Made by a program: the position numbers and the translations under genes | Shown here: positions 1-64,000 of the stretch, in pieces | Numbering within the stretch: the stretch's first letter is position 1 | How the letters are laid out: each line of letters begins with the position of its first letter | From: Prochlorococcaceae cyanobacterium jk18x22bins.40 | GTDB lineage: Bacteria > Cyanobacteriota > Cyanobacteriia > PCC-6307 > Cyanobiaceae | Direction: 5' to 3' | Assembly: GCA_022826155.1 (NCBI GenBank) | Contig: JAJDVL010000046.1 | Coordinates: 1 to 64,000, forward strand | DNA length: 64,000 bases | The notes under the pieces: generated by a model | Databases searched by the model: none | What the model was told of the DNA's origin: nothing | What the model saw: only the letters and a program-made list of their open reading frames with translations

Positions 1-1
1 T

Positions 2-1060
2 ATGACCATTGCTGTAGGGGGCGCGCCAGTAGCACGGGGGTGGTTTGACGTCCTCGATGACTGGCTGAAGCGCGACCGCTTTGTTTTTGTGGGCTGGTCC
101 GGCCTGCTCCTGTTTCCCACCGCCTATCTGGCCTTGGGGGGCTGGCTCACCGGCACCACCTTTGTCACCTCCTGGTACACCCACGGCATTGCCTCCAGCT
201 ATCTGGAGGGCTGTAACTTCCTCACCGCCGCCGTGAGCACACCGGGCAATGCCATGGGCCATAGCCTCCTCCTCCTCTGGGGACCTGAAGCACAGGGGGA
301 CTTTGTCCGCTGGCTCCAGTTGGGGGGCCTCTGGAATTTCGTTGCCCTCCACGGCGCCTTCTCCCTCATCGGCTTCATGCTCCGCCAGTTCGAGATTGCA
401 CGCCTGGTGGGCATCCGTCCCTACAATGCCATTGCCTTCTCCGGTCCCATTGCGGTCTTCGTGAGTGTCTTCCTCATGTACCCCCTGGGCCAAAGCGGCT
501 GGTTCTTTGCCCCCAGCTTTGGCGTAGCCGCCATCTTCCGCTTCCTCCTCTTCCTCCAAGGCTTCCATAACTGGACCCTCAACCCCTTCCACATGATGGG
601 GGTGGCCGGCATCCTGGGGGGCGCTCTCCTCTGCGCCATCCACGGCGCCACAGTGGAAAACACCCTTTTTGAAGATGGGGACGGCGCCAACACCTTCAAG
701 GGGTTTGAGCCCACCCAGGCCGAAGAAACCTATTCCATGGTGACCGCCAACCGCTTCTGGTCACAGATCTTCGGCATCGCCTTCAGCAACAAGCGCTGGC
801 TCCACTTCTTCATGCTCTTTGTTCCCGTCATGGGCCTGTGGACGTCCTCCATCGGCATCGTGGGGCTCGCCCTCAACCTTCGGGCCTATGACTTTGTCAG
901 CCAGGAAATTCGCGCCGCCGAAGATCCTGAATTTGAAACCTTCTACACCAAGAACATTCTCCTCAACGAAGGCCTGCGCGCCTGGATGGCCACCGCAGAC
1001 CAGCCTCACGAACGCTTCCTATTCCCTGAAGAGGTCCTCCCACGTGGTAACGCTCTCTAA
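2..1060 (+). CDS. psbD: Photosystem II D2 reaction-centre protein
   Basis: Thylakoid D2 subunit, which pairs with D1 to carry the photosystem II redox cofactors. The 352-residue frame is full length. Key residues sit at canonical positions: Tyr160 (YD) with His189, His197 (chlorophyll), His117 (accessory chlorophyll), and His214, Trp253 and His268 around QA and the non-haem iron. The ATG lies one base inside the window edge, so its promoter is not visible. It overlaps psbC by 17 bases, the usual cyanobacterial arrangement. Some normally constant positions differ from the cyanobacterial sequences I remember, for example PGNAM at 81-85 where PANSM is usual. Confidence 0.98.
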
Positions 1061-2426
1061 TCCTTCCCTCGGCGGCAGTCTGGACCAGGACTCCACCGGT
1101 TACGCTTGGTGGGCAGGAAACGCCCGCCTCATCAGTCTTTCGGGTCGCCTCCTGGGGGCCCATGTTGCCCACGCCGGCCTCATGGTCTTCTGGGCAGGGG
1201 CCATGATGCTCTTCGAAGTGAGCCACTATACGGCTGACAAGCCCATTTATGAGCAGGGTTTTCTCTGCTTCCCCCACGTGGCCCTCCTGGGCTACGGGGT
1301 CGGATCCGGCGGTGAGATCACCAGCCTTTACCCCTTCTTTGTGGTGGGGGTGCTGCACTTGGTGTCTTCCGCCGTCCTGGGCATTGGCGGCCTATACCAT
1401 GCCCTGCGCGGCCCCGACGTGCTGGAGAACTACTCGGCCTTCTTCTCCCAGGATTGGCGAGACAAGGATCAGATGACCAACATCATTGGCTATCACCTGA
1501 TTCTCCTGGGGGTGGGCTGCCTGCTGCTGGTGTTCAAGGCCATGTTCTTTGGCGGTGTGTACGACACCTGGGCCCCTGGCGGTGGCGACGTGCGCACCAT
1601 CACCAACCCGACCCTGAATCCTGCCGTCATCTTCGGCTATCTGGCGCGCTCCCCCTGGGGAGGCCAAGGCTGGATTGTTGGCGTGGACAACATGGAGGAC
1701 ATCATCGGTGGCCACATCTGGCTGGGGATCACCTGCATCTTCGGTGGCATCTGGCATGTGTTGACCAAGCCCTTCGGTTGGGTGCGCCGGGCCTTCATCT
1801 GGAACGGTGAGGCTTACCTGAGCTACAGCCTGGGGGCTCTGAGCCTGATGAGCTTTATTGCCTCTACCTTCATCTGGTTCAACAACACTGCCTATCCTTC
1901 CGAGTTCTGGGGACCCACCAACGCTGAAGCCTCCCAGTCCCAATCCTTCACCTTCCTGGTGCGTGACCAGCGCCTGGGCGCTAACATTGGTTCCGCCATG
2001 GGTCCCACCGGCCTGGGCAAGTACCTGATGCGCTCCCCAACCGGCGAGATCATCTTTGGTGGCGAGACCATGCGCTTCTGGGATTTCCGTGGGCCGTGGC
2101 TGGAGCCGCTGCGGGGCCCCAACGGTCTCAGTCTGGAGAAGCTGCAAAACGACATCCAGCCCTGGCAGGTGCGTCGTGCAGCGGAATACATGACCCATGC
2201 TCCCAATGCCTCCATCAATTCCGTGGGCGGCATCATCACCGAGCCCAACGCGGTGAACTACGTGAACCTGCGCCAATGGCTGGGTGGAGCCCAGTTTGTT
2301 CTGGCCTTCTTCTTCCTGGTGGGTCACCTCTGGCATGCTGGTCGCGCCAGAGCCGCTGCGGCCGGCTTTGAGAAGGGCATTGACCGGGAGGCTGAGCCGG
2401 TTCTGGCCATGCCTGACCTGGATTAG
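1044..2426 (+). CDS. psbC: Photosystem II CP43 core antenna protein
   Basis: Chlorophyll-binding inner antenna of photosystem II, which also contributes ligands to the manganese cluster. I chose GTG at 1044 because it gives the family N-terminus MVTLSN, overlaps the psbD 3' end by 17 bases, and has a GAAGAGG ribosome-binding site about 10 bases upstream. The open frame itself extends further 5' inside psbD. The product is 460 residues. The lumenal motif GGETMRFW carries the Glu and Arg that contact the Mn4CaO5 cluster, and the C-terminus [11 protein letters not shown] is typical. It is co-transcribed with psbD and followed by a strong terminator. Confidence 0.97.
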
Positions 2427-2463
2427 CCCTTCGCCCTCGGCCAGAATCCCTGCAGTGAACCAC

Positions 2464-2487
2464 AGCCCCCGTTCAGGGGGCTTTTTT
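2464..2487 (+). terminator. Rho-independent terminator of psbD-psbC
   Basis: A perfect 7-bp stem (AGCCCCC / GGGGGCT) with a GTTCA loop is followed by a T run, 38 bases after the psbC stop. It lies across the 3' end of the convergent maf gene. Confidence 0.85.
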
Positions 2488-3117
2488 GTGGTCGCCCATC
2501 CCCCACAGCGCAGCCACACTGAATCCCCACGCCACCAGGTGATGCCGTAGCCAGGGCAGGCTCAAGCCCATCACGTTGGAGGCACAGCCGTCAATGGCGT
2601 CAATCAAGAGGCCGCCACGCCCCTCCAGGGCGAAGGCTCCAGCACAGCCCAAGGGCTCGCCCGTGGCCACGTAGTGCTGGATAGTGGCCTCATCTACCGC
2701 GGCAAACTGTATCCGGGTTACCACCGCACCCTCACAAGCCCGCTCCAGACCGCTATCAAGAAGGCAGTGACCTGTGTACAGCGCACCCCTCTGACCTGCC
2801 AGGGCACGCCAACGGCGGATAGCTTCGTCCGCAGAGGCGGGCTTGCCTTGCGTAACACCCTGGAACACCAGCACGGAATCACACCCAAGCACCAAAGGTC
2901 CTGGTTGGGGCAGACGCTCCACCACTGCTCCGGCTTTCCCCCTGGCCAGGGCAGTAACCAACTGACCCGGCTCCATCTTTCTGGGAAGACTGTCCTCATC
3001 AAAACCACTGACCTGCACGTGAAAGGGGATCCGGGCCTGCTCCAGCAGACGACGCCGGGAGGGAGAGGCTGAGGCCAGAATCAATGCAAACGGGTGTTGA
3101 GATGATGAGGGCATCAC
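2473..3117 (-). CDS. maf: Maf-like nucleotide pyrophosphatase
   Basis: House-cleaning nucleotide pyrophosphatase of the Maf/HAM1-like fold, which hydrolyses non-canonical or methylated nucleoside triphosphates. The 214-residue product has the N-terminal phosphate-binding motif [11 protein letters not shown], the acidic segment LGCDSVL, and the C-terminal segment [13 protein letters not shown] followed by NVMGLSL. Two adjacent ATGs (3117 and 3114) could be the start. It converges on psbC, and its last codons overlap that operon's terminator. Confidence 0.88.
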
Positions 3118-3141
3118 AAATGGGGGCTAGCCGCTCCGAGA

Positions 3142-3528
3142 TTGTCCGCCTTTGTGGCTATGGATCTTGCTATTGAGAGACAGGCAGTCCGGCGCGCCGA
3201 CCGGGCTGCCCGCTGTAGTCCCTTGCGCCGCCGCTGCTTTGCTGCCTTGCAGGAAGGCGCCGTGAGCCTGGCTGATCTTTGCGCGTCCGACTCTCCCTTC
3301 ACCACAAGGCCTTTGAGCGAAGCCCAAGCGGATCAATTGGTGCGTTGGTTGCTGCGGGTGGGTCTTCTGCGCCGTGAGGTCGATGGCCAGGGATTGACGG
3401 ATCGTGTACGTCTCACCCCCCTGGGCCGTCGTGTGGTGGCCGCCTGGCCGCAGGGACGCTGCCCCCCTGTGTCATGGCAGGAGTGCTGGGCCAACAGGCT
3501 GCGGTGCTGGCTCAGCATCTGGTCATGA
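3142..3528 (+). CDS. Small conserved cyanobacterial protein (Npun_F0494-like)
   Basis: 128-residue protein of unknown function. It is rich in arginine, with a segment [21 protein letters not shown] and then [19 protein letters not shown], which resembles winged-helix-type small proteins conserved in cyanobacteria. I recall the name Npun_F0494 family, but I did not verify it by search. A second ATG at 3160 is a possible start. Its TGA stop overlaps the cobQ ATG (ATGA), so the two are probably translationally coupled. It is divergent from maf across about 24 bases. Confidence 0.7.
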
Positions 3529-5009
3529 CAGCACCATCACCGCCCCCCCTCATGGTGCTCGGTACCAGCAGCGGGGTGGGCAAGTCTCTCATCACGGCAG
3601 GCCTGTGTCGCCTGTTGCGGCGCCGTGGGGAGCAGCCCGTCCCCTTCAAGGGGCAAAACATGAGTCTCAATGCCTACGTGGATGAAGACGGTGGGGAAAT
3701 GGCCTATGCCCAGGCCATGCAGGCTTGGGCCGCTGGCCTGACACCTTGCGCGGCCATGAATCCGGTGTTGCTGAAGCCCTGTGGTCAGGGCAGCAGCGAG
3801 GTGATCCACCTGGGGCGCTCGGTGGGGGTCAGCCGGGCGGAAGATTACTACCGGGACTGGTTCCGGCCGGGTTGGCTGGCCATTCGCCAAGGTCTGGACA
3901 TCTGCCAGCAGCGGCAAGGGCGGCTCTTGCTGGAGGGAGCTGGCAGCCCGGTGGAGGTGAACCTGCAGGCGCGGGACCTGACCAACCTTCGCTTGGCCCA
4001 GTTTTTGCGGGCCCGTTGTGTTTTGGTGGCGGATATTGAGCGGGGTGGGGTCTTTGCCCAGATCATCGGCACGCTCCAACTGCTGCGGCCTGTGGAGCGC
4101 TTCCTGATGGCAGGGTTGCTGATCAACCGCTTCCGTGGTCAGCGCAGTTTGTTTGACGAGGGACGTCTGTGGTTGGAGCAGCGCACCGGCCTGCCGGTGT
4201 TGGGTGTTCTGCCCTGGCTGGGGGAGCGGTTTCCGGCGGAAGACTCCCTGGACCTGCTGGAGCGCCAGGCGCGTAAGCCCGGGGCCGAGTTGCGTCTGGC
4301 CGTGCTGCGTCTACCGTCCATCAGCAATTTCTCCGATATGGATCCCCTGGCCGCAGAAGCCACGGTCCAGTTGGATTGGCTGTTGCCCACGGACACTGTG
4401 GACCGGTACGACGCAGTCCTGCTGCCCGGCAGCAAGCAGACCATGGCGGATCTCAAGGCCATGCAGGCTGCCCGGATGGATGAACGCCTGCAACGGTACG
4501 TGGCCGCCGGTGGGGTGGTGTTGGCCATTTGTGGCGGCTTACAGATGCTGGGGCAACGGCTGCATGATCCCCAGGGCCTGGAGGCGGAGACACCAGGGGA
4601 CATGGCGGGGCTGGGGCTCTTGCCCCTGGTAACCAGGTTCCAGCCCGACAAGGTGCAACGGCAGTGGACCACCACCACCACCACATGGCCGGAACCCGGT
4701 CAATCCTGCACAGGATTTGAGCTGCACCATGGCAGGACCACTGCGCTGACCCATGGTGCGCAGCCGCTGTATACCCAATCTGGCCTGGGCTGGGTGAGCC
4801 CTTGCGGCCGTGTGGTGGGCACCTATCTCCATGGCTGCCTGGAGGCCGGACCATGGCGTCGCCACTGGCTCAACCGGTTGCGGAGCCACCGTGGCCTGCC
4901 GCCCTTGCCCACAGCCGTTCCCCACCATGCCGCCCAGCGGGATCGACTCCTGGATCGTCTTGCCGACGCCCTGGCCGAAGATGTCAACCTGGAACCCTTA
5001 CTGCGTTGA
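3525..5009 (+). CDS. cobQ: Cobyric acid synthase
   Basis: Amidates adenosyl-cobyrinic acid a,c-diamide at four side chains using glutamine, in corrinoid (pseudocobalamin in this lineage) synthesis. The 494-residue product begins with an ATP-binding dethiobiotin-synthetase-like domain ([15 protein letters not shown], then [12 protein letters not shown]) and ends with a class I glutamine amidotransferase domain containing the nucleophile motif [11 protein letters not shown] chose the ATG at 3525 because it overlaps the upstream stop and starts just before the P-loop. A second corrinoid gene, cobL, lies about 7 kb downstream on the other strand. Confidence 0.95.
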
Positions 5010-5014
5010 TCATC

Positions 5015-5269
5015 ATGTCCCCATCATCCCCGTCCGACCAGGTTCCCGTGTGCTGGGATGATGGGGACCCCGTATCCATCCCGGTAGGCACCCCCTGGCT
5101 GACGGCAGCGCAGATCCTGGGCCATACCATTCCCACGGGTTGCCTTTACGGCAGTTGCGGCGCCTGCGAGATTGAAGTCAACGGCCGCGTGGTGCGCGCC
5201 TGCATCAGCAGCGTGTGTGGATCCAAAGGTGTCCTGAAGGTGGAAATGGCGACGGATCCCTATTGGTAA
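5015..5269 (+). CDS. Plant-type 2Fe-2S ferredoxin-like protein
   Basis: 84-residue electron carrier-type protein. The motif GCLYGSCGACEIEV gives the clustered cysteines of a 2Fe-2S domain, with further cysteines in RACISSVCG. The start is the ATG five bases after the cobQ stop, so it is probably co-transcribed with cobQ, an order I recall from picocyanobacteria. The open frame extends upstream inside cobQ, but that part is a shadow. The partner enzyme is unknown. Confidence 0.85.
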   Translation: MSPSSPSDQVPVCWDDGDPVSIPVGTPWLTAAQILGHTIPTGCLYGSCGACEIEVNGRVVRACISSVCGSKGVLKVEMATDPYW

Positions 5270-5301
5270 GGTGAGAATATCCTGGGCAAGCATCAGAAAC
5301 C

Positions 5302-5639
5302 ATGCGGCGGCGAGATCTACTGAACCTGGGGGGCGGTGAACCTGGGGGCCGGCACCGCTGCGTTCAGCCTGGGGGAGATCCGCTGCAGGCCTTGCTGGAT
5401 GGCAATGCCCGATTTGTGGACTTTGGGAGCCGCTACCAGCAGGTATCCTATCCCCCCAGCGGGGCACAGCAACGGCTCTTGGCCGACTACGAACAGGTGG
5501 TGGAGCACACACCCGCGACGCAGCCGAGTTGCTCACCGTCAAGATTGAGATGCTGGCCAGCGCAGTGGAGGCTGGGACGTTGAAAAATTTATGGAGCGGT
5601 GTACGACATGGCCATTTTTTCCAGGTGCGCCTGATGTGA
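5302..5639 (+). pseudogene. Beta-carbonic anhydrase remnant, frameshifted and internally deleted
   Basis: Three frames must be joined to read a carbonic anhydrase. It starts MRRRDLLNLG, shifts to AVNLGAGTAAFSLG (a twin-arginine-like leader), shifts back to GDPLQALLDGNARFVDF, and ends, after two more shifts, in LKIYGAVYDMA and QVRLM. These match the start and the last strand of TAT-exported beta-carbonic anhydrases. The central part with the zinc ligands (C-x-D-x-R and H-x-x-C) is absent: only about 340 bases remain where an intact gene needs roughly 700. One shift is an extra A in an A5 run near 5585. Inferred to be dead. Confidence 0.72.
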
Positions 5640-5664
5640 CGCTCTGGTCTGGAACGGGCATGGT

Positions 5665-6213
5665 TCAGTCAATCTCCACGAGCCAACTACCTTGGTAGGC
5701 AGGGATTTGCACTTGGCCCGGTGCTGTGGCGTAGCCGTTGAACTGGTAGAACCCGGTGGCTGTGGGATTGCGCATTTTCAGCTCCACGACAATGGTCTCA
5801 GCTTGAGGGATTGGCTCATCGGGGGTGATTCGGACCACCCCTGGCCCCAGCTCAGTCACCTCTGATAACGTAAAATAGTCTTCACAGCGGGTCTTGGTGC
5901 CTGCAAACACTGATTTCTGTATGCAATTATAACCAAGCTTAACGCTATCAACATTAATTTTGCCACGCCATTTGTCAAAGATTTCTGGTGCGCGAACTGT
6001 CAACTCCAAAATGGCATGTTTTCTGGCTTTTGTGGGGAGAATCAGCTTTAAATTTGAGCGCCGCCGTGCTTGATTATTGCTGATTCGATAATCAAGACTG
6101 ACGTAACCGGGATCCTGCCTCCAGCGGAATTCCAGCAAGCTGGTTTGTGCCAGGGAAGGGACGGACCAGGGAACCAGGACAAGACCGGTGGCCAGAGCAA
6201 GAAGACGATTCAT
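5665..6213 (-). CDS. Secreted DUF2808 protein
   Basis: 182-residue exported protein of unknown function. The start at 6213 gives a clear signal peptide (MNRLLALATGLVLVPWSVPSLAQ). The open frame is longer upstream but that part has no signal. The mature part fits the cyanobacterial DUF2808 pattern: FRWRQDPGYVSLDY near the N-terminus, Lys/Arg-rich ILPTKARKHAILELTVRAP, two cysteines (CIQ...RCED), PIPQAETIVVEL, and the ending GFYQFNGYATAPGQ then YQGSWLVEID. It probably sits in the periplasm. It is convergent with the carbonic anhydrase remnant and divergent from cysK. Confidence 0.78.
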   Translation of the reverse strand: MNRLLALATGLVLVPWSVPSLAQTSLLEFRWRQDPGYVSLDYRISNNQARRRSNLKLILPTKARKHAILELTVRAPEIFDKWRGKINVDSVKLGYNCIQKSVFAGTKTRCEDYFTLSEVTELGPGVVRITPDEPIPQAETIVVELKMRNPTATGFYQFNGYATAPGQVQIPAYQGSWLVEID

Positions 6214-6371
6214 GGACAAGAAAAAGACACCCTGTGGCCAGCAATTAAATCTAGCGCCGCCGCCGCCTCTTGTCAATGTGTCAATTGTCAAACTGTCCTA
6301 TCGTTGATGGGGGACGGTGGTGGCAAAATTCCTGCTAACTTGCCATGGTGCTGCCTGGGAGCAACAACGCC

Positions 6372-7331
6372 ATGAATGTTCACGATTCCATTCTTGACCT
6401 GATTGGCAACACCCCTCTGGTGCGACTTCGGAGAATCCCGGCCGTGGACTGCAAAAGTGAAATTCTCTGTAAGCTTGAATCCTTTAATCCAACGGCCTCC
6501 GTTAAAGATAGGATATCCATCTCAATGATTAATCAGGCTGAGGAGGATGGCCTGATTTCTCCTTCCACCACAACCCTCATTGAGCCCACCAGTGGCAATA
6601 CGGGAATTGCCTTGGCCATGGTGGCTGCCGCCAAGGGATATTCCATCATTTTGGTGATGCCGGACTCCATGAGTGTTGAGCGCCGCGCCATGCTGCGGGC
6701 CTACGGTGCGCGCCTGGAACTGACGCCCGGCAGTGAGGGCATGGCCGGAGCCTTGCGCCGGGCCAATACACTGCTGCAGGACATTCCCAACGGTTTTCAG
6801 TTGCAACAGTTTTCCAATCCAGCCAATCCGAGGAGTCACACCAGCACCACGGCAGAAGAACTGTGGCGGGACACCGAAGGCAGAATTGACGTTCTTGTGA
6901 CCGGGGTAGGGACCGGAGGCACCATCACAGGCTGCGCCGCCGCCCTGAAACAGCGCAAGCCAGGGCTGATGGCTGTTGCCGTAGAGCCGGCGGGCAGCCC
7001 CGTCCTCTCGGGAGGGAAACCGGGCCGCCATGGCATCCAGGGCATTGGTGCCGGCTTTGTTCCCGATATTCTTGACCAAAGCCTGATTGACGAGATCATG
7101 ACCGTGGAGGATGAGGATGCCATGCAGATGGGCCGTCGCTTGGCCCGGGAAGAGGGGTTGCTCAGTGGCGTGAGCAGTGGCGCCACAGTGGCGGCTGCCT
7201 TGCGTCTGGCCGCTTGCCCTCGGATGCAGGGCAAGCTCATCGTTGCCGTCCTGGCCAGCTTTGGCGAGCGCTATCTGAGTACGCCCATGTTTTCCGGAGA
7301 CGTCACGCCTCCGTCAGGAGCGCTGCTCTGA
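6372..7331 (+). CDS. cysK: Cysteine synthase (O-acetylserine sulfhydrylase), copy 1
   Basis: PLP enzyme that makes cysteine from O-acetylserine and sulfide. The 319-residue product shows the PLP lysine in TASVKDRI (Lys45), the phosphate/substrate loop PTSGNTGIA (72-80), the glycine loop [10 protein letters not shown] and the segment [13 protein letters not shown] of classical CysK. The start at 6372 is chosen because [19 protein letters not shown] matches the family N-terminus. The stop overlaps the next gene by one base (TGATG). A second, more divergent paralogue lies at 36220-37203. Confidence 0.93.
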
Positions 7332-8011
7332 TGACCAGGGATTTCTACACAGAACTGGGATTGTCCCCCACAGCAACGGCGGCAGACATCAAAGTTGCCT
7401 ATCGTCAACTGGTGAAGCGGCATCATCCCGATGCTGGCGGAGACCAGCAACGGATTGTTGCCATCAACCTTGCCTATGGTGTGCTCAGCCAAGCGGAGAC
7501 GCGTCAAGCCTATGATGCGACCCAGCAAGGTAACTGCCAGCGCCAAGCGGCCCATCACGCCCGAAGCCGGAGGCAGCAGCGACGCCGGTCGTCCCCTCCT
7601 TCTCCCCACCCCACGGTGGAGACGTATCAATGGCTCCGACTGGTGTTTGACCCTGCCAACCGCCAGCTTTCCAAAATTATCACCCCGTTTCCCGGGCAGT
7701 TGCGCTTCCTTGCCGCCAACCCTTATGACGACAGGACGATGGCTGCTTTCTGCCGCTATATTTCAGATAGCCAACGGCGGGTTGACCTTGTTCAAGTCCT
7801 TTACCAGAGCTGCTGTGCCCCGCCTGCTCTGACAGGTCTCTCCACCGATCTCTATCGGTGTTTTCGCCATGTGCAGGAGGGGTTGTCCCAACTCAGTTTC
7901 TACACGAGAGGTTATGTGGACGACTATCTGCGGGATGGCCGTGAGGTGATGCGGTTGGCCCGACAGTTGCGCCATGGCCTTCAGCAAAGACGCCGTCATC
8001 TTCACTCGTAA
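7331..8011 (+). CDS. J-domain protein
   Basis: 226-residue DnaJ-like co-chaperone. The N-terminal J domain (residues 1-65) reads [19 protein letters not shown], with the HPD signature in KRHHPDAGGD that stimulates DnaK ATPase. The rest lacks the Gly/Phe and zinc-finger regions of full DnaJ, so this is a type III J protein. It overlaps the cysK stop by one base and its own 3' end overlaps ndhO by 10 bases on the opposite strand. A dnaK lies at 51612. Confidence 0.85.
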   Translation: MTRDFYTELGLSPTATAADIKVAYRQLVKRHHPDAGGDQQRIVAINLAYGVLSQAETRQAYDATQQGNCQRQAAHHARSRRQQRRRSSPPSPHPTVETYQWLRLVFDPANRQLSKIITPFPGQLRFLAANPYDDRTMAAFCRYISDSQRRVDLVQVLYQSCCAPPALTGLSTDLYRCFRHVQEGLSQLSFYTRGYVDDYLRDGREVMRLARQLRHGLQQRRRHLHS

Positions 8012-8262
8012 AGACTCAGCACGTCCACGGGGAGCCACACGTCGGGAACCGGTGGCCGCCACCGGATCAAGACTGCGTCAGTCTTCACCTGCAGCAATTC
8101 CCCAGGGCCAAGGAACAGATAATCCGGCGGCTCGGGATCACTGGCGGCCCGGCTGGCATCCGCCAGGTAGGCATGACGATCAACTTTCACCAGACTCCCT
8201 TTCTTCAGCTTCAGCGGGGACCGGTCTTTGTCTGCGGTAGGTGGAGAGTCTGTTGGCGCCAT
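8002..8262 (-). CDS. ndhO: NAD(P)H-quinone oxidoreductase subunit O
   Basis: Small cytoplasmic-side subunit of thylakoid NDH-1, used in cyclic electron flow and respiration. The start at 8262 gives 86 residues. The core LKLKKGSLVKVDRHAYL, then ASDPEPPDYLFLGPGELLQV and the ending PVPDVWLPVDVLSLYE, match NdhO. The longer open frame upstream is antisense to intergenic DNA and the epimerase 5' end. It converges on and overlaps the J-protein gene. Confidence 0.87.
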   Translation of the reverse strand: MAPTDSPPTADKDRSPLKLKKGSLVKVDRHAYLADASRAASDPEPPDYLFLGPGELLQVKTDAVLIRWRPPVPDVWLPVDVLSLYE

Positions 8263-8365
8263 GGCGCAAGGTTGGGAATTCCGCCATGATAAGCCAGTCA
8301 CATCCATCGGGGATGGGTGCTGATGGCTTCTAGAGTTGGGGCAGAACCCTGCGCTTCTGCTGGCA

Positions 8366-9280
8366 ATGCGACTTTTCACCACTGGCTGTACAGGGTTCAT
8401 CGGCCATGGTTTGGTTCCGGCCCTTGAAGCTGCCGGCCATCAACTCATCCTCGCCACCAGGCATCCCGACCGGGCCCGTCGTCTTTCATCCAAAGCCCAG
8501 GTGGTGGTTGCCGACACCAGCCAACCCGGTCCATGGCAAGCCCACGTGGCCACGGCTGAGGGGGTGATCAACCTGGCGGGGGAGCCCATCGCCGAGAAAC
8601 GCTGGACCGCCGAGTACAAAAAGCTGCTCCAGGACAGTCGGCTTGCTACCACCCGGAATCTGGTGGAGGCCATCGCCGCTGCTGATCCCGGTCCCCAGGT
8701 GCTCATCAGTGGCAGTGCCGTGGGCTACTACGGCACCAGCGACGCCGGTGAATTCTCGGAAGTCAGCGCCTGCGGTGCGGATTTTCTGGCCCACCTGTGC
8801 CAGGCATGGGAGGAGGCCACCCAGAGGGCGCAGCACCGCTGTCGTGTTGTGGTGTTGCGCATTGGCATTGTGCTGGGGCCTGACGGCGGCGCCCTGGGCA
8901 AGATGCTGCCGGTGTTCCGTTTGGGCGTCGGCGGACCTGTGGGCAGTGGCCGCCAATGGATGAGCTGGATTCATCGCACCGACCTCTGTAGGCTGATCGT
9001 GGCGGCTCTGGTGGACCCGGCATTCCGGGGCACCTGCAATGCCGTTGCCCCCAATCCCGTTACCATGGGGGAAATGGCTGCTGCCCTGGGGCGGATCATG
9101 GGACGTCCCAGCCTGCTGCCTGTGCCTGCTCCCTTGCTCCAAGCCCTGTTGGGGGACGGGGCCATGGTTGTGCTCAAGGGTCAAAAGGTGCGCTCCGACC
9201 TTCTCAAGGAGCGTGGCTTCCACTTTGCTTATCCACGGCTGCCCGAGGCCCTGGAGGATATTGTTCACGCCTCGCCTTGA
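8366..9280 (+). CDS. TIGR01777/YfcH-type NAD(P)-dependent epimerase
   Basis: 304-residue extended short-chain dehydrogenase-like protein. The N-terminal nucleotide-binding loop is TTGCTGFIGHGLVPAL, followed by INLAGEPIAEKRW, the SGSAVGYYGTS segment with the catalytic-type tyrosine, and WMSWIHRTDLCRLI. These are hallmarks of the TIGR01777 family, whose substrate is unknown; some plant homologues act in plastid division. The ATG at 8366 sits right before the Rossmann loop. The neighbours on both sides are on the minus strand, so it probably has its own promoter. Confidence 0.88.
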   Translation: MRLFTTGCTGFIGHGLVPALEAAGHQLILATRHPDRARRLSSKAQVVVADTSQPGPWQAHVATAEGVINLAGEPIAEKRWTAEYKKLLQDSRLATTRNLVEAIAAADPGPQVLISGSAVGYYGTSDAGEFSEVSACGADFLAHLCQAWEEATQRAQHRCRVVVLRIGIVLGPDGGALGKMLPVFRLGVGGPVGSGRQWMSWIHRTDLCRLIVAALVDPAFRGTCNAVAPNPVTMGEMAAALGRIMGRPSLLPVPAPLLQALLGDGAMVVLKGQKVRSDLLKERGFHFAYPRLPEALEDIVHASP

Positions 9281-9514
9281 GACCCCACAACCACTGCAGC
9301 CCGCCATTGAGGAGTGCAGTAGGCCAATGGCGGGCATGAACAGTGGTGTCCAGAGCTGCTGAAAGTGCTCCAGGGGCTGCTCCAGCCCCTGGCTATGGAG
9401 CCCCACCGCCACTACAAACCACAGGGCGCCAGCCATGACCACAAACACGTTGATCATCAGGATCCGATCCATCCAGGTCCTGCATGTCTTCCATAGGTCG
9501 GTGCGCTCCCCCAT
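9281..9514 (-). CDS. Small membrane protein, 3' end uncertain (possible frameshift)
   Basis: The start is well placed: its ATG (9512-9514) overlaps the TGA stop of the upstream glycosyltransferase-like gene. The frame encodes two hydrophobic segments (ILMINVFVVMAGALWFVVAV and LWTPLFMPAIGLL), which looks like a small two-helix membrane protein known next to this gene in marine cyanobacteria. In frame, however, it runs on antisense through the whole epimerase gene to 8486, which is implausible. Changing frame near 9310 gives a helix-like continuation (LNGGLQWLWGLKARRE) or an early stop near 9261. I list only the supported part. Either a frameshift or a sequencing error is likely. Confidence 0.5.
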
Positions 9515-10728
9515 CAGTTCAGGCTTCCGAGAATCGCTTGTGCCATGGCCTGGCTGCCGCCATAGTGCCCGATCCTCTCATGGGCTGTGCGCAGACAGAT
9601 TGTGGGCACGTCCCCGTCCCACAGCAACGCCATCAGCAGCCGTGCCGTGTCTCTGGCGTTGGCAACGGAACCCGGTGGCCCCGTGCCACAAAACACCGCC
9701 GGTCCCAGCAGGCGCCGCTGGGCCTCCGCAAACCGGGGTGTGAACTGCGGTCCGGCGCCAGGTATTTGCAGGATTGGCTTTCCCAGGCCCACGGCCATCT
9801 CCGTGGCGGTCCCGGCCATGGCCACCAGCAACTGGCTGCCGTGGAGCACGTCGGCAAAGCGCCCCCAATAGAGCTCCACCCCCAGGTCGCCATGCACCAA
9901 CTCCAGGGCCGCAGCACCGGGGCACCGGGGACGGTGCCGTTGCAGGCGCCAGCCCTGTTGCGCCGCCACGGCTGCCAGGTGATCCACCGTGACGTCTTTC
10001 ACCAGCGCCGCAGCCAGTCCCAGGGGACCCCTGCCCGGGCGCTGGGGAAGCTGCAACAGCATGACCAACATCAGGGCCAGGTTGTTTAAGGCTTCCGGCA
10101 AGCGACTACCGGGTAACAGGCCAACGCGGGGATGAGGAAGAGATGGCAATGGTATGGTGCTGACACCTACGGCATCCAGGAAGGGATTGCCAAGAAACTC
10201 CACCCTTCGCCCCAGTTGGGTGCTCAGATCGCTAGCCGTGAACCGGTCACGGCTGAACACACCCAGGAACCGCCTGCTGCGCAGGCTCGGCCCACAGGGC
10301 CAGGGCAATCTCAGCCTGCCCTCGTAGTGGCTGGAGTAGGCCACCAGATAGCAGAACGCCGGACGGCGGCTCAGGTGGGCCACCACCACGGGCACCACGT
10401 CACCAACGGCCACTACGGCATCATAGTGGCGGGCAAGCCGTGCAGCGGTGATGGACCGCCTGAGTCCATCAATGGTTTGACCGTTGCGCAGTTCCTGAAG
10501 GACACCCCCAAGGCTTTGGTAGCCCATGCCATGGGTAGGGAAGCTGCGGGTTGCAACCGGCTCCTTGGGGATGCCAAGCTGTTGGTAGGCTTCGCCGTGG
10601 CCCACCAGGGGAAATGCAGCAGGATGGCCCCCCAGCCGAACCAGAGCCCGACCCAGGTGGGCACCGTTGAGATCTTCCCCGTGGCCGTTGCTCACCAGCA
10701 ACAGCCTTGGCCCATGGGAGCAACTCAC
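9514..10728 (-). CDS. Lipid-A-disaccharide synthase-related glycosyltransferase
   Basis: 404-residue protein resembling LpxB-type glycosyltransferases (TIGR03492-like family in cyanobacteria), of unknown acceptor. The N-terminus RLLLVSNGHGEDLNG is characteristic, with VVAVGDVVPV and a donor-binding C-terminal half (VAMAGTATEMAVGLGKPIL and GPQFTPRFAEAQRRLLG). It overlaps the upstream TPR gene by four bases and the downstream small membrane gene by one, so the three form a tight minus-strand operon. True lipid A synthesis cannot be inferred from this alone. Confidence 0.8.
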   Translation of the reverse strand: MSCSHGPRLLLVSNGHGEDLNGAHLGRALVRLGGHPAAFPLVGHGEAYQQLGIPKEPVATRSFPTHGMGYQSLGGVLQELRNGQTIDGLRRSITAARLARHYDAVVAVGDVVPVVVAHLSRRPAFCYLVAYSSHYEGRLRLPWPCGPSLRSRRFLGVFSRDRFTASDLSTQLGRRVEFLGNPFLDAVGVSTIPLPSLPHPRVGLLPGSRLPEALNNLALMLVMLLQLPQRPGRGPLGLAAALVKDVTVDHLAAVAAQQGWRLQRHRPRCPGAAALELVHGDLGVELYWGRFADVLHGSQLLVAMAGTATEMAVGLGKPILQIPGAGPQFTPRFAEAQRRLLGPAVFCGTGPPGSVANARDTARLLMALLWDGDVPTICLRTAHERIGHYGGSQAMAQAILGSLN

Positions 10729-11216
10729 GGGAAGAGCCAGGTCCTGACCTTACGCAGGGCCTGCCAGTCCCCGCGGCGCTCCAGGCCGTCCACCATGGAC
10801 CGCTGTAGATCGTCCTTCAGGTCCGGGGCCATGGTCAACACCTTCTGGATCTTCTGAATCTGCTCCCTGACCCCCTTGGTGCTGGTTTCCAGCATGGCCA
10901 GGCTGAGATTGAGACGAGCCTGGGGATCCTGGGGGCTCAGCCGCACCGCCATGCGCCCCGACTTCAAGGCCGCCAGGGGGCGGCTGGTCAGGAGTTGTAA
11001 CCAGCACAGGCAGGTCCATGCAGCACCGTGGTTGGGAGAACTACGGACAATGTCCAAAAACATGGGGAGCAATTCCTCGGCACTGCCCCCCTGCTGGTAG
11101 GCCGCCAGGGCCTGCTCAAATGGGCTCTGCACCTCGTCACCAACGCCCCCGTTGGGGACGGTGTCATCAACCATGATCGGTGTGTGGAGATCCAATGTCA
11201 CGTTATCCAATGCCAT
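10725..11216 (-). CDS. TPR-like repeat protein
   Basis: 163-residue helical protein with tetratricopeptide-like repeats: AYQQGGSAEELLPMFLDIV, PNHGAAWTCLCWLQLL and KSGRMAVRLSPQDPQARLNL. The start at 11216 gives MALDNVTLDLHTP; the frame is open 14 codons further. The stop overlaps the start of the glycosyltransferase-like gene, so it is probably translationally coupled with it. Likely a scaffold for protein contacts, partner unknown. Confidence 0.75.
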   Translation of the reverse strand: MALDNVTLDLHTPIMVDDTVPNGGVGDEVQSPFEQALAAYQQGGSAEELLPMFLDIVRSSPNHGAAWTCLCWLQLLTSRPLAALKSGRMAVRLSPQDPQARLNLSLAMLETSTKGVREQIQKIQKVLTMAPDLKDDLQRSMVDGLERRGDWQALRKVRTWLFP

Positions 11217-11833
11217 GGTCTTCCCGCAGCAGCTTCTCCCCCAGCATTTTGTCTTCACTCATCCCCCCCTTCCCTACGGCCTGGCTCCTGGTGAGCCTGC
11301 TCGCCCCCGCGGCGGCCTTGGGCCAGGCTGCGGTGCCAACCCAGAGCCTTCCCGTTCGTGCCCGGGTGTGTGGTCCCGTGCAGGAGACCATCAGCGCCGG
11401 TCTCCAGTCTCCCACCTGTGTGAACCTGGAAGTGCCGGCCACGCCCCAGGAGTATGCCATTGGCCTGATGGGGCGCTCCCAGCTTCCGCCAGAGCGTGGC
11501 ATGTGGTTTCGCTTTGATCGGCAGGATGCCGGCATCTGGATGCGCCATACGCTGATCCCCCTGGACCTGGTCTTTCTGGAGCGGGCCGATCACCATGGAT
11601 CTTCGGGTGGCGCTCCGGGTGAGACGCCCTCTGTGGCGCGCATTGTGAGGGTGGCCCATGGTGTCCAGCCCTGCCCCGGCCTGCCCTGCCCCAGCTACAC
11701 CGCTGGACAACCCGTTGACCACGTGGTGGAGCTTGCTGCTGGCGAAGCCCGGCGGCGCAACTGGACGGAGGGGACCGTGCTGGACTTCAGTCGACTGGAA
11801 GAGCCTGATGGGGAGAACGACCGCTCACAATGA
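11210..11833 (+). CDS. Exported DUF192 protein
   Basis: About 207 residues with an N-terminal signal region (FPTAWLLVSLLAPAAALGQA). The DUF192 domain follows: VNLEVPATPQEYAIGLMGRS, then RGMWFRFDRQDAGIWMRHT and IPLDLVFLE. The function of DUF192 is unknown; it is usually periplasmic or lipoprotein-anchored. The start is uncertain. ATG 11210 overlaps the divergent TPR gene start by seven bases, and a TTG at 11249 would give a more compact signal peptide. Its 3' end overlaps the convergent cobL by 47 bases. Confidence 0.82.
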   Translation: MPWSSRSSFSPSILSSLIPPFPTAWLLVSLLAPAAALGQAAVPTQSLPVRARVCGPVQETISAGLQSPTCVNLEVPATPQEYAIGLMGRSQLPPERGMWFRFDRQDAGIWMRHTLIPLDLVFLERADHHGSSGGAPGETPSVARIVRVAHGVQPCPGLPCPSYTAGQPVDHVVELAAGEARRRNWTEGTVLDFSRLEEPDGENDRSQ

Positions 11834-13046
11834 ATACGGGATTGAGGGGTTGGAGACGGGTATGCCCCCCCACCGGGCAACCGCGGCTGATCTGTGCCTG
11901 CAGGCTATGCACCTCCAGACCGGCTTCTCCGAGCTGCTGTTGCACAGCGGCAAAAGCTTCCAGCGTGGCCAGGGGAAGAACAATGCGACCGCCGGGCTTG
12001 AGGCGCGCCGCCGCCTGCTCCAGCACACTCTGACGATCTCCACCCCCGCCAATGAGCACCCGATCCGGATCGGGAAGCTTGTGCAGAACGACCAGGGCGG
12101 AGGCCCCGTGGAGATGGAGCCGCTGCAGGTCACACTCCGCCATGAGGGCGTTGCGCCGGATCAGGGGAACGGCTCCCACCCGCCGCTCCACCGCATGAAG
12201 TTCCAACCGAGGCCGCAGCCGCATGGCTTCCAGGCCCACACTGCCCACCCCAGCCCCCAGATCCCACATCACCCCGCTGGGGGGTAGGTCCAACTCCGCC
12301 AGCAGCAGCACCCGCACTTCCCGCTTGGTCATGAGGCCTGGATGGTCCCCATGCTGGCGCCAGACGCCGTCCTCCAGACCAAACCAGGGCAACGGCGCAA
12401 TACGGGAACTGGGGCGGTGCAGCAGGACCATCAGATTGAGGGGGTCCACGTCCGTGGGCAGCCCGTCGGGCTGCACTTGGCGCAGGCGCTCCGTGGGGTG
12501 TCCCAAGCGTTCCGCCAACCAGAGGTCGTAACAACCGATCATCTGGGTGGAACGGAGGACGGCCAACACGTCCGCCGGCCCGCCTTGGCATGGATCCGTC
12601 AGCACCACCAGGGCGCTGGGGTGGTGCCGCAGCTTGGCCACCAGACAGTCGGTGTCACGGCCATGGAGGCTCACCCATGCGGCGTCCTGCCATGGGCGCT
12701 TGAGCCGCGCAAACAACTGCTGCATGGAGGTGGCTGCCGGATAAAAGGTAAGGTCTTCGGGGGAAAAACGCTGCAGCAGCACACGACCCAACCCGAACCA
12801 GAGGGGATCCCCGCTGGTGAGTACCACACAATGCTTGCCCTGCTGGTGCCGCTGGGTGAGCCACCCCAGCGCTGCGTCCAGCGGGTCCATGCCGTGCATC
12901 TCTTGCGTCTTGGGCCGGGGTTGAAGTTGCTCCAGCATCCGCTGAGGGGCCAGCAAGCAATCACAACAGCTCAGCAGTTGGCGCTGGGGAGCCGCCATGG
13001 TGTTGGGGGCTCCCGCATCACAGCCAATCACGTCAATCCTGGCCAT
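11787..13046 (-). CDS. cobL: Precorrin-6Y C5,15-methyltransferase (decarboxylating), CbiE-CbiT fusion
   Basis: Bifunctional corrin-ring enzyme that methylates C5 and C15 and decarboxylates the acetate side chain at C12. The 419-residue product has an N-terminal CbiE tetrapyrrole methylase domain (MARIDVIGCDAG, VVLTSGDPLWFGLG) and a C-terminal CbiT class I methyltransferase domain (MTKREVRVLLLAELDLPP, WDLGAGVGSVGLEA). The start at 13046 begins exactly with the CbiE core. It overlaps the upstream hydrolase gene by 14 bases, so it is probably co-transcribed with it. It shares the corrinoid pathway with cobQ. Confidence 0.93.
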   Translation of the reverse strand: MARIDVIGCDAGAPNTMAAPQRQLLSCCDCLLAPQRMLEQLQPRPKTQEMHGMDPLDAALGWLTQRHQQGKHCVVLTSGDPLWFGLGRVLLQRFSPEDLTFYPAATSMQQLFARLKRPWQDAAWVSLHGRDTDCLVAKLRHHPSALVVLTDPCQGGPADVLAVLRSTQMIGCYDLWLAERLGHPTERLRQVQPDGLPTDVDPLNLMVLLHRPSSRIAPLPWFGLEDGVWRQHGDHPGLMTKREVRVLLLAELDLPPSGVMWDLGAGVGSVGLEAMRLRPRLELHAVERRVGAVPLIRRNALMAECDLQRLHLHGASALVVLHKLPDPDRVLIGGGGDRQSVLEQAAARLKPGGRIVLPLATLEAFAAVQQQLGEAGLEVHSLQAQISRGCPVGGHTRLQPLNPVFIVSGRSPHQALPVD

Positions 13047-14295
13047 GGCTTTCGGGAAACGCCCACATGGCATCGTCGTCCACCATCTGGTCATAGGAAA
13101 AGAGCGCGACGCCATCGGCGCCCGCCTCTTGGGCGTCACCCCACTGGCGCCACAAGCCCGCCGGCTGATCCGTGAACTTGTACGCCCCCAGCCCGATAAC
13201 CACCTGCCCCTGGTGGGCCTCATTCCCACCCTTTACCCGCTTCGCGGCGAGGACGCTGCGGTTGACTTGCGCGGCCAGATGTTCATCGTCGGTATAGTTC
13301 ATCACCACGGCCTTATCCAGAAATCCGTCTTCCAGCCAGCCGCGCCAGTCCTGAAAGGAGGAAAGATAGGCCCGTTCCGCCCATGGCAGAACCGCAGCGG
13401 AAACAACGACTTGTCTCCTGATCCCTTTGGCGGTTTCGTAAATGCCCCGCACGGCTGCCGTAACTTGCGCCCGCCGCCAGTCGTCCCACGCCGCAGCATC
13501 GGTGCCCGTTGCTTGCGCGTCTGCACGGGGGGCGGTTCGTCCGCTGGTTCGCTCGAAACGGGATACGGAGACCTCGTTGTATCCGAAATCAAGACGCGAC
13601 GAGAATCGGGAACCTGGTGAGATGGGCACTGCGTAGGGGTAGCGGATGTAGTCCAGGTGGACGCCCGCCAGACGCGGATAGTTCCGCACCAGATGGGCTG
13701 CGATGTTGATGATGCGCTTGCGCACTGCGGGATTGCCCGGATCCAGGAAAATGCCTGGCGTCCCCAGGCCGAAACCGTTGGCCCACTCGGGTTTTCCCGA
13801 AGCAGGGTAGTCGAGGAGGGAACGGCCGTACTGATCCAGGAGAACAGCTTGTTCCCCGAGTTCCTGAATGATGGGCGCGTTTTTGTTTTTCGCGAGAGCG
13901 TAGGCGTTGATCCACGCATGGATACGAATGGGGCATTCATGGTCTTGTCCCGTGGAGGCGAGATCCAGCAGGAGCGCCAGGGGCTCCCGCCCGAAACGCT
14001 TCGCGGGAGAATCGTCAGCCAGCGACGTTGTGAACCATGAGCGGCCCGAGCGGTAGACTTGAGCGTAAATATCCGTGACGCCTGTTGCCCGTGCGCGTTT
14101 CACCAGAGCCCTGATTTTTTCCGCGCTGTCCAGGGTTCGGTTGATGCCCTCCGCCTGCACCCAAAGGCCGACTTCGAAGGATTGGCGAGTGCAGGTGCGG
14201 GTGGGGGAATCGTCCTTCAGGGAAGATCCCCCTGAAATCAGAAACGCGATGAGCAAGAGCCAAGGCGCCCCTGTGCGCGAGAACCGCATCACCAT
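13033..14295 (-). CDS. Secreted GH10-like (GHL10/DUF187-type) glycoside hydrolase
   Basis: 420-residue exported protein. After a signal peptide (PWLLLIAFLISGGSS) comes a TIM-barrel of the 'glycosyl hydrolase-like 10' type: FEVGLWVQAEGINRTL, VTDIYAQVYRSGRSWF, PIRIHAWINAYAL, GVHLDYIRYPY and KAVVMNYTDDE. Relatives are envelope or extracellular proteins of uncertain substrate; an activity on cell wall or glycans is inference. It sits between murG and cobL, seven bases from murG and overlapping cobL. Its codon style looks somewhat unlike its neighbours by eye, so transfer is possible. Confidence 0.83.
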   Translation of the reverse strand: MVMRFSRTGAPWLLLIAFLISGGSSLKDDSPTRTCTRQSFEVGLWVQAEGINRTLDSAEKIRALVKRARATGVTDIYAQVYRSGRSWFTTSLADDSPAKRFGREPLALLLDLASTGQDHECPIRIHAWINAYALAKNKNAPIIQELGEQAVLLDQYGRSLLDYPASGKPEWANGFGLGTPGIFLDPGNPAVRKRIINIAAHLVRNYPRLAGVHLDYIRYPYAVPISPGSRFSSRLDFGYNEVSVSRFERTSGRTAPRADAQATGTDAAAWDDWRRAQVTAAVRGIYETAKGIRRQVVVSAAVLPWAERAYLSSFQDWRGWLEDGFLDKAVVMNYTDDEHLAAQVNRSVLAAKRVKGGNEAHQGQVVIGLGAYKFTDQPAGLWRQWGDAQEAGADGVALFSYDQMVDDDAMWAFPESHGQD

Positions 14296-14301
14296 GGAAT
14301 T

Positions 14302-15375
14302 TCAGTTCTGGTGCAAGGTTTCTAACACCTTCGCCACATCCGCCGCCGCATCATTTCTGGCCAGTCGTCCCATGGCGGCCACCATGGCCACCAGTGGATC
14401 CGGAGCAGGTGTCCCCATGGACAGACGGGGTCCCAGCAGGCGCCGGATGGCGCGGTCCAGTGGTGCGCCATCGGGATTTTCATGGACGATGACCGCGGCG
14501 CCGGAGGCGGCGACCGCTGCGGCATTGGCCTCCTGGTGTTGATCCGCTGCATGGGGGTAGGGCACCAGTACGGCCGGGCAACGGCTTGCCGCCAGTTCGC
14601 TGATGCTGCCCGCTCCGGCGCGGCTGATGACCAGGTCCCCATGCTGCAGGAGGCCGGCCATCTCGTCTGTGAATGGGCGCTCCACGTAGGCCGGATGCCG
14701 CAAGCTGCCCATCTCCGGATCATTGCGCCCACAGAGATGTACCAGCCGACACCCTTCCTCCAGCCAGGGCCTGGCCTGTTGCCGCACCATGCGATTCAGG
14801 CCACGGGCCCCCTGGCTGCCGCCCATCACCACCAGTAACGGTCCGGGTCCACGGGGCGCCCACTCCGGCAACGGGACCGGGCGATAGAACATGGAACGGA
14901 CCGGCGTGCCTGTGGTCCAGGTGCGCTTGGGTGGGCGGCCAAGCCTTGTTGAGTTCCACCCCAGGGCCACACCACTACAGCACCCCCCCAGCAGGCGGGT
15001 GACCCGGCCGGCAACGGCATTGGACTCATGGAGCAGCACCGGCAGCCCAGCCAGGCGTGCCGCCAGAATGGCTGGGGCAGCAATGTAGCCTCCTGTGGTG
15101 AACACCACGGTCCTGTGTTGCTGGTGCAGCAGCCGTTCCACAGCCCGCACTGCCAAAGGAAGCTGGATCAGCCGCCGCAGCCGCTCCAGACACCCCCCTT
15201 GCAAGCCCCCCATGGCCACCCAGTGCAAGGGATAACGCTTGGGCACCATGCGCCCGTCCATGCGCTCCCGCGTGCCCAGCCAATGGATGTCCCAATGGGG
15301 AAGCCTTTCCGCCACCGCCAGGGCCGGGAAGAGGTGGCCGCCGGTGCCACTGGCGGCAATCAGCAGGCGCGCCAT
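14302..15375 (-). CDS. murG: UDP-GlcNAc--lipid I N-acetylglucosaminyltransferase
   Basis: Membrane-associated GT28 enzyme that converts lipid I to lipid II in peptidoglycan synthesis. The 357-residue product has the first glycine-rich loop ASGTGGHLFPALA, the second loop VVMGGSQGARGLNR and the donor-binding RAGAGSISELAA followed by PYPHAADQHQEANA. It is the first gene of a minus-strand run murG-GH10-like-cobL with very short spacings. mraY, the preceding pathway step, is at 46761-47900. Confidence 0.95.
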   Translation of the reverse strand: MARLLIAASGTGGHLFPALAVAERLPHWDIHWLGTRERMDGRMVPKRYPLHWVAMGGLQGGCLERLRRLIQLPLAVRAVERLLHQQHRTVVFTTGGYIAAPAILAARLAGLPVLLHESNAVAGRVTRLLGGCCSGVALGWNSTRLGRPPKRTWTTGTPVRSMFYRPVPLPEWAPRGPGPLLVVMGGSQGARGLNRMVRQQARPWLEEGCRLVHLCGRNDPEMGSLRHPAYVERPFTDEMAGLLQHGDLVISRAGAGSISELAASRCPAVLVPYPHAADQHQEANAAAVAASGAAVIVHENPDGAPLDRAIRRLLGPRLSMGTPAPDPLVAMVAAMGRLARNDAAADVAKVLETLHQN

Positions 15376-15431
15376 GGTGATGATCCCGCGAAGACCGTAC
15401 CGTAGGCAAGAGGCGTCCAGGAGTACACCCC

Positions 15432-16199
15432 ATGTCCATCTCTGCCAAGCTGCTGTCCACCGCCACGGTATGGGCTCTGGCTGGCGCTTCCCTGCTGCAG
15501 CCTGGGCAAGCAGCCCGGCTGGAGAGCCAGCTTGTGGATCGTCTCCACCAAGCGCTCAACGATAACGATACCGTAGGACTCACTGCCCTGATTGGTCAGG
15601 AGGGGACTGTGGACGCCCAGCAACTGACCGCCCGGCTGGAGCGGCTGACGGAGAGCTTTGGGCCGCTCACATGGCAGGTGAGTCAGGGCCAGCTCCTCCC
15701 GGATGGGCGGGCTCGGCTGGAGTTGTTCGTCCGCGGCATGGGTGAGGTGGCAGGGGTTCTCTATCAACTGGAGGCCACACAGACCCTGGCGGTCTCCAGC
15801 CATCAGGGGCAGATCCTGAGCCAGGAGGTGCTCCAGGAGGAGTCATGGGTCTACAGTGGCGATCAGCGGTTGCCGGTGACCCTGCAGATCCCCGATGCCG
15901 TGCTGACCGGCCAACGCTACGACGTGGACGTGATCCTGGACGATCCCCTGGACAGCGGGCTGTTGGCGGGGGGCATCCTGGAAGTGGGCCCCGACGAGGT
16001 GGAGACCATGGGCGCCTCCACCATTCAGCTTGGCACCCTCAATGCCGGTGGCCTGTTCAAACGGGTCCAGGCGCCCTACATGGCCGGCGGCCAAACCTGG
16101 ACCATCATGCTGGTCCACCCCGACGGCACGTTGATTACAAGCAAACGGGTGCAGGTGCGGGATACACCGCCCCTGGCCACGCCTCCCAATTTTCCCTGA
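15432..16199 (+). CDS. Secreted conserved hypothetical protein
   Basis: 255 residues with a signal peptide (LLSTATVWALAGASLLQPGQAA). The mature part has a helical N-terminal half (RLESQLVDRLHQALNDNDTV) and a beta-rich C-terminal half (VTLQIPDAVLTGQRYDVDVI). I do not recognise a named family; similar proteins occur in marine picocyanobacteria as far as I recall. It is divergent from murG and followed after ten bases by the NnrU-like gene, so the two probably form an operon. Probably periplasmic. Confidence 0.75.
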   Translation: MSISAKLLSTATVWALAGASLLQPGQAARLESQLVDRLHQALNDNDTVGLTALIGQEGTVDAQQLTARLERLTESFGPLTWQVSQGQLLPDGRARLELFVRGMGEVAGVLYQLEATQTLAVSSHQGQILSQEVLQEESWVYSGDQRLPVTLQIPDAVLTGQRYDVDVILDDPLDSGLLAGGILEVGPDEVETMGASTIQLGTLNAGGLFKRVQAPYMAGGQTWTIMLVHPDGTLITSKRVQVRDTPPLATPPNFP

Positions 16200-16209
16200 G
16201 GTGGTCCCC

Positions 16210-16932
16210 ATGCATCACACCAGCCTGGTGATGCTGTTGCTGCTGCTGGGATTTGCGGTCATTCACAGTGGTGGCGCCGCCCTGCGGTTCTGGGGGGAAC
16301 AGCACCTGGGCCCCCGGCTTTGGCGGCTGGTCTTCGTTGGCGCCAGCCTGCCCATGGCCGTGCTGCTGGTTGCCTATTTCCTGACCCATCGCTATGACGG
16401 CCTGCGGTTGTGGAATCTGCAAGGGGTGCCCGGCATGGCGCCTGCCGTATGGGTGTTGACGGCCTTGAGTTTTGTCTTCCTCTATCCAGCCACCTTTCAC
16501 CTCCTGGAAATTCCGGCCCTGCTCAAACCCCGGGTGCGTCTCTACACCACCGGAATTCTGCGCGTCAGCCGCCATCCCCAGATGGTGGGTCAACTGCTCT
16601 GGTGCTTCAGCCACACTCTGTGGCTGGGGACCAGCTTTGCCCTCGTGGCCAGCCTGGGGCTTGTGGCCCACCACCTGTTTGCCGTGTGGCACGGGGACCG
16701 GCGGCTGCACCAACGCTTTGGCGAGGCGTTTGAAGAAGTGCGCCGCACCACCTCCGTGATTCCCTTTCAAGCGGTGTTGGATGGGCGGCAGCAGTTGGTG
16801 TTGTCGGAATTCCTGCGCCCTGCCTATGGGGGCATTCTGTTGGCCGTGGTGGTGTTTTGGTGGTCCCACCGCTGGATTGGGGCCGCCACGGCGGCCTTTG
16901 GTGTCACCCGTTTGAACCATCTCTTGATCTAA
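16210..16932 (+). CDS. NnrU family membrane protein (Z-ISO-like)
   Basis: 240-residue integral membrane protein with about six hydrophobic segments. The start HHTSLVMLLLLLGFAVIHSG, the motif YTTGILRVSRHPQMVGQLLW and the later VAHHLFAVWHGDRRL carry conserved histidines that in plant Z-ISO (15-cis-zeta-carotene isomerase) bind haem b. A carotenoid role fits the presence of crtL in the window, but other NnrU proteins have unknown jobs. The ATG at 16210 is preferred over the in-frame GTG at 16201 because of a GAGGTGG ribosome-binding site just upstream. Confidence 0.75.
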   Translation: MHHTSLVMLLLLLGFAVIHSGGAALRFWGEQHLGPRLWRLVFVGASLPMAVLLVAYFLTHRYDGLRLWNLQGVPGMAPAVWVLTALSFVFLYPATFHLLEIPALLKPRVRLYTTGILRVSRHPQMVGQLLWCFSHTLWLGTSFALVASLGLVAHHLFAVWHGDRRLHQRFGEAFEEVRRTTSVIPFQAVLDGRQQLVLSEFLRPAYGGILLAVVVFWWSHRWIGAATAAFGVTRLNHLLI

Positions 16933-16976
16933 CGGGGCATCGCCGCAAGGCTGAACCATTTCCCTGCTCGCAAGGC

Positions 16977-17813
16977 TCACGCTCCATCATCGGGTCCTGG
17001 TCCCATGGACACCTTCACCATGGCATGGCGCAGCACTTCCCCCTCCAGGTGGTAGCCACGCTGCAACTCTTCCATCACCACGTCCTCTTCATACTCGTGG
17101 CTGCGCTCCCGCATCATCGCCTCGTGGAGAGACGGATCAAAGGCCTGACCCTCAACCTTCATGGATGACACGTTCAGCCGCTTCAAGGCTGTGACCAATT
17201 GCTTGTATATCCCTTGATAGTCTTGATGGACATCCAGAGCGTGGAGTGTGTCGAGTTTTTCAGGGGACAGGGCTTTGCGTGCCCTCTCGAAATTATCAAC
17301 AACGGGCAGTATCTCCCGTAAGACTGCACAAGTATGTCGCAGTTTAAGTCTATCCTGATCACGTTCACTGCGCCGACGGAAGTTATCAAATTCAGCGGCA
17401 CGCCGCATGATCTGGTTGTCTTTTTCTTCCAATTGCTGCTGCTGCTGCTTGAACTGCTGGTCCATGGCCTCCTGCCATTGCTCCAGCTTTGACACTCTTT
17501 CCTCGAGGGGCAGCCCATGGCTGGGGGGCTGCCGCTGCTCCATGTCCTCTTCAATGGTTTCCTCCTGCCGCCGTTCCAGCTTCGATACCCGTTCCTCAAC
17601 GGACTCCCCAGAACTTGAGGGCAGAGGCTGCTCCGAACCCTCCTCCCCCTCCGCCTGGTTTGCGTCTCCTTGGGCAGAGGACTCGGCCCCGGGCTCCGGG
17701 GATGGGTTATCCTCGGATGACGTGGGCATGACGACGCCAGAAGGGGTTACCTCGCCTTGATCGGGGCCGTGGTCGGGGGAGTGGATCGGCTGACCGTGGT
17801 TCTGGCTTGTCAT
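16977..17813 (-). CDS. grpE: Nucleotide exchange factor GrpE with duplicated coiled coil
   Basis: Exchanges ADP for ATP on DnaK. The 278-residue product (start 17813) has a long acidic low-complexity N-terminus, a coiled coil, and the GrpE core: [30 protein letters not shown], and the C-terminal wing with [15 protein letters not shown]. It is longer than common GrpE, partly because EERVSKLE plus its flank occurs twice, 31 residues apart, and a QQQQQ tract follows. It is divergent from pilB. Confidence 0.93.
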
Positions 17814-17941
17814 GACAACGGGTGAAAGACTGCTGGTAACAACCCATCTTGGCGGTTCATGGTTCCTGGCTACAAGGGCTGGCTGTGGGGGGAAGGCCGC
17901 ACTTTGTGGGAAGCCTGAAGCCCAACACCCCAGTCGGCAAT

Positions 17942-19630
17942 GTGACCACCCAATTCTTCCAACCCTTGACGCCAACCGGGCCAGGACCCCTGCCAGAGGC
18001 AGGATGGCAACTGGTCAACCAGGGATTCTGCAGTGAGCAGCAGGTGCGCATGGCCTTTCAGCGCTGCCGCAGCGGCGGAGACGGCTTGATCCAGGTTCTT
18101 GAGGATCTGGCCGGCCATGCCCTCTCCCCCCGGACGGTTCACGGCCTGCAGGAGCTACAACGCCTGGAGCAACAGCTCCTCCATGGATGCCAGATCGCCA
18201 ACGGGCAGCAGGCGGTGAAGCCGGCTGGCGAGCTGAGCGAGCAGAGTGAGCCTGGCGACGCCACCGAGCAGAGCGACCAGGCCGAATCCCCTGACTTGGC
18301 AGCGATCGTGGCAGCGGAGGACACCTCGCCGGCAGTGGCCATGGCAGACAAAATCCTCATGCAAGCCCTGAGCCAGGAGGCCAGCGATATCCACGTGGAA
18401 CCCCAGGAAAACGAGTTGGTGGTGCGTCTACGCCAGGACGGGGTGCTGCAGAAAACCTACAGCGGTTTACCCAAGCAGGTGATTCCCGCCGTCACCTCCC
18501 GCTTCAAGATCATGGCGGACCTGGATATTGCCGAGCGTCGCCTTCCCCAGGACGGACGCATCCGCCGCCGCTTCCAGGGTCGCACCGTGGACTTCCGCGT
18601 CAGCAGCCTGCCCAGCCGCCATGGGGAGAAGATCTGCCTGCGGCTGTTGGATCACAGCACGGTGCAGTTGGGTCTGGATCAGTTGATTACCAACGAGGCG
18701 GTGCGTGCTGCGGTCCAGGAGATGGGTACACGTCCCCACGGCATGGTTCTGGTCACCGGACCTACCGGCTCGGGTAAATCCACCACCCTCTATGCCCTGT
18801 TGGCTTTGCTCAACCAGCCGGGCATCAACATCAGCACCGTAGAGGACCCGGTGGAATACACCCTGCCCGGCATTACCCAGACCCAGGTCAACCGGGAGAA
18901 GGGCCTGGATTTTGCCATGGTGCTGCGGGCCTTCATGCGCCAGGACCCGGACGTGTTGCTGGTGGGGGAAACCCGGGACAAGGAGACTGCCAAAATTGCC
19001 GCTGAGGCTGCCCTCACCGGTCACCTGGTCCTTACCACCCTCCATTGCAACGACGCCCCCAGCGCCGTTGTGCGCCTCCAGGAGATGGGCATTGAGCCTT
19101 TTCTGGTGGCGGCCTCCCTGTTGGGGGTCGTGTCGCAACGGTTGCTGCGCCGTGTCTGCCCCGCCTGTGCCGTCCCCTACCGTCCCCAGCCGGAACACCT
19201 GGCCAGGGTGGGACTTCTGGCCAGTGGGGACACGGAACTGTGCTTCTATCGCGCCTGTGTCGCCACCCCGGGAGCGCCGGGCTGTAGCCAGTGTGGCGGC
19301 AGCGGCTACCGGGGACGGGTGGGGGTCTATGAGGTGCTGCCCGTGGGGGAGGAAATTGCCGCGGCCGTGGCCCGGGGCGTCACCACGGATCAGTTGCGCC
19401 GCATGGCCGTGGCAGGGGGCATGACAACCCTGCTGGGCTACGGCCTGGAGCTGGTCCTTCAGGGCGTCACCACCCTGGAGGAGGTGGAGCGGGTGCTGTT
19501 GACCGACGTGGGCCTGGCCACGGAACGACGGGCCAAGGCCCTCAGCTCCCTTAATTGTCCGCGCTGTGGTGCCGGGTTGCGGGATCAATGGCTGGAGTGC
19601 CCCTACTGCCTGCAGCAGCGTCCCACCTGA
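17942..19630 (+). CDS. pilB: Type IV pilus/secretion assembly ATPase (PilB/GspE)
   Basis: Hexameric ATPase that powers pilin polymerisation. The central part has the N2 domain ([18 protein letters not shown]), Walker [15 protein letters not shown], an Asp box ([11 protein letters not shown]), Walker [13 protein letters not shown] and a histidine box ([12 protein letters not shown]). A zinc-binding C-terminal segment with paired cysteines follows ([17 protein letters not shown]), plus an extra pair at the extreme end (CPRCGAG, CPYCLQQ). No ATG opens the frame; GTG 17942 (562 aa) or TTG 17849 (593 aa) could start it. The stop overlaps the pilC start (TGATG). Confidence 0.9.
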
Positions 19631-20853
19631 TGCCAACCATGCGCTACACCGCCACCTGTCGCGCCAAGCAGGGCGCCACCAAGACCGTGGAGCTGGAGGC
19701 TGCCAGCCTCGTGAAGGCGCGCCGCACCCTGCTGCGCCGCCAGTTGACGCCCCTCAAGATCGAGGCCTTGCCAGAGCGCCCCCCGTCTGCGGGGTGGAGG
19801 TTCACGCTAGAGCGCTCCCCCAGCCGCCGGGAGCGGGCCATCTGGGCCAGCAAGCTCTCCGCTCTGGTGGGCGCTGGCGTGCCCATTGTGCGGAGCCTGG
19901 ATCTGGTGGCCCAGCAGCAGCGCTCCCCCCTGTTCAAGCGGGCCTTGGCCGCCGTCTCCCTGGACGTGCGCCAGGGAGACAGCCTGGGGGCAGCCATGAA
20001 GCGCTGGCCCCGGGTCTTTGACGCCATGACCGTGGCCATGGTCATGGCGGGGGAGGCCGCCGGGGTGATGGACGAGGTGCTGGCCCACCTGGCCATGGTG
20101 CTGGAGAGCAACGCCAAGCTGGAACATCAGCTCCAGCAGGCCATCACCTATCCCTTGATGATTCTGATTATGGCTGTGGGCGCCTTTCTGGGCATGACCA
20201 TCTTCCTTATTCCCACCTTTGCCGGGGTCTTTGTCGAGTTGGGCGCTGAACTGCCCCTGTTCACACAGGTGATGGTGAATCTGAGCCACTGGCTGCGCTC
20301 ACCGTGGGCCGTGGCGGCTTTGGTGGCGCTGCTCCTGGCCTTTGCCGGGCTCTCCATGGCCAGAAACACCCCCAAAGGTCGCCGTCAGTGGGATCAGTGG
20401 GTCTTGACCCTGGTGGTGTTCGGTGCATTGCTGCGCAAGACCGCCACCGCCCAGTTCTGCCGCACGCTGGCCTGCCTCACCCGTGCGGGTGTTCCCATTC
20501 TGTCCGCCATGGACATTGCCCGGGCGGTGCTCCGCAACGGGGTCATGGACCGTGCCGTTGCCCAGGCCCGGAACGGTTTGGAAGAAGGAGAGTTGCTGAG
20601 CACTGCCCTCGGAGCCCGGAACCTGTTCCCCCACACGGCCATCACCATGGTGGCCATCGGCGAAGAAACAGGCCGGATGCACGTCATGCTGGCCAAAATT
20701 GCCGACTTTTACGAAGCGGAGGTCACCACCACCCTCAAGACCCTCACCGCCATGGTGGAGCCCCTGATGATCCTTGTGGTAGGCGGCATTGTGGGCTCCA
20801 TCCTCATGGCCATGTACCTGCCCATGCTCACCGTGTTCGATCAGATTCAGTAA
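19630..20853 (+). CDS. pilC: Type IV pilus inner-membrane platform protein (PilC/GspF)
   Basis: 407-residue polytopic protein of the pilus or type II secretion platform. It contains the duplicated GspF domain: RAIWASKLSALVGAGVPIVR...ITYPLMILIMAVGAFLG in the first half and TAQFCRTLACLTRAGVPILS...TAMVEPLMILVVGGIVGSI in the second, each with membrane helices. The ATG overlaps the pilB stop by one base. The retraction ATPase gene pilT, often found between pilB and pilC in cyanobacteria, is missing here. Confidence 0.92.
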   Translation: MPTMRYTATCRAKQGATKTVELEAASLVKARRTLLRRQLTPLKIEALPERPPSAGWRFTLERSPSRRERAIWASKLSALVGAGVPIVRSLDLVAQQQRSPLFKRALAAVSLDVRQGDSLGAAMKRWPRVFDAMTVAMVMAGEAAGVMDEVLAHLAMVLESNAKLEHQLQQAITYPLMILIMAVGAFLGMTIFLIPTFAGVFVELGAELPLFTQVMVNLSHWLRSPWAVAALVALLLAFAGLSMARNTPKGRRQWDQWVLTLVVFGALLRKTATAQFCRTLACLTRAGVPILSAMDIARAVLRNGVMDRAVAQARNGLEEGELLSTALGARNLFPHTAITMVAIGEETGRMHVMLAKIADFYEAEVTTTLKTLTAMVEPLMILVVGGIVGSILMAMYLPMLTVFDQIQ

Positions 20854-20881
20854 GGCGACAGGGCGACTTCCGTGGACCCCG

Positions 20882-21721
20882 TCAGGCCAGCGCCAGCCAT
20901 GTGGAGACGGCGTCTGCCCAACCCACGGCATGGGGTGCGGAGGCCAGTTGGTAATCCCCTGCGGCGATAGCGGGCCGCAGGCGGGGATGGGGGCCGTTGG
21001 CGCCGGGAATCACGATCGCTTGATCTGCACCATCCAGGAGTGCCTGGTCATTGGGAGAGTCTCCCAGGGCCAGCACCGCACGCCGCCGAGGATCAGCACG
21101 GCGCAAGGCCTCCAGAGCCAGGCCCTTGTCGCTGCCGGGGGCAATCAGGTGGGCAAAGCGGTTACCCTGCAACACCTTGAGGCCCCGGGCCGCCGCCAAG
21201 GACTCCACTGCTTCAATGGCCTGATTTTCTGCCAGCACAAAGGGTACGCTCCAGTGGCGCCGAGCCGCCCGGGCCGCCCCTTCCGGCGGGAGTCCGGTGC
21301 GGGCCATGAGGTTCTCAATGGACAGGTCCTCAAGGGCAAAAAATTGGGTGTCCAATTCTGCGGCCAAGGTGTCCAGCAGGGGCCGCAGCCGCTGGCTGGG
21401 CCAGCCCAGGGGCACCACGACACCCCCGTCAGGGGCGGGCTGATGGGATATTTCCAACCGCCAGCCCTCTGGGTGGGGAAAGTGGATGGCGCCGCCGTTT
21501 TCCACGATGTAGGGGCTGCTGAGGCCTGCGGCGGCCTGGAACTGCTCCACCTCCTCAGCCGTCTTGCTGGTGCAGGGAACGACCGGAACGCCCTGCTGCT
21601 CCAGGAGCCGCAGGAGGGGCGCAGCAGCAGAAAAGTCGTAGGCGTGGTCCAGCAAGGTGCCGTCCAGGTCGGTCACCACCAGCCACTGGCTGGCCGCGGC
21701 ACGGGAGGGAGGGGTTTGCAT
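20882..21721 (-). CDS. gpgP: Glucosyl-3-phosphoglycerate phosphatase (MPGP-type HAD)
   Basis: Removes phosphate from glucosyl-3-phosphoglycerate to give the compatible solute glucosylglycerate. The 279-residue HAD enzyme (Cof/MPGP subtype) has the nucleophile motif VVTDLDGTLLDH, VVPCTSKTAEEVEQFQ, PYIVENGGAIHFP and the distal acidic motif ALGDSPNDQALL. The MPGP-type cap gives the specificity, and the neighbours (GH13 phosphorylase 10 bases upstream, then divergent gpgS) support glucosylglycerate. The start at 21721 is chosen because the rest of the open frame is antisense to the GH13 gene. Confidence 0.88.
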   Translation of the reverse strand: MQTPPSRAAASQWLVVTDLDGTLLDHAYDFSAAAPLLRLLEQQGVPVVPCTSKTAEEVEQFQAAAGLSSPYIVENGGAIHFPHPEGWRLEISHQPAPDGGVVVPLGWPSQRLRPLLDTLAAELDTQFFALEDLSIENLMARTGLPPEGAARAARRHWSVPFVLAENQAIEAVESLAAARGLKVLQGNRFAHLIAPGSDKGLALEALRRADPRRRAVLALGDSPNDQALLDGADQAIVIPGANGPHPRLRPAIAAGDYQLASAPHAVGWADAVSTWLALA

Positions 21722-21731
21722 AGAAGTTTTT

Positions 21732-23489
21732 TCAGGCTGGCTGAAGCCAGAGCACCTCGTAAGGGCTGAGCACCACCAGGGGGCCAGCAATGGTGCGTTG
21801 GCTGAGCCGGTCTCTCCAATCTCCGTTGTGTTGGGCGCTGAGCAGGGAAACCTGCAACTCCACCGCCTCTTCACGGAAATTTTGCACCACCCATACGGTG
21901 CCAGGATCATCTCTGTGACCCCGCTGCAAAATGACCACATCGCTGCGCTCAGGGCTCAGCAGGGTCATGGGGGCTTCCGGGTGAAACCCGGGGATTTGGG
22001 CGCGAATGCCTAGGGCATGGGCCATGAGGATACGGATGATGGCGGCAGGACCGTTGGTGTTCTCCAGGTGCTGGCGCAACGCTTGCAGCTCGAATTGGGG
22101 TCGGTTCAGGTCACGGCGACAGCCAGTCTTCCGGTACGTGGAATGGTCGTTGCTGGCGGCCAGGAGGGTGGGCAGGTAGAAGGCCGGGACGCCAGGCAGG
22201 GCCATGACCAGCAACTGGCTGGCCAGGAAACGCTCCAACTGCAGGCGTCCCGGGGTGGTTGCGGGACCCGCCATGGCGCTCCACCAGGCAATGTTCAGTT
22301 CATAGGGACTCAAGCCCCCGTCCGCCTCGGTGCGGTGACTCACCAGCCCACCCCGCTCCTCGCAGCGCATCAGCAGGTTGTGGAGTCGCTCAGGGCTGAT
22401 GAGGCCCTCGGCAGGCCGTAGACCCACGCCATCGTGGGAGGCCGTGAAGTTCAGCATGGTGCTGCCGTGGGGCAACTGGGGCCAACGGGCCAACCATTGG
22501 TTGATCAGGTCGCAACTGTTGGAGAGCAGGGCCTCCAGCAGCAGGGGTGGCAGGGGAAAGTTGTAGGCAACATGGGCCTGGTTGCCACTGCGCAGGTAAG
22601 ACAGATTTTCTTCTTCCGGAACGTTGGTTTCCGTGAGCAGGACGCCGTTGCAGGTGTAGTGCTCCAGGACAAGGCGAAGGGCCTGCACCAGGATCCGGGT
22701 TTTGGGACGGTGCAGGCAGGTGGTGTAGGGGTCTTTCCAAAGAAAGCCGATGGCATCCAACCGAATCCAGGTGACACCGTGGTCCACGTAGGTGTGCATC
22801 AACCGGGCAAAGGCCTCCAGCACCTCCAGATGTCTCCAGTCCAAGTCCACCTGGTCCGGTCCAAAGGTGGTCCACACCGGCCGCAGCCCCTGATGGGTGT
22901 CCATCAGGGTGAACAGCACCGAACTTCGGGGACGGACCACGTTATCCCAACCCTGCAAGTCTCTGGGCGCCATCACCATGAACGATCCAGGCGCCTGGCC
23001 CCGGCGAAACTGCTGCACCCAGGGATGAGATGCGGAGACATGGTTGACCACCAGGTCCGCCATGAGGTGGCGACCATGGGCCAACGCCTGCAGATGGCGC
23101 CAGTCCCCGAAGTGGGGCTCCAATTCCGTGTGGTCACAGACGGCAAACCCCCGATCACTGGAGGAGCGCAAAAACGGCAACACGTGGAGAACAGGTAGCC
23201 TGACGGCGCCGTAGTCCTGGGACAGGAAGCGATTCAGCACCGCCAGCGTGGGTTCGTCAGGGGCGGTGACGGTATCTGCGTAGGTGATGAGAATGGCGGT
23301 GGCCTGGTCCCAGCGCTGGCAGGTTGTGGATCCACCAGGGGGCAACGTCCGGGACAGCAACTTGCTCAAGCGGTCCTGCAGGTCCGGTTGGGCATAGACG
23401 TGTTGCAGCAAACGGTTCAGCGTTTGGCTGGTGGCGGCTGCGTCCTGCTCACTTGCAGCCTTGATCTCTGGCACAATCTCTGGTTGCAA
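21732..23489 (-). CDS. GH13 subfamily 18 phosphorylase (sucrose/glucosylglycerate phosphorylase-like)
   Basis: About 585-residue cytosolic enzyme of the sucrose phosphorylase group. Catalytic parts visible are MADLVVNHVSASHPW, the nucleophile segment TWIRLDAIGFLWKDP, the acid/base segment LLTETNVPEEENLSY and the stabilising Asp in NFTASHDGVGLRP. Its place beside gpgP and gpgS suggests phosphorolysis of glucosylglycerate (or sucrose), giving glucose-1-phosphate, but the substrate cannot be read from the sequence. The start is uncertain: no ATG fits. TTG 23489 gives a family-like length, and the frame stays open to 23882, antisense to gpgS. Confidence 0.83.
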   Translation of the reverse strand: MQPEIVPEIKAASEQDAAATSQTLNRLLQHVYAQPDLQDRLSKLLSRTLPPGGSTTCQRWDQATAILITYADTVTAPDEPTLAVLNRFLSQDYGAVRLPVLHVLPFLRSSSDRGFAVCDHTELEPHFGDWRHLQALAHGRHLMADLVVNHVSASHPWVQQFRRGQAPGSFMVMAPRDLQGWDNVVRPRSSVLFTLMDTHQGLRPVWTTFGPDQVDLDWRHLEVLEAFARLMHTYVDHGVTWIRLDAIGFLWKDPYTTCLHRPKTRILVQALRLVLEHYTCNGVLLTETNVPEEENLSYLRSGNQAHVAYNFPLPPLLLEALLSNSCDLINQWLARWPQLPHGSTMLNFTASHDGVGLRPAEGLISPERLHNLLMRCEERGGLVSHRTEADGGLSPYELNIAWWSAMAGPATTPGRLQLERFLASQLLVMALPGVPAFYLPTLLAASNDHSTYRKTGCRRDLNRPQFELQALRQHLENTNGPAAIIRILMAHALGIRAQIPGFHPEAPMTLLSPERSDVVILQRGHRDDPGTVWVVQNFREEAVELQVSLLSAQHNGDWRDRLSQRTIAGPLVVLSPYEVLWLQPA

Positions 23490-23552
23490 GTGTTGATGAC
23501 GGTAGATTGCTGCCAACGCTGCCAAGGCGCTGGCCCATTCACAAGGGTTTCG

Positions 23553-24767
23553 ATGGATTTTCTTCAGGACGCCATTAGCACGGTTCACGACCACCGGGAT
23601 ATTGACGCCAATCAGGAGCAGCGTTTCAACGAGCGGTTGGCCCAGCGTCGGGCCTGTGTGCTCATTCCCTGCCTCTTTGACGAGTTGCGTCGTCCTGCCC
23701 TGGCCTTGACCCGGGATGTGTTGGCCCGCTTTTCCAACCTGAGCCACCTGGTCATCGCACTGGCTGCAGACCACCAGGACGAGGTGGATCAAACGAAGGC
23801 CTTTTTCCAGGAGATGCCCTGCCCGGTCCAGGTGCTTTGGACCAACGGGCCTGTGCTGCGGGATTTTATGGCCCACACCCATGATGCGGGCCTGGATGTG
23901 CTAGGGCCGGCGGGGAAGGGCTGGGCCGTGTGGGTGGGTCTGGCGGCCGCCACCCTGGAAGCCGAGCTCATTGCCCTGTTTGATGCAGACATTCGCACGT
24001 TCAACCCCTCCTATCCCGTGAGAATGCTGAGCCCGCTGCTGGAGCGCCAGTTCGGTGTGGCCTACGTGAAAGCCTTCTACAGCCGGCTCTCCCTGGAGGA
24101 GAACCGCATGCATGGGCGTGCCACCCGGCTGTTCGTGATGCCCATTCTGGATGCCTTGCAGCAGTTGGTGGGTCCCAAAACCCTGCTGAGCTACCTGCAT
24201 GCCTTCCGCTACCCCCTCTCGGGAGAGTTTTCCTTTACCGCCGATCTGGCCCTGAACCTGCGTGTTCCCTGTGACTGGGGGCTGGAGATGGGCCTCCTGG
24301 CGGAGGTGTATCGCAATCTCACCATCAGCCACATTGCCCAGGTGGATCTGGGGGTATTCGACCACAAGCACAAGGGCATCGGTACAGCGCGGATGGAGGG
24401 GCTGCAACGCATGTGTTCGGAAATCCTTGCCTGCCTCATGCGCGCCTTGATGGAGCACGAGTCCATTGCCTTGAGTCGGGAAGAGGCCGCCACCCTGGAA
24501 GTGCTCTACCAGCGGATTGCCAAGGACCGGGTGCGGCAACACCACCTGGACGCTGCCATCAACGGCCTGCCCTATGACCGCCATGCGGAAGAATCCATCG
24601 TTAACTGCTTTGCAAAACTGATTCGGCCCTGCTGGAGTGATTTCATGAATGCCCCAGCAGGGTTTCGCCTGCCCAGTTGGACCCGGGCCCTGGCGTTCAA
24701 CCCCAATCTGCGCCAGGAAGTTGTGGCTGCTGCCACCAAAAGCACTGCCGCGATCCAGGTAACCTGA
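23553..24767 (+). CDS. gpgS: Glucosyl-3-phosphoglycerate synthase
   Basis: GT-A fold glycosyltransferase that joins glucose from a nucleotide sugar to 3-phosphoglycerate, the first step to glucosylglycerate. The 404-residue product shows LGPAGKGWAVWVGLA, the metal-binding LIALFDADIRTF (D-A-D), LEENRMHGRATRLFVMP and GEFSFTADLALNL, characteristic of GpgS. ATG 23553 opens at MDFLQDAISTV. It is transcribed away from the GH13-gpgP pair, so one intergenic segment could control synthesis and breakdown together. In marine cyanobacteria this solute is known to respond to salt and nitrogen status. Confidence 0.9.
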   Translation: MDFLQDAISTVHDHRDIDANQEQRFNERLAQRRACVLIPCLFDELRRPALALTRDVLARFSNLSHLVIALAADHQDEVDQTKAFFQEMPCPVQVLWTNGPVLRDFMAHTHDAGLDVLGPAGKGWAVWVGLAAATLEAELIALFDADIRTFNPSYPVRMLSPLLERQFGVAYVKAFYSRLSLEENRMHGRATRLFVMPILDALQQLVGPKTLLSYLHAFRYPLSGEFSFTADLALNLRVPCDWGLEMGLLAEVYRNLTISHIAQVDLGVFDHKHKGIGTARMEGLQRMCSEILACLMRALMEHESIALSREEAATLEVLYQRIAKDRVRQHHLDAAINGLPYDRHAEESIVNCFAKLIRPCWSDFMNAPAGFRLPSWTRALAFNPNLRQEVVAAATKSTAAIQVT

Positions 24768-24870
24768 GGTCTCGTCTCCAGACCACGGATTCCGTAACAC
24801 AAGAGACAAAACCTGGCCAGTGGCTGTGAATTAATCGAAAAATCCTTGCCGATCCCGTGTGGAGTGCCAT

Positions 24871-25080
24871 ATGGAGTATTCTTATCACAATCGGTCTGAC
24901 GCTCTCGTAGTCCTGCGATCCGATCAGGAGGATTTCTACATGGAAAAGGTTGCGTTCCCCTTCGATAGGGTTAGCTTTAACGCCCCTGCTGCGGCCAAAG
25001 TCTTTGTTTGGGGATATTCTAACGGTAGTGTGGAAGTGATTGACAGCTTTATTGTGGGTGAGTCCCATAGTTGTTCATGA
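24871..25080 (+). CDS. Small DUF1830 protein
   Basis: 69-residue cyanobacterial protein. The pattern YSYHNRSDALVVLR, then FYMEKVAFPFDRVSFNAP and VFVWGYSNGSVEVIDS, fits DUF1830 (function unknown). ATG 24871 has a GGAG six bases upstream; an in-frame GTG ten codons' distance or less upstream (24859) is the alternative. It stands alone between gpgS and the DedA gene on the same strand. Confidence 0.72.
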   Translation: MEYSYHNRSDALVVLRSDQEDFYMEKVAFPFDRVSFNAPAAAKVFVWGYSNGSVEVIDSFIVGESHSCS

Positions 25081-25125
25081 CGTCGTGAATATACACTGCA
25101 TCCGATAAATGGAGGTTCTTGACCC

Positions 25126-25788
25126 ATGGATCCGGGTGCTTTGCTGATCGCCCTGCCCCGGCTGATTGGCGATGCGGTGGCCGCATCGCCTCTGCTGGGT
25201 TACGGGGCCATTTTTACGGCCATGGTCCTGGAAAATGTTTTCCCCCCCATCCCGTCGGAACTGATCATGCCCCTGGGCGGATTTTACGTGCAACAGGGGA
25301 CGTTGCGGTTGGTCCCTGTGGTGCTGGCGGGCCTGCTGGGCACTGTGGTGGGTGCTCTGCCCTGGTATGGCCTTGGCCGACTGGTGAACGAGCAACGGCT
25401 TGAGGTCTGGCTGCAACGCCATGGACGCTGGTTGGGCATTTCCGTGGCTGAACTGAGGCGTACCCGCACCTGGTTTGCGCGGTACGGCAGCGCCGTGGTG
25501 TTTTGGGGGCGCTTGGTGCCGGGAATTCGCACCTTGATTTCTGTCCCCGCCGGTGTGGAGTTGATGCCTCTGCCTCCGTTTTTGCTGTGGACCACCATGG
25601 GCAGCTTTCTGTGGACCCTCCTGCTGACCGTGGCTGGCATGGCGCTGGGCACGGGGTATCAGCGGGTGGAGACATGGCTGGATCCCGTCTCCGCGGCTGC
25701 CAAGGTGGTCCTGGTGCTGATTCTCCTGGGCTTGGCTGTCTTCGTGGGGCTGCGGATCCTGCGTCGCGCCCGCAGCTCCCACCTTTAG
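25126..25788 (+). CDS. DedA/VTT family membrane protein
   Basis: 220-residue inner-membrane protein of the DedA superfamily, members of which transport or flip polyprenyl phosphate and other lipids. Characteristic segments are YGAIFTAMVLENVFPPIPSE (a re-entrant loop with E and PPIPSE), the glycine-rich GLLGTVVGALPWYGLGRL, and FWGRLVPGIRTLISVPAG, which carries the conserved arginine. ATG 25126 has a GGAGG ribosome-binding site. It converges with ssb, and a perfect hairpin at 25822-25839 lies at the junction. Confidence 0.9.
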   Translation: MDPGALLIALPRLIGDAVAASPLLGYGAIFTAMVLENVFPPIPSELIMPLGGFYVQQGTLRLVPVVLAGLLGTVVGALPWYGLGRLVNEQRLEVWLQRHGRWLGISVAELRRTRTWFARYGSAVVFWGRLVPGIRTLISVPAGVELMPLPPFLLWTTMGSFLWTLLLTVAGMALGTGYQRVETWLDPVSAAAKVVLVLILLGLAVFVGLRILRRARSSHL

Positions 25789-25827
25789 GGAACGAAGGCG
25801 AAGGCCTCAATGGGGTCCTGGGCGCCC

Positions 25828-26232
25828 TTAAAAGGGCGCATCTTCACTTTCATTTATGCTGCCCGTGCCGGCCGGTTCAGGCTCGGACCCTGCTGCGTCC
25901 ATGGGGGCAATGTTATCCCGGCGTGAACCCAGCAGTTCCAGCCGATCCACGCGGATCACAGGTTTGGAGCGGTCTTCACCGCTGTTGCGGTCCTTCCAGT
26001 GGTCCATCTTGAGGGAGCCGACGATGCCCAGGAGGGACCCTTTCTTGACGTAGTCCGCGGCGATCTGGGCTGTGCGGCCCCAAATTTCAAGGTTGAACCA
26101 GTCGGGCTCTTCGTCCCGGCTACGGCGATTGACCGCGAGGGTGAGATTGGCCACCATTGTGCCGGATTCAAAATAGCGAACCTCGGGATCGCGACCAGCC
26201 CGGCCGACGAGGGTGATGGAGTTGACGCTCAT
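25828..26232 (-). CDS. ssb: Single-stranded DNA-binding protein
   Basis: 134-residue OB-fold protein for replication and repair. It starts MSVNSITLVGRAGRDPEVRY, has FNLEIWGRTAQIAADYVKKG in the core, and ends in the acidic tail ESEDAPF, a clean DDDIPF-type partner-docking tip. The last codons form half of an 8-bp perfect hairpin (25822-25839), which could serve as a shared terminator between the convergent genes. Confidence 0.95.
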   Translation of the reverse strand: MSVNSITLVGRAGRDPEVRYFESGTMVANLTLAVNRRSRDEEPDWFNLEIWGRTAQIAADYVKKGSLLGIVGSLKMDHWKDRNSGEDRSKPVIRVDRLELLGSRRDNIAPMDAAGSEPEPAGTGSINESEDAPF

Positions 26233-26335
26233 GGTGTGGCGATACTTGTGAGTGAGTTGAAGGATGGGTCAGCCACTGACTAGGCTTCCCCTTACAGGGT
26301 TCCCCCACATCTGCCCATTCTCCCAGCCCGTCCCC

Positions 26336-26364
26336 TTGACTGCCCTGCCTGATTCAGCAACAAT
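26336..26364 (+). promoter_or_regulatory. Possible sigma-70-type promoter for the mreB operon
   Basis: TTGACT at 26336-26341 and AACAAT at 26359-26364 (4 of 6 match to TATAAT) are separated by 17 bases and lie about 60 bases before the mreB ATG, in the divergent ssb-mreB gap. Read by eye only. Confidence 0.35.
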
Positions 26365-26424
26365 CGCATCGCTCGAAGAACGCTGCTCTGGAACCCCTAT
26401 CATCTTCGTGACACAACCTTTCTC

Positions 26425-27456
26425 ATGATTCGTCCCTTCAACCGCGCTCGCAACGTCGGGATTGACTTGGGCACTGCCAATACACTGATCTACATCGCCG
26501 GGAAGGGTACGGTGCTCGCTGAACCCTCTGTGGTGGCCATTGACCTCACCACAGGCAAGCTGGCGGCAGCAGGGGAGGAGGCTCATCGCATGCTGGGACG
26601 CACCCCTGGCAATATCCGCACCATTCGTCCGCTCCGGGATGGCGTGATCGCCGACTTTGACGCCACCGAGTTGATGCTCAAAAGCTTTGTCGAGAAAGGC
26701 AACGAGGGTCGACGGTTGATGGCGCCCCGCCTTGTGGTGGGCATCCCCAGCGGAGTGACGGGAGTCGAGCGCCGGGCATTGCGGGATGCGGCCCTTGTGG
26801 GGGCCCGCGAGGTGTATCTCATTGACGAGCCCATGGCAGCAGCCATCGGTGCCGGACTGCCCATCACGGAGCCTGTGGGCACAATGATTGTGGACATTGG
26901 TGGTGGCACCACTGAAGTGGCTGTGATCAGCCTGTGCGGCGTTGTGAAATCTGAGTCCTTACGGGTGGCGGGAGACGAGTTTGACGACGCCATTCGCCGA
27001 TACATGAAAAAAGTCCATAGCCTTCTGATCGGTGAGCGCACATCGGAGGAGGCCAAAGTGTGTCTGGCCTCTGCTTTCCCCAGTGACGAGCACGACGCCC
27101 TCAGCCTGGAGGTCTGTGGTCTTCACATGGCCTCGGGCCTGCCGCGCACGGTCACCATTTCCTCCGGTGAGATTCGGGAAGCCCTCGGAGAATCCTTGGC
27201 CACGATTGTGGACCTGATCAAGAGGACGCTGGAGGGTACTTCCCCTGAATTGGCCTCCGATATTGCCGAGCGGGGTATCATGCTGGCAGGCGGCGGCTCC
27301 AGGCTGAAGGGCATCAGTGATCTCATTGCCCATGAGACGGGTATTCCCGCACATATAGCTGAGAACCCTCTTGAATGCGTGGTTCTGGGCTGTGCCCGGG
27401 TTCTTGAAGACTACGGTCGGCTGTCCAGGGTTCTGGAGACTCAAATCAGCAATTGA
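26425..27456 (+). CDS. mreB: Rod shape-determining actin homologue MreB
   Basis: 343-residue actin-fold protein that guides peptidoglycan synthesis along the membrane. Nucleotide-binding motifs are VGIDLGTANTLIYIAGKG (phosphate 1), VDIGGGTTEVAVISL (phosphate 2) and ERGIMLAGGGSRLKG (adenosine). It is the first gene of the plus-strand run mreB-mreC-mreD-solute-binding lipoprotein-rpaB-lysS. Its presence fits an elongated cell or at least organised side-wall growth. Confidence 0.96.
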   Translation: MIRPFNRARNVGIDLGTANTLIYIAGKGTVLAEPSVVAIDLTTGKLAAAGEEAHRMLGRTPGNIRTIRPLRDGVIADFDATELMLKSFVEKGNEGRRLMAPRLVVGIPSGVTGVERRALRDAALVGAREVYLIDEPMAAAIGAGLPITEPVGTMIVDIGGGTTEVAVISLCGVVKSESLRVAGDEFDDAIRRYMKKVHSLLIGERTSEEAKVCLASAFPSDEHDALSLEVCGLHMASGLPRTVTISSGEIREALGESLATIVDLIKRTLEGTSPELASDIAERGIMLAGGGSRLKGISDLIAHETGIPAHIAENPLECVVLGCARVLEDYGRLSRVLETQISN

Positions 27457-27502
27457 GGATGTCCACCCACCCACCAGTTGAGTTCGCTCTGAACCGGGAC
27501 CC

Positions 27503-28288
27503 ATGTTTCGCCTGCGCAAAGAGTTTCCGCAGAGCACACGGCGGGCCAAGGAGCAACGGAGTCGTCTGTTGGGGTTGGGAGCTGTTGTCCTGTCCCTGGC
27601 CGTGGCCAGCCTCATGCGCCAAGTGATTGGCGAGGCTTTTATGGAGGCTTATGCTGTCCTCAGTCGCCCCTTCTGGCCTGGCCCCAGCCAACTCCAATGG
27701 GTGCGGCAGGCGGAAGAGGTGGCCAACATGGAGCGTCTCATCCTGCTGGAGAAGGAAAATCAGCGCCTCAAGGAGTTGATCGGGTTGCCCTCTGTCCCAC
27801 GGGGCAGCAGCTTGAGGGCGCCGGTCATTGCCCGCAGTCCGGCGATTTGGTGGCGGCAACTCACCCTGGGCCGCGGCAGTCGCCACGGCATTCGCGTTGG
27901 CTATGCGGTGGTGGCGCCAGGGGGCTTGATTGGTCGCATCACCGCCGTGACCGTCAACACGGCCCAGGTCACCCTCATCACGGATCCCACCAGCCGCGTT
28001 GGCGTCCTGGTGACCCGCACCAATCACCACGGCCTGCTCAGTGGCCTTGGTTCCGGCCGTCCGGTGCTGCGCTTCCTCACGGAAAACCCCCGCACCATCC
28101 CGGGAGACGTGGTGGTGACCTCGTCCGCCAGCACCCTGGTGCCTGGCGGCATTCCCGTCGGGGTGGTGCAAAATGTTGATCGCAATCGGGCTCCCGCCCC
28201 TGAAGCCGTGGTCCAGCCCAGCGCCCCCATTGACGCCATTGCCTGGGCTGACGTGTTGCTGCAAGACCCCCCTGAGCTGGCCCAATGA
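27503..28288 (+). CDS. mreC: Rod shape-determining protein MreC
   Basis: 261-residue bitopic periplasmic protein that links MreB to the wall synthases. It has an N-terminal cytoplasmic patch, a membrane helix (LLGLGAVVLSLAVASLM), a coiled coil (EEVANMERLILLEKENQRLK) and a beta-barrel C-terminal region (APVIARSPAIWWRQLTLGRG, VTLITDPTSRVGVLV). It overlaps mreD by four bases (ATGA). Confidence 0.92.
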   Translation: MFRLRKEFPQSTRRAKEQRSRLLGLGAVVLSLAVASLMRQVIGEAFMEAYAVLSRPFWPGPSQLQWVRQAEEVANMERLILLEKENQRLKELIGLPSVPRGSSLRAPVIARSPAIWWRQLTLGRGSRHGIRVGYAVVAPGGLIGRITAVTVNTAQVTLITDPTSRVGVLVTRTNHHGLLSGLGSGRPVLRFLTENPRTIPGDVVVTSSASTLVPGGIPVGVVQNVDRNRAPAPEAVVQPSAPIDAIAWADVLLQDPPELAQ

Positions 28289-28884
28289 GATCCGCCACCG
28301 CCTCGCCCCCATCCGTGCTCATCGGCGCTGGCGTAACGGGTCTTGTGGTGCTGCTGCTGTCCCTGTCGTCCCCTGGCTGGCTCAGGCTTGGTGGGGTTGG
28401 TCCCAACTGGCTGGTCCTGTGGCTGTTGCCCTGGGCCCTGTCCCAAGGTCTCAGGGCTGGCCTCATCGGCGCTTGCCTCCTGGGCTTTGCCCTGGAGGCC
28501 ATGACCATTGGGTCCGCAACACCTCTCTATGGCCTGGCCTTGCTGGCCTGGTTCTGGGGACGCCGAACCGGGTATCGCCACGTCAGCCCCCCCAGCCCTG
28601 TCGCCCTGGCCATCCAGGCCAGCTTCGGTTCCCTCCTCGTCGACGTCACGTTGATGGTGCAATTACGCCTCCTGGCTGACCCCCGCGCCAGTCACCTCCA
28701 GCCTGGTTCAGGCATTCTCTCCAGTGACGTGGCGGCGGCGGGTTGGTTTGGTCGGGAGATTACCAGTGCCGGCTTGCATGGAACCATAGCTGCTGCCCTG
28801 GTGACGGGATTCCTGGCGCCCCTTGTGGGCACCCTATTGCTGCGGCTGTGGTGCCCTCCGGACCGGAGTCACCGCCATGGCTAA
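28285..28884 (+). CDS. mreD: Rod shape-determining protein MreD
   Basis: 199-residue hydrophobic protein with about five membrane helices (for example LVVLLLSLSSPGWL, WLVLWLLPWALSQGLRAG). Identity rests mainly on hydropathy, length and its place after mreC, since MreD is poorly conserved; GVGPNWLVLWLLPWAL resembles cyanobacterial members. The start overlaps mreC, and the end overlaps the next gene by eight bases. Confidence 0.83.
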   Translation: MRSATASPPSVLIGAGVTGLVVLLLSLSSPGWLRLGGVGPNWLVLWLLPWALSQGLRAGLIGACLLGFALEAMTIGSATPLYGLALLAWFWGRRTGYRHVSPPSPVALAIQASFGSLLVDVTLMVQLRLLADPRASHLQPGSGILSSDVAAAGWFGREITSAGLHGTIAAALVTGFLAPLVGTLLLRLWCPPDRSHRHG

Positions 28885-30211
28885 AGGTTCTCCATCCCGC
28901 CCTCGCTCCTGGTGCCGGCACGGCCATGTCTGGCTCACCACGCTGCTGTTCCCCCTGCTTCTGGCCCTCCAGTCCTGTGGCGCCCGTCCCCCGGCACGGC
29001 AACTGGAGGTGTGGACCCTTCAACTCTCACCCAAGTTTGACGCCTATATGAAGGGGCTGGTGGACCAGTGGGAGGCCCGGAATCCTGACGTTGATGTGCG
29101 CTGGACCGATATTCCCTGGGGAGCGGTGGAGCAGAAGCTGTTGGCAGCGGTGTTTGCCCGCACCGCACCGGACGTGGTGAACCTGAACCCCAAATTCGCT
29201 GCCAAGCTCGCCAGTCGGGGTGGGCTGCTGGATCTGGATCAGCACGTGAGTCCGGAGGAGCGTGAACGGTACCTGGAGGGAGCCTGGCAGTCCAGCACAG
29301 GCCCCATGGGCACCTTCGGGATCCCCTGGTACATCACCAGCCGAGTCACCCTGGTCAACGGGGAGTTGTTGGACGCCGCCGGCTACCGTCAGCCACCGGC
29401 GCGGTGGCAAGACCTGCCAGCCTTTGCCAAGGCTGTCAAGAACGCCACAGGCCACCATGCCTTATTTGTCTCTGTGGTGCCCGAAGACTCCGCAGAAATT
29501 CTGGAATCTTTTGTGCAAATGGGGGTGCAACTGCTGGATGGGCAGAAGCAGGCAGCGTTTAACACCCCTGCGGGTCGGCGCGCCTTCAGCTTTTGGACAG
29601 ATCTCTACCGCCGTGGCCTGTTGCCCCGGGAGGTGGTGAGCCAAGGACATCGCCGCGCCATTGAGCTCTACCAATCCGGTGACGTGGCTCTTCTCTCCAC
29701 CAGTGCCGCGGCACTCAATTCCATTCGCACCAATGCGCCCGCCGTGGCGGCCCGCACCAGGGTGGCTCCACCCCTGACCGGACCCGACGGCAGCGCCAAC
29801 GTGGCCGTCATGAACCTGGTGGTGCCTGAGCAATCCGATCAACCGGAAGAGGCGGTGGACTTCGCTCTGTTCCTCACCAATCCCGCCAACCAGTACAACT
29901 TCGCCAAAGCCTCCGGCACTCTCCCCTCTGTGGACGAGGCCATGGTTGCCCTCAAGCAGGACGTCCGCCAGGACCGGAAGGGTCTCAAGCCAGGGGATAA
30001 GGCAGCGGCCCAGGCGTTGTCCGCCCAGGAGGTGAGTCTTCGCGCCCTGGAGCGAGGCCGGGTGCTGGTTCCTGCGGACCCGGAGATCAAGCAACTGCAA
30101 GCCGTGATCTACAACCATCTGCAGCGGGCCATGCTGGGTCAGCTCTCCCCTGAAGAGGCTGTGGAAGCCGCCGCTGCTGCGTGGAATCGCCATGTCAAGC
30201 AATCCCCGTAA
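28877..30211 (+). CDS. ABC-type sugar-binding lipoprotein (family 1 extracellular solute-binding)
   Basis: 444-residue periplasmic binding protein. The signal peptide ends in a lipobox (LLALQSCGA), followed by a UgpB/MalE-like fold: LEVWTLQLSPKFDAYMK, DVNVRW-like DVDVRWTDIPWG, FGIPWYITSRVTLVN and LTNPANQYNFAKASGTLPS. The ligand is unknown; a carbohydrate or compatible solute is plausible. No permease or ATPase genes lie nearby, so it must use components encoded elsewhere. ATG 28877 overlaps the mreD end. The position between mre genes and rpaB is one I recall from picocyanobacteria. Confidence 0.85.
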   Translation: MAKGSPSRPRSWCRHGHVWLTTLLFPLLLALQSCGARPPARQLEVWTLQLSPKFDAYMKGLVDQWEARNPDVDVRWTDIPWGAVEQKLLAAVFARTAPDVVNLNPKFAAKLASRGGLLDLDQHVSPEERERYLEGAWQSSTGPMGTFGIPWYITSRVTLVNGELLDAAGYRQPPARWQDLPAFAKAVKNATGHHALFVSVVPEDSAEILESFVQMGVQLLDGQKQAAFNTPAGRRAFSFWTDLYRRGLLPREVVSQGHRRAIELYQSGDVALLSTSAAALNSIRTNAPAVAARTRVAPPLTGPDGSANVAVMNLVVPEQSDQPEEAVDFALFLTNPANQYNFAKASGTLPSVDEAMVALKQDVRQDRKGLKPGDKAAAQALSAQEVSLRALERGRVLVPADPEIKQLQAVIYNHLQRAMLGQLSPEEAVEAAAAAWNRHVKQSP

Positions 30212-30278
30212 CCGTTGTGGGCCACCATGGGCGGATTGGGGTCTGTAGGCTTCATCAACAACTGCAACTTCTTTGTTG

Positions 30279-31154
30279 ATGGAGTCGGAGCTTCAGCCCA
30301 ACACGTCTCCGGTGGCTAAAGGCGTGAACGGCTGTTCAGGGACCCAGCAGCAACAATCTCCAGGAGATGGACCCTCGCTTGAGGAGGCCCAGGGCGCAGT
30401 GGCCACCCCTCGCAAGCGTCTGCTGGTGGTGGATGACGAGCCTGCTGTGCGGCGCATCCTGGAGACCCGCCTGCGCATGGCCGGCTACACCGTGATCCTG
30501 GCTGGGGACGGGGAAGAGGCCCTCAGTCAATTTTACCGGGAACAGCCCGACCTTGTGGTGTTGGACGTGATGCTGCCCAAGCTGGACGGCTTTGGCGTCT
30601 GCCGCCAACTGCGGGCTGAATCCAGCGTGCCCATCATCATTGTTTCGGCGCTGGACAATACCAGCGAGAAGGTGGCTGGCCTGGAGTTGGGGGCAGACGA
30701 CTACCTGCCCAAGCCCTTTGCGCCCCGTGAGCTGGAAATGCGCATTGCCGCCGTTCTTCGCCGCCAGGAGGTGACTGCTGTGCCACAACCTTCCGTTCCA
30801 CGGGAGTCGCGTCACCAGACCGGCATCATCCGCGCCGGCCGTTTGGTGATTGATACCAACCGCCGTCAAGTGACCTGCAAGGGTGAGCGCTTGGGACTCA
30901 CCTACACGGAGTTCAGCTTGTTGGAGCTTCTGTTCCGTGAACCGGGGACGGTGGTGCCCCGCGCCACCATCCTGGAAGAGCTCTGGGGCTATCCGCCCCG
31001 CAAGGCCACCAACCTGCGGGTGGTGGACGTCTACGTGGCCCGACTGCGCAACAAACTGGAGCCGGACCCCCGCAATCCCGAGCTGATCCTTACCGTACGG
31101 GGAACCGGCTATGTCTCCCAAGGGGTCACCAGTGTGTCCCCCGCCAGCAGTTGA
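30279..31154 (+). CDS. rpaB: OmpR-type response regulator RpaB
   Basis: 291-residue two-component regulator that in cyanobacteria controls high-light genes and photosystem gene expression with the kinase NblS. The receiver domain (about residues 45-160) carries [20 protein letters not shown], the phospho-acceptor Asp in [16 protein letters not shown] and the lysine in [16 protein letters not shown]. The C-terminal winged helix reads [18 protein letters not shown] and [16 protein letters not shown] roughly 40-residue disordered N-terminal extension precedes the receiver. Assignment to RpaB rather than a paralogue rests on close resemblance and on the lysS neighbour. Confidence 0.87.
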
Positions 31155-31173
31155 GGGCAGCCTGACCAGCAAG

Positions 31174-32700
31174 ATGGCCAGGAGTGATCGGGTTGCACCC
31201 TTGTCCGAGCTACGCGCCACGCGCCTGCAAAAAGCCCACGTCTTGCGCCAACTGGGCTACGGGCCCTATGCCTTGGGCTTTGCCCCCAGCCATCGTCTCC
31301 AGGACCTCCAGCGGGACCATGGCGACTTGCCCAAAGGCGATGAGCGGGACGTTGCCGTTCAGGTGGCGGGTCGTGTGATGGCGCGGCGGGTGCTGGGCAA
31401 GCTGGCTTTCTTCCAGTTGCAGGACGAGACGGGCGCCATCCAACTCTTCCTTGAGAGGGCCACCCTGGCCGAAGGGATGCCGGAGGATCCGGAGACCTTT
31501 GCCCACGTCACGGGTCTTGTGGACAGCGGGGATGTTCTGGGGGTGTGGGGCACCCTGCGGCGCACAGACCGTGGTGAATTGTCCGTGAAGGTGCGGCGCT
31601 GGACAGTGCTCAGCAAAGCCCTGCTCCCCCTGCCGGACAAATGGCATGGCCTCACCGACGTGGAAAAGCGTTACCGCCAGCGCTACCTGGACTTGATCGT
31701 GACCCCCCGGGCTCGCCAGACCTTACGTCGCCGTGCCCGATTGGTGGGCGCCATCCGCCGCTACCTGGACGAGAAGGACTTTCTGGAGATTGAGACGCCG
31801 GTGCTGCAGGCCGAGGCGGGTGGGGCCGATGCCCGTCCTTTTCAAACCCATCACCACAGCCTGGATCTACCCCTCTATCTGCGCATTGCCACGGAACTCC
31901 ACTTGAAGCGTTTGATCGTGGGGGGGTTCGAGCGGGTCTACGAGTTGGGGCGCATTTTCCGCAATGAAGGCATCAGCACCCGCCATAACCCGGAATTCAC
32001 GTCGGTGGAGATTTACCAGGCCTATGGCGACTATCGGGACATGCTGAAGCTGACAGAAGACCTGATCAGCATCGTCACCCAACAGGTGTGTGGCTCCACC
32101 ACCCTGGAGTACCAGGGCCAAACCATCGACTTGACGCCCCCATGGCGTCAAGCCACGATGCACCAACTGGTCCAGGAGGCAACAGGTCTTGACTTTGCCC
32201 GGTTCCCCGGCGTTGCGGAGGCTGGTGCAGCCATGGCCGCGGCTGGTCTGGAGGTTCCCCCCATGGCAGACAGCCTGGGTCGCCTCCTGAACGAAGCCTT
32301 TGAACAAAAGGTGGAGCCCCGATTGATCCAGCCCACCTTTGTGCTGGACTATCCCGTGGAGATCTCGCCTTTGGCCCGGCCCCACCGGAGCGCGCCAGGG
32401 CTGGTGGAGCGTTTCGAGTTGTTCATCGCCGGCCGGGAGACCGCCAATTGTTTCAGTGAACTTACCGATCCCCTGGAGCAGCGCCGTCGGCTGGAAGCCC
32501 AGCAGGAACGCCGTGTTGCCGGAGACCTGGAGGCCCAGGGGGTGGACGAGGACTTTCTCACGGCGCTGGAGCACGGCATGCCCCCCACAGGGGGTCTGGG
32601 CATTGGCATTGACCGCCTGGCCATGGTGTTGACCGATTCTCCCAGCATCCGTGACGTCATTGCCTTCCCCTTGCTGCGTCCCACGGCGGAGGAGGGATGA
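31174..32700 (+). CDS. lysS: Lysyl-tRNA synthetase, class II
   Basis: 508-residue synthetase. It has an N-terminal OB-fold anticodon-binding domain ([20 protein letters not shown]) and a class II catalytic core with motif 1 ([20 protein letters not shown]), motif 2 ([18 protein letters not shown]) and motif 3 ([15 protein letters not shown]). I chose ATG 31174; a TTG at 31201 starting LSELRATRL is closer to the usual N-terminus. It lies 20 bases after rpaB. Confidence 0.95.
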
Positions 32701-32768
32701 CGCTTGAGATAAGCTGACAACGGACATCGTGTTCCTTTCCTCTTGAGCAAGCTGGAGGTTCTTCCACC

Positions 32769-33032
32769 ATGAGCGGTGAACGGGTTGGTTTCCGGTTCAA
32801 ACACGCTGATGCGGTGATTAAGCGCAATCCCCAGGGGCGGTCCCGACGGGGCTGGGTCATGGAGCCTGTTGAGCAGGCCACCAGCCGTGGCACCAAGATG
32901 CCCGCCTACAGGATTCGCTGGCGCGATAGTGAACGTCCCGAGGTGGTGCTGCAGCACATGCTGATTGCCGATCCCGACGACACGCCACCCCCGGAAGGGG
33001 TCAGCCTTGATCCCAGCACCCCAACGCGCTAA
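32769..33032 (+). CDS. Conserved picocyanobacterial hypothetical protein
   Basis: 87 residues, basic and probably a small beta barrel: VGFRFKHADAVIKRNPQGRS, RRGWVMEPVEQATSRGTKMP and AYRIRWRDSERPEVVLQHML. I recall similar short proteins after lysS in marine picocyanobacteria, but no function. It converges with the hercynine helper gene, overlapping it by four bases. Confidence 0.72.
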   Translation: MSGERVGFRFKHADAVIKRNPQGRSRRGWVMEPVEQATSRGTKMPAYRIRWRDSERPEVVLQHMLIADPDDTPPPEGVSLDPSTPTR

Positions 33033-33511
33033 GCCCCCCCTTGACGCCGCAGTTCCCTCAGCTCCTGCTCCACCACGAAACTGGACCAGGCCTGTTGCAG
33101 GGAGGCAGGGGCTTCCGTCACCCGCCAACCGCTTCGTGCGGTTGCGGTGCGCCACCCCTCCGGGGGCAGAGACCCGATCCTCTCCAGCCGCTCCCACATC
33201 ACCTGACCCTCCTGGCGGCAGCGGCGCTCATGGTCGCTGCATTGGCGCGCCAGGGTGCTGTTGTGGCCGGCCAAGGCCTCTTGCCGGCGTTGGCGCCAGA
33301 GTTGAATGGCTTTCCCTTGCTGCAGTAGAACCCGGCGCAGCAGTTGAGCTTCCTGCAGAAGCCCCACCCAGCGGCTGGTCCCCGCAGACCGGGCCTGGCT
33401 GCCCTCATCCTCCTCCAGCAACGCCCCCTGGTCAGGGTGATTGGCCAGCCATGCGTCCAGCCATGTGTCCAACCTGTGGTCCAGGTCTTCAAGCCATTGC
33501 CGTGGCGTCAT
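33029..33511 (-). CDS. Hercynine metabolism protein (TIGR04376-like)
   Basis: 160-residue, largely helical protein. Its N-terminal amphipathic run (MTPRQWLEDLDHRLDTWLD) and the coiled-coil middle (LLQEAQLLRRVLLQQGKAIQ, HNSTLARQCSDHERRCRQEG) fit the family I know as TIGR04376, found with egtB/egtD in marine cyanobacteria. Its function is unknown; association with hercynine synthesis comes from gene neighbourhood. It is the last gene of the minus-strand egt run and overlaps the preceding small gene by 23 bases. Confidence 0.75.
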   Translation of the reverse strand: MTPRQWLEDLDHRLDTWLDAWLANHPDQGALLEEDEGSQARSAGTSRWVGLLQEAQLLRRVLLQQGKAIQLWRQRRQEALAGHNSTLARQCSDHERRCRQEGQVMWERLERIGSLPPEGWRTATARSGWRVTEAPASLQQAWSSFVVEQELRELRRQGGA

Positions 33512-33758
33512 GGTCAGGGGTTGGGGGGGATGACTTTTCCTGTCCGCCGGGCATGGGAGCAGACCCCATGGCCTCTTGCAGGGGCGAGAGCGCCCCGTCA
33601 CGGGAGCGCAGAATCACCTGGGTGAGGCGGGCCATGGCGCCCTCCCCCAGGTGTTCCCGGCTCATCCGGTCAAACACGCCCCGATAGAGAGACTCCAGTT
33701 CGGCAGCGAGTTGCTGTTGTACACGATGGGCAATGGCCCGTTGCTCCGCTTGTCCCAT
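33489..33758 (-). CDS. Hercynine metabolism small protein (TIGR04375-like)
   Basis: 89-residue helical protein (EQRAIAHRVQQQLAAELES, LYRGVFDRMSREHLGEGAMA, RLTQVILRSRDGALSP). The helical part matches the small companion protein of cyanobacterial hercynine clusters; the tail is low complexity. Role unknown. It lies six bases after egtD and overlaps the next helper gene, so all four minus-strand genes are likely one transcript. Confidence 0.75.
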   Translation of the reverse strand: MGQAEQRAIAHRVQQQLAAELESLYRGVFDRMSREHLGEGAMARLTQVILRSRDGALSPLQEAMGSAPMPGGQEKSSPPTPDHDATAMA

Positions 33759-33764
33759 GGCTGA

Positions 33765-34775
33765 TCAGCATGGCGAGAGGGATCCATGCTCCATCAAATG
33801 GAGGCTAAAGCGATCCTGGCCGTCACACCAGCGCCCCACGCCATGCCAACCCGCCTCCTGGGCAATGGCCTGCACCTCCTCCGCGCCCCACTTGTGGCTG
33901 TGCTCCGTGACGAGCGTCTCGCCGCTGGCCCAGGGAACCACAGTCTCCAACGGGGGAATGGACACCACCTGCTCCCGCTGGCTCACCAGAGCCATTTCAA
34001 TGCGTTGCTCGCTGGCGTCCCAGCGGGCCTGGTAGGCAAAGTGCCGTGGCTGAAAGTTGGCGCCCAGCTCCCGGTTCAGGCGCACCAGAAGATTGCGGGC
34101 AAACCGGGCGGAGACGCCTGCGGCATCGTCATAGGCCGCCTCCATGGCCGCGATGTCCTGGGGTTGGTCCATGCCGATCAGCAACAGGCTTCCAGGTCCC
34201 AGCAGGGTGGCCATGTGATGCAAGAGGGCCACGGCGCCGGCGCGGGAGCAGTTGCCCAGGGAACTGCCGGGGAAAAAGCCCAGCCGTTGACCGGCCAGGA
34301 GGGGATGATCCGGCAGGGCGGGCAGTTGCCCGTAGTCACAACAGACGGCCACCATGGACACCTGGGGGTGAAGCGTCTGGAGACCGATGCAGGCCCGATG
34401 CACATGGGTTGCGCTGATGTCCAGGGCCACGTAGGCGACAGGTTGAAGGGCATGGAGCAGGGGCGTCACCTTGTGGGCGCCGCCGGCGCCGAACTCCACA
34501 ACCGTGAGGGGCGCCGCGCCGTTGCGCCCGGCGCAGCAGTGCCCAACATGAGACCCATGGCGCTGCAGCAGATCCTTCTCCAAACGGGTGACGTGGTACT
34601 CCGGCTGTCGGCAAATGGCTTCAAAGAGCCGGGAGCCCTCCTGGTCGTAGAGCAGCCATGGGGGCAGTTGCCGCGGCTGCCTGGCCAGGCCCTGCGCCAC
34701 AGCGGCGCACACGTCGCCAGGGCTGGGATGCAGGTTGATCAGTTCCGGGCGCGTCAGCAGTGTGGGGCTCATCAA
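33765..34775 (-). CDS. egtD: L-histidine N(alpha)-trimethyltransferase
   Basis: SAM-dependent enzyme that trimethylates histidine to hercynine, the first step of ergothioneine synthesis. The 336-residue product has the family N-terminal segment PWLLYDQEGSRLFEAICRQP followed by EYHVTRLEKDLL, the SAM motif TVVEFGAGGAHKVTPLLHAL and the later GQRLGFFPGSSLGNC. The C-terminal part (SMEHGSL-like end) closes the active site. It overlaps egtB by four bases. Confidence 0.93.
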   Translation of the reverse strand: MMSPTLLTRPELINLHPSPGDVCAAVAQGLARQPRQLPPWLLYDQEGSRLFEAICRQPEYHVTRLEKDLLQRHGSHVGHCCAGRNGAAPLTVVEFGAGGAHKVTPLLHALQPVAYVALDISATHVHRACIGLQTLHPQVSMVAVCCDYGQLPALPDHPLLAGQRLGFFPGSSLGNCSRAGAVALLHHMATLLGPGSLLLIGMDQPQDIAAMEAAYDDAAGVSARFARNLLVRLNRELGANFQPRHFAYQARWDASEQRIEMALVSQREQVVSIPPLETVVPWASGETLVTEHSHKWGAEEVQAIAQEAGWHGVGRWCDGQDRFSLHLMEHGSLSPC

Positions 34776-36109
34776 AACAGGGATGCTGCATCACGGGCCA
34801 GGCGGAGACCAGAGGCCATCCAGCGGCTCCGAGGAGAGAAGAAGTTGCGGTAGGTGGACCGGTGGTGCCCAGCGGGCGTGAGGAAGCTGCCGCCCCGCAA
34901 CACAAACTGTGAACTCATGAACTTGCCATTGTATTCGCCCACCGCCCCCGACGGCGCCTGAAAGCCCGGATAGGGGCGATAGGGGCTGGCTGTCCACTCC
35001 CAAAGGTCTCCGAACACCTGCTGTACCACCGGGGATCCCGACAAGGCTGTGGCGCAACGGGGCTTGAGGCGCTGGCCATCCAGCCACTGACCGTCGCAGC
35101 AGGGTGCATGGCGGGCCATGGTTTCCCACTCCGCCTCCAGCGGCAAGCGGGCGCCGGCCCAGCGGGCATAGGCATCTGCTTCAAACCAGGAGAGGTGTCG
35201 CACGGGTGCATCGGCGTGGAGGGGACAGCGGCCCTCCAGGGTGAACTCCCACCGCCAACCTTCATGGTCCTTCCGCCAGTACCGGGGGGCCGTGACGTGG
35301 TGGTCATGACGCCAATGCCAACCCTCGTCCATCCAGTGGCGGCTGTCCTGATAGCCCCCGTCCGCCATGAACGCGGCGTACTCCCCGTTGGTCACCAGGC
35401 GATTTCCCATGGCAAAAGGTTCCAGCCACACCTGGTGGGCGGGTGACTCGTTGTCGAAGTGGAACCCCTCCCCCTGGTGGCCCAACCACACCAGCCCACC
35501 GGGGTGACGCCACCAACCCAGTGGCGGCGGAGAGGCTGGAGACGCCCTCGGGTGGGCTGGCCGGTCTTGATGAACTGGTGCGGCAAGGGCGTAGGCGGGC
35601 TCCAGGGGACTGCGGGAGAAGCCGTCCAGCAGATCCATGAGCAACAACTCCTGGTGTTGCTGCTCGTGGTTCAGGCCCAGCTCGGTTGTGGCCAGCAGTT
35701 GGCGGTGTTGGGGGGACGGCTCCAATCCTGCTTCCGTCTCCAGCCGCGCCATGAGCCGTTCCATGGACCCGTTCACCCGCTGGCGCCAGGCCAGAACCTG
35801 CCCCAGCGCCGGGCGGCTGAGCAGGCCCCGCTCCGGCCGGGGGTGGGGAGCGCCAATGGTGCGGTAGTAGCTGTTGAACAGGGTGCGCCACTGAACAGGC
35901 GCAGCTTGGTGCTGGGCATCGTGTTGCAGCAGGAACTGTTCAAAAAACCACGTGGTGTGAGCCAAGTGCCACTTGGCCGGACTGGCGTCAGCCATCCCCT
36001 GAAGCATCAAATCCTCCGGCTCCAGGCCATGGATCAGATCCTCGCTGGCTTGCCGGGTGGCCCGGAAACGCTGGGCGAGGCCCATGGTCTGCCGGCAGCC
36101 TCCGGGCAT
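34772..36109 (-). CDS. egtB: Hercynine oxygenase EgtB (sulfoxide synthase)
   Basis: Non-haem iron enzyme that uses O2 to join hercynine to a thiol donor. The N-terminal DinB-like domain supplies three iron ligands: His51 in KWHLAHTTWF, and His148 and His152 in LNHEQQHQELL. The C-terminal half is a formylglycine-generating-enzyme-like domain (GNRLVTNGEYAAFMADGGYQ, RLPLEAEWETMARH, GDLWEWTASPY, FVLRGGSFLTP). The start at 36109 is chosen; ATG 36085 is possible. Whether the donor is gamma-glutamylcysteine or cysteine cannot be told, but a cysteine synthase gene stands divergent next door. Confidence 0.92.
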   Translation of the reverse strand: MPGGCRQTMGLAQRFRATRQASEDLIHGLEPEDLMLQGMADASPAKWHLAHTTWFFEQFLLQHDAQHQAAPVQWRTLFNSYYRTIGAPHPRPERGLLSRPALGQVLAWRQRVNGSMERLMARLETEAGLEPSPQHRQLLATTELGLNHEQQHQELLLMDLLDGFSRSPLEPAYALAAPVHQDRPAHPRASPASPPPLGWWRHPGGLVWLGHQGEGFHFDNESPAHQVWLEPFAMGNRLVTNGEYAAFMADGGYQDSRHWMDEGWHWRHDHHVTAPRYWRKDHEGWRWEFTLEGRCPLHADAPVRHLSWFEADAYARWAGARLPLEAEWETMARHAPCCDGQWLDGQRLKPRCATALSGSPVVQQVFGDLWEWTASPYRPYPGFQAPSGAVGEYNGKFMSSQFVLRGGSFLTPAGHHRSTYRNFFSPRSRWMASGLRLARDAASLF

Positions 36110-36219
36110 GGCGTCCAATCTTCTGCTCCCACAGCCTATAGGGACCACTCCGTAAGAGACCTTGGGGAGAATGCCCGTGCAGTGGGTACCATCAGAGCCT
36201 GGACATTGGCAGGGGCACC

Positions 36220-37203
36220 ATGGTGGGCATGACCGAAGGTTTCGTGGAAGCCATCGGCAATACGCCACTCATTCGTCTGCGACGCCTCAGCGCGGCAACA
36301 GGTTGCCAGATCCTGGGCAAGGCGGAGTTCATGAATCCAGGGGGCTCGGTGAAGGACCGCGCCGCCCTTGGCATTGTGCAACAGGCCGAGGCCTCGGGCG
36401 CTCTGGTTCCGGGGGGGACCGTGGTGGAGGGAACGGCCGGCAATACGGGCATCGGCCTGGCCCACATCTGCAACGCCAAGGGCTACCGAACCCTGATCGT
36501 GATTCCCGAGACCCAATCCGAGGAGAAAATCACCCTGCTGCGCACCCTGGGGGCTGAAGTGCGCACGGTGCCCGCCGTGCCCTACCGGGACCCCAACAAC
36601 TACGTGAAATTCTCCGGTCGCCTGGCCGAGGAGCTACCGGGGGCCGTTTGGGCCAATCAGTTCGACAACACGGCCAATCGGGACGCCCACTACGCCACCA
36701 CGGGGCCGGAAATCTGGGAGCAAACCAGTGGCCGGGTGGACGCCTGGGTTGCGGCAACCGGCACGGGGGGCACCTATGCCGGGGTGGCCCACTATTTGAA
36801 GGAGCAAAATCCCGCTGTGCGCTGTGTGCTGGCGGACCCCCACGGCAGCGGTCTCCACGCCTGGTTCAGCACGGGAACCGCCAGCGTCAGCGGCTCCTCC
36901 GTCACCGAAGGGATTGGCAACAGCCGGGTCACCGCCAATCTGGCGGGCGCCCCTGTGGACGAGGCCGTCCGCGTTGACGATCAGACGGCCCTCAACACCA
37001 TCTACGACCTGCTCTGGCAGGAGGGACTGTTCATGGGGGGATCCGTGGGCATCAACGTGGCGGCGGCGGCGCAAGTGGCCCGGGAGATGGGTCCGGGCCA
37101 TTGCATTGTCACCGTGCTTTGTGATTCCGGCAGCCGCTACCAGTCCCGTTTGTTTGACGCCCAATGGCTGGCGCAGCGGGGCCTCCGGCAACCACGTCCA
37201 TAG
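36220..37203 (+). CDS. cysK: Cysteine synthase-like PLP enzyme, copy 2
   Basis: 327-residue O-acetylserine sulfhydrylase family member. The PLP lysine is in GGSVKDRAAL (Lys45), but the phosphate loop reads GTAGNTGIG rather than TSGNTG, and it has NQFDNTANRDAHYATTGPEI and GLFMGGSVGINVAAA, features of the 'cysteine synthase A' subgroup that differs from classical CysK. It starts about 110 bases from egtB in the opposite direction, so it may supply cysteine to hercynine metabolism (inference). ATG 36229 is an alternative start. Confidence 0.88.
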   Translation: MVGMTEGFVEAIGNTPLIRLRRLSAATGCQILGKAEFMNPGGSVKDRAALGIVQQAEASGALVPGGTVVEGTAGNTGIGLAHICNAKGYRTLIVIPETQSEEKITLLRTLGAEVRTVPAVPYRDPNNYVKFSGRLAEELPGAVWANQFDNTANRDAHYATTGPEIWEQTSGRVDAWVAATGTGGTYAGVAHYLKEQNPAVRCVLADPHGSGLHAWFSTGTASVSGSSVTEGIGNSRVTANLAGAPVDEAVRVDDQTALNTIYDLLWQEGLFMGGSVGINVAAAAQVAREMGPGHCIVTVLCDSGSRYQSRLFDAQWLAQRGLRQPRP

Positions 37204-37211
37204 GGGTGGCT

Positions 37212-37706
37212 TCAGGGTCGCCCCAGGGCAGCGCGCATGGCTTGACGGTCTTCCTTGGCGCGGTCGTGGCGGCGCTTGTCGTGGAGCTTGCGCCCCCGCC
37301 CCAGGGCCAGACTCAGCTTGATCCAGGAGCCCTTCAGGTGAAGATTGAGGGGCACCAGGGTCAACCCCTTCTGGGCCACTCCCACCTCCAGACGATTGAT
37401 CTCCCGCCGCCGGGCCAGCACCCGGCGGGTCCGCAAGGGCTCGTGATTGAAATAGCTGCCCGCCTGCTGATGGGGGGAGACGTGAACGTTATGGAGCCAA
37501 AGCTGCCCGTCACGGATCAGGCAGAAGCCGTCCCGCAGATTGGCCTTGCCCGCACGAATGGACTTCACCTCGGTGCCCAGCAGTTCAAGACCGGCCTCCA
37601 ACGTCTCCAGGACGTCGTATTGATGGCGGGCGAAGCGATTGTCCGCCAACACGGTTGATCTGCCCGTCCCGCCTTTGGGGCGCCTTGTGGTCTTGCATTT
37701 GGCCAT
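37212..37706 (-). CDS. smpB: SsrA-binding protein
   Basis: 164-residue tmRNA partner for ribosome rescue. The OB-fold motif reads [20 protein letters not shown], then [18 protein letters not shown] and [20 protein letters not shown] with the basic C-terminal tail that enters the ribosome. It converges with cysK copy 2 across eight bases. Upstream of it the DNA loses its housekeeping character. Confidence 0.94.
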
Positions 37707-38131
37707 GGCGTTTCAACGGCTCCTGTCCTTTGTCTTCTTCCCATGCTGGCCATGGGCAAAACATGAAGGAAAGTGAAGAATTGTTCATTCAGTGGCGTTC
37801 GAGCCTCATCGAGCCTCATAACATAAATTAAATTATAGTTGTTTCTAACCGCCCAGCTCGAGATGCATCCTTGTTCCAGAGTTTCAAGTAGTGCCAGAGC
37901 TGTAACAATTCTTTACCCCCCCCCCCCCCCGGAGAGCTTGCTGATTGGTGGGCAGGGCTGAGGAAAGCCTGGAGAATCCCCTCCGGGTTATCCGAACTTG
38001 TCAAGAAATCTTTTGAAAACCCGGCTACCAAGCCCTGTGGCAGTCTGGCACAGGCCAGACGGTCTTCAGGGGGTAAGCGCCCGGAACAATTCGGCAATCT
38101 CCCCCGCCAAATTTCCCTTGCCACGGGAAAG
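37707..38131. other. Intergenic stretch with short repeats and no convincing gene
   Basis: About 425 bases without a supportable gene. It holds a tandem 10-bp duplication (CGAGCCTCAT twice near 37799-37818), a short AT-rich patch (37820-37850) and the 15-C tract. A minus-strand frame at 37828-38169 crosses the C tract and looks random, apart from a peptide-like end (QLWHYLKLWNKD) that I cannot place. Confidence 0.5.
37916..37930. repeat. Homopolymer tract of 15 cytosines
   Basis: Uninterrupted C15 in intergenic DNA between smpB and the SLH chimera. Tracts of this length slip during replication and are also prone to sequencing error, so the true length is doubtful. Confidence 0.9.
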
Positions 38132-38902
38132 GTGAGGACGCCCAGAGATTGCTTGTCTGGACCAGGCAATCCTGGGGGGCAAGGGAAGACGGCTTTTCAA
38201 GGGGCTCCTAGCCGTCTTCCCTTGCCCCTGCTCCCCTTTACGCTGCCTTTGCTGATCGCCATGGCTCCTCTGGGCGCCGTGGCCAACGACCCGGAGCCGG
38301 ACAGCATCCAGAAGGATGCCATTGTCCAGGCTTCTTCCGACCAGCCTGCTCCCAATCAAGAGAACCCTTCGGATATCAAGGATTTCTCCGACATTCAGGA
38401 TCCCGACCATTGGGCCTACGAGCAACTGGAAAAGTTGGTGAAAGACAAGTGTGTGGCCGGATTTTATAACGAGTCCACAGGGGAGCGCACGTTCCAAGGT
38501 GACAAGAAGGCCACACGCTACGAGATGGCTATCCTTCTTAACTACTGCCTGGAGACCTCCCCGAGATTTGATTCTACTAAGACAGAAAATATAAATAATC
38601 AATACATTAACATATATTATGGTTATTATGTTAGCTTTGGCTTGACAGTTGGTTTGACTATCAATCTTTTATCCGTATCTGCAAGATTTGAGCAAGATTC
38701 AAATAAACAAGCATATGTTAAAATCCTTGAGTTTCTTGCAGCACCAGCTATTTCTGCTCTTATTTCTTTTGGAGCTGCTAGCTTAAATGAGAAACTAGCT
38801 ATTAAGGATGGGTCATCAGCAACAACTTTTCTGCAAAGCCTACAAAAAAGTGAAATTGTAATTCAGAGTCATAACTCTTTCTTCGGGCAACACTTCACTT
38901 AA
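38132..38902 (+). CDS. Chimeric exported protein: SLH domain fused to a foreign AT-rich tail
   Basis: Residues 30-52 form a signal-like hydrophobic stretch ending in GAVAND. Residues 84-140 are an S-layer-homology domain (DFSDIQDPDHWAYEQLEKLV, RYEMAILLNYCLE) like the one that opens the porin at 60230-61774. After about residue 145 the DNA abruptly turns AT-rich (38581-38640 has 13 G/C in 60) and encodes a tail with two hydrophobic helices (GYYVSFGLTVGLTINLL, ILEFLAAPAISALISFG) instead of a barrel. The only start is GTG 38132, and a perfect 18-bp inverted repeat lies in the leader region. It is probably a truncated porin-type gene joined to unrelated DNA; expression is doubtful. Confidence 0.6.
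   Translation: MRTPRDCLSGPGNPGGQGKTAFQGAPSRLPLPLLPFTLPLLIAMAPLGAVANDPEPDSIQKDAIVQASSDQPAPNQENPSDIKDFSDIQDPDHWAYEQLEKLVKDKCVAGFYNESTGERTFQGDKKATRYEMAILLNYCLETSPRFDSTKTENINNQYINIYYGYYVSFGLTVGLTINLLSVSARFEQDSNKQAYVKILEFLAAPAISALISFGAASLNEKLAIKDGSSATTFLQSLQKSEIVIQSHNSFFGQHFT
38176..38228. repeat. Perfect 18-bp inverted repeat with 17-base loop
   Basis: The arms at 38176-38193 (GGGGCAAGGGAAGACGGC) and 38211-38228 are exact reverse complements. The hairpin would sit in the leader coding part of the SLH chimera. There is no T run, so it is not a standard terminator. Confidence 0.9.
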
Positions 38903-39285
38903 AAAGCCATGGACAAATATCAGGTTTTCAATACCCACCTTCCCACCCAGAAGTCTCCTGGAAAAGCTGGGCGTCCACTTCTTGAGGACCGCTGCTTGCG
39001 CGGACCACCCGAGCACCACTGCCTACAGCGGTTGGGCACGGTCCACAGCAAACCCTGGCCTGGGCATTCCAGCCTCTGACGAGTTCTGGGAACCTGGAAA
39101 GATCCACCTTCTCCCTCCCGGAAAAACAGGCTGATCCAGCCAACAACACTCTGTTCTTTTGTTGCTTACTTCCTGGTGCTTACCACTCCAAAACCATGCC
39201 CAACCCCAACTCCAAATTCCAATTCTCGCCCCTTTTCACTTTGTCTAGAACTTCCCTCGCGCTGCCCTGGCTCTTCTTTTCTCCC
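38903..39285. other. Intergenic gap, no gene seen
   Basis: About 380 bases. Composition returns to GC-rich from about 38940 to 39250, between two AT-rich genes. No tRNA, repeat or conserved frame was found; short frames on both strands look random. Confidence 0.5.
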
Positions 39286-40158
39286 ATGAAAACTTTCACT
39301 GTTTCTTCTTTGGTTGCTGCATCAATGCTTCTTGCTGCTTGCGGTTCTGCTGGCAGTGATACAGCCATGGATCCTCCAGTACATAACGATCCTGTTGGAG
39401 ATCGATATACAGGTATACTCAACGACGCCACGGATTCTGCTTTATGGGTTCCGGGGGAACCTGATACTTTAATAGTTTCTAACGAGATACTTCCAGGCAC
39501 CGGAGGAATCAGATTTGATTTTTATTGTTCAGGTTTAAGTTGTGCGAATGAATTTTCTTCTGATGAATTTGTATTTGGTCCCTCATTTTTTAATTTAGCA
39601 GATGAAACAGCCTTTAATCAAAATGGTTTAGTTAATGGTCCTACAAAACGTACAATTCCTACAAAACGTCTAACTTCTTCAGACATTAAGATTGCAACAA
39701 CTTATGATTATTGGATGGGCGATAGTATGTTTTCAGTTGTCCAAGAACCATATAATAATCTTGTTAAGAGTTTTGGTCCTCAATATTCAGTAGTCTTAGG
39801 TAATAATACAGGTTCAAGACCATCAGGTACTGCTAGTTATACAGGAAAAACAGTAGCAATTACCACTGATAATACTAGGGGGCGAGATTTGGGAAATGTT
39901 CATCATGGATTGTTCAATGGAATATATAATTTTAGAAATAACACAATAGGTTTGGTTATTTCGTTTCCTGATATTCGTGTTAACACCTCATTCGAGAAGG
40001 TACCTGTCTCGCCTAATGGTTCATTCTCAGTCTCAAAGGTAGGCAGTTCAAGAGAGCTAGATGGTGCATTTTTCGGTAGAAATCACAATGAAGTAGCAGG
40101 AACTTATTTTCTTGAAGATGATAAGCTTGTTGGTTCATTCGGAGGAATTAAAAACTAG
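39286..40158 (+). CDS. TbpB-like surface lipoprotein (transferrin-binding-protein-like beta barrel)
   Basis: 290 residues, strikingly AT-rich for this window. ATG 39286 opens a lipoprotein signal (FTVSSLVAASMLLAACGS, lipobox LAAC). The C-terminal part has the repeated signature of TbpB/HpuA-like barrels: SYTGKTVAI, GLVISFPDIRVNTSFEKV, ELDGAFFGRNHNEVAGTYFL and the end KLVGSFGGIKN. Such lipoproteins of other Gram-negative bacteria are displayed on the surface by Slam-type exporters and bind host ligands; no Slam gene is in the window. Ligand unknown. The stop abuts a MITE-like element. Probably horizontally acquired. Confidence 0.72.
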   Translation: MKTFTVSSLVAASMLLAACGSAGSDTAMDPPVHNDPVGDRYTGILNDATDSALWVPGEPDTLIVSNEILPGTGGIRFDFYCSGLSCANEFSSDEFVFGPSFFNLADETAFNQNGLVNGPTKRTIPTKRLTSSDIKIATTYDYWMGDSMFSVVQEPYNNLVKSFGPQYSVVLGNNTGSRPSGTASYTGKTVAITTDNTRGRDLGNVHHGLFNGIYNFRNNTIGLVISFPDIRVNTSFEKVPVSPNGSFSVSKVGSSRELDGAFFGRNHNEVAGTYFLEDDKLVGSFGGIKN

Positions 40159-40270
40159 GGCACCTCTGAACAAGTCAGGGTCGTCTGCCATCAATCTCCT
40201 GCTTCGCCTGTCTCTACTGGGCTTTCCAAAAGCTCTCAGAGACTCAAGGGGGCTTATTCAGAGGTTCCCT
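40157..40270. mobile_element. MITE-like element with 20-bp imperfect terminal inverted repeats
   Basis: Left end AGGGCACCTCTGAACAAGTC (40157-40176) and right end, read inverted, AGGGAACCTCTGAATAAGCC (40251-40270) agree at 17 of 20 positions. Only about 74 bases lie between them and there is no coding capacity. The ends resemble those of IS5-group elements as I recall them. The left end starts within the stop codon of the TbpB-like gene. No clear target duplication was seen. Confidence 0.7.
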
Positions 40271-40497
40271 GGCTTTCACCTCACGTAAAGTCCATCCAGA
40301 CATGGCTACCACCAAGCCTGGCGGTAGCCACTCAATAAGACCAGGGGGGAAGGGAGGCATGGATTCGGTCTCCAAAGCGAGTGGACAAAAGGAAGGTGAT
40401 TTGGCAATAGGCTTAGGCCACTACCAGATCCTATATCCCATGGACCGTAGTGGGAGAAAACTGGACGGGGCCGTGGTCTACTGTTGACGACGGGTTG

Positions 40498-40626
40498 CTA
40501 CTTTGGTATGTAGGTCCCCTTGGTTTCACCGCTGACCTGATCAATGCGGGCATGGAGACCCTGGATATCTGCATGGATTCCTGTGGAGAGGGTGCGGATC
40601 TGATCTCGGGCCGGTGGCCGGACGTC
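40498..40626 (-). pseudogene. 3' remnant of a coiled-coil protein gene, copy A
   Basis: Reading the minus strand gives DQIRTLSTGIHADIQGLHAR followed by IDQVSGETKGTYIPK and a stop, a coiled-coil tail with no start or upstream domain. Positions 40552-40604 match the reverse complement of 58203-58255 at about 50 of 53 bases. The heptad-like pattern resembles the intact coiled-coil gene at 62731-63396, although the sequence differs. The rest of the 40271-40699 gap holds nothing else I can support. Confidence 0.6.
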
Positions 40627-40699
40627 AAACTGGCAACTCTCTAATCCGAAATCGTTATGAGTATGAGTTACATGGATGGCGTGGACGTCTCACTTCACC

Positions 40700-41428
40700 A
40701 TGGACCTTGCCAAACCTCGCACCCATGCCAATCTTGAAGCCGCCTTTGGCGGTGAAAGCATGGCCAACCGCAAATACCTCTTCTTCGCTGAAGTGGCCAA
40801 AACCCTGGGCCACAAAGACCTGGCCAGGCTCTTCCGGGACACCGCCGCCCAGGAAACCGAGCACGCCTTTGCCCATTTCCGGCTCCTCCATCCGGAGTTG
40901 GTGATTGAGGATCCCCAGGCCTTGACCCCCGAACAACGGCAGGCCCTCCTCAGCCGCTGCCTGGAGTTGGCCATTGAAGGGGAAACTTACGAGTACACCA
41001 CCATGTACCCGGAATTTGCCGCTGCGGCCCGCTCCGACCGTGACGCCGCTGCTGCTGCGGAATTCGACGAGCAGATTACCGAATCCCGTGAACACGCCGG
41101 CATCTTCAAAAAGGCCGCCAGCAACTTCGGCTTCCTCACCTCCATTGAACATCATCACGCCGAGCGCTACGAGGTGGCCCTGGCTGCTCTGGAGGGCAAA
41201 GGCGAGGCTGCCGAGGCCGCCAACCCCGTCTCCGGACTCTGGATCTGCCGCGTCTGCTCCATGATCTACGACCCGGCCAAAGGGGATCCGGATTCCGGCA
41301 TTGCCCCCGGTACCCCCTTCGAGCAGATTCCCGACGACTGGGGGTGCCCCATCTGCGGCGCCCGCAAGGCCGGCTTCATCCCCTACCGTCCATCCACCCT
41401 GCAACAGCCGACCTTGCAAACCGTTTGA
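40700..41428 (+). CDS. Rubrerythrin with C-terminal rubredoxin domain
   Basis: 242-residue peroxide-detoxifying di-iron protein. The four-helix domain carries the metal-ligand glutamates ([65 protein letters not shown]). The C-terminal rubredoxin iron site has two CxxC motifs: [10 protein letters not shown] and [14 protein letters not shown] 40700 places the first helix correctly; the frame is open a little upstream. It starts the housekeeping block after the islet. Confidence 0.92.
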
Positions 41429-41497
41429 AGCGCAAACCGTTTGAAGCTCCCTTGCCCGCAGCTTCCTAGACTGCTCCCCAAGCCCAGCCCACTCACC

Positions 41498-41917
41498 ATG
41501 GCCCTGTCACCTGCTCCCGCCCCCACCCCTGAAGCCCCCTCCACCCCGCTGCCCCAGGGGGACCGTGACGGCCGTGGCATCCTTATCACGGCAGCGGCCT
41601 TGAAACAACTGGGTTTTCTGCGCCAGCAGCAGGGGAGCGACTTCATCCTGCGGGTGGGGGTCCGCTCCGGCGGCTGTAGCGGCATGAGCTACACCATGGA
41701 CTTCATCCAGCCCCAGGACGTGCGGGAAGACGACAAGGTGTATGCCTACACCCTGGCGGACGGCGCGGGTTTTCAGGTGGTGTCCGATCCCAAGAGCCTG
41801 CTCTACATCTACGGGCTTCAATTGGATTTCAGTACGGCCCTCATTGGCGGCGGCTTCAACTTCACCAACCCCAATGCCACCCAGACCTGTGGCTGCGGCA
41901 GTTCCTTCGCCGTCTGA
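41498..41917 (+). CDS. A-type iron-sulfur carrier (IscA/SufA/HesB family)
   Basis: 139 residues. The family's three cysteines are in RSGGCSGMSYTMDF and QTCGCGSSFAV, and the core YGLQLDFSTALIGGGFNFTNPNA is typical. It moves Fe-S clusters to client proteins. ATG 41498 leaves a 25-residue proline-rich N-terminal extension. It follows rubrerythrin by about 70 bases on the same strand. Confidence 0.9.
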   Translation: MALSPAPAPTPEAPSTPLPQGDRDGRGILITAAALKQLGFLRQQQGSDFILRVGVRSGGCSGMSYTMDFIQPQDVREDDKVYAYTLADGAGFQVVSDPKSLLYIYGLQLDFSTALIGGGFNFTNPNATQTCGCGSSFAV

Positions 41918-41962
41918 AAGGGCTCCCTTGTGGGCTATGCTACAGCCCTCAGGTCTTGTTCC

Positions 41963-42199
41963 ATGTCCCGGGTCTGCCAGCTCAGCGGCAAGCGCGCCAA
42001 CAATGCCATGGCCGTCAGCCACTCCCACATCCGCACCAAAAAGCTCCAGCAGGTGAATCTGCAGCACCGGCGCCTCTGGTGGCCGGAAGGACGGCGCTAC
42101 GTGCGCATGAGGATCTCCACCAGGGCGTTGCGCACCATCCAGAAGAAAGGTCTTGACGCCTATGCCCGGCAGATGGGCGTCAACCTCAACGCCTTTTGA
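41963..42199 (+). CDS. rpmB: 50S ribosomal protein L28
   Basis: 78-residue ribosomal protein: [40 protein letters not shown] and [23 protein letters not shown] 41963 gives the standard N-terminus MSRVC. It is 33 bases before the crtL start on the same strand. Confidence 0.95.
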
Positions 42200-42231
42200 A
42201 ACAGCCTGTGGCGTCCTGGCTGCCGTAACCC

Positions 42232-43491
42232 ATGGGTGCATCTCTCCCGTCCGCGGCTGAGCTTTGCGACGTGCTGGTGGTGGGGTCAGGGCCGGCGGCC
42301 CTCTCCATGGCCACGGACTTGGCCCGGCGCCAGCTTGAGATCATCCTTCTTGCCGCCCAGGATCCCTGGCGGCCATGGCCCAACACCTACGGCATCTGGG
42401 GCCATGAGCTGGATGAGCTGGGTCTGGGGTTTCTGCTGGCCCACCGGTGGCGGCACTGCTCCAGCGTGTTCCTGGACGAGGAGCTGAATCACGGTCTGGA
42501 CTACGGGCTGATTGATAACGACGGTCTGCAAGGGTACTGGCGGCAATTGTGCAGCCAGCACGGCGTCCGTATTCGGCAGGACGGGGCGGTGGCGATTCGG
42601 CACCACCCTCACCACACAGACGTGCAGGGGGCGTCGGGGCAGTGCTACCGTCCACGCTTGGTGGTGGACGCCACAGGCCACCAACCGGTGTTCGTGCAGC
42701 GTCCCCGTTGCACTGCCGTGGCACAGCAGGCGGCCTACGGGGTGGTGGGGCGCTTCTCCACACCCCCCATCCGGCCCGGCTCCTTCGTGCTCATGGACTA
42801 CCGCAATCACCACCTCAGCCCGGAGCAACAGCAGGAGCCCCCCACGTTCCTCTATGCCATGGATCTGGGCAACGGCAGCTATTTTGTGGAGGAAACGTCC
42901 CTGGCGGCCTGTCCCCCCCTCCCCTTCCCCCTCTTGCAACACCGCCTGGAGCAGCGCCTGGAGCGGCAAGGCTGTGTGATGGAGCAGGCGCAGGAGGTGG
43001 AGCAGTGTCTGTTTCCCATGAACCTGCCCCTGCCGGATCGACGGCAGCGGGTGGTGGGCTTTGGCGGGGCGGCCACCATGGTTCACCCGGCCTCGGGCTA
43101 CATGCTGGGCGCCCTGCTGCGCCGCGGTCCCGGCCTGGCCGCCGCCGTTGCCCAGGGTCTGCGGCAGGGGCAAACCGGCGCAGCGTTGAGTCGTGCCGCC
43201 TGGAGCCACCTCTGGAGTGACGACCTGGTGCGCCGCCACGGCATCTACCGCTTTGGCCTGGAGAAGTTGATGCGCCTCGGCAGCAAGGACCTGCAAACCT
43301 TCTTCCACACCTTCTTCCAGCTTCCTCAACCTCTCTGGAGCGGCTTTCTTACCAACACCCTCCCCCTGGTCGGTTTGACAGGGGCCATGGTGCGTCTCCT
43401 GGCGACGGCGCCATGGACCATTCGCCGCCATCTGCTCTGGCCCCAGGGGCGTGAGCTGAATTTGCTCCTCACGGGTCTGCTGCTGCGCTGA
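42232..43491 (+). CDS. crtL: Lycopene cyclase
   Basis: 419-residue FAD/NAD-binding enzyme that closes the beta rings of lycopene to give beta-carotene. It has the dinucleotide loop CDVLVVGSGPAALSMATDLA, the YGIWGHELDELGLGF region, VVDATGHQPV, the catalytic-type FVEETSLAA and FGGAATMVHPASGYMLG. It resembles CrtL-b more than CrtL-e to my eye, but I cannot exclude the latter. It is 37 bases upstream of rsmG. Confidence 0.9.
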   Translation: MGASLPSAAELCDVLVVGSGPAALSMATDLARRQLEIILLAAQDPWRPWPNTYGIWGHELDELGLGFLLAHRWRHCSSVFLDEELNHGLDYGLIDNDGLQGYWRQLCSQHGVRIRQDGAVAIRHHPHHTDVQGASGQCYRPRLVVDATGHQPVFVQRPRCTAVAQQAAYGVVGRFSTPPIRPGSFVLMDYRNHHLSPEQQQEPPTFLYAMDLGNGSYFVEETSLAACPPLPFPLLQHRLEQRLERQGCVMEQAQEVEQCLFPMNLPLPDRRQRVVGFGGAATMVHPASGYMLGALLRRGPGLAAAVAQGLRQGQTGAALSRAAWSHLWSDDLVRRHGIYRFGLEKLMRLGSKDLQTFFHTFFQLPQPLWSGFLTNTLPLVGLTGAMVRLLATAPWTIRRHLLWPQGRELNLLLTGLLLR

Positions 43492-43528
43492 GGTGGGTGA
43501 TGCCACCGCCAAGGAAGAAGACAGGACC

Positions 43529-44248
43529 ATGGCCCACTTTCCCCTGTCTCCAGCCCAGCATCAGGCCCTGACGGCCCTGCAGCAGCAACTGCGCCAGTGG
43601 AACAGCCGCTGCAACCTCACCAGGCTGGTGGACGGGGACGACTACTGGGTGGCCCAGGTGCAGGATTCCCTGTGGCCCCTCACCCGCATGGACCCCCCTC
43701 TCCGCGGTCCCCTCTGGGGAGTGGACGTGGGCACCGGCGGCGGCATTCCCGGATTGGTGCTGGCTGTTGCCTTGCCGGAGAGCCGCTGGGTGCTGGTGGA
43801 CTCCCTGCAGCGCAAGTGTGCGGCGGTGCGGGCCATGGTCAGTGAACTTGGCCTCAAGGCACGGGTGGAGGTGGTGTGTACGCGGGCCGAGGTGTTGGGT
43901 CGGGATGCCCAATACCGTGGCCGGTTTGACGTGGCGGTGGCGCGGGGGGTGGCGGCGGCGCCGGTGGTGGCGGAATATCTGGCGCCGCTTCTGGACCGCC
44001 GTGGCGTGGCCCTCCTGTACCGGGGGCGCTGGAGCGCAGCGGATCACCAGGCCTTGCAACAGGCCGCCCGGAAGCTGGGTTGTGGGATCCGCGCCAGGGA
44101 GCGTTGTCTGCTGCCCGGCAATCGCGGCCAGCGTCACGTGCTGGTCCTGTCGCCGGAGACGACCTGCCCTGCCCCCTACCCCCGTCCTGTGGGTGTACCG
44201 GCCCGGCGCCCCCTGGCCACGGCGCCTTTGCCCCAGCCGCCCGCCTGA
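43529..44248 (+). CDS. rsmG: 16S rRNA m7G527 methyltransferase
   Basis: 239-residue SAM enzyme (GidB) that methylates G527 of 16S rRNA. It shows QLRQWNSRCNLTRLVDGDDY, the SAM motif WGVDVGTGGGIPGLVLAVAL, WVLVDSLQRKCAAV and VAVARGVAAAPVV. ATG 43529 is preferred over the in-frame GTG at 43493, because residues before MAHFPLS look non-conserved. It probably shares a transcript with crtL. Confidence 0.92.
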   Translation: MAHFPLSPAQHQALTALQQQLRQWNSRCNLTRLVDGDDYWVAQVQDSLWPLTRMDPPLRGPLWGVDVGTGGGIPGLVLAVALPESRWVLVDSLQRKCAAVRAMVSELGLKARVEVVCTRAEVLGRDAQYRGRFDVAVARGVAAAPVVAEYLAPLLDRRGVALLYRGRWSAADHQALQQAARKLGCGIRARERCLLPGNRGQRHVLVLSPETTCPAPYPRPVGVPARRPLATAPLPQPPA

Positions 44249-44290
44249 CACTGTGTTGCAGTCTCCTGCAACTGCCCCGCTGGGCGCGGC

Positions 44291-46471
44291 ATGAATTCAC
44301 TTTATGTGGTAATCGTTAAAAACAGTTCACGGTGGTGGTCCTTGTATCTTTTGCACCTCCACCTTCACGGGTTGTTTCGGGCGCGCAACCTTGAGTTGGG
44401 CCGTGACGCCGACACGGGAGGGCAAACCCTCTACGTGCTGGAGTTGGTCAAGGCCCTGGCTGCGCAGGAGGACGTGGAGCGGGTGGAAGTGGTCACCCGA
44501 CTCGTTGAGGACCGTCGGGTGTCCAGTGATTACAGCCGCCGGGAGGAGACCATTTGCCCGGGCGCTCAAATTGTGCGCCTCCCGTTCGGACCCAGACGCT
44601 ACCTCCGCAAGGAACTCCTCTGGTCCCACCTGGACGAGCTGGCCGATGAACTCGTTCACCACATCTGCCGTCGCGGCCAGCGGCCCCACTGGATTCATGC
44701 CCACTATGCCGATGCGGGCTACGTGGGCGCCCTGGTGAGCCGCCGGCTGGAGATTCCCCTGCTGTTCACCGGCCATTCCCTGGGGCGGGAGAAGTTGCGC
44801 CGCCTCCTGGCCACCGGCCAGACCCGGGCCCAGATCGAGAAAACCTACGCCATGAGCCTGCGCATCGACGCCGAGGAGTTGGCTCTGGCCCAAAGCCGCC
44901 TGGTGGTGACCAGCACCCGCCAGGAGGCCACGGATCAATATGCCCGCTACGGCCGCTTCCATCCGGAACTGGCGACGGTCATTGCTCCGGGCGTGGACCT
45001 GGAGCGCTTCCATCCGGCCCGGGACAGCGATCCACCCTCCCCGGAGCTGGATGACCTGCTGGGTCAATTTCTGCGCCAGCCCCGGCGGCCGCCTGTACTG
45101 GCCCTCTCCCGGGCGGATCGCCGCAAGAACATCCCCGCATTGGTGGCTGCCTTCGGCAGTTCGGAGCGGTTGCGGCGTCAAGGCAATCTCATCCTGCTGA
45201 TGGGGGCCCGTCGGGACATCCGCAAAGCCGAGCGGGAGCAGCGGGAGGTGTTCCAGCAGGTGCTGGAGTTGGTGGACCACCACAATCTCTACGGCCAGGT
45301 GGCCTATCCCAAGCAGTTGGACAGCGACCAGGTGCCCCGGCTCTACCGTTGGGCGGCCCAGCGGGGTGGCGTCTTTGTCAACCCTGCCCTCACCGAACCC
45401 TTCGGCCTCACCCTCCTGGAGGCTGCGGCCAGTGGCCTGCCGGTGGTGGCCACCGACGATGGGGGACCCCGGGACATCTTGGGCCGTTGCAGCAACGGCC
45501 TCCTGGCGGACGTGGCCAACATCGACCAGTTGCGCACGGCCATCGAGCGGCTGGTGGGCCAGCCCAAGCGCTGGCAAACCTTTGCCCAAAACGGCCTTGA
45601 GGCGGTGCAGCGCCACTACAGTTGGACGGCCCACGCCCGGCGCTACCTGAGTCTGGGCGCCGACCTGGTGAAGGACTACAGCCTGCCTCGATCCGCCCTG
45701 ACCCTGGCCAAAACCCCTGGCGTGACGGTGCGCCTGGGTCGTCGCCTGTTGTACTGCGACCTGGACGGCGCCCTGGCCGAGGCGGACCAGGACAGCGTGC
45801 AGGCCCTCAACAAGCGACTGCACGCCACCCGCCACCAGACCAGTTTCGGGATTCTCACGGGGGTGGGACCCCGGCAGGCCAGGGAGCAATTGGCGGCCCT
45901 GGAGTTACCCCCGGCAGACGTGTGGATCTGCCGCAACGGCACGGACGTGTCCTATGGCCCGGACCAGGATCAGGACCTGGCCTGGCGGGACCACATCAGC
46001 GAAGGCTGGGATCGGGCTGCCCTGGAGAACGCCATGGCCGAATTCCAGGACTGTCTGACCCTGCAACCCCCCTCCCAGCAGGGTGACTACAAGCTGAGCT
46101 ACTGGCTCAAGGGCGAAGACCTGAGCCTGGTGGCCGCCATCCGCCAGGCCATCCGTGAGCAGGGCTTGCGGGCCCAGGTGGTGTTGGTGGACCACGTGTT
46201 TCTGGACCTGCTGCCCTTCTCGGGGGGGCGTCCGGACGCCATCCGCCATGTGGCCCTCCAGCAGGGCATCCCCCTGGAGCACGTCCTGGTGGCCGCCAGC
46301 CAGCACGGGGATGGTGAAGTGCTGCGGGGGGTGCCCCTGGGGGTGGTTCTGGCCAACCATGACCCCTCCCTGGACGAACTGCGCCACCAACGCAGCGTGT
46401 TCTTTGCCCGCCGTCCCCAGGCCTGGGGAATCCTGGAGGGGATGGATCACTATCGATTCCTTTCCCGGTGA
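44291..46471 (+). CDS. spsA: Sucrose-phosphate synthase with SPP-like C-terminal domain
   Basis: 726-residue GT4 enzyme that makes sucrose-6-phosphate from a nucleotide glucose and fructose-6-phosphate. N-terminal and donor domains: LHGLFRARNLELGRDADTGG, LLFTGHSLGREKL, LALSRADRRKNI and VNPALTEPFGLTLLEAAASG. From about residue 480 there is a sucrose-phosphatase-like HAD domain (LLYCDLDGALAEAD, FGILTGVGPRQARE), but its distal acidic GDSGND motif is replaced by AASQHGDGE, so it is probably not catalytic. It provides a second compatible solute besides glucosylglycerate. Confidence 0.93.
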   Translation: MNSLYVVIVKNSSRWWSLYLLHLHLHGLFRARNLELGRDADTGGQTLYVLELVKALAAQEDVERVEVVTRLVEDRRVSSDYSRREETICPGAQIVRLPFGPRRYLRKELLWSHLDELADELVHHICRRGQRPHWIHAHYADAGYVGALVSRRLEIPLLFTGHSLGREKLRRLLATGQTRAQIEKTYAMSLRIDAEELALAQSRLVVTSTRQEATDQYARYGRFHPELATVIAPGVDLERFHPARDSDPPSPELDDLLGQFLRQPRRPPVLALSRADRRKNIPALVAAFGSSERLRRQGNLILLMGARRDIRKAEREQREVFQQVLELVDHHNLYGQVAYPKQLDSDQVPRLYRWAAQRGGVFVNPALTEPFGLTLLEAAASGLPVVATDDGGPRDILGRCSNGLLADVANIDQLRTAIERLVGQPKRWQTFAQNGLEAVQRHYSWTAHARRYLSLGADLVKDYSLPRSALTLAKTPGVTVRLGRRLLYCDLDGALAEADQDSVQALNKRLHATRHQTSFGILTGVGPRQAREQLAALELPPADVWICRNGTDVSYGPDQDQDLAWRDHISEGWDRAALENAMAEFQDCLTLQPPSQQGDYKLSYWLKGEDLSLVAAIRQAIREQGLRAQVVLVDHVFLDLLPFSGGRPDAIRHVALQQGIPLEHVLVAASQHGDGEVLRGVPLGVVLANHDPSLDELRHQRSVFFARRPQAWGILEGMDHYRFLSR

Positions 46472-46497
46472 TCGTTGGGGGAGGCGGGGTGGTTTCC

Positions 46498-46737
46498 TCA
46501 GGACTCCACCAACTCCAACTGACGCCCCGGCCCGGCCTCGTCCAGAAAGCCGAAGTCTGCAAATACGGTGGAATCCCCGTGGGTGATGTGCTGTTGCCCC
46601 CGCTGGCGTTCCAGACGAAAGCCGTCCTGATCCAGCCGTCGCATCAGGGCTGCGGCTTCTTCAAAACGGGCGGCCATGGCGGCCAGGCTGTGGCAATCTT
46701 CGCTGAGCCCTTTGTCGCGCCAAGTGAAGTGGGGCAT
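46498..46737 (-). CDS. Conserved picocyanobacterial hypothetical protein
   Basis: 79 residues: MPHFTWRDKGLSEDCHSLAA, MAARFEEAAALMRRLDQDGF and ADFGFLDEAGPGRQLEL. I recall near-identical short proteins in Prochlorococcus and marine Synechococcus, without function. The start at 46737 matches them; the open frame upstream (to 46998) is antisense to mraY DNA. It is 23 bases downstream of mraY on the same strand. Confidence 0.75.
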   Translation of the reverse strand: MPHFTWRDKGLSEDCHSLAAMAARFEEAAALMRRLDQDGFRLERQRGQQHITHGDSTVFADFGFLDEAGPGRQLELVES

Positions 46738-46760
46738 GGGGAGCACCGAAATCCGCTCCC

Positions 46761-47900
46761 TTAGCCTGCCAGCACCAGCAAGCCCAGGGCAACCGAGGCC
46801 ACGGCGGCCAACCAGAACCCCACCACTACGGTCACCTCGCTGTAACCGCTCAATTCGAAGTGGTGGTGCAGGGGGGCCATGCGCAGCAGCCGCCGGGGCT
46901 GTCCCCACCAGCGGCGGCTCAACTTGAACCAGCCCACCTGGAGCACCACGGAGAGGGATTCGGCCATGGGCACCGCACCCATGACCAATAACGCCCAAAG
47001 GCTGTCGCTGAGCAGGGCCAGCCCCGCCAGAATCCCCCCCAGCGCCAAGGATCCTGTGTCCCCCATGAATGCCTTGGCGGGGCGGCGATTGTGCATCAGA
47101 AACCCCAGATAGGCCCCCGCCATGGCTGCCGCAAATCCTGCCAGGGCCGGATCACCGTTGTTGCCCCGCACCATCAACTGAATGGCCATGCCCAGAAGAA
47201 TGACGGCGCCACAACCCGCCGCCAGCCCGTCCAGGCCGTCGGTGAGATTGGTGGCGTTGCTTTCCGCCAGAAAGGTCCACAGGCCCAGAGGCCAGATCAA
47301 CGGCCCCAACTCCAACACCCCCCCCAAGGGGAACGACACCTGGGTGGGTAGCCAACCCTGCTGGGCGGCCTTGGCCAGGAAGACAATGGCCACCAGCCCC
47401 TGGAGCAGCAGCTTGGCGCAGGGCCTCAGTCCTTGATTTTTCTTGTGCCGCAGGCTCTGCCAGTCGTCCAGCCCACCGATGGCCATGAAGCCCAAGCCGG
47501 TGGCGGCCAGCAGCAGTAGCCGACCGTCACCGGCATCCACCCAGCCCCCCAGCACCACGCCACAGGGCACCAGCAGCAAGCCGGCCATGGTGGGGGTACC
47601 GCTTTTCCCCTGGTGGCTTTGGGGGCCGTCCACACGAATGGTCTGACCCATGCGTAGACGCTGCAGGAGGGGAATCCCCAGGCCACACACCACCCCGCTC
47701 GCCAGGCCGCTGAGGAGGAGGAGGAGGCTGAGCTGGGGCTGGCCCATCTGGCGATCCACCAGCAGCGCCGCCAGCAGCGCCAAGCCCATGAGGAGGGCTG
47801 CCCACGTGGCGCCTGAGCCCGGCAGCTTGTGTGGTGGCGGGGAAGCTGCCGGGCCATGTCCTGCTTCCCCGTTACTCTTCCCAGGTGTCCTCCTGCTCAT
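46761..47900 (-). CDS. mraY: Phospho-N-acetylmuramoyl-pentapeptide-transferase
   Basis: Polytopic enzyme that makes lipid I from UDP-MurNAc-pentapeptide and undecaprenyl phosphate. About 379 residues with some ten membrane helices. Motifs: [42 protein letters not shown] (the catalytic aspartates) and [12 protein letters not shown], then [12 protein letters not shown]. The start at 47900 (or 47927) overlaps the upstream DUF3134 gene by about 29 bases. MurG, the next enzyme, is at 14302-15375. Confidence 0.95.
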
Positions 47901-48135
47901 CGTCTTTGCTGTAGTTCTCCCGTTCACCCATGAGGACGGACAACTCCTCCTCTTCCATGGTGCTCAGGTCCTGACCCTGATACTTCTCTTCCTGCAAAAG
48001 CCGGCCTGTGTCCTGCAGCCAACTGAGCAGGTCCGGCTCCTCCCGCAGAGGCAGCACTGGCGCAGGGTCGTCACGCCGGTAGTAGCTGAGAGACGGGTTG
48101 GGATTGTCCAGTGGGTCAACAGGGGCGCCGCTCAT
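47872..48135 (-). CDS. DUF3134 protein
   Basis: 87-residue acidic protein conserved in cyanobacteria: [35 protein letters not shown] and a Glu/Asp-rich tail ([14 protein letters not shown]). Function unknown. It overlaps the mraY start, an order I recall from picocyanobacteria, so the two are probably coupled. Confidence 0.78.
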
Positions 48136-48193
48136 CCGGGGAAGGACCGTAAAAAGCTATTTTAACAGGAGTTGGAGGAGCGTAGCCGTTCCC

Positions 48194-48418
48194 ATGGCCT
48201 CCGGTTGGTTCTTCAAACTGCAGCTCACCCTGTCCATCTGGGGCCTGGCCTGGGTGCTGTCTCTGCTGATCCACCATTGGGGACGCTCCACTGTGCTCAC
48301 CCCGCCGTCAGCGCCGGCGTTGCTGGTGGTGGTGCTGGGGCCTGGGATTGGGGCAGCGGTGGCCATCTTGAACCAGTGGCTGGCAGCACGTCAGAATCAA
48401 GCATCGAGGATGAAGTGA
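48194..48418 (+). CDS. Small two-helix membrane protein
   Basis: 74 residues with two hydrophobic helices: [18 protein letters not shown] and [19 protein letters not shown]. Family not recognised; short proteins of this kind occur upstream of argG in marine cyanobacteria. It ends five bases before the argG start, hence a probable operon. It is divergent from the DUF3134 gene. Confidence 0.7.
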
Positions 48419-48422
48419 ACCC

Positions 48423-49622
48423 ATGGTCCGGGCGCGTCGTGTGGTGCTGGCCTACTCCGGAGGGGTGGACACCAGTGTGTGCATCCCCTACCTGCGGCAG
48501 GAGTGGGGTGTGGAGGATGTGATTGCCTTTGCGGCGGATCTGGGCCAGGGGGACGAGTTGGAGCCCATCCGCCAAAAAGCTCTCCGTGCCGGAGCCAGCC
48601 AGGCGTTGGTGGAAGACCTGGTGGAGCCGTTGGTGACGGAGTTTGCCTTGCCGGCCATTCGCGCCAACGGGCTTTATCAGGGGCGCTATCCCCTCTCCAC
48701 GGCCCTGGCGCGCCCCTTGATTGCCCGCCGGCTGGTGGAGGTGGCCCGCACCCTGGGGGCGGACGGGGTGGCCCATGGTTGCACCGGCAAGGGCAACGAC
48801 CAGGTGCGATTTGACCTGGCCATTGCCGCCCTGGCGCCGGATCTCGCCATTCTCACTCCGGCGCGGGAGTGGGGCATGAGCCGTGAGGACACCATTGCCT
48901 ACGGCGAGCGCTATGGCATTCCGGCCCCCGTTAGCAAGAGTTCCCCCTATTCCATTGACCTCAATCTGTTGGGGCGCAGCATTGAGGCGGGTCCGTTGGA
49001 GGATCCCTGGCGGGAGCCCCCTGCAGACGTCTATGACCTCACCTGTGGACCGGAGGCGGCCCCTGACGAGGCCGTGGTGGTGGAGATTGGCTTTGCCCAG
49101 GGCAACCCTGTCTCCCTCAATGGCCAGGCCATGGACCCGGTGGCCTTGATCCGCCAGGCCAACGTCCTGGCCGGGACCCACGGCTACGGGCGGATTGACA
49201 TGATCGAGGATCGGGTGGTGGGGATCAAGTCACGGGAGATCTATGAAACCCCGGGCATGCTGCTGCTCATCCGGGCCCACCAGGAGCTGGAGTCCGTCTG
49301 TCTGGCGGCCGACGTGATGGCCACCAAGCGCCAGTTGGAGCAGCGCTGGGCGGAACTTGTCTATCAAGGGCTCTGGTTTGGTCCCCTCAAACAGGCTCTG
49401 GACGGCTTCCTGGACGTCACCCGGAAGGACGTGAACGGCCGGGTTCGCCTCAGGTTGTACAAAGGGAGTTGCACCGTGATCGGCCGGGAGGCCAGCCATG
49501 GCCTCTATGCCATGGATCTGGCCACCTATGGCAGAGAGGACCAGTTCGACCATCGGGCCGCGGCAGGCTTCATCTACGTTTGGGGCATGGCCAACCGGGT
49601 TTGGGCCAGCCGTCACCCCTGA
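48423..49622 (+). CDS. argG: Argininosuccinate synthase
   Basis: 399-residue ATP-dependent ligase of citrulline and aspartate in arginine synthesis. The PP-loop is [16 protein letters not shown], followed by [35 protein letters not shown] and [17 protein letters not shown] 48423 gives the usual N-terminus. The 3' end overlaps the convergent rpsF by 10 bases. Confidence 0.96.
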
Positions 49623-50026
49623 GCCTGCTGGGCAGGGGCATTATCCGTGGCCTTGTCCTGGTCGCTGCGGGAGCCCCGGGGAACGGGGGCAAGGTTCAGC
49701 TTGATGGTGAGGTAGCGGATCACGTCGTCACTCAGCCCCATGGCCTGCTCCAGCACCGCCACCTGTTGACCGCTGCCGGCGTGGTGCAACTGCACGTAAA
49801 TCCCCTCCGTGTGCTTGTTAATGGGGTAGGCCAGGCGCCGCTTGCCCCGCATCTGGGTGTCAATCACCTGCCCTTCAGCACCCAGGATGCAGTCCCGGTA
49901 TTTGTTGACATGGCTGTCTACGGCATCCTCGGCAATGTTGGGTCGCAGGATGTACATGGTCTCGTAATAGCTCAGTTCTTGCTGGGGTGCGGTTGGGGGT
50001 GCTTCAGTGATGGGGGTGGTGGTCAT
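49613..50026 (-). CDS. rpsF: 30S ribosomal protein S6
   Basis: 137-residue ribosomal protein: [40 protein letters not shown] and [14 protein letters not shown], with a disordered C-terminal tail. The start at 50026 gives a short Thr/Pro-rich leader; the frame is open far upstream through tic20 DNA, which is a shadow. Confidence 0.94.
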
Positions 50027-50082
50027 GGACGTGGGGGTAAGGTGCGGGCCGGGAAGGGGCAATCTACGCTGGTGGGCGGACT

Positions 50083-50574
50083 TCAGAAAAGCTGAAGCCG
50101 CACGGCATCCGACAGGCTGGGCAGTTCGGGCTCCCGTCCGCGGATACATTCCACAGCGGCGAAGAGCACCAGCAACAGGCTGCCAAGAAACAGGGTGTTG
50201 CCAAAGGTATCGCAGGCAAGCCCTTCCGTGATGCCGGGGCGGCAGCCAAAAATGGCCAAACCGTAGCCGGCCACCAGGAGAATAACATCCACCAGGATGG
50301 CTTGCAGGGCATTGAAGCGGAGAAAATAGGGCGCTTGCGGGTTGCGGGCCACCGCAAAAAACACCAACACCAACAGCAACATGGGTCCCAGGCCGAAGGG
50401 TACCAGACCGCTGATCCAGCTCAGAGGCAGCACGGGAAGAATCAGGGCCGTCTGCACTGCTGGGGGCACCAGACCCAGGGCGAGGAAGGGACGACCCATG
50501 GCCAGGGCATCGGTCCAGGGCAGGAGATACATGGCCAGACCCAGCCCACGTTGCCAGAGGGGAATAGGGTTCAT
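50083..50574 (-). CDS. Tic20 family protein
   Basis: 163-residue membrane protein with about four helices, the cyanobacterial Tic20/Ycf60 type. Segments: [39 protein letters not shown] and [18 protein letters not shown]. The plastid homologue is part of the import translocon; the bacterial role is uncertain. It is 24 bases from aroE and 57 from rpsF, all on the minus strand. Confidence 0.85.
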
Positions 50575-50598
50575 GTGGGGCTCCAGGATATGGCCAGG

Positions 50599-51489
50599 CT
50601 AAGCCGAGGCGCCCCGGGATTCGGGCGGCGCCTCCAGGGCGGCGCTGGCAGCCCTGAGCATGGTGTCTTCGTCCACGTCCTGGCGACCACACCACAGGCG
50701 CAAGGCCGCGGCCCCCTGCCCCACCAGCATGGCCAGCCCGTCGATGGTGCCACAGCCTCGGACGCGGGCCTGGCGCAGCAGTGTTGTGGGGCGGGGGGTG
50801 TAAATGACGTCGTAGACCCAGGTGTGGGGTCTGAGGTGCTCCAACTGACCCGGATCCAGAGGGCAGGCCTCGCCGGCAGGACTCATCCCCACAGGAGTGG
50901 TGTTGACCACCAGCTCCACCGCGTCCAGAACGGTGTCCAGCCCATGCCAGAGCACCCCCTCCGGATGATCTGCCAAGCCCTGGGCGTCCGCCAGAAACCG
51001 CTGCAGCCGTTGTGGATCACGTCCAGCCACCAGAATCCGCCCACAGCCCAGGGCGCTGCAGCCCGCCACCACCGCCCGGGCGCTGCCCCCCCCGCCCAGC
51101 ACCAGGGCAGTTTTGTTCCTCAGGTCCACTCCCTGCCGCTGCAGGGGCGCCATGAACCCCGCCATGTCAGTGTTGTCCCCCATCCAGCCATGGCGCTGTC
51201 GCACCAGGGTGTTGACCGCACCAATGCGTTGGGCCAAGGGCGTCACCCCATGGAGCAGGGCCATCACCGCCTGCTTGTGGGGAATGGTCACGTTGAGGCC
51301 CGCGGCCCCGAGGGCGTGCAGCCCCTCCAGGGCAACGGGCAAGTCGGCGGCAGCCACCGGCAACGCCATGTAGCACCAATCCAGCCCCAGCTTGCGGATG
51401 GCGGCGTTCTGCAGGACGGGCGAGAGGGAGTGGCCCACCGGATCACCCAACACCGCCAGAAGCTTTGTGGACCCCCCAATAACGGCCAT
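50599..51489 (-). CDS. aroE: Shikimate dehydrogenase
   Basis: 296-residue NADP-dependent enzyme of the aromatic amino acid pathway. Motifs: [34 protein letters not shown] (catalytic Lys), [10 protein letters not shown], the NADP loop [13 protein letters not shown] and [17 protein letters not shown]. The start at 51489 begins [15 protein letters not shown]; the 16 residues before it are non-conserved. It is divergent from dnaK. Confidence 0.94.
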
Positions 51490-51611
51490 AGGGCTTTGAA
51501 AACGCTGGGTCGAGTGTAAGCAGGGTTCGGGAACCACGCCTCTGGAGCGGTGAGCATGGCAGGGGAGGATGAATCACGCTTTTAGCAGTCACGTTTTCAG
51601 GTATCGCAATC

Positions 51612-53540
51612 ATGGGCAAGATTGTTGGCATTGATCTCGGCACCACCAACAGTTGTGTCGCCGTGATGGAGGGTGGCAAACCCACGGTGATCGCCAATGC
51701 CGAAGGGTTCCGCACCACTCCGTCCGTGGTGGCCTACACCAAGAACAAGGACCAGCTTGTTGGGCAGATTGCCAAGCGTCAGGCGGTGATGAATCCCGGT
51801 AACACCTTCTATTCAGCCAAGCGGTTCATTGGTCGCCGCACGGAGGAAGTGGGCGAGGAACTCAAGGAAGTGGCCTACGAGGTAAAGAATGCTGGCAGCC
51901 GGGTGAAAATTGATTGCCCGGTGCTGGCCAAGGAGTTTGCGCCGGAGGAAGTGTCTGCCCAGGTGTTACGCAAGCTGGCGGATGATGCCAGTACCTACCT
52001 GGGGGACAAAGTGACCCAGGCGGTGGTGACGGTGCCTGCCTACTTCAACGACTCTCAGCGTCAAGCCACCAAGGACGCGGGCAAAATTGCCGGTCTGGAG
52101 GTGAAGCGCATCATCAACGAACCCACCGCCGCGGCCCTGGCCTACGGCTTGGAGAAAAAGAACAACGAGCGCATCCTGGTGTTCGACCTGGGGGGCGGCA
52201 CCTTTGACGTCTCTGTTCTGGAAGTGGGAGACGGGGTGTTTGAGGTGCTGGCAACAAGCGGAGACACCCACCTGGGCGGCGACGACTTTGACAAGATGAT
52301 CGTGGACCACTTGGCCAATACCTTCAAGTCCGAAGAAGGAATTGACCTGCGTCAGGACAAGCAGGCCCTGCAGCGGCTCACGGAAGCGGCGGAGAAGGCA
52401 AAAATCGAACTCTCCAGCGCCACCCAGAGCGAGATCAACCTGCCGTTTATCACTGCCACCCAGGACGGCCCCAAGCACTTGAACGTGACCATCACCCGGG
52501 CCCGTTTTGAGGAGCTGTCCAGCCATCTGATCGACCGCTGCCGCACGCCGGTGGAACGGGCCCTTGCCGACGCCAAGCTTTCTCCGGGCGAACTGGACGA
52601 GGTGGTGATGGTGGGCGGCTCCACCCGTATCCCTGCCGTGAAGGATCTGGTGAAGAAGGTGACCGGGAAGGACCCCAACCAGTCGGTGAATCCCGACGAG
52701 GTGGTGGCCGTCGGCGCCGCGATTCAAGGTGGCGTGTTGTCCGGTGACGTGAAAGATATCCTCCTGCTGGACGTGACACCCCTGTCCCTCGGTGTAGAAA
52801 CCCTCGGCGGCGTGATGACCAAAATGATTGACCGCAACACCACCATTCCCACCAAGAAGGAGCAGGTGTACTCCACGGCGGTGGACGGCCAGACCAACGT
52901 GGAAATTCAGGTGCTCCAGGGTGAGCGGGAAATGGCCAAGGACAACAAGAGCCTGGGTACCTTCAAGCTGGAAGGTATCCCCCCGGCGCCCCGTGGCGTG
53001 CCCCAGATCAAGGTGACCTTCGATATTGACGCCAACGGCATTTTGAACGTCACCGCCCGGGATGAGGGCAGTGGCAAGGAGCAGTCCATTTCCATTACGG
53101 GATCCTCCACTCTGAACGACAAGGAGGTGAACCGCATGGTGAAGGATGCCGAAGAGAACGCTGCTACCGACAAGCAGAAGCGGGAACGCATCGACCTGCG
53201 CAACGAGGCTGACAGCCTGGCCTACCAGGCGGAAAAGCAACTGGCGGAGTTGGGAGACAAACTGCCCGCTGCGGAGAAGGAAAAAGTGGAGGCTCTCAAC
53301 AAGGACCTCAAAGAGGCCCTGGAGGGTGAAGATCTGAACCGCATCCGCTCCCTGAAGGACCAGGTGCAGCAGGCCCTCTACACCGCAGGGGCATCAGTCT
53401 ACCAGCAAGCCGCTGGCCAGGGCTCGGGTGCTGCTCCGGGTCAGGATCCAACGGCTACTGCCGGGGCTGGCGCCGCCACAGGTGGCGCCAGCGGTGGTGG
53501 CGACGACGTGATCGACGCGGACTTCACGGAAACCAAGTAA
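51612..53540 (+). CDS. dnaK: Chaperone DnaK (Hsp70)
   Basis: 642-residue Hsp70 chaperone. The ATPase domain has [17 protein letters not shown], the linker-side phosphate loop [18 protein letters not shown] and [18 protein letters not shown]; the interdomain linker [13 protein letters not shown] and the substrate-binding domain follow. The tail is glycine/alanine-rich and ends [12 protein letters not shown]. Its partners grpE and a J protein are elsewhere in the window. Confidence 0.97.
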
Positions 53541-53884
53541 AAGGAAGGTTTGCGCCTGAAGGTGGCCGGGGACGGCCCTTGACTCGCAAGCCTTCGTTCG
53601 TTGAAGTGTTAAGGAGTCTCTGAAAAGGCCGGTACCGTGCATCAGCAGGTGCTCAACGTACTGGCCCTACTGGCCCCTACAGCCCTGTGGAGATCAGGAC
53701 CAGAGGTTCCTCCTAGCCCTTCTTTTTGATCAGCGATGAAGCTTCTGTCTTGTGCTGCAGCACGAGCCTGCCCTTGTTCCTCCCGCCCCTAAGTCCACCT
53801 CAACCCTCCACTTGGCCCAAGAAGGTCCTCAGGGTCTCCAAGGCATCCCCTGATCCAGAACACTACACTCTTCCTCATGGAGAG
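53541..53884. other. Intergenic gap after dnaK, no gene supported
   Basis: About 340 bases. A weak hairpin (GGCC...GGCC with CTT, near 53562-53581) may end dnaK. The TTAAGGAGTCT sequence near 53608 recurs near 57776, and CTCTGAAAAGGCC / CCAGAGGTTCCTCC (53617-53714) faintly recall the ends of the MITE-like element at 40157, but the match is too poor to call. Confidence 0.4.
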
Positions 53885-54676
53885 GTGACTTGTTTGCGCA
53901 TTCGTCGGCTTCCTGCCCTGCAGGACAACCTCATCCCCCTATTGGAGTGTCCCCACCAGCGGCAAGCCGCTGTAGTGGATCCAGCGGATCCCGAGCCGGT
54001 GATCACGGCGTTGGAACAGGGGGAGATGGAGTTGGTGGCGGTGCTGCACACCCATCACCACTGGGATCATATTGGCGGAACCACGGAGTTGCTGCGCCGC
54101 TGGCCCCAGGCCATGGTGGTGGGCAACGCCAAGGATCGCCACCGCCTGCCGCCCCTCTCCCATCCGGTGAGGGACGGGAACTCCTTTGTGCTGTTGGGTC
54201 GTTCCGTGGAGGTGCTGGCCCTGCCGGGTCACACCGTTGGCCACGTTGCCTATGTCTTGCCGGCCTGCATCACCAATGGCCAACGGCAACCACCTGAGCT
54301 GTTTTGTGGAGACACCCTCTTCTCCTGCGGCTGTGGCCGCCTGTTCGAGGGCACACCGGCTCAAATGCTCGGGTCGTTGCAGCGCTTGGCTGCCCTGCCG
54401 CTCGACACACGCATCTGGTGTGCCCATGAGTACACCGCCAAGAACGTGGCCTTTGCCCTTGCCCAGGATCCCCACAACCCGCACCTGCAAGCCTTTGCCC
54501 ACCATGTGGAGCAGTTGCGCCAAGCCCAACTGCCCACCATCCCGTCCCGCCTTGAGGTGGAACTGCGGGTAAACCCTTTCCTGCGCTGCCATGCCCCCGC
54601 CTTGCAGGCGGCCACGGGCAAGACGGATCCCGTGGAGGTGTTGGCGGAATTGCGCCAACGGCGCAATCGGATCTAG
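53885..54676 (+). CDS. gloB: Hydroxyacylglutathione hydrolase (glyoxalase II)
   Basis: 263-residue metallo-beta-lactamase-fold hydrolase that releases D-lactate and glutathione from S-lactoylglutathione. Zinc-binding motif VLHTHHHWDHIGG, further ligands in LPGHTVGHVAY and FCGDTLFSCGCGRLFEGT, and the substrate motif WCAHEYTAKNVAFA. I chose GTG 53885, which starts just before RRLPALQDNLIPLL. The frame is open to 53726 but that DNA is not family-like. Confidence 0.9.
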   Translation: MTCLRIRRLPALQDNLIPLLECPHQRQAAVVDPADPEPVITALEQGEMELVAVLHTHHHWDHIGGTTELLRRWPQAMVVGNAKDRHRLPPLSHPVRDGNSFVLLGRSVEVLALPGHTVGHVAYVLPACITNGQRQPPELFCGDTLFSCGCGRLFEGTPAQMLGSLQRLAALPLDTRIWCAHEYTAKNVAFALAQDPHNPHLQAFAHHVEQLRQAQLPTIPSRLEVELRVNPFLRCHAPALQAATGKTDPVEVLAELRQRRNRI

Positions 54677-54686
54677 AAGTGGTCCT

Positions 54687-55511
54687 GTGGAATCGAACCA
54701 TCCCGTGATCTCCAGCGCCGCCACGCCAGTGTGGCAGGTACGGCTTGTTCATGCCGAGCTGGGGGCACGGGTGGTGGAAGTCAGTTGTGAGAAAGGGGGC
54801 CAGGTGTTGGCCATGGCCTTGGGGGAAGCCACCACCGCCGAGGTGGCGGAAGACCGGGCCCGCCGCCGGGCAGCCCGGATGCTGCTTGAGGCCCACCCTG
54901 CCCCGGCGCCAGCCCCCCCTGAAAAATCCGAGGATGCACAGCCTGGAACGGCAGACCCGCCCAGCCCATCGGACCCACAACCCTCCCCTCTGACGTCTCC
55001 CGCTGCACAACCCGCCATCTCCCCTCAATCTGCCACGCCCCTACCCCAACCGTCTCCCCCCAGCCCTGACGCCTCCGAACCGGCGGATTGGAGTGACGAC
55101 CTGGCCGCGGTGGAGGCGCAACTGGAGAGGCTGGGCTGGGATCGGAACCAGGAGAGTGTGTACCTGGAGCGGTCTTTTGGCCGCATGGAGCGCAGCGGCA
55201 TCACCGATTACCAGGATCTACGGCTCTACATTGACGCCCTGCAGAGACTGTCGCCCCCGGCGGATCCCTGTACGGCGCCGTTGCCCGGACAGCATGAGCT
55301 GCCCCCCCACCAGCCGTCGCGAGAGCTGCTGATCCGGAACGGCAATACCCTGTTGCGCCAGTTGAATTGGACCACAGACCAAGGCCGCGCCTTCTTGAAA
55401 CGCCACTTCGGTCACACCAGCCGCCAAGCTCTGAGTGATGAGCAACTGATGCAGTTCAATCAGCAACTGGAAGCACATCGGGTTGGCGGTGATGGGTCCC
55501 CGGCTTCCTGA
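54687..55511 (+). CDS. Hypothetical protein with proline-rich linker
   Basis: 274 residues starting at GTG 54687. The N-terminal quarter reads WQVRLVHAELGARVVEVSCE and EDRARRRAARMLLEAH. A long Pro/Ser linker follows. Two similar C-terminal modules follow (LERLGWDRNQESVYLERSFG and LRQLNWTTDQGRAFLKRHFG, each with SGITDYQDL or SRQALSDEQL), so this looks like an internal duplication of a short helical domain. I do not recognise the function. It overlaps the larC frame region slightly and is probably co-transcribed with gloB and larC. Confidence 0.68.
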   Translation: MESNHPVISSAATPVWQVRLVHAELGARVVEVSCEKGGQVLAMALGEATTAEVAEDRARRRAARMLLEAHPAPAPAPPEKSEDAQPGTADPPSPSDPQPSPLTSPAAQPAISPQSATPLPQPSPPSPDASEPADWSDDLAAVEAQLERLGWDRNQESVYLERSFGRMERSGITDYQDLRLYIDALQRLSPPADPCTAPLPGQHELPPHQPSRELLIRNGNTLLRQLNWTTDQGRAFLKRHFGHTSRQALSDEQLMQFNQQLEAHRVGGDGSPAS

Positions 55512-55533
55512 AGAGGAACACGCCCCACTACCC

Positions 55534-56745
55534 ATGACCACGGCGCTTCTCCACTGGGATTGTCCCACCGGCATTGCGGGGGACATGCTGCTGGCGGCCC
55601 TGGCGGATTTGGGTGTACCGGAGGCGGTCCTCAATCGGCCTCTGCACCAACTGGGTCTGGCGGATCAATGTCGCATCGTGACCCGGGTGGGCCACAACGG
55701 CGGATTGCGGGGAATCAAAGCCCACGTGGACGTGCTGACGCCCCAGAAAAAGCACCGCCATTGGCGCCAGTTGCGCCAACTCCTGCGGACGGCTCCACTG
55801 GAGGACCCCGTGCGGCGAGCGGCGTTGCGCTGCTTCGGGCTGTTGGCGGAGGCGGAGGCGCGGGTCCATGGCTGCCCGGTGGATGCGGTGCATTTCCATG
55901 AGGTGGGCGCCCTGGATGCCGTCGCCGACGTGCTGGGCGCCTGTGCCGGCCTGTGCCATCTCCATGTGCAGACCATCAGTTGCTCGCCCCTGCCCCCAGG
56001 CCATGGCGCCGTGACCACAGCCCATGGCCTGCTGCCCATCCCCGCTCCAGCGGTGTTGGAACTGGCCAGCGCCCACCAGGTTCCTTTGCTGAGCGGCGAA
56101 GACTGGCCCCAGGGAGAGCTGGTAACCCCCACGGGATTGGCGTTGGCCGTCACCTGGGCCGGGCGTTTCGGGGCGGCGCCGGCGCTGGTGCCACGCCGGG
56201 TGGGCATCGGCCTTGGACAACGCCAACTGGATCGCCCCAACCAGTTGCGGTTGCTGCTGGCGGAGCCGTTACCCAGTCACGGGCAGCCCGCCACGGCGCT
56301 GGAGCCGTTCCAGGAGTGGGTGGTGCTGATGAGCTGCCAGGTTGACGACATGGACGGGGAAGCCCTGGCCACCCTGCAGCAGACGGCGCTGGATGCTGGC
56401 GCACTGGATGCCTGGTTGCAGCCCGTGTACATGAAAAAACAACGCCCTGGTCACCTGGTGCAGGTCCTGGTGCGGCCGGATCAACGGCAGGCCCTGCGCC
56501 AGGTGTTGTGGAGCCACTCCAGCACCTTGGGGTTGCGGGAGCAGTGGCATCACCGCTGGATCCTGCCGCGGCGTCAGGAGCAACGGCAGACACCGTTGGG
56601 GCCGGTGCGGATCAAGTGGGCCACCTTGCCGGACGGCAGCAAGCGGGGCAAGGCGGAACACGAGGACCTGGCAGCCCTGGCCCGCCGCCACCACCTGCCC
56701 CTCCAGGAGGTGCGACGGCGGATCCAACCGTTCCTGGAGCCTTGA
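55534..56745 (+). CDS. larC: Nickel pincer cofactor biosynthesis protein LarC (TIGR00299 family)
   Basis: 403-residue CTP-dependent nickel insertase in the pathway to the nickel-pincer nucleotide of lactate racemase. Visible are LHWDCPTGIAGDMLLAALAD, GCPVDAVHFHEVGALDAVAD (His/Glu-rich metal area), HGLLPIPAPAVLELA, ELVTPTGLALAVT and CQVDDMDGEALA. No larA, larB or larE is nearby; many cyanobacteria carry larC, so its job here may differ. It overlaps the next gene's TTG start by four bases. Confidence 0.85.
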   Translation: MTTALLHWDCPTGIAGDMLLAALADLGVPEAVLNRPLHQLGLADQCRIVTRVGHNGGLRGIKAHVDVLTPQKKHRHWRQLRQLLRTAPLEDPVRRAALRCFGLLAEAEARVHGCPVDAVHFHEVGALDAVADVLGACAGLCHLHVQTISCSPLPPGHGAVTTAHGLLPIPAPAVLELASAHQVPLLSGEDWPQGELVTPTGLALAVTWAGRFGAAPALVPRRVGIGLGQRQLDRPNQLRLLLAEPLPSHGQPATALEPFQEWVVLMSCQVDDMDGEALATLQQTALDAGALDAWLQPVYMKKQRPGHLVQVLVRPDQRQALRQVLWSHSSTLGLREQWHHRWILPRRQEQRQTPLGPVRIKWATLPDGSKRGKAEHEDLAALARRHHLPLQEVRRRIQPFLEP

Positions 56746-57707
56746 GCACTGCAACGTCGTTCGTGAAGAAGAGAACAGGCCTGCTGGTCCGCTGGTCCGT
56801 CAGCCTGGCGTGCATGGCCTACCTGGCCTGGACCATGGCGGATCAGGGCCGTCAGCTTCTGGAGTTGACCCCAAGCCCCTCGGATTGGGGGCTGTTGCTG
56901 GTCGGGGCGTTGGTCAGTGGCCTGGCTGTGGCCGTCAACGGCGTGGCCTGGGCGGTGCTGCTGCGCTGGTTGCGTTGTCCCCTGCCCACAGGGCAGGCGG
57001 TGGTTGTCTTTGCCCGGACCAATCTGCTGAAGTACATTCCAGGCGGCATCTGGCACCTGGCAGGCCGGATTCAACTGCTGCGCCGCCATGGCCATGGCTG
57101 GGGTCAAGCCGCCATGGCCGTCTTGCTGGATCCCCTGCTGATGGCCGTTGCGGCCCTGTTGCTGCTGCCCCTGGGGGGCTGGCGGCAGGGGTTGGGGCTG
57201 CTGGGGCCTTTGGCGGTGGTGTGTCTGCTGCCGGGCTGGCAGGAGCCCCTGACGAGGCATCTCCTGCGCCGCGTCAAGCTGCCCCGGGTTGGGGGAAACG
57301 CCGCCGCCAAGCTGTCCCCCGGCCCAATGCTGCCGGGATCGTTCCCCGGCGGCCCGTTGCTGGCGGAGATGGCTTTTGTGCTGGTGCGTTACCTGGGCTT
57401 TGCCCTCTGCGCCCACGGATTTCTGCCCCCAGGCGTGCCGCCGGGATCCCTGCTGGCCGCCTTTGCCCTGGCCTGGACAGCCGGTTTGGTGATTCCCGGC
57501 GCCCCCGCCGGACTGGGGGTGTTCGAACTGGTGCTGGTGCTATGGCTGGGTGGGGTTGTGGAGGAGGAAGCGGCCCTGCTGGCCACCGCCCTCAGCTACC
57601 GGGTGGCGTCCACCATGGGGGATGCCCTGGCGGCCCTAGGGGCTTGGGGGGTGAGCTGTTCAGGGAAACGCTGGAAAACCTCAAATTGGATCCGCACAGG
57701 ATTCTGA
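56742..57707 (+). CDS. UPF0104/lysylphosphatidylglycerol synthase-like membrane protein
   Basis: 321 residues with about seven hydrophobic helices, of the membrane domain family shared with MprF/AglD (flippase-like). Motif FARTNLLKYIPGGIWHLAGR is characteristic, as is APAGLGVFELVLVLWL. I chose TTG 56742, overlapping the larC stop. The tail (CSGKRWKTSNWIRTGF) is non-hydrophobic and ends two bases before a repeated sequence at 57709, so the natural C-terminus may be replaced by mobile DNA. Confidence 0.82.
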   Translation: MSTATSFVKKRTGLLVRWSVSLACMAYLAWTMADQGRQLLELTPSPSDWGLLLVGALVSGLAVAVNGVAWAVLLRWLRCPLPTGQAVVVFARTNLLKYIPGGIWHLAGRIQLLRRHGHGWGQAAMAVLLDPLLMAVAALLLLPLGGWRQGLGLLGPLAVVCLLPGWQEPLTRHLLRRVKLPRVGGNAAAKLSPGPMLPGSFPGGPLLAEMAFVLVRYLGFALCAHGFLPPGVPPGSLLAAFALAWTAGLVIPGAPAGLGVFELVLVLWLGGVVEEEAALLATALSYRVASTMGDALAALGAWGVSCSGKRWKTSNWIRTGF

Positions 57708-57708
57708 C

Positions 57709-57896
57709 GGGGCTTATGTACCACAGTGCCGAAACCCACCAGAGCCCTCTTGAACACTAGAGTTTGGCTTCAGTCTTAAGGAGTCTTGCTTTAAAACTGG
57801 TTCAGCATTGTTGCCAGTATTGCATTGCCTGTAAGTGAGTATTGAATCTCACGACCGCGTTTCTTTATCAAGGGGCTTACGTACCACAGTGCCGAA
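57709..57896. repeat. 25-bp direct repeat flanking a short segment
   Basis: GGGGCTTATGTACCACAGTG plus CCGAA at 57709-57733 recurs at 57872-57896 with one mismatch (T/C). The two copies are 163 bases apart and lie just before an IS1595-type transposase fragment. They may be transposon ends or a duplication made by insertion. Confidence 0.75.
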
Positions 57897-57942
57897 CCTG
57901 TCTCAAGGCCGTCTCAGCCACTGTTTAGTCTCATTGGTTTCA

Positions 57943-58110
57943 AGTAAGTCTTACTGCGCTCAAAAGCAAATCCGGCTAGACGGCCTCCGCTGCCCTCACT
58001 GTGGCGGCCAGAACATGCAATGCGGCATCAAACACCCGTCCATGACACACCGGTGCCGCGACTGCCCTGGTTACCCCATGTTTGGCGGCAAGCGCAAAAA
58101 CATGTCCAAC
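57943..58110 (+). pseudogene. IS1595-family transposase fragment (N-terminal zinc ribbon only)
   Basis: The frame reads KQIRLDGLRCPHCGGQNMQC followed by GIKHPSMTHRCRDCPGYPMF. The paired CPHC and CRDC cysteines, with KHPTMTHRCRD-like context, are the zinc ribbon at the start of IS1595-type transposases. No start codon in a sensible place and no DDE catalytic region follow; the reading continues into lysine-rich DNA and then an unrelated coiled-coil fragment. A dead remnant. Confidence 0.7.
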
Positions 58111-58154
58111 GCCAAGCGCAAGGCCAGCAAGGGCAGGGGACCAGCACCACCGTT

Positions 58155-58262
58155 GCAAGCGCCCGTGACCGCTCCACCAAGCAGGTGGTGGCCCACGCGG
58201 TGGATCAGATTCGCACCCTCTCCACAGGAGTCCATGCAGATATCCAGGGTTTCCATAGCAAG
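58155..58262 (+). pseudogene. Coiled-coil gene remnant, copy B
   Basis: The frame gives ARDRSTKQVVAHAVDQIRTL followed by STGVHADIQGFHSK. Positions 58203-58255 repeat 40552-40604 in opposite orientation with about three mismatches. It is in direct continuation of the transposase fragment but shifted in frame. No complete gene surrounds either copy in this window. The remainder of 58263-58403 shows nothing. Confidence 0.6.
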
Positions 58263-58403
58263 TCCTGGTCAGGGATTCAGCCCTTCAGCACCATAAGTCC
58301 CAGGTGGAACACCATAGTCTAAAACGTGGAATCAAAAACCTGAGATGTGTAACAGAAATATAGACAATAAGGTCACAGAAATTACCAGAGGAAGGGGGGC
58401 AAC

Positions 58404-59627
58404 TCAGATTCTAGAAGCATAAGAAAAGCAATAGAGGGAATACAGTAGGTTAAGGAACCGATAACCACCACGAACAGATGGATCTTGCGTCAGAACACCT
58501 AGGTTTTTCATGCGTTGCAAAAAGTTATCAAAAACTCTAATTTCTCCACTGGTCAGATTTTTAATTATCTCTGAGCGGCGAAAATGGAAGATAGGCTTAT
58601 CACTCATCATTTTTTTTAGAATTGATCGATATTTCTCACTACGGATCGTATCGAAGACTTGTCGATCCAGAAATCTTCGCCCAATGATTTCAGTACCATT
58701 AACAATTCCGCGAAGCACTGTGTGTTTGTCAATCTCCAGCTCTTGAACCATACACTCCTGAGCCACGTGCCAGACCGATTCTCCTAGCTGATGAGCAAAG
58801 ACCGGCAATCCACCAGCGTACTGAACAAGGCTCTCTAAACCTTCTGAGCTAATTCTTGCCCCTGCAGAAGTAAAAGTGCTCTCATAAAATTCACGTGTCT
58901 CTTCTTCAGTCCAGGGATTTATATCCAATAGGTCAAAAACACGAGCCAGCGATTGTTGATTTTGAATCAGAGCTTTGCGACGCTCTTCCAGCCCAACAAC
59001 CAGAATACAAAGACAAATGCCTGAGTAGGATATAGATAATTCATCAACTGTACTTTTAAACCAATGAGCTACCTCTTCTAAGTTTGCCAAGCCGTTAACA
59101 TCATCCAGAATAAGTAGCAGTCCTTGTTTGTCCGTTTTTTTGATAAAATCTTGAATGTATAAACCAAAATTATTGACCATTGTCGAGAAATCTTGGTCTT
59201 CCAGGTTTAATTCAAGAATAACTCCAAATGCGCCAACCTTGCGAATATGATTACCAAAAAATTCACGCACTTTCTCGTGCCATGGCTGATTGATGCTCTC
59301 TTTTAATAATTGATTACAGATTTTCCTCATCATCCCATTAAGATCCCGCGCGCCACCAAGAAAGACATGGCAACCTGTCATATCATCTTCCTGCTCACAG
59401 CGACTACGGACAAATTGCACCAGCGAACTTTTGCCAATCCCCGGCTCACCGGCAACAAAACCAACCTTCAACCGACCATGAGTGCTAGCCATTGCCATCC
59501 GATGCAGATACTCAATCTCGTGCTGACGCCCTACGAAAGATTCAATCGGGACGGGTACACCGGGTCGAAACGGACTTAAGCCGGGGTCCATTTGTCTGGG
59601 CCGAGGGGATGGCTTAAACCCTAGCAT
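58404..59627 (-). CDS. AAA/STAND-type ATPase (accessory)
   Basis: 407 residues, clearly richer in A+T than neighbouring genes. After an N-terminal SPFRPGVPVPIESFVGRQHE comes Walker A VAGEPGIGKSSLVQF, Walker B GLLLILDDVNGLANLEEV, and a C-terminal winged-helix-like part. It resembles Orc1/Cdc6-like or 'archaeal ATPase'-type proteins spread by horizontal transfer, which have no agreed function; some belong to defence or stress modules. ATG 59591 (MDPGLSPFRPG) is an alternative start. No obvious partner gene is next to it. Confidence 0.75.
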   Translation of the reverse strand: MLGFKPSPRPRQMDPGLSPFRPGVPVPIESFVGRQHEIEYLHRMAMASTHGRLKVGFVAGEPGIGKSSLVQFVRSRCEQEDDMTGCHVFLGGARDLNGMMRKICNQLLKESINQPWHEKVREFFGNHIRKVGAFGVILELNLEDQDFSTMVNNFGLYIQDFIKKTDKQGLLLILDDVNGLANLEEVAHWFKSTVDELSISYSGICLCILVVGLEERRKALIQNQQSLARVFDLLDINPWTEEETREFYESTFTSAGARISSEGLESLVQYAGGLPVFAHQLGESVWHVAQECMVQELEIDKHTVLRGIVNGTEIIGRRFLDRQVFDTIRSEKYRSILKKMMSDKPIFHFRRSEIIKNLTSGEIRVFDNFLQRMKNLGVLTQDPSVRGGYRFLNLLYSLYCFSYASRI

Positions 59628-60180
59628 ACAAAGGGCATGTCCTGAGGCCGGACAAATCTCAAGGTAGATCTCAGTGTAGCTGGGGTCTACCTATGGGGCG
59701 CTGGGGACGCACCGTGATCAGAACTGCATGTTCAACTCAAGCTGGACGACGCCATGTTTAGGAGCGGCACCGTCGTTGGCGGCTCTCCCACCATATCATC
59801 TGGCGTGCCAAGCTCTAGGGCCTGTGGACAGAAAGGGGGTTGTCAGATGGGTGTAGGGGTGTTTCAACCATCAGAGATGGAGGTTGTGATGAGCGATCAC
59901 CGCTTTGTGATCACGGGTCGGCCCTGGCAGAGCATGCCCCGCTGCTTCCAGATAAGGCTACGGACGTGGCGTTACCGCCGACCGGAGATCCAGTTGAGGA
60001 CAACACACCCGAAGTGCTGGCGTCTCAACGGCTGCCCAGCCAACTCCAACTGGGAGACTTGCTGCTTGGAGGATAAACCCCCTCCCGAACGAGGTGGCCT
60101 GAGTCAAGGTTGACAGATCCAGCTTTGCAACGTGCGGGCGCGCTGTTTCTGATGAAGAGCGAGCCGGGATGGGCAGACAT
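59628..60180. other. Intergenic stretch with no supported gene
   Basis: About 550 bases between the ATPase and the porin terminator. Frames on both strands (for example 59754-60113) have no recognisable features. A peptide-like RHRRWRLSHHIIWRAKL near 59770 faintly recalls an IS200-type transposase but ends in a stop, and I do not call it. Probably decayed DNA plus the promoter of the minus-strand ATPase. Confidence 0.45.
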
Positions 60181-60204
60181 GAAAAAGGGGGCCTTGCGGC
60201 CCCC
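60181..60204 (-). terminator. Rho-independent terminator of the porin gene
   Basis: On the minus strand a perfect 7-bp GC stem (GGGGGCC / GGCCCCC, GCAA loop) is followed by TTTTT, 26 bases after the porin stop. Confidence 0.85.
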
Positions 60205-60229
60205 TGTGTACACACAACTTCTGAGAAGA

Positions 60230-61774
60230 TCAGAAGGAGAGGGTAGGACGCACTGCAATGGCGAAGGCGTCAGCATTGTCCATGTTGTCAGCGTTCGAGA
60301 TGAAGTCCAGGTAAATGGGAATCTCGAAGTTGTCGTTGATGCTGAAAGTGTAGTAGAGTTCCAGCACTTGCATCACGTCATCAGTTTCAGGATCTGTCGT
60401 GTACTCAGGCGTGCCGTAGGCAATACCAGCGGAGTTGCCGGGGAAGATGGCATCATCCATGTTCAGGGCAATCATCCATTGGGCAGAATCCATATCTGAA
60501 CCCATGTCATAATCCCACTTACCCAAGCTGTAGCTGCCACTGAGGGAAATGGTGTCTGTGAAGTAGGAACCTGCCACCAAATGGAAGTAACCCTTTGTTA
60601 AATCATTATCACTGTTTTCTTTGATGTTCTGGTAGGCAACTGTGAACAGGGCATCATTGCCTCCAAACAGCGCCCCCTCCCAGCTCAACGCCAACACACC
60701 GGAGCGGTCCGTCTCTTCACCGAAGATGCCCATCTCGCCTGCTTGATCTGCGGCATCACCACCATCAACGGCGTAGGAGGCAGAGGCTGTCAGGGTGCCC
60801 GCATCACTGGAGAGGAGATCTACGCTGAAGCCAACGCCAGCGTCGCCGAAGTCGCTAGGGCCGTAATCATCATAACCACCGCCGCCGTAGTAGGTGCCAA
60901 GGCCGACGATGGGATCAAGATCATCGACGTCTGTGCCGAACGTCAGGGTGGTCATCATGCCGCCCAGGTCAAGGCTTGTCTCGTAGGAGAAACCGCCGAA
61001 ACTAACATCTTCTTCGTCGCCGGCTACACCATAGAAGTCGCCGGAGGAAAGGTAGTCCGCCGATCCCTTGGCCATCAAGTCACCCGTCAGGGAGAAGCTG
61101 AGGGTATCGGAACCGGTGAAGCTGGTCTCAAAGCTTACCTCAACTTCGCTGCTCAGAGCAAGGCCGGAGTTGTCTTTTGTAATCTTCTCAGGCATACCAT
61201 CAGGCATACCATAGGTACCCTTCGCATCCTTATCATCAGAAGCGAAGTAGACGAAGTCCGTAGCGATCTCGAAGCTGGCTTTGGTGGTGGTGGAGAATTG
61301 ACTGTCTTCCAGTTCGCTCACCTTGGCGTCCAGGCCGTCCACACTCCCTTTCAGGGTGATGAGCTCTTCCTCGAAGGAGGCCACCAAGCGCTCCAGGGTG
61401 TCCATGTCTTCCATGGCGCTCATCTTCATCTCCTCACCCATCATGTCCACCTTGGCGGAGATGGAGTCCAGACAGGAACTGAGGACAGCCGCCATCTGGA
61501 AGCGGGTCACGGGCTGGTTGCCGCGGAAGGTGCCGTCACCGAACCCGGAGACGCATCCATAGGTTTCCACCAGTTCGGACAGTGCCTGGTAGGCCCAGTC
61601 CGTGGGGTAGACGTCGGAAAAGTCCCGGATGGTGGTGGCCTGGGCGATGGAATAGCCCTGGACGGTATCCAGGTTCAATTGAACGTCGTTGGCCAGGCTG
61701 CTGACAGGCGCCAGCACAACAGGCAGAAGCGCAGCGGCCGGGGCTGCAACGAGCAGTCGCTGAAACGGTTTCAT
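60230..61774 (-). CDS. SLH-domain carbohydrate/ion porin (SomA/OprB-type)
   Basis: 514-residue outer-membrane porin. The start at 61774 gives a signal peptide (KPFQRLLVAAPAAALLPVVL). An S-layer-homology domain follows (DFSDVYPTDWAYQALSELVE, GDGTFRGNQPVTRFQMAAVL), which anchors to the peptidoglycan-linked wall polymer. A coiled coil follows (MEDMDTLERLVASFEEELIT). The remainder is an OprB-like barrel with aromatic ends (closing DAFAIAVRPTLSF). It is probably a major outer-membrane protein with a strong terminator, transported by the Sec/BAM route. Its SLH domain resembles the one in the chimera at 38132. Confidence 0.88.
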   Translation of the reverse strand: MKPFQRLLVAAPAAALLPVVLAPVSSLANDVQLNLDTVQGYSIAQATTIRDFSDVYPTDWAYQALSELVETYGCVSGFGDGTFRGNQPVTRFQMAAVLSSCLDSISAKVDMMGEEMKMSAMEDMDTLERLVASFEEELITLKGSVDGLDAKVSELEDSQFSTTTKASFEIATDFVYFASDDKDAKGTYGMPDGMPEKITKDNSGLALSSEVEVSFETSFTGSDTLSFSLTGDLMAKGSADYLSSGDFYGVAGDEEDVSFGGFSYETSLDLGGMMTTLTFGTDVDDLDPIVGLGTYYGGGGYDDYGPSDFGDAGVGFSVDLLSSDAGTLTASASYAVDGGDAADQAGEMGIFGEETDRSGVLALSWEGALFGGNDALFTVAYQNIKENSDNDLTKGYFHLVAGSYFTDTISLSGSYSLGKWDYDMGSDMDSAQWMIALNMDDAIFPGNSAGIAYGTPEYTTDPETDDVMQVLELYYTFSINDNFEIPIYLDFISNADNMDNADAFAIAVRPTLSF

Positions 61775-61895
61775 TGAGAGAACCTCACACACAAGGACAT
61801 GGACACGAGGACCACGTGTAGGGAATCCTAGAGGAGCAAGGCGTCTTTTGCAAGTGCAAGCTACTGGCTTGACATTTTTTCTTTCTGGGAGGCGC

Positions 61896-62660
61896 TCAGT
61901 TGGGGGGGAGATCCATGGAGCGGCGCAGGGCGGCCAGTTCGTCGTCCAATTGGGCCTGCTGGGGGGTGGCTTTCCTGTTGTCCGGCAGAAGGGGCAGGGC
62001 CGGGGCAGGGGCCATGGAAGCCTTCAGGGCCGCCAGATCCTGATCCACGTCGCTCCCCTCCATGGCCTCGAAACGGGCCTCCAGGTTTTCACCCGCCAGC
62101 TCGGTCACTGCCGCGGTTTCCGCTTCCAGAGATTCCACCTTCTCCTCCATGCGCTCGAAGGCGGCCATGGAGGAGTCGGTGCTGATGCCGCTGACGGCCC
62201 CTTCAAGCTGCTTCTGGGCCTGGGCCGCCTGGACGCGGGCTTTCAGGGTGTCTTTCCTGGTTTTGGCCTGGGCGATCTTGCCCTCCAGTTTCAGCAGGCT
62301 GCGCTTCAAGGTCTCCACCTGTCCCGCCTGGGATTCCAACTGTTGACCCAGGGTCTGGGCAGTGTCCATGTGGGTTTTGCGCCGGGCCAGGGCTTCGCGG
62401 GCCAACCCCTCGTCGCCCCCCTGGAGGGCCAGTTGGGCGCGGCCGTACCACTGGTCCGCCTGAACACGGGCCTGGCTGGCCTGACGCTCAACGCGCTTCT
62501 GGCTGGCTACGGAAGTGGCCACCGCCTGGCGCAGCTTCACCAGATCCGCCTGCATGTCCATCAGGGCCTGGTCCAGAATCTTGGCGGGATCTTCCGCACG
62601 GCTCACCAGGTCGTTGGCATTGGCGCGTAGCAGTCGCCAAAGTCGTGAAAAGAAAGACAT
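61896..62660 (-). CDS. PspA/IM30 (Vipp1) family membrane-remodelling protein
   Basis: 254 residues, mostly long helices: MSFFSRLWRLLRANANDLVS (amphipathic membrane-binding start), DPAKILDQALMDMQADLVKL, and coiled coils up to AALRRSMDLPPN. ESCRT-III-like protein that protects or shapes thylakoid and plasma membranes. A short acidic/Pro-rich part follows the core; whether the longer Vipp1 C-terminal helix is present is unclear. It is on the minus strand upstream of the porin with a 120-base gap. Confidence 0.92.
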   Translation of the reverse strand: MSFFSRLWRLLRANANDLVSRAEDPAKILDQALMDMQADLVKLRQAVATSVASQKRVERQASQARVQADQWYGRAQLALQGGDEGLAREALARRKTHMDTAQTLGQQLESQAGQVETLKRSLLKLEGKIAQAKTRKDTLKARVQAAQAQKQLEGAVSGISTDSSMAAFERMEEKVESLEAETAAVTELAGENLEARFEAMEGSDVDQDLAALKASMAPAPALPLLPDNRKATPQQAQLDDELAALRRSMDLPPN

Positions 62661-62730
62661 GACGGCAGCGTCAACGGGGCTAGGTTGGCGCGCAGCTTAG
62701 CAGGGCTTGGCCAGGGGTGCAGGGGGTGGG

Positions 62731-63396
62731 TCAGGACTGCTTGGGCAAGAGGAGTTGATACACCTTGTTCAGACCGAAACCCAGATCGTCCATACGGGCA
62801 GAGAGGCTGTCGATGCGGGTGGCGAGGGCGTCGATACGGGCGCTGAGGCTCGCGCCAAGGGTGTCCATGCGGGCAGCAAGATCGTCAATGCGGGCGCTGA
62901 GGTCCGCACCAAGGGCGTCCATGCGGGTGGCGAGGTCGTCGATGCGGGCGCTGAGGCTCGCGCCAAGGGTGTCCATGCGGGCGGCAAGATCGTCGATACG
63001 GGCGCTGAGGTCCGCACCAAGGGTGTCCATGCGGGTGGCGAGGTCGTCGATGCGGACGCTCAGGCCGTCCACGCGGGCAGAGAGAGCATCGATGCGGGCG
63101 GAGAGGTCCGCGCCAAGATCGTCGATGCGGGCGTTGAGGTCCGCACCAAGGGTGTCCATGCGGATGGCGAGGTCGTCGATGCGGACGCCGAGATCATCGA
63201 TGCGGGCGTTCATGGCGTAGACCCCGAAAGCGATGGACAGCAGTAGGCCAAGGATGGTGACCACCACGCCAATCACCGCCACCACCACGGCAGGCTCCAG
63301 CCATGGGGGGCGCCCCAGGCCGTTCTTGGCTGCCGCAGTCGTGGTTGTTGCCTGGGGCTGCACTTCGGGGCGGGCCGGCGGAGTGTTGGAGGTCAT
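62731..63396 (-). CDS. Membrane-anchored coiled-coil protein with 18-residue repeats
   Basis: 221 residues. After a Pro/Thr-rich start is one membrane helix (PAVVVAVIGVVVTILGLLLS) and then a coiled coil almost to the end (RIDDLGVRIDDLAIRMDTLG...). SARIDDLAARMDTLGASL occurs twice exactly and further copies are nearly exact. The 18-residue period equals a heptad plus a hendecad, so it may form a stalk. No known family; the start at 63396 precedes the membrane helix. It is divergent from dciA. The two remnants at 40498 and 58155 have the same type of coil. Confidence 0.72.
   Translation of the reverse strand: MTSNTPPARPEVQPQATTTTAAAKNGLGRPPWLEPAVVVAVIGVVVTILGLLLSIAFGVYAMNARIDDLGVRIDDLAIRMDTLGADLNARIDDLGADLSARIDALSARVDGLSVRIDDLATRMDTLGADLSARIDDLAARMDTLGASLSARIDDLATRMDALGADLSARIDDLAARMDTLGASLSARIDALATRIDSLSARMDDLGFGLNKVYQLLLPKQS
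62843..63070. repeat. Tandem 54-bp repeats inside the coiled-coil gene
   Basis: Units such as CTGAGGCTCGCGCCAAGGGT begin at 62843 and 62951, exactly 108 (two times 54) bases apart, with closely related units between and after. In-frame repeats of this kind change length by slippage or recombination. Confidence 0.75.
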
Positions 63397-63493
63397 GGGT
63401 TGGGGGCCTTGTTTCCAACAATAGAGGCTTCCCACGGTTGGCGATTCAGGGCTGGGGGTGCTGGAATTGGTGCAGTGATCGTGGGCTGTGGGG

Positions 63494-64000
63494 ATGAAGG
63501 CATCCAGGCTTGGGGAGGGTGTTGAGGTGCGGCCGGCACAGGTGTTGAGGCCGTCCCGGCGCCCGGCGCCCCGGACACTGGACCATTGCCTGCAAACGGT
63601 GCAGCAGCGGTGGACGGGCCCCATGGCCCGGCTCGGCCGGCAGTGGTCCCGCTGGGCCGGCCCCAGCCTGGCGGAACACAGCCGTCCCCTCAGCCTCCAC
63701 GGGCGCACCCTGACGGTGGCCGTGGACAACCCCCATTGGCTCCAGGCGGTGCAGTACAGCCGTCACCAACTGTTGGGGCGTTTGCAGGCTGCCGGCTTTG
63801 CCGTCACGGCGCTGCGCCTGCAACAGCGGGCGCAGCGGCCCCTGGCGGGCCTGGACGGGCGGCACCAGCAGCAGAGTTGGGCACAACACCCCAGCCGCCC
63901 TCAGGCGGGGGCAGGTCTCTGTCAGCGTTGCAACACACCCACGCCCCAAGGGGAGTTGCAGCGCTGGGGGCACTGCTGCTTCTGCCAGCGGGAATCCTTG
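63494..64000 (+). CDS. DciA-like DUF721 protein, cut by the window end
   Basis: At least 169 residues, open to the last base. ATG 63494 starts MKASRLGEGVEVRPAQVLRP. The DUF721 core reads LGRQWSRWAGPSLAEHSRPL, then SLHGRTLTVAVDNPHWLQAV and QYSRHQLLGRLQAAGFAV, the fold of the replicative-helicase loader DciA. A cysteine-rich end (LCQRCNTPTPQGELQRWGHC, CFCQRESL) is typical of marine picocyanobacteria, so the stop is probably only a few codons past the edge. It is divergent from the coiled-coil gene. Confidence 0.8.
   Translation, partial: MKASRLGEGVEVRPAQVLRPSRRPAPRTLDHCLQTVQQRWTGPMARLGRQWSRWAGPSLAEHSRPLSLHGRTLTVAVDNPHWLQAVQYSRHQLLGRLQAAGFAVTALRLQQRAQRPLAGLDGRHQQQSWAQHPSRPQAGAGLCQRCNTPTPQGELQRWGHCCFCQRESL

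Follow-up and report, generated by a model that had tools for sequence, protein, structure and literature searches.

Gene content and base composition of the islet

The window, that is, the whole stretch of 64,000 nucleotides analyzed here (G000:C47:1-64000), belongs to a cyanobacterial genome of 1.99 Mb, available as a draft in 51 contigs. Between smpB and a rubrerythrin gene it carries an accessory islet with two genes, a short one with an S-layer homology (SLH) domain, named here mini-SLH, and an AT-rich one encoding a predicted lipoprotein, followed by a MITE:

37212–37706, minus strand: smpB, the left flank (PF01668, E 2.4e-50); DNA homology to congeners ends at 37750
37751–40613, no strand: lineage-specific junction and accessory islet; the flanking blocks are not adjacent in congeners
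37901–37930, plus strand: near-palindromic 16-bp box TGTAACAATTCTTTAC directly followed by a C15 tract, a putative regulatory, possibly phase-variable, element
38132–38902, plus strand: mini-SLH gene; its product has a Sec signal, an SLH domain akin to that of SomB-type porins, and a tail with hydrophobic segments, the tail being encoded by AT-rich DNA
38176–38228, no strand: perfect inverted repeat of 19 bp around a 15-nt loop, where the mini-SLH gene encodes its signal peptide
38558–38899, plus strand: tail of the mini-SLH gene, AT-rich with a GC of 0.34 and a GC3 of 0.24
39286–40158, plus strand: gene for a lipoprotein of 290 aa with the lipobox LAAC at residues 16–19, a predicted cargo of Slam/T11SS
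39775–40155, plus strand: predicted C-terminal TbpB/NHBA-like barrel region (residues 164–290)
40155–40272, plus strand: MITE (110 bp, 40159–40268) with flanking CTAG/CTGG (40155–40158 and 40269–40272)
40700–41428, plus strand: rubrerythrin, the right flank (PF02915, E 1.1e-17; PF00301, E 7.7e-22)

The GC content, taken over 200-bp segments, has a mean of 0.623 (SD 0.067) across the window and falls below 0.42 in four stretches only (5901–6100, 38501–38950, 39401–40150, and 58351–59350). In the islet it drops from 0.64 to 0.33–0.37 in the two genes, with the MITE next, and the gap between them (38903–39285) is GC-rich, about 0.57. GC3 amounts to 0.67 in the SLH part, 0.24 in its tail, and 0.21 in the lipoprotein gene, the median for ORFs of at least 150 aa in the window being 0.73. 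The original prediction had described a compositional patchwork at this place, including the GC-rich gap and 13 G/C in the 60 bases 38581–38640. The count is exact, and the patchwork is real by measured GC and GC3, far outside the normal range of the window, with a GC minimum of 0.320 at 39501 against the mean of 0.623. In itself, such a patchwork is ordinary for so plastic a genome. A second AT-rich ORF of the window lies at 58404–59627 (407 aa, GC 0.43).

An Rfam search gave no match at 37–41 kb, and a tandem-repeat search found none. Neither islet protein matched PHROGs, and a scan of viral contigs revealed no relative of the lipoprotein family; a phage origin of the islet was set aside, as there was no phage match at all.

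The islet lies at a rearrangement junction

DNA homology to congeners ends at 37750 and starts again at 40614, and the islet is missing there in congeners. The comparison of the smpB–rubrerythrin interval among related genomes, as originally proposed, does not find a conserved interval: the two genes are adjacent in no congener in which both could be placed. They are on separate contigs in G004 and 58 kb apart in G009, and the genes 5′ of smpB and 5′ of rubrerythrin vary among the congeners examined. Upstream of rubrerythrin there is a tandem pair of genes for cargo-like lipoproteins in G004, and in G006 a porin-size SLH protein. Since smpB and rubrerythrin are never neighbors in the congeners placed, the segment 37751–40613 is a rearrangement junction, a larger event than insertions, and not a conserved interval with inserts. 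The two tandem genes of G004 (L067:6881-10451) are near-identical, the second without a signal peptide in its frame. A 54-bp repeat (94%) is found in inverted orientation in the rubrerythrin leader (40552–40605) and beside another AT-rich gene (58203–58256); it recurs 5′ of the rubrerythrin gene in G002.

The element after the lipoprotein gene, originally called MITE-like, proves to be a copy of a dispersed family. It has terminal inverted repeats, and the genome contains 15 matches, eight of them nearly full length. Its left CTAG/CTGG target copy contains the TAG stop codon of the lipoprotein gene. With about 110 bp, inverted ends, and dispersed copies, it resembles the MITEs with YTAG-type target sites, presumably of the IS5-like group. 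A further copy is found in G003, upstream of smpB.

The mini-SLH gene is one old unit

Residues 82–151 of the mini-SLH protein match the SLH end of the por_somb profile NF033921 (E 4e-9, profile positions 4–68 of 485). The protein shares a Sec signal and an SLH domain with the SomB/Som SLH porins of cyanobacteria but differs in having a short tail with hydrophobic segments in place of the porin barrel, the NF033921 match being confined to residues 82–151. The tail may tie a periplasmic SLH domain to the inner membrane. The 19-bp inverted repeat of the signal-peptide region has no second copy in the sequence stretches searched.

G009, G007, and G005 carry homologues of like design at unrelated loci (L083, L084, L085, and L088). 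The GC step from the SLH part to the tail, 0.57 to 0.34 in the window gene, is 0.56 to 0.38 in G009 and 0.57 to 0.35 in G007; the G005 version, which is shorter, and a second G007 version show a weaker step or none. The similarity of the window tail to homologue tails was equalled by 0 and 4 of 2000 shuffles. The 16-bp box precedes both the window gene and three of its homologues (G007, G009, and G005), with 0, 1, 3, and 3 mismatches, while the best match in 200 random 400-bp stretches never had fewer than four. As the GC step, the related tail, and the upstream box are common to the homologues, leader, SLH part, and tail form one old unit; a separate insertion of the tail in the window genome is rejected.

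A poly-C tract follows the box in three of the four mini-SLH cases, and box plus C15 is also found 5′ of a leucine-rich-repeat (LRR) gene in the window's genome. Copies of the box, at mini-SLH genes and the LRR gene, lie at 37901–37930 of the window, L084:1600-1625, L083 about 12314-12341, and L185:5006-5038. Poly-C tracts of at least seven number 210 in 1.18 Mb, and the box stands at four only. The box next to poly-C is a candidate for a shared promoter element, possibly phase-variable. Another recurrent context, CCTAGCCAGTAACT...TAC and then C12–C16, is seen at L174:19188 and L197:5293, both in the window's genome.

The original prediction had explained the patchwork by several insertions and deletions, here taken as recent changes between smpB and rubrerythrin, with some parts foreign. 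The composition steps, the MITE, the lack of the islet at this site in congeners, and the recurrence there of AT-rich cargo genes (GC 0.37–0.39) speak for it, and an accessory islet with AT-rich genes and a true MITE insertion is indeed what we observe. Against it, the flanks are not neighbors in congeners, which points to rearrangement, and the alternation within the SLH gene, read originally as separate insertions, recurs with related tail and box in homologues elsewhere in G009 and G007. For the SLH gene the explanation is refuted; as an account of the whole islet we consider it unlikely.

The AT-rich gene very probably encodes a surface lipoprotein

The most likely start of the AT-rich gene is the ATG at 39286 (MKTFTVSSLVAASMLLAAC) rather than 39196, and reading of the sequence from there reveals an N-terminal Sec/lipoprotein signal with a lipobox. 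The C-terminal region (residues 164–289) matches the NCBIfam profile slam_lipo NF041636 over positions 30–154 of 154 with E 6.4e-8, scoring 33 bits against a curated cut-off of 80; the match to PF01298 has E 2.3e-4 and 22.1 bits against a cut-off of 26. In a single-sequence search of the PDB, residues 175–286 match the GNA2132/NHBA barrel of Neisseria (E 0.0036), and profile matches to LbpB/TbpB have E 3e-4. Because these HMM matches are significant but under the curators' cut-offs, membership in the cargo family is likely, not proven. The lipoprotein shares with the NHBA/GNA2132 and TbpB/LbpB barrels (PDB 6cuj, 5o1r, 7jrd, and 4u9c) the end GxFxGxxxEVAGxF...GxFG; the likeness, compared by sequence only, is weak, and the N-terminal half is unmatched. 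In an AF2 model built from a three-sequence alignment (pLDDT 29), the eight-strand barrel is not seen.

Relatives among the congeners are found in G004 and G005, and the lipoprotein also matches (E 6e-7) the end of a protein in L164, the gene of which lies 4.2 kb from Slam. The barrel region is the conserved part, and the N-terminal half is variable with a conserved cysteine pair. The AT-rich gene thus very probably encodes, as judged by these family matches, a surface lipoprotein of a kind reported only from Proteobacteria.

A Slam exporter is encoded elsewhere in the genome

One Slam is recognized in the genome, at G000:C26:1146-2543. It matches SlipAM/DUF560 (PF04575) with E 1.2e-20 and 74.7 bits against a cut-off of 22, and its N-terminal part has TPR matches (TPR_19, E 4.5e-5; TPR_Slam, E 1e-3), each under its own cut-off. 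For the 90%-identical SB0662 Slam, the AF2 model (pLDDT 59, C-terminal part of low confidence) shows helices at 34–164 and 13 strands, where a Slam barrel has 14. A Foldseek search with this model retrieves general outer-membrane barrels, and the Slam profile has no match among PDB sequences.

Adjacency of cargo and Slam genes is common, though not required, and is absent here: the lipoprotein gene is on C47, Slam on C26. At least three more cargo-like genes, encoding long proteins, were recognized on C16, C25, and C33 of the window genome, where the search for cargo and homopolymers covered about 770 kb of sampled stretches. In G005 and G009, a paralogous cargo gene lies directly 5′ of Slam, in the order cargo, Slam, DUF1036 gene. 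A gene for a DUF1036-type secreted protein stands 3′ of Slam in 7/7 cyanobacterial loci (L110:2554-3168, L111:8127-8738, L112:5214-5828, L113:1750-2397, L114:8441-9130, L115:1848-2432, and L116:7751-8377), and no DUF1036 match was found beside the proteobacterial Slams examined.

The lack of linkage and the long cargo-like proteins would agree with a lipoprotein whose TbpB-like barrel remains periplasmic or acts without Slam, with Slam serving only the long helical cargo. This is distinctly unlikely, given that relatives of the lipoprotein are encoded near Slam in Proteobacteria and that the barrel is precisely the conserved part. Unlinked cargo also has a precedent in Neisseria, where a single Slam exports it (Slam1 with TbpB/fHbp).

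Slam is confined to one clade among the cyanobacteria sampled

Slam is encoded in 7/10 genomes of the genus, which represents a clade that occurs in sponges, Candidatus Synechococcus spongiarum (PMC5331489, PMC5408123). The congeners with Slam include Candidatus Synechococcus spongiarum SH4, LMB bulk15M, and SP3, the Synechococcus MAGs SB0662_bin_14 and SB0668_bin_13, and the cyanobacterial MAG CAR3_bin_5. A match to the TbpB domain (PF01298) is found in 5/10, all five with Slam; the three remaining without Slam lack PF01298 as well, one of these being only 72% complete. Among 390 cyanobacterial genomes of the class, the window genome alone has Slam and TbpB-domain family matches; in the class of a Defluviicoccus MAG, 42 of 385 genomes have a Slam match.

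In the tree, drawn with midpoint rooting for display only, six cyanobacterial Slams form one clade with a support of 100/100, nested in a group (95/94) with seven alphaproteobacterial Slams and that of one deltaproteobacterial MAG. Cargo homologues lie beside Slam in most of the close proteobacterial loci examined. One transfer from Proteobacteria into the clade is the simplest reading of this tree.

Slam/T11SS with TbpB-like cargo has been described in Neisseria, Pasteurellaceae, Acinetobacter, and Xenorhabdus (PMC5449769, PMC8406197, PMC12282271). The main Slam/T11SS papers treat Proteobacteria, with no mention of cyanobacteria, and a literature search joining "surface lipoprotein assembly" with cyanobacteria found nothing, its coverage being incomplete, so that an earlier mention may have escaped it. 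The present system resembles the proteobacterial ones in a Slam with a TPR part and a SlipAM barrel domain, in a cargo with a lipobox and a predicted C-terminal TbpB-type region, and in the placement of cargo beside Slam in some congeners. It differs in that the host is a cyanobacterium, the cargo is spread over several contigs, and the loci examined have a DUF1036 gene 3′ of Slam.

Homopolymer tracts in Slam and cargo genes

Homopolymer tracts are found in Slam and cargo genes, and species differ in whether the frame is on or off. The Slam of G005 has a G10 tract in WGGG codons, in frame, and that of G009 has G9 there, out of frame; in G005, a G11 tract beyond the lipobox splits one cargo gene. 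In G004 and G007, poly-G/C tracts also lie immediately 5′ of cargo genes. The tracts in or just 5′ of these genes are at L111:7400 (G10), L112 about 6540 (G9), L081:7444 (C11), L079:10880 (G16), and L117:1292 (G12). They are only suggestive of phase variation, the alternative being that the tract differences are assembly errors.

Discussion

The original prediction had singled out this region as the best candidate of the window for new biology. New biology there is, and it lies in the lipoprotein and the unlinked Slam, not in the patchwork. With a lipoprotein of this kind and a matching Slam in one genome, a secretion system appears to have been gained by a lineage of cyanobacteria that live in sponges. 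The AT-rich gene probably encodes a surface lipoprotein with a TbpB/NHBA barrel, exported by the Slam of C26 and gained once from Proteobacteria.

That the mini-SLH and lipoprotein genes are decaying pseudogenes drifting to AT is improbable: the composition and the shortened, porin-type SLH protein would fit, yet the lipoprotein frame is open over 290 codons with lipobox and barrel end intact, and the mini-SLH design is kept in congeners. Least credible of all is a chimeric assembly join, or the binning of proteobacterial contigs with the cyanobacterium, to which the 51-contig draft, a join unique to the window genome, and the MITE and C15 repeats might lend themselves, for in several assemblies, each named separately, Slam is surrounded by conserved chromosomal genes, its sequences form one cyanobacterial clade, the islet leader matches congener mini-SLH leaders, and G004 likewise has a cargo-like gene 5′ of rubrerythrin.

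In the Slam-dependent display that we favor, the lipoprotein would be exported by Sec, lipidated at Cys19, and delivered to the outer membrane, where Slam, presumably that of C26, would recognize its C-terminal barrel and flip it to the cell surface. The variable N-terminal half would then bind a ligand, most likely in contact with the sponge host or in nutrient capture. The Slam system would have passed a single time from Proteobacteria to the Candidatus Synechococcus spongiarum clade. The islet is a rearrangement junction that also carries the older mini-SLH envelope gene and the MITE.

On balance, we lean towards a complete type XI (Slam) surface display outside Proteobacteria, in which a single transferred Slam would serve several dispersed, partly phase-variable lipoproteins for animal association. 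Among the cyanobacteria sampled, Slam/T11SS is confined to the sponge-symbiont clade. This pattern suggests that surface display of a type frequently associated with animal hosts has passed from one phylum to another, plausibly within the sponge microbiome. Named genes are now at hand for how uncultured symbionts may present themselves to their host.
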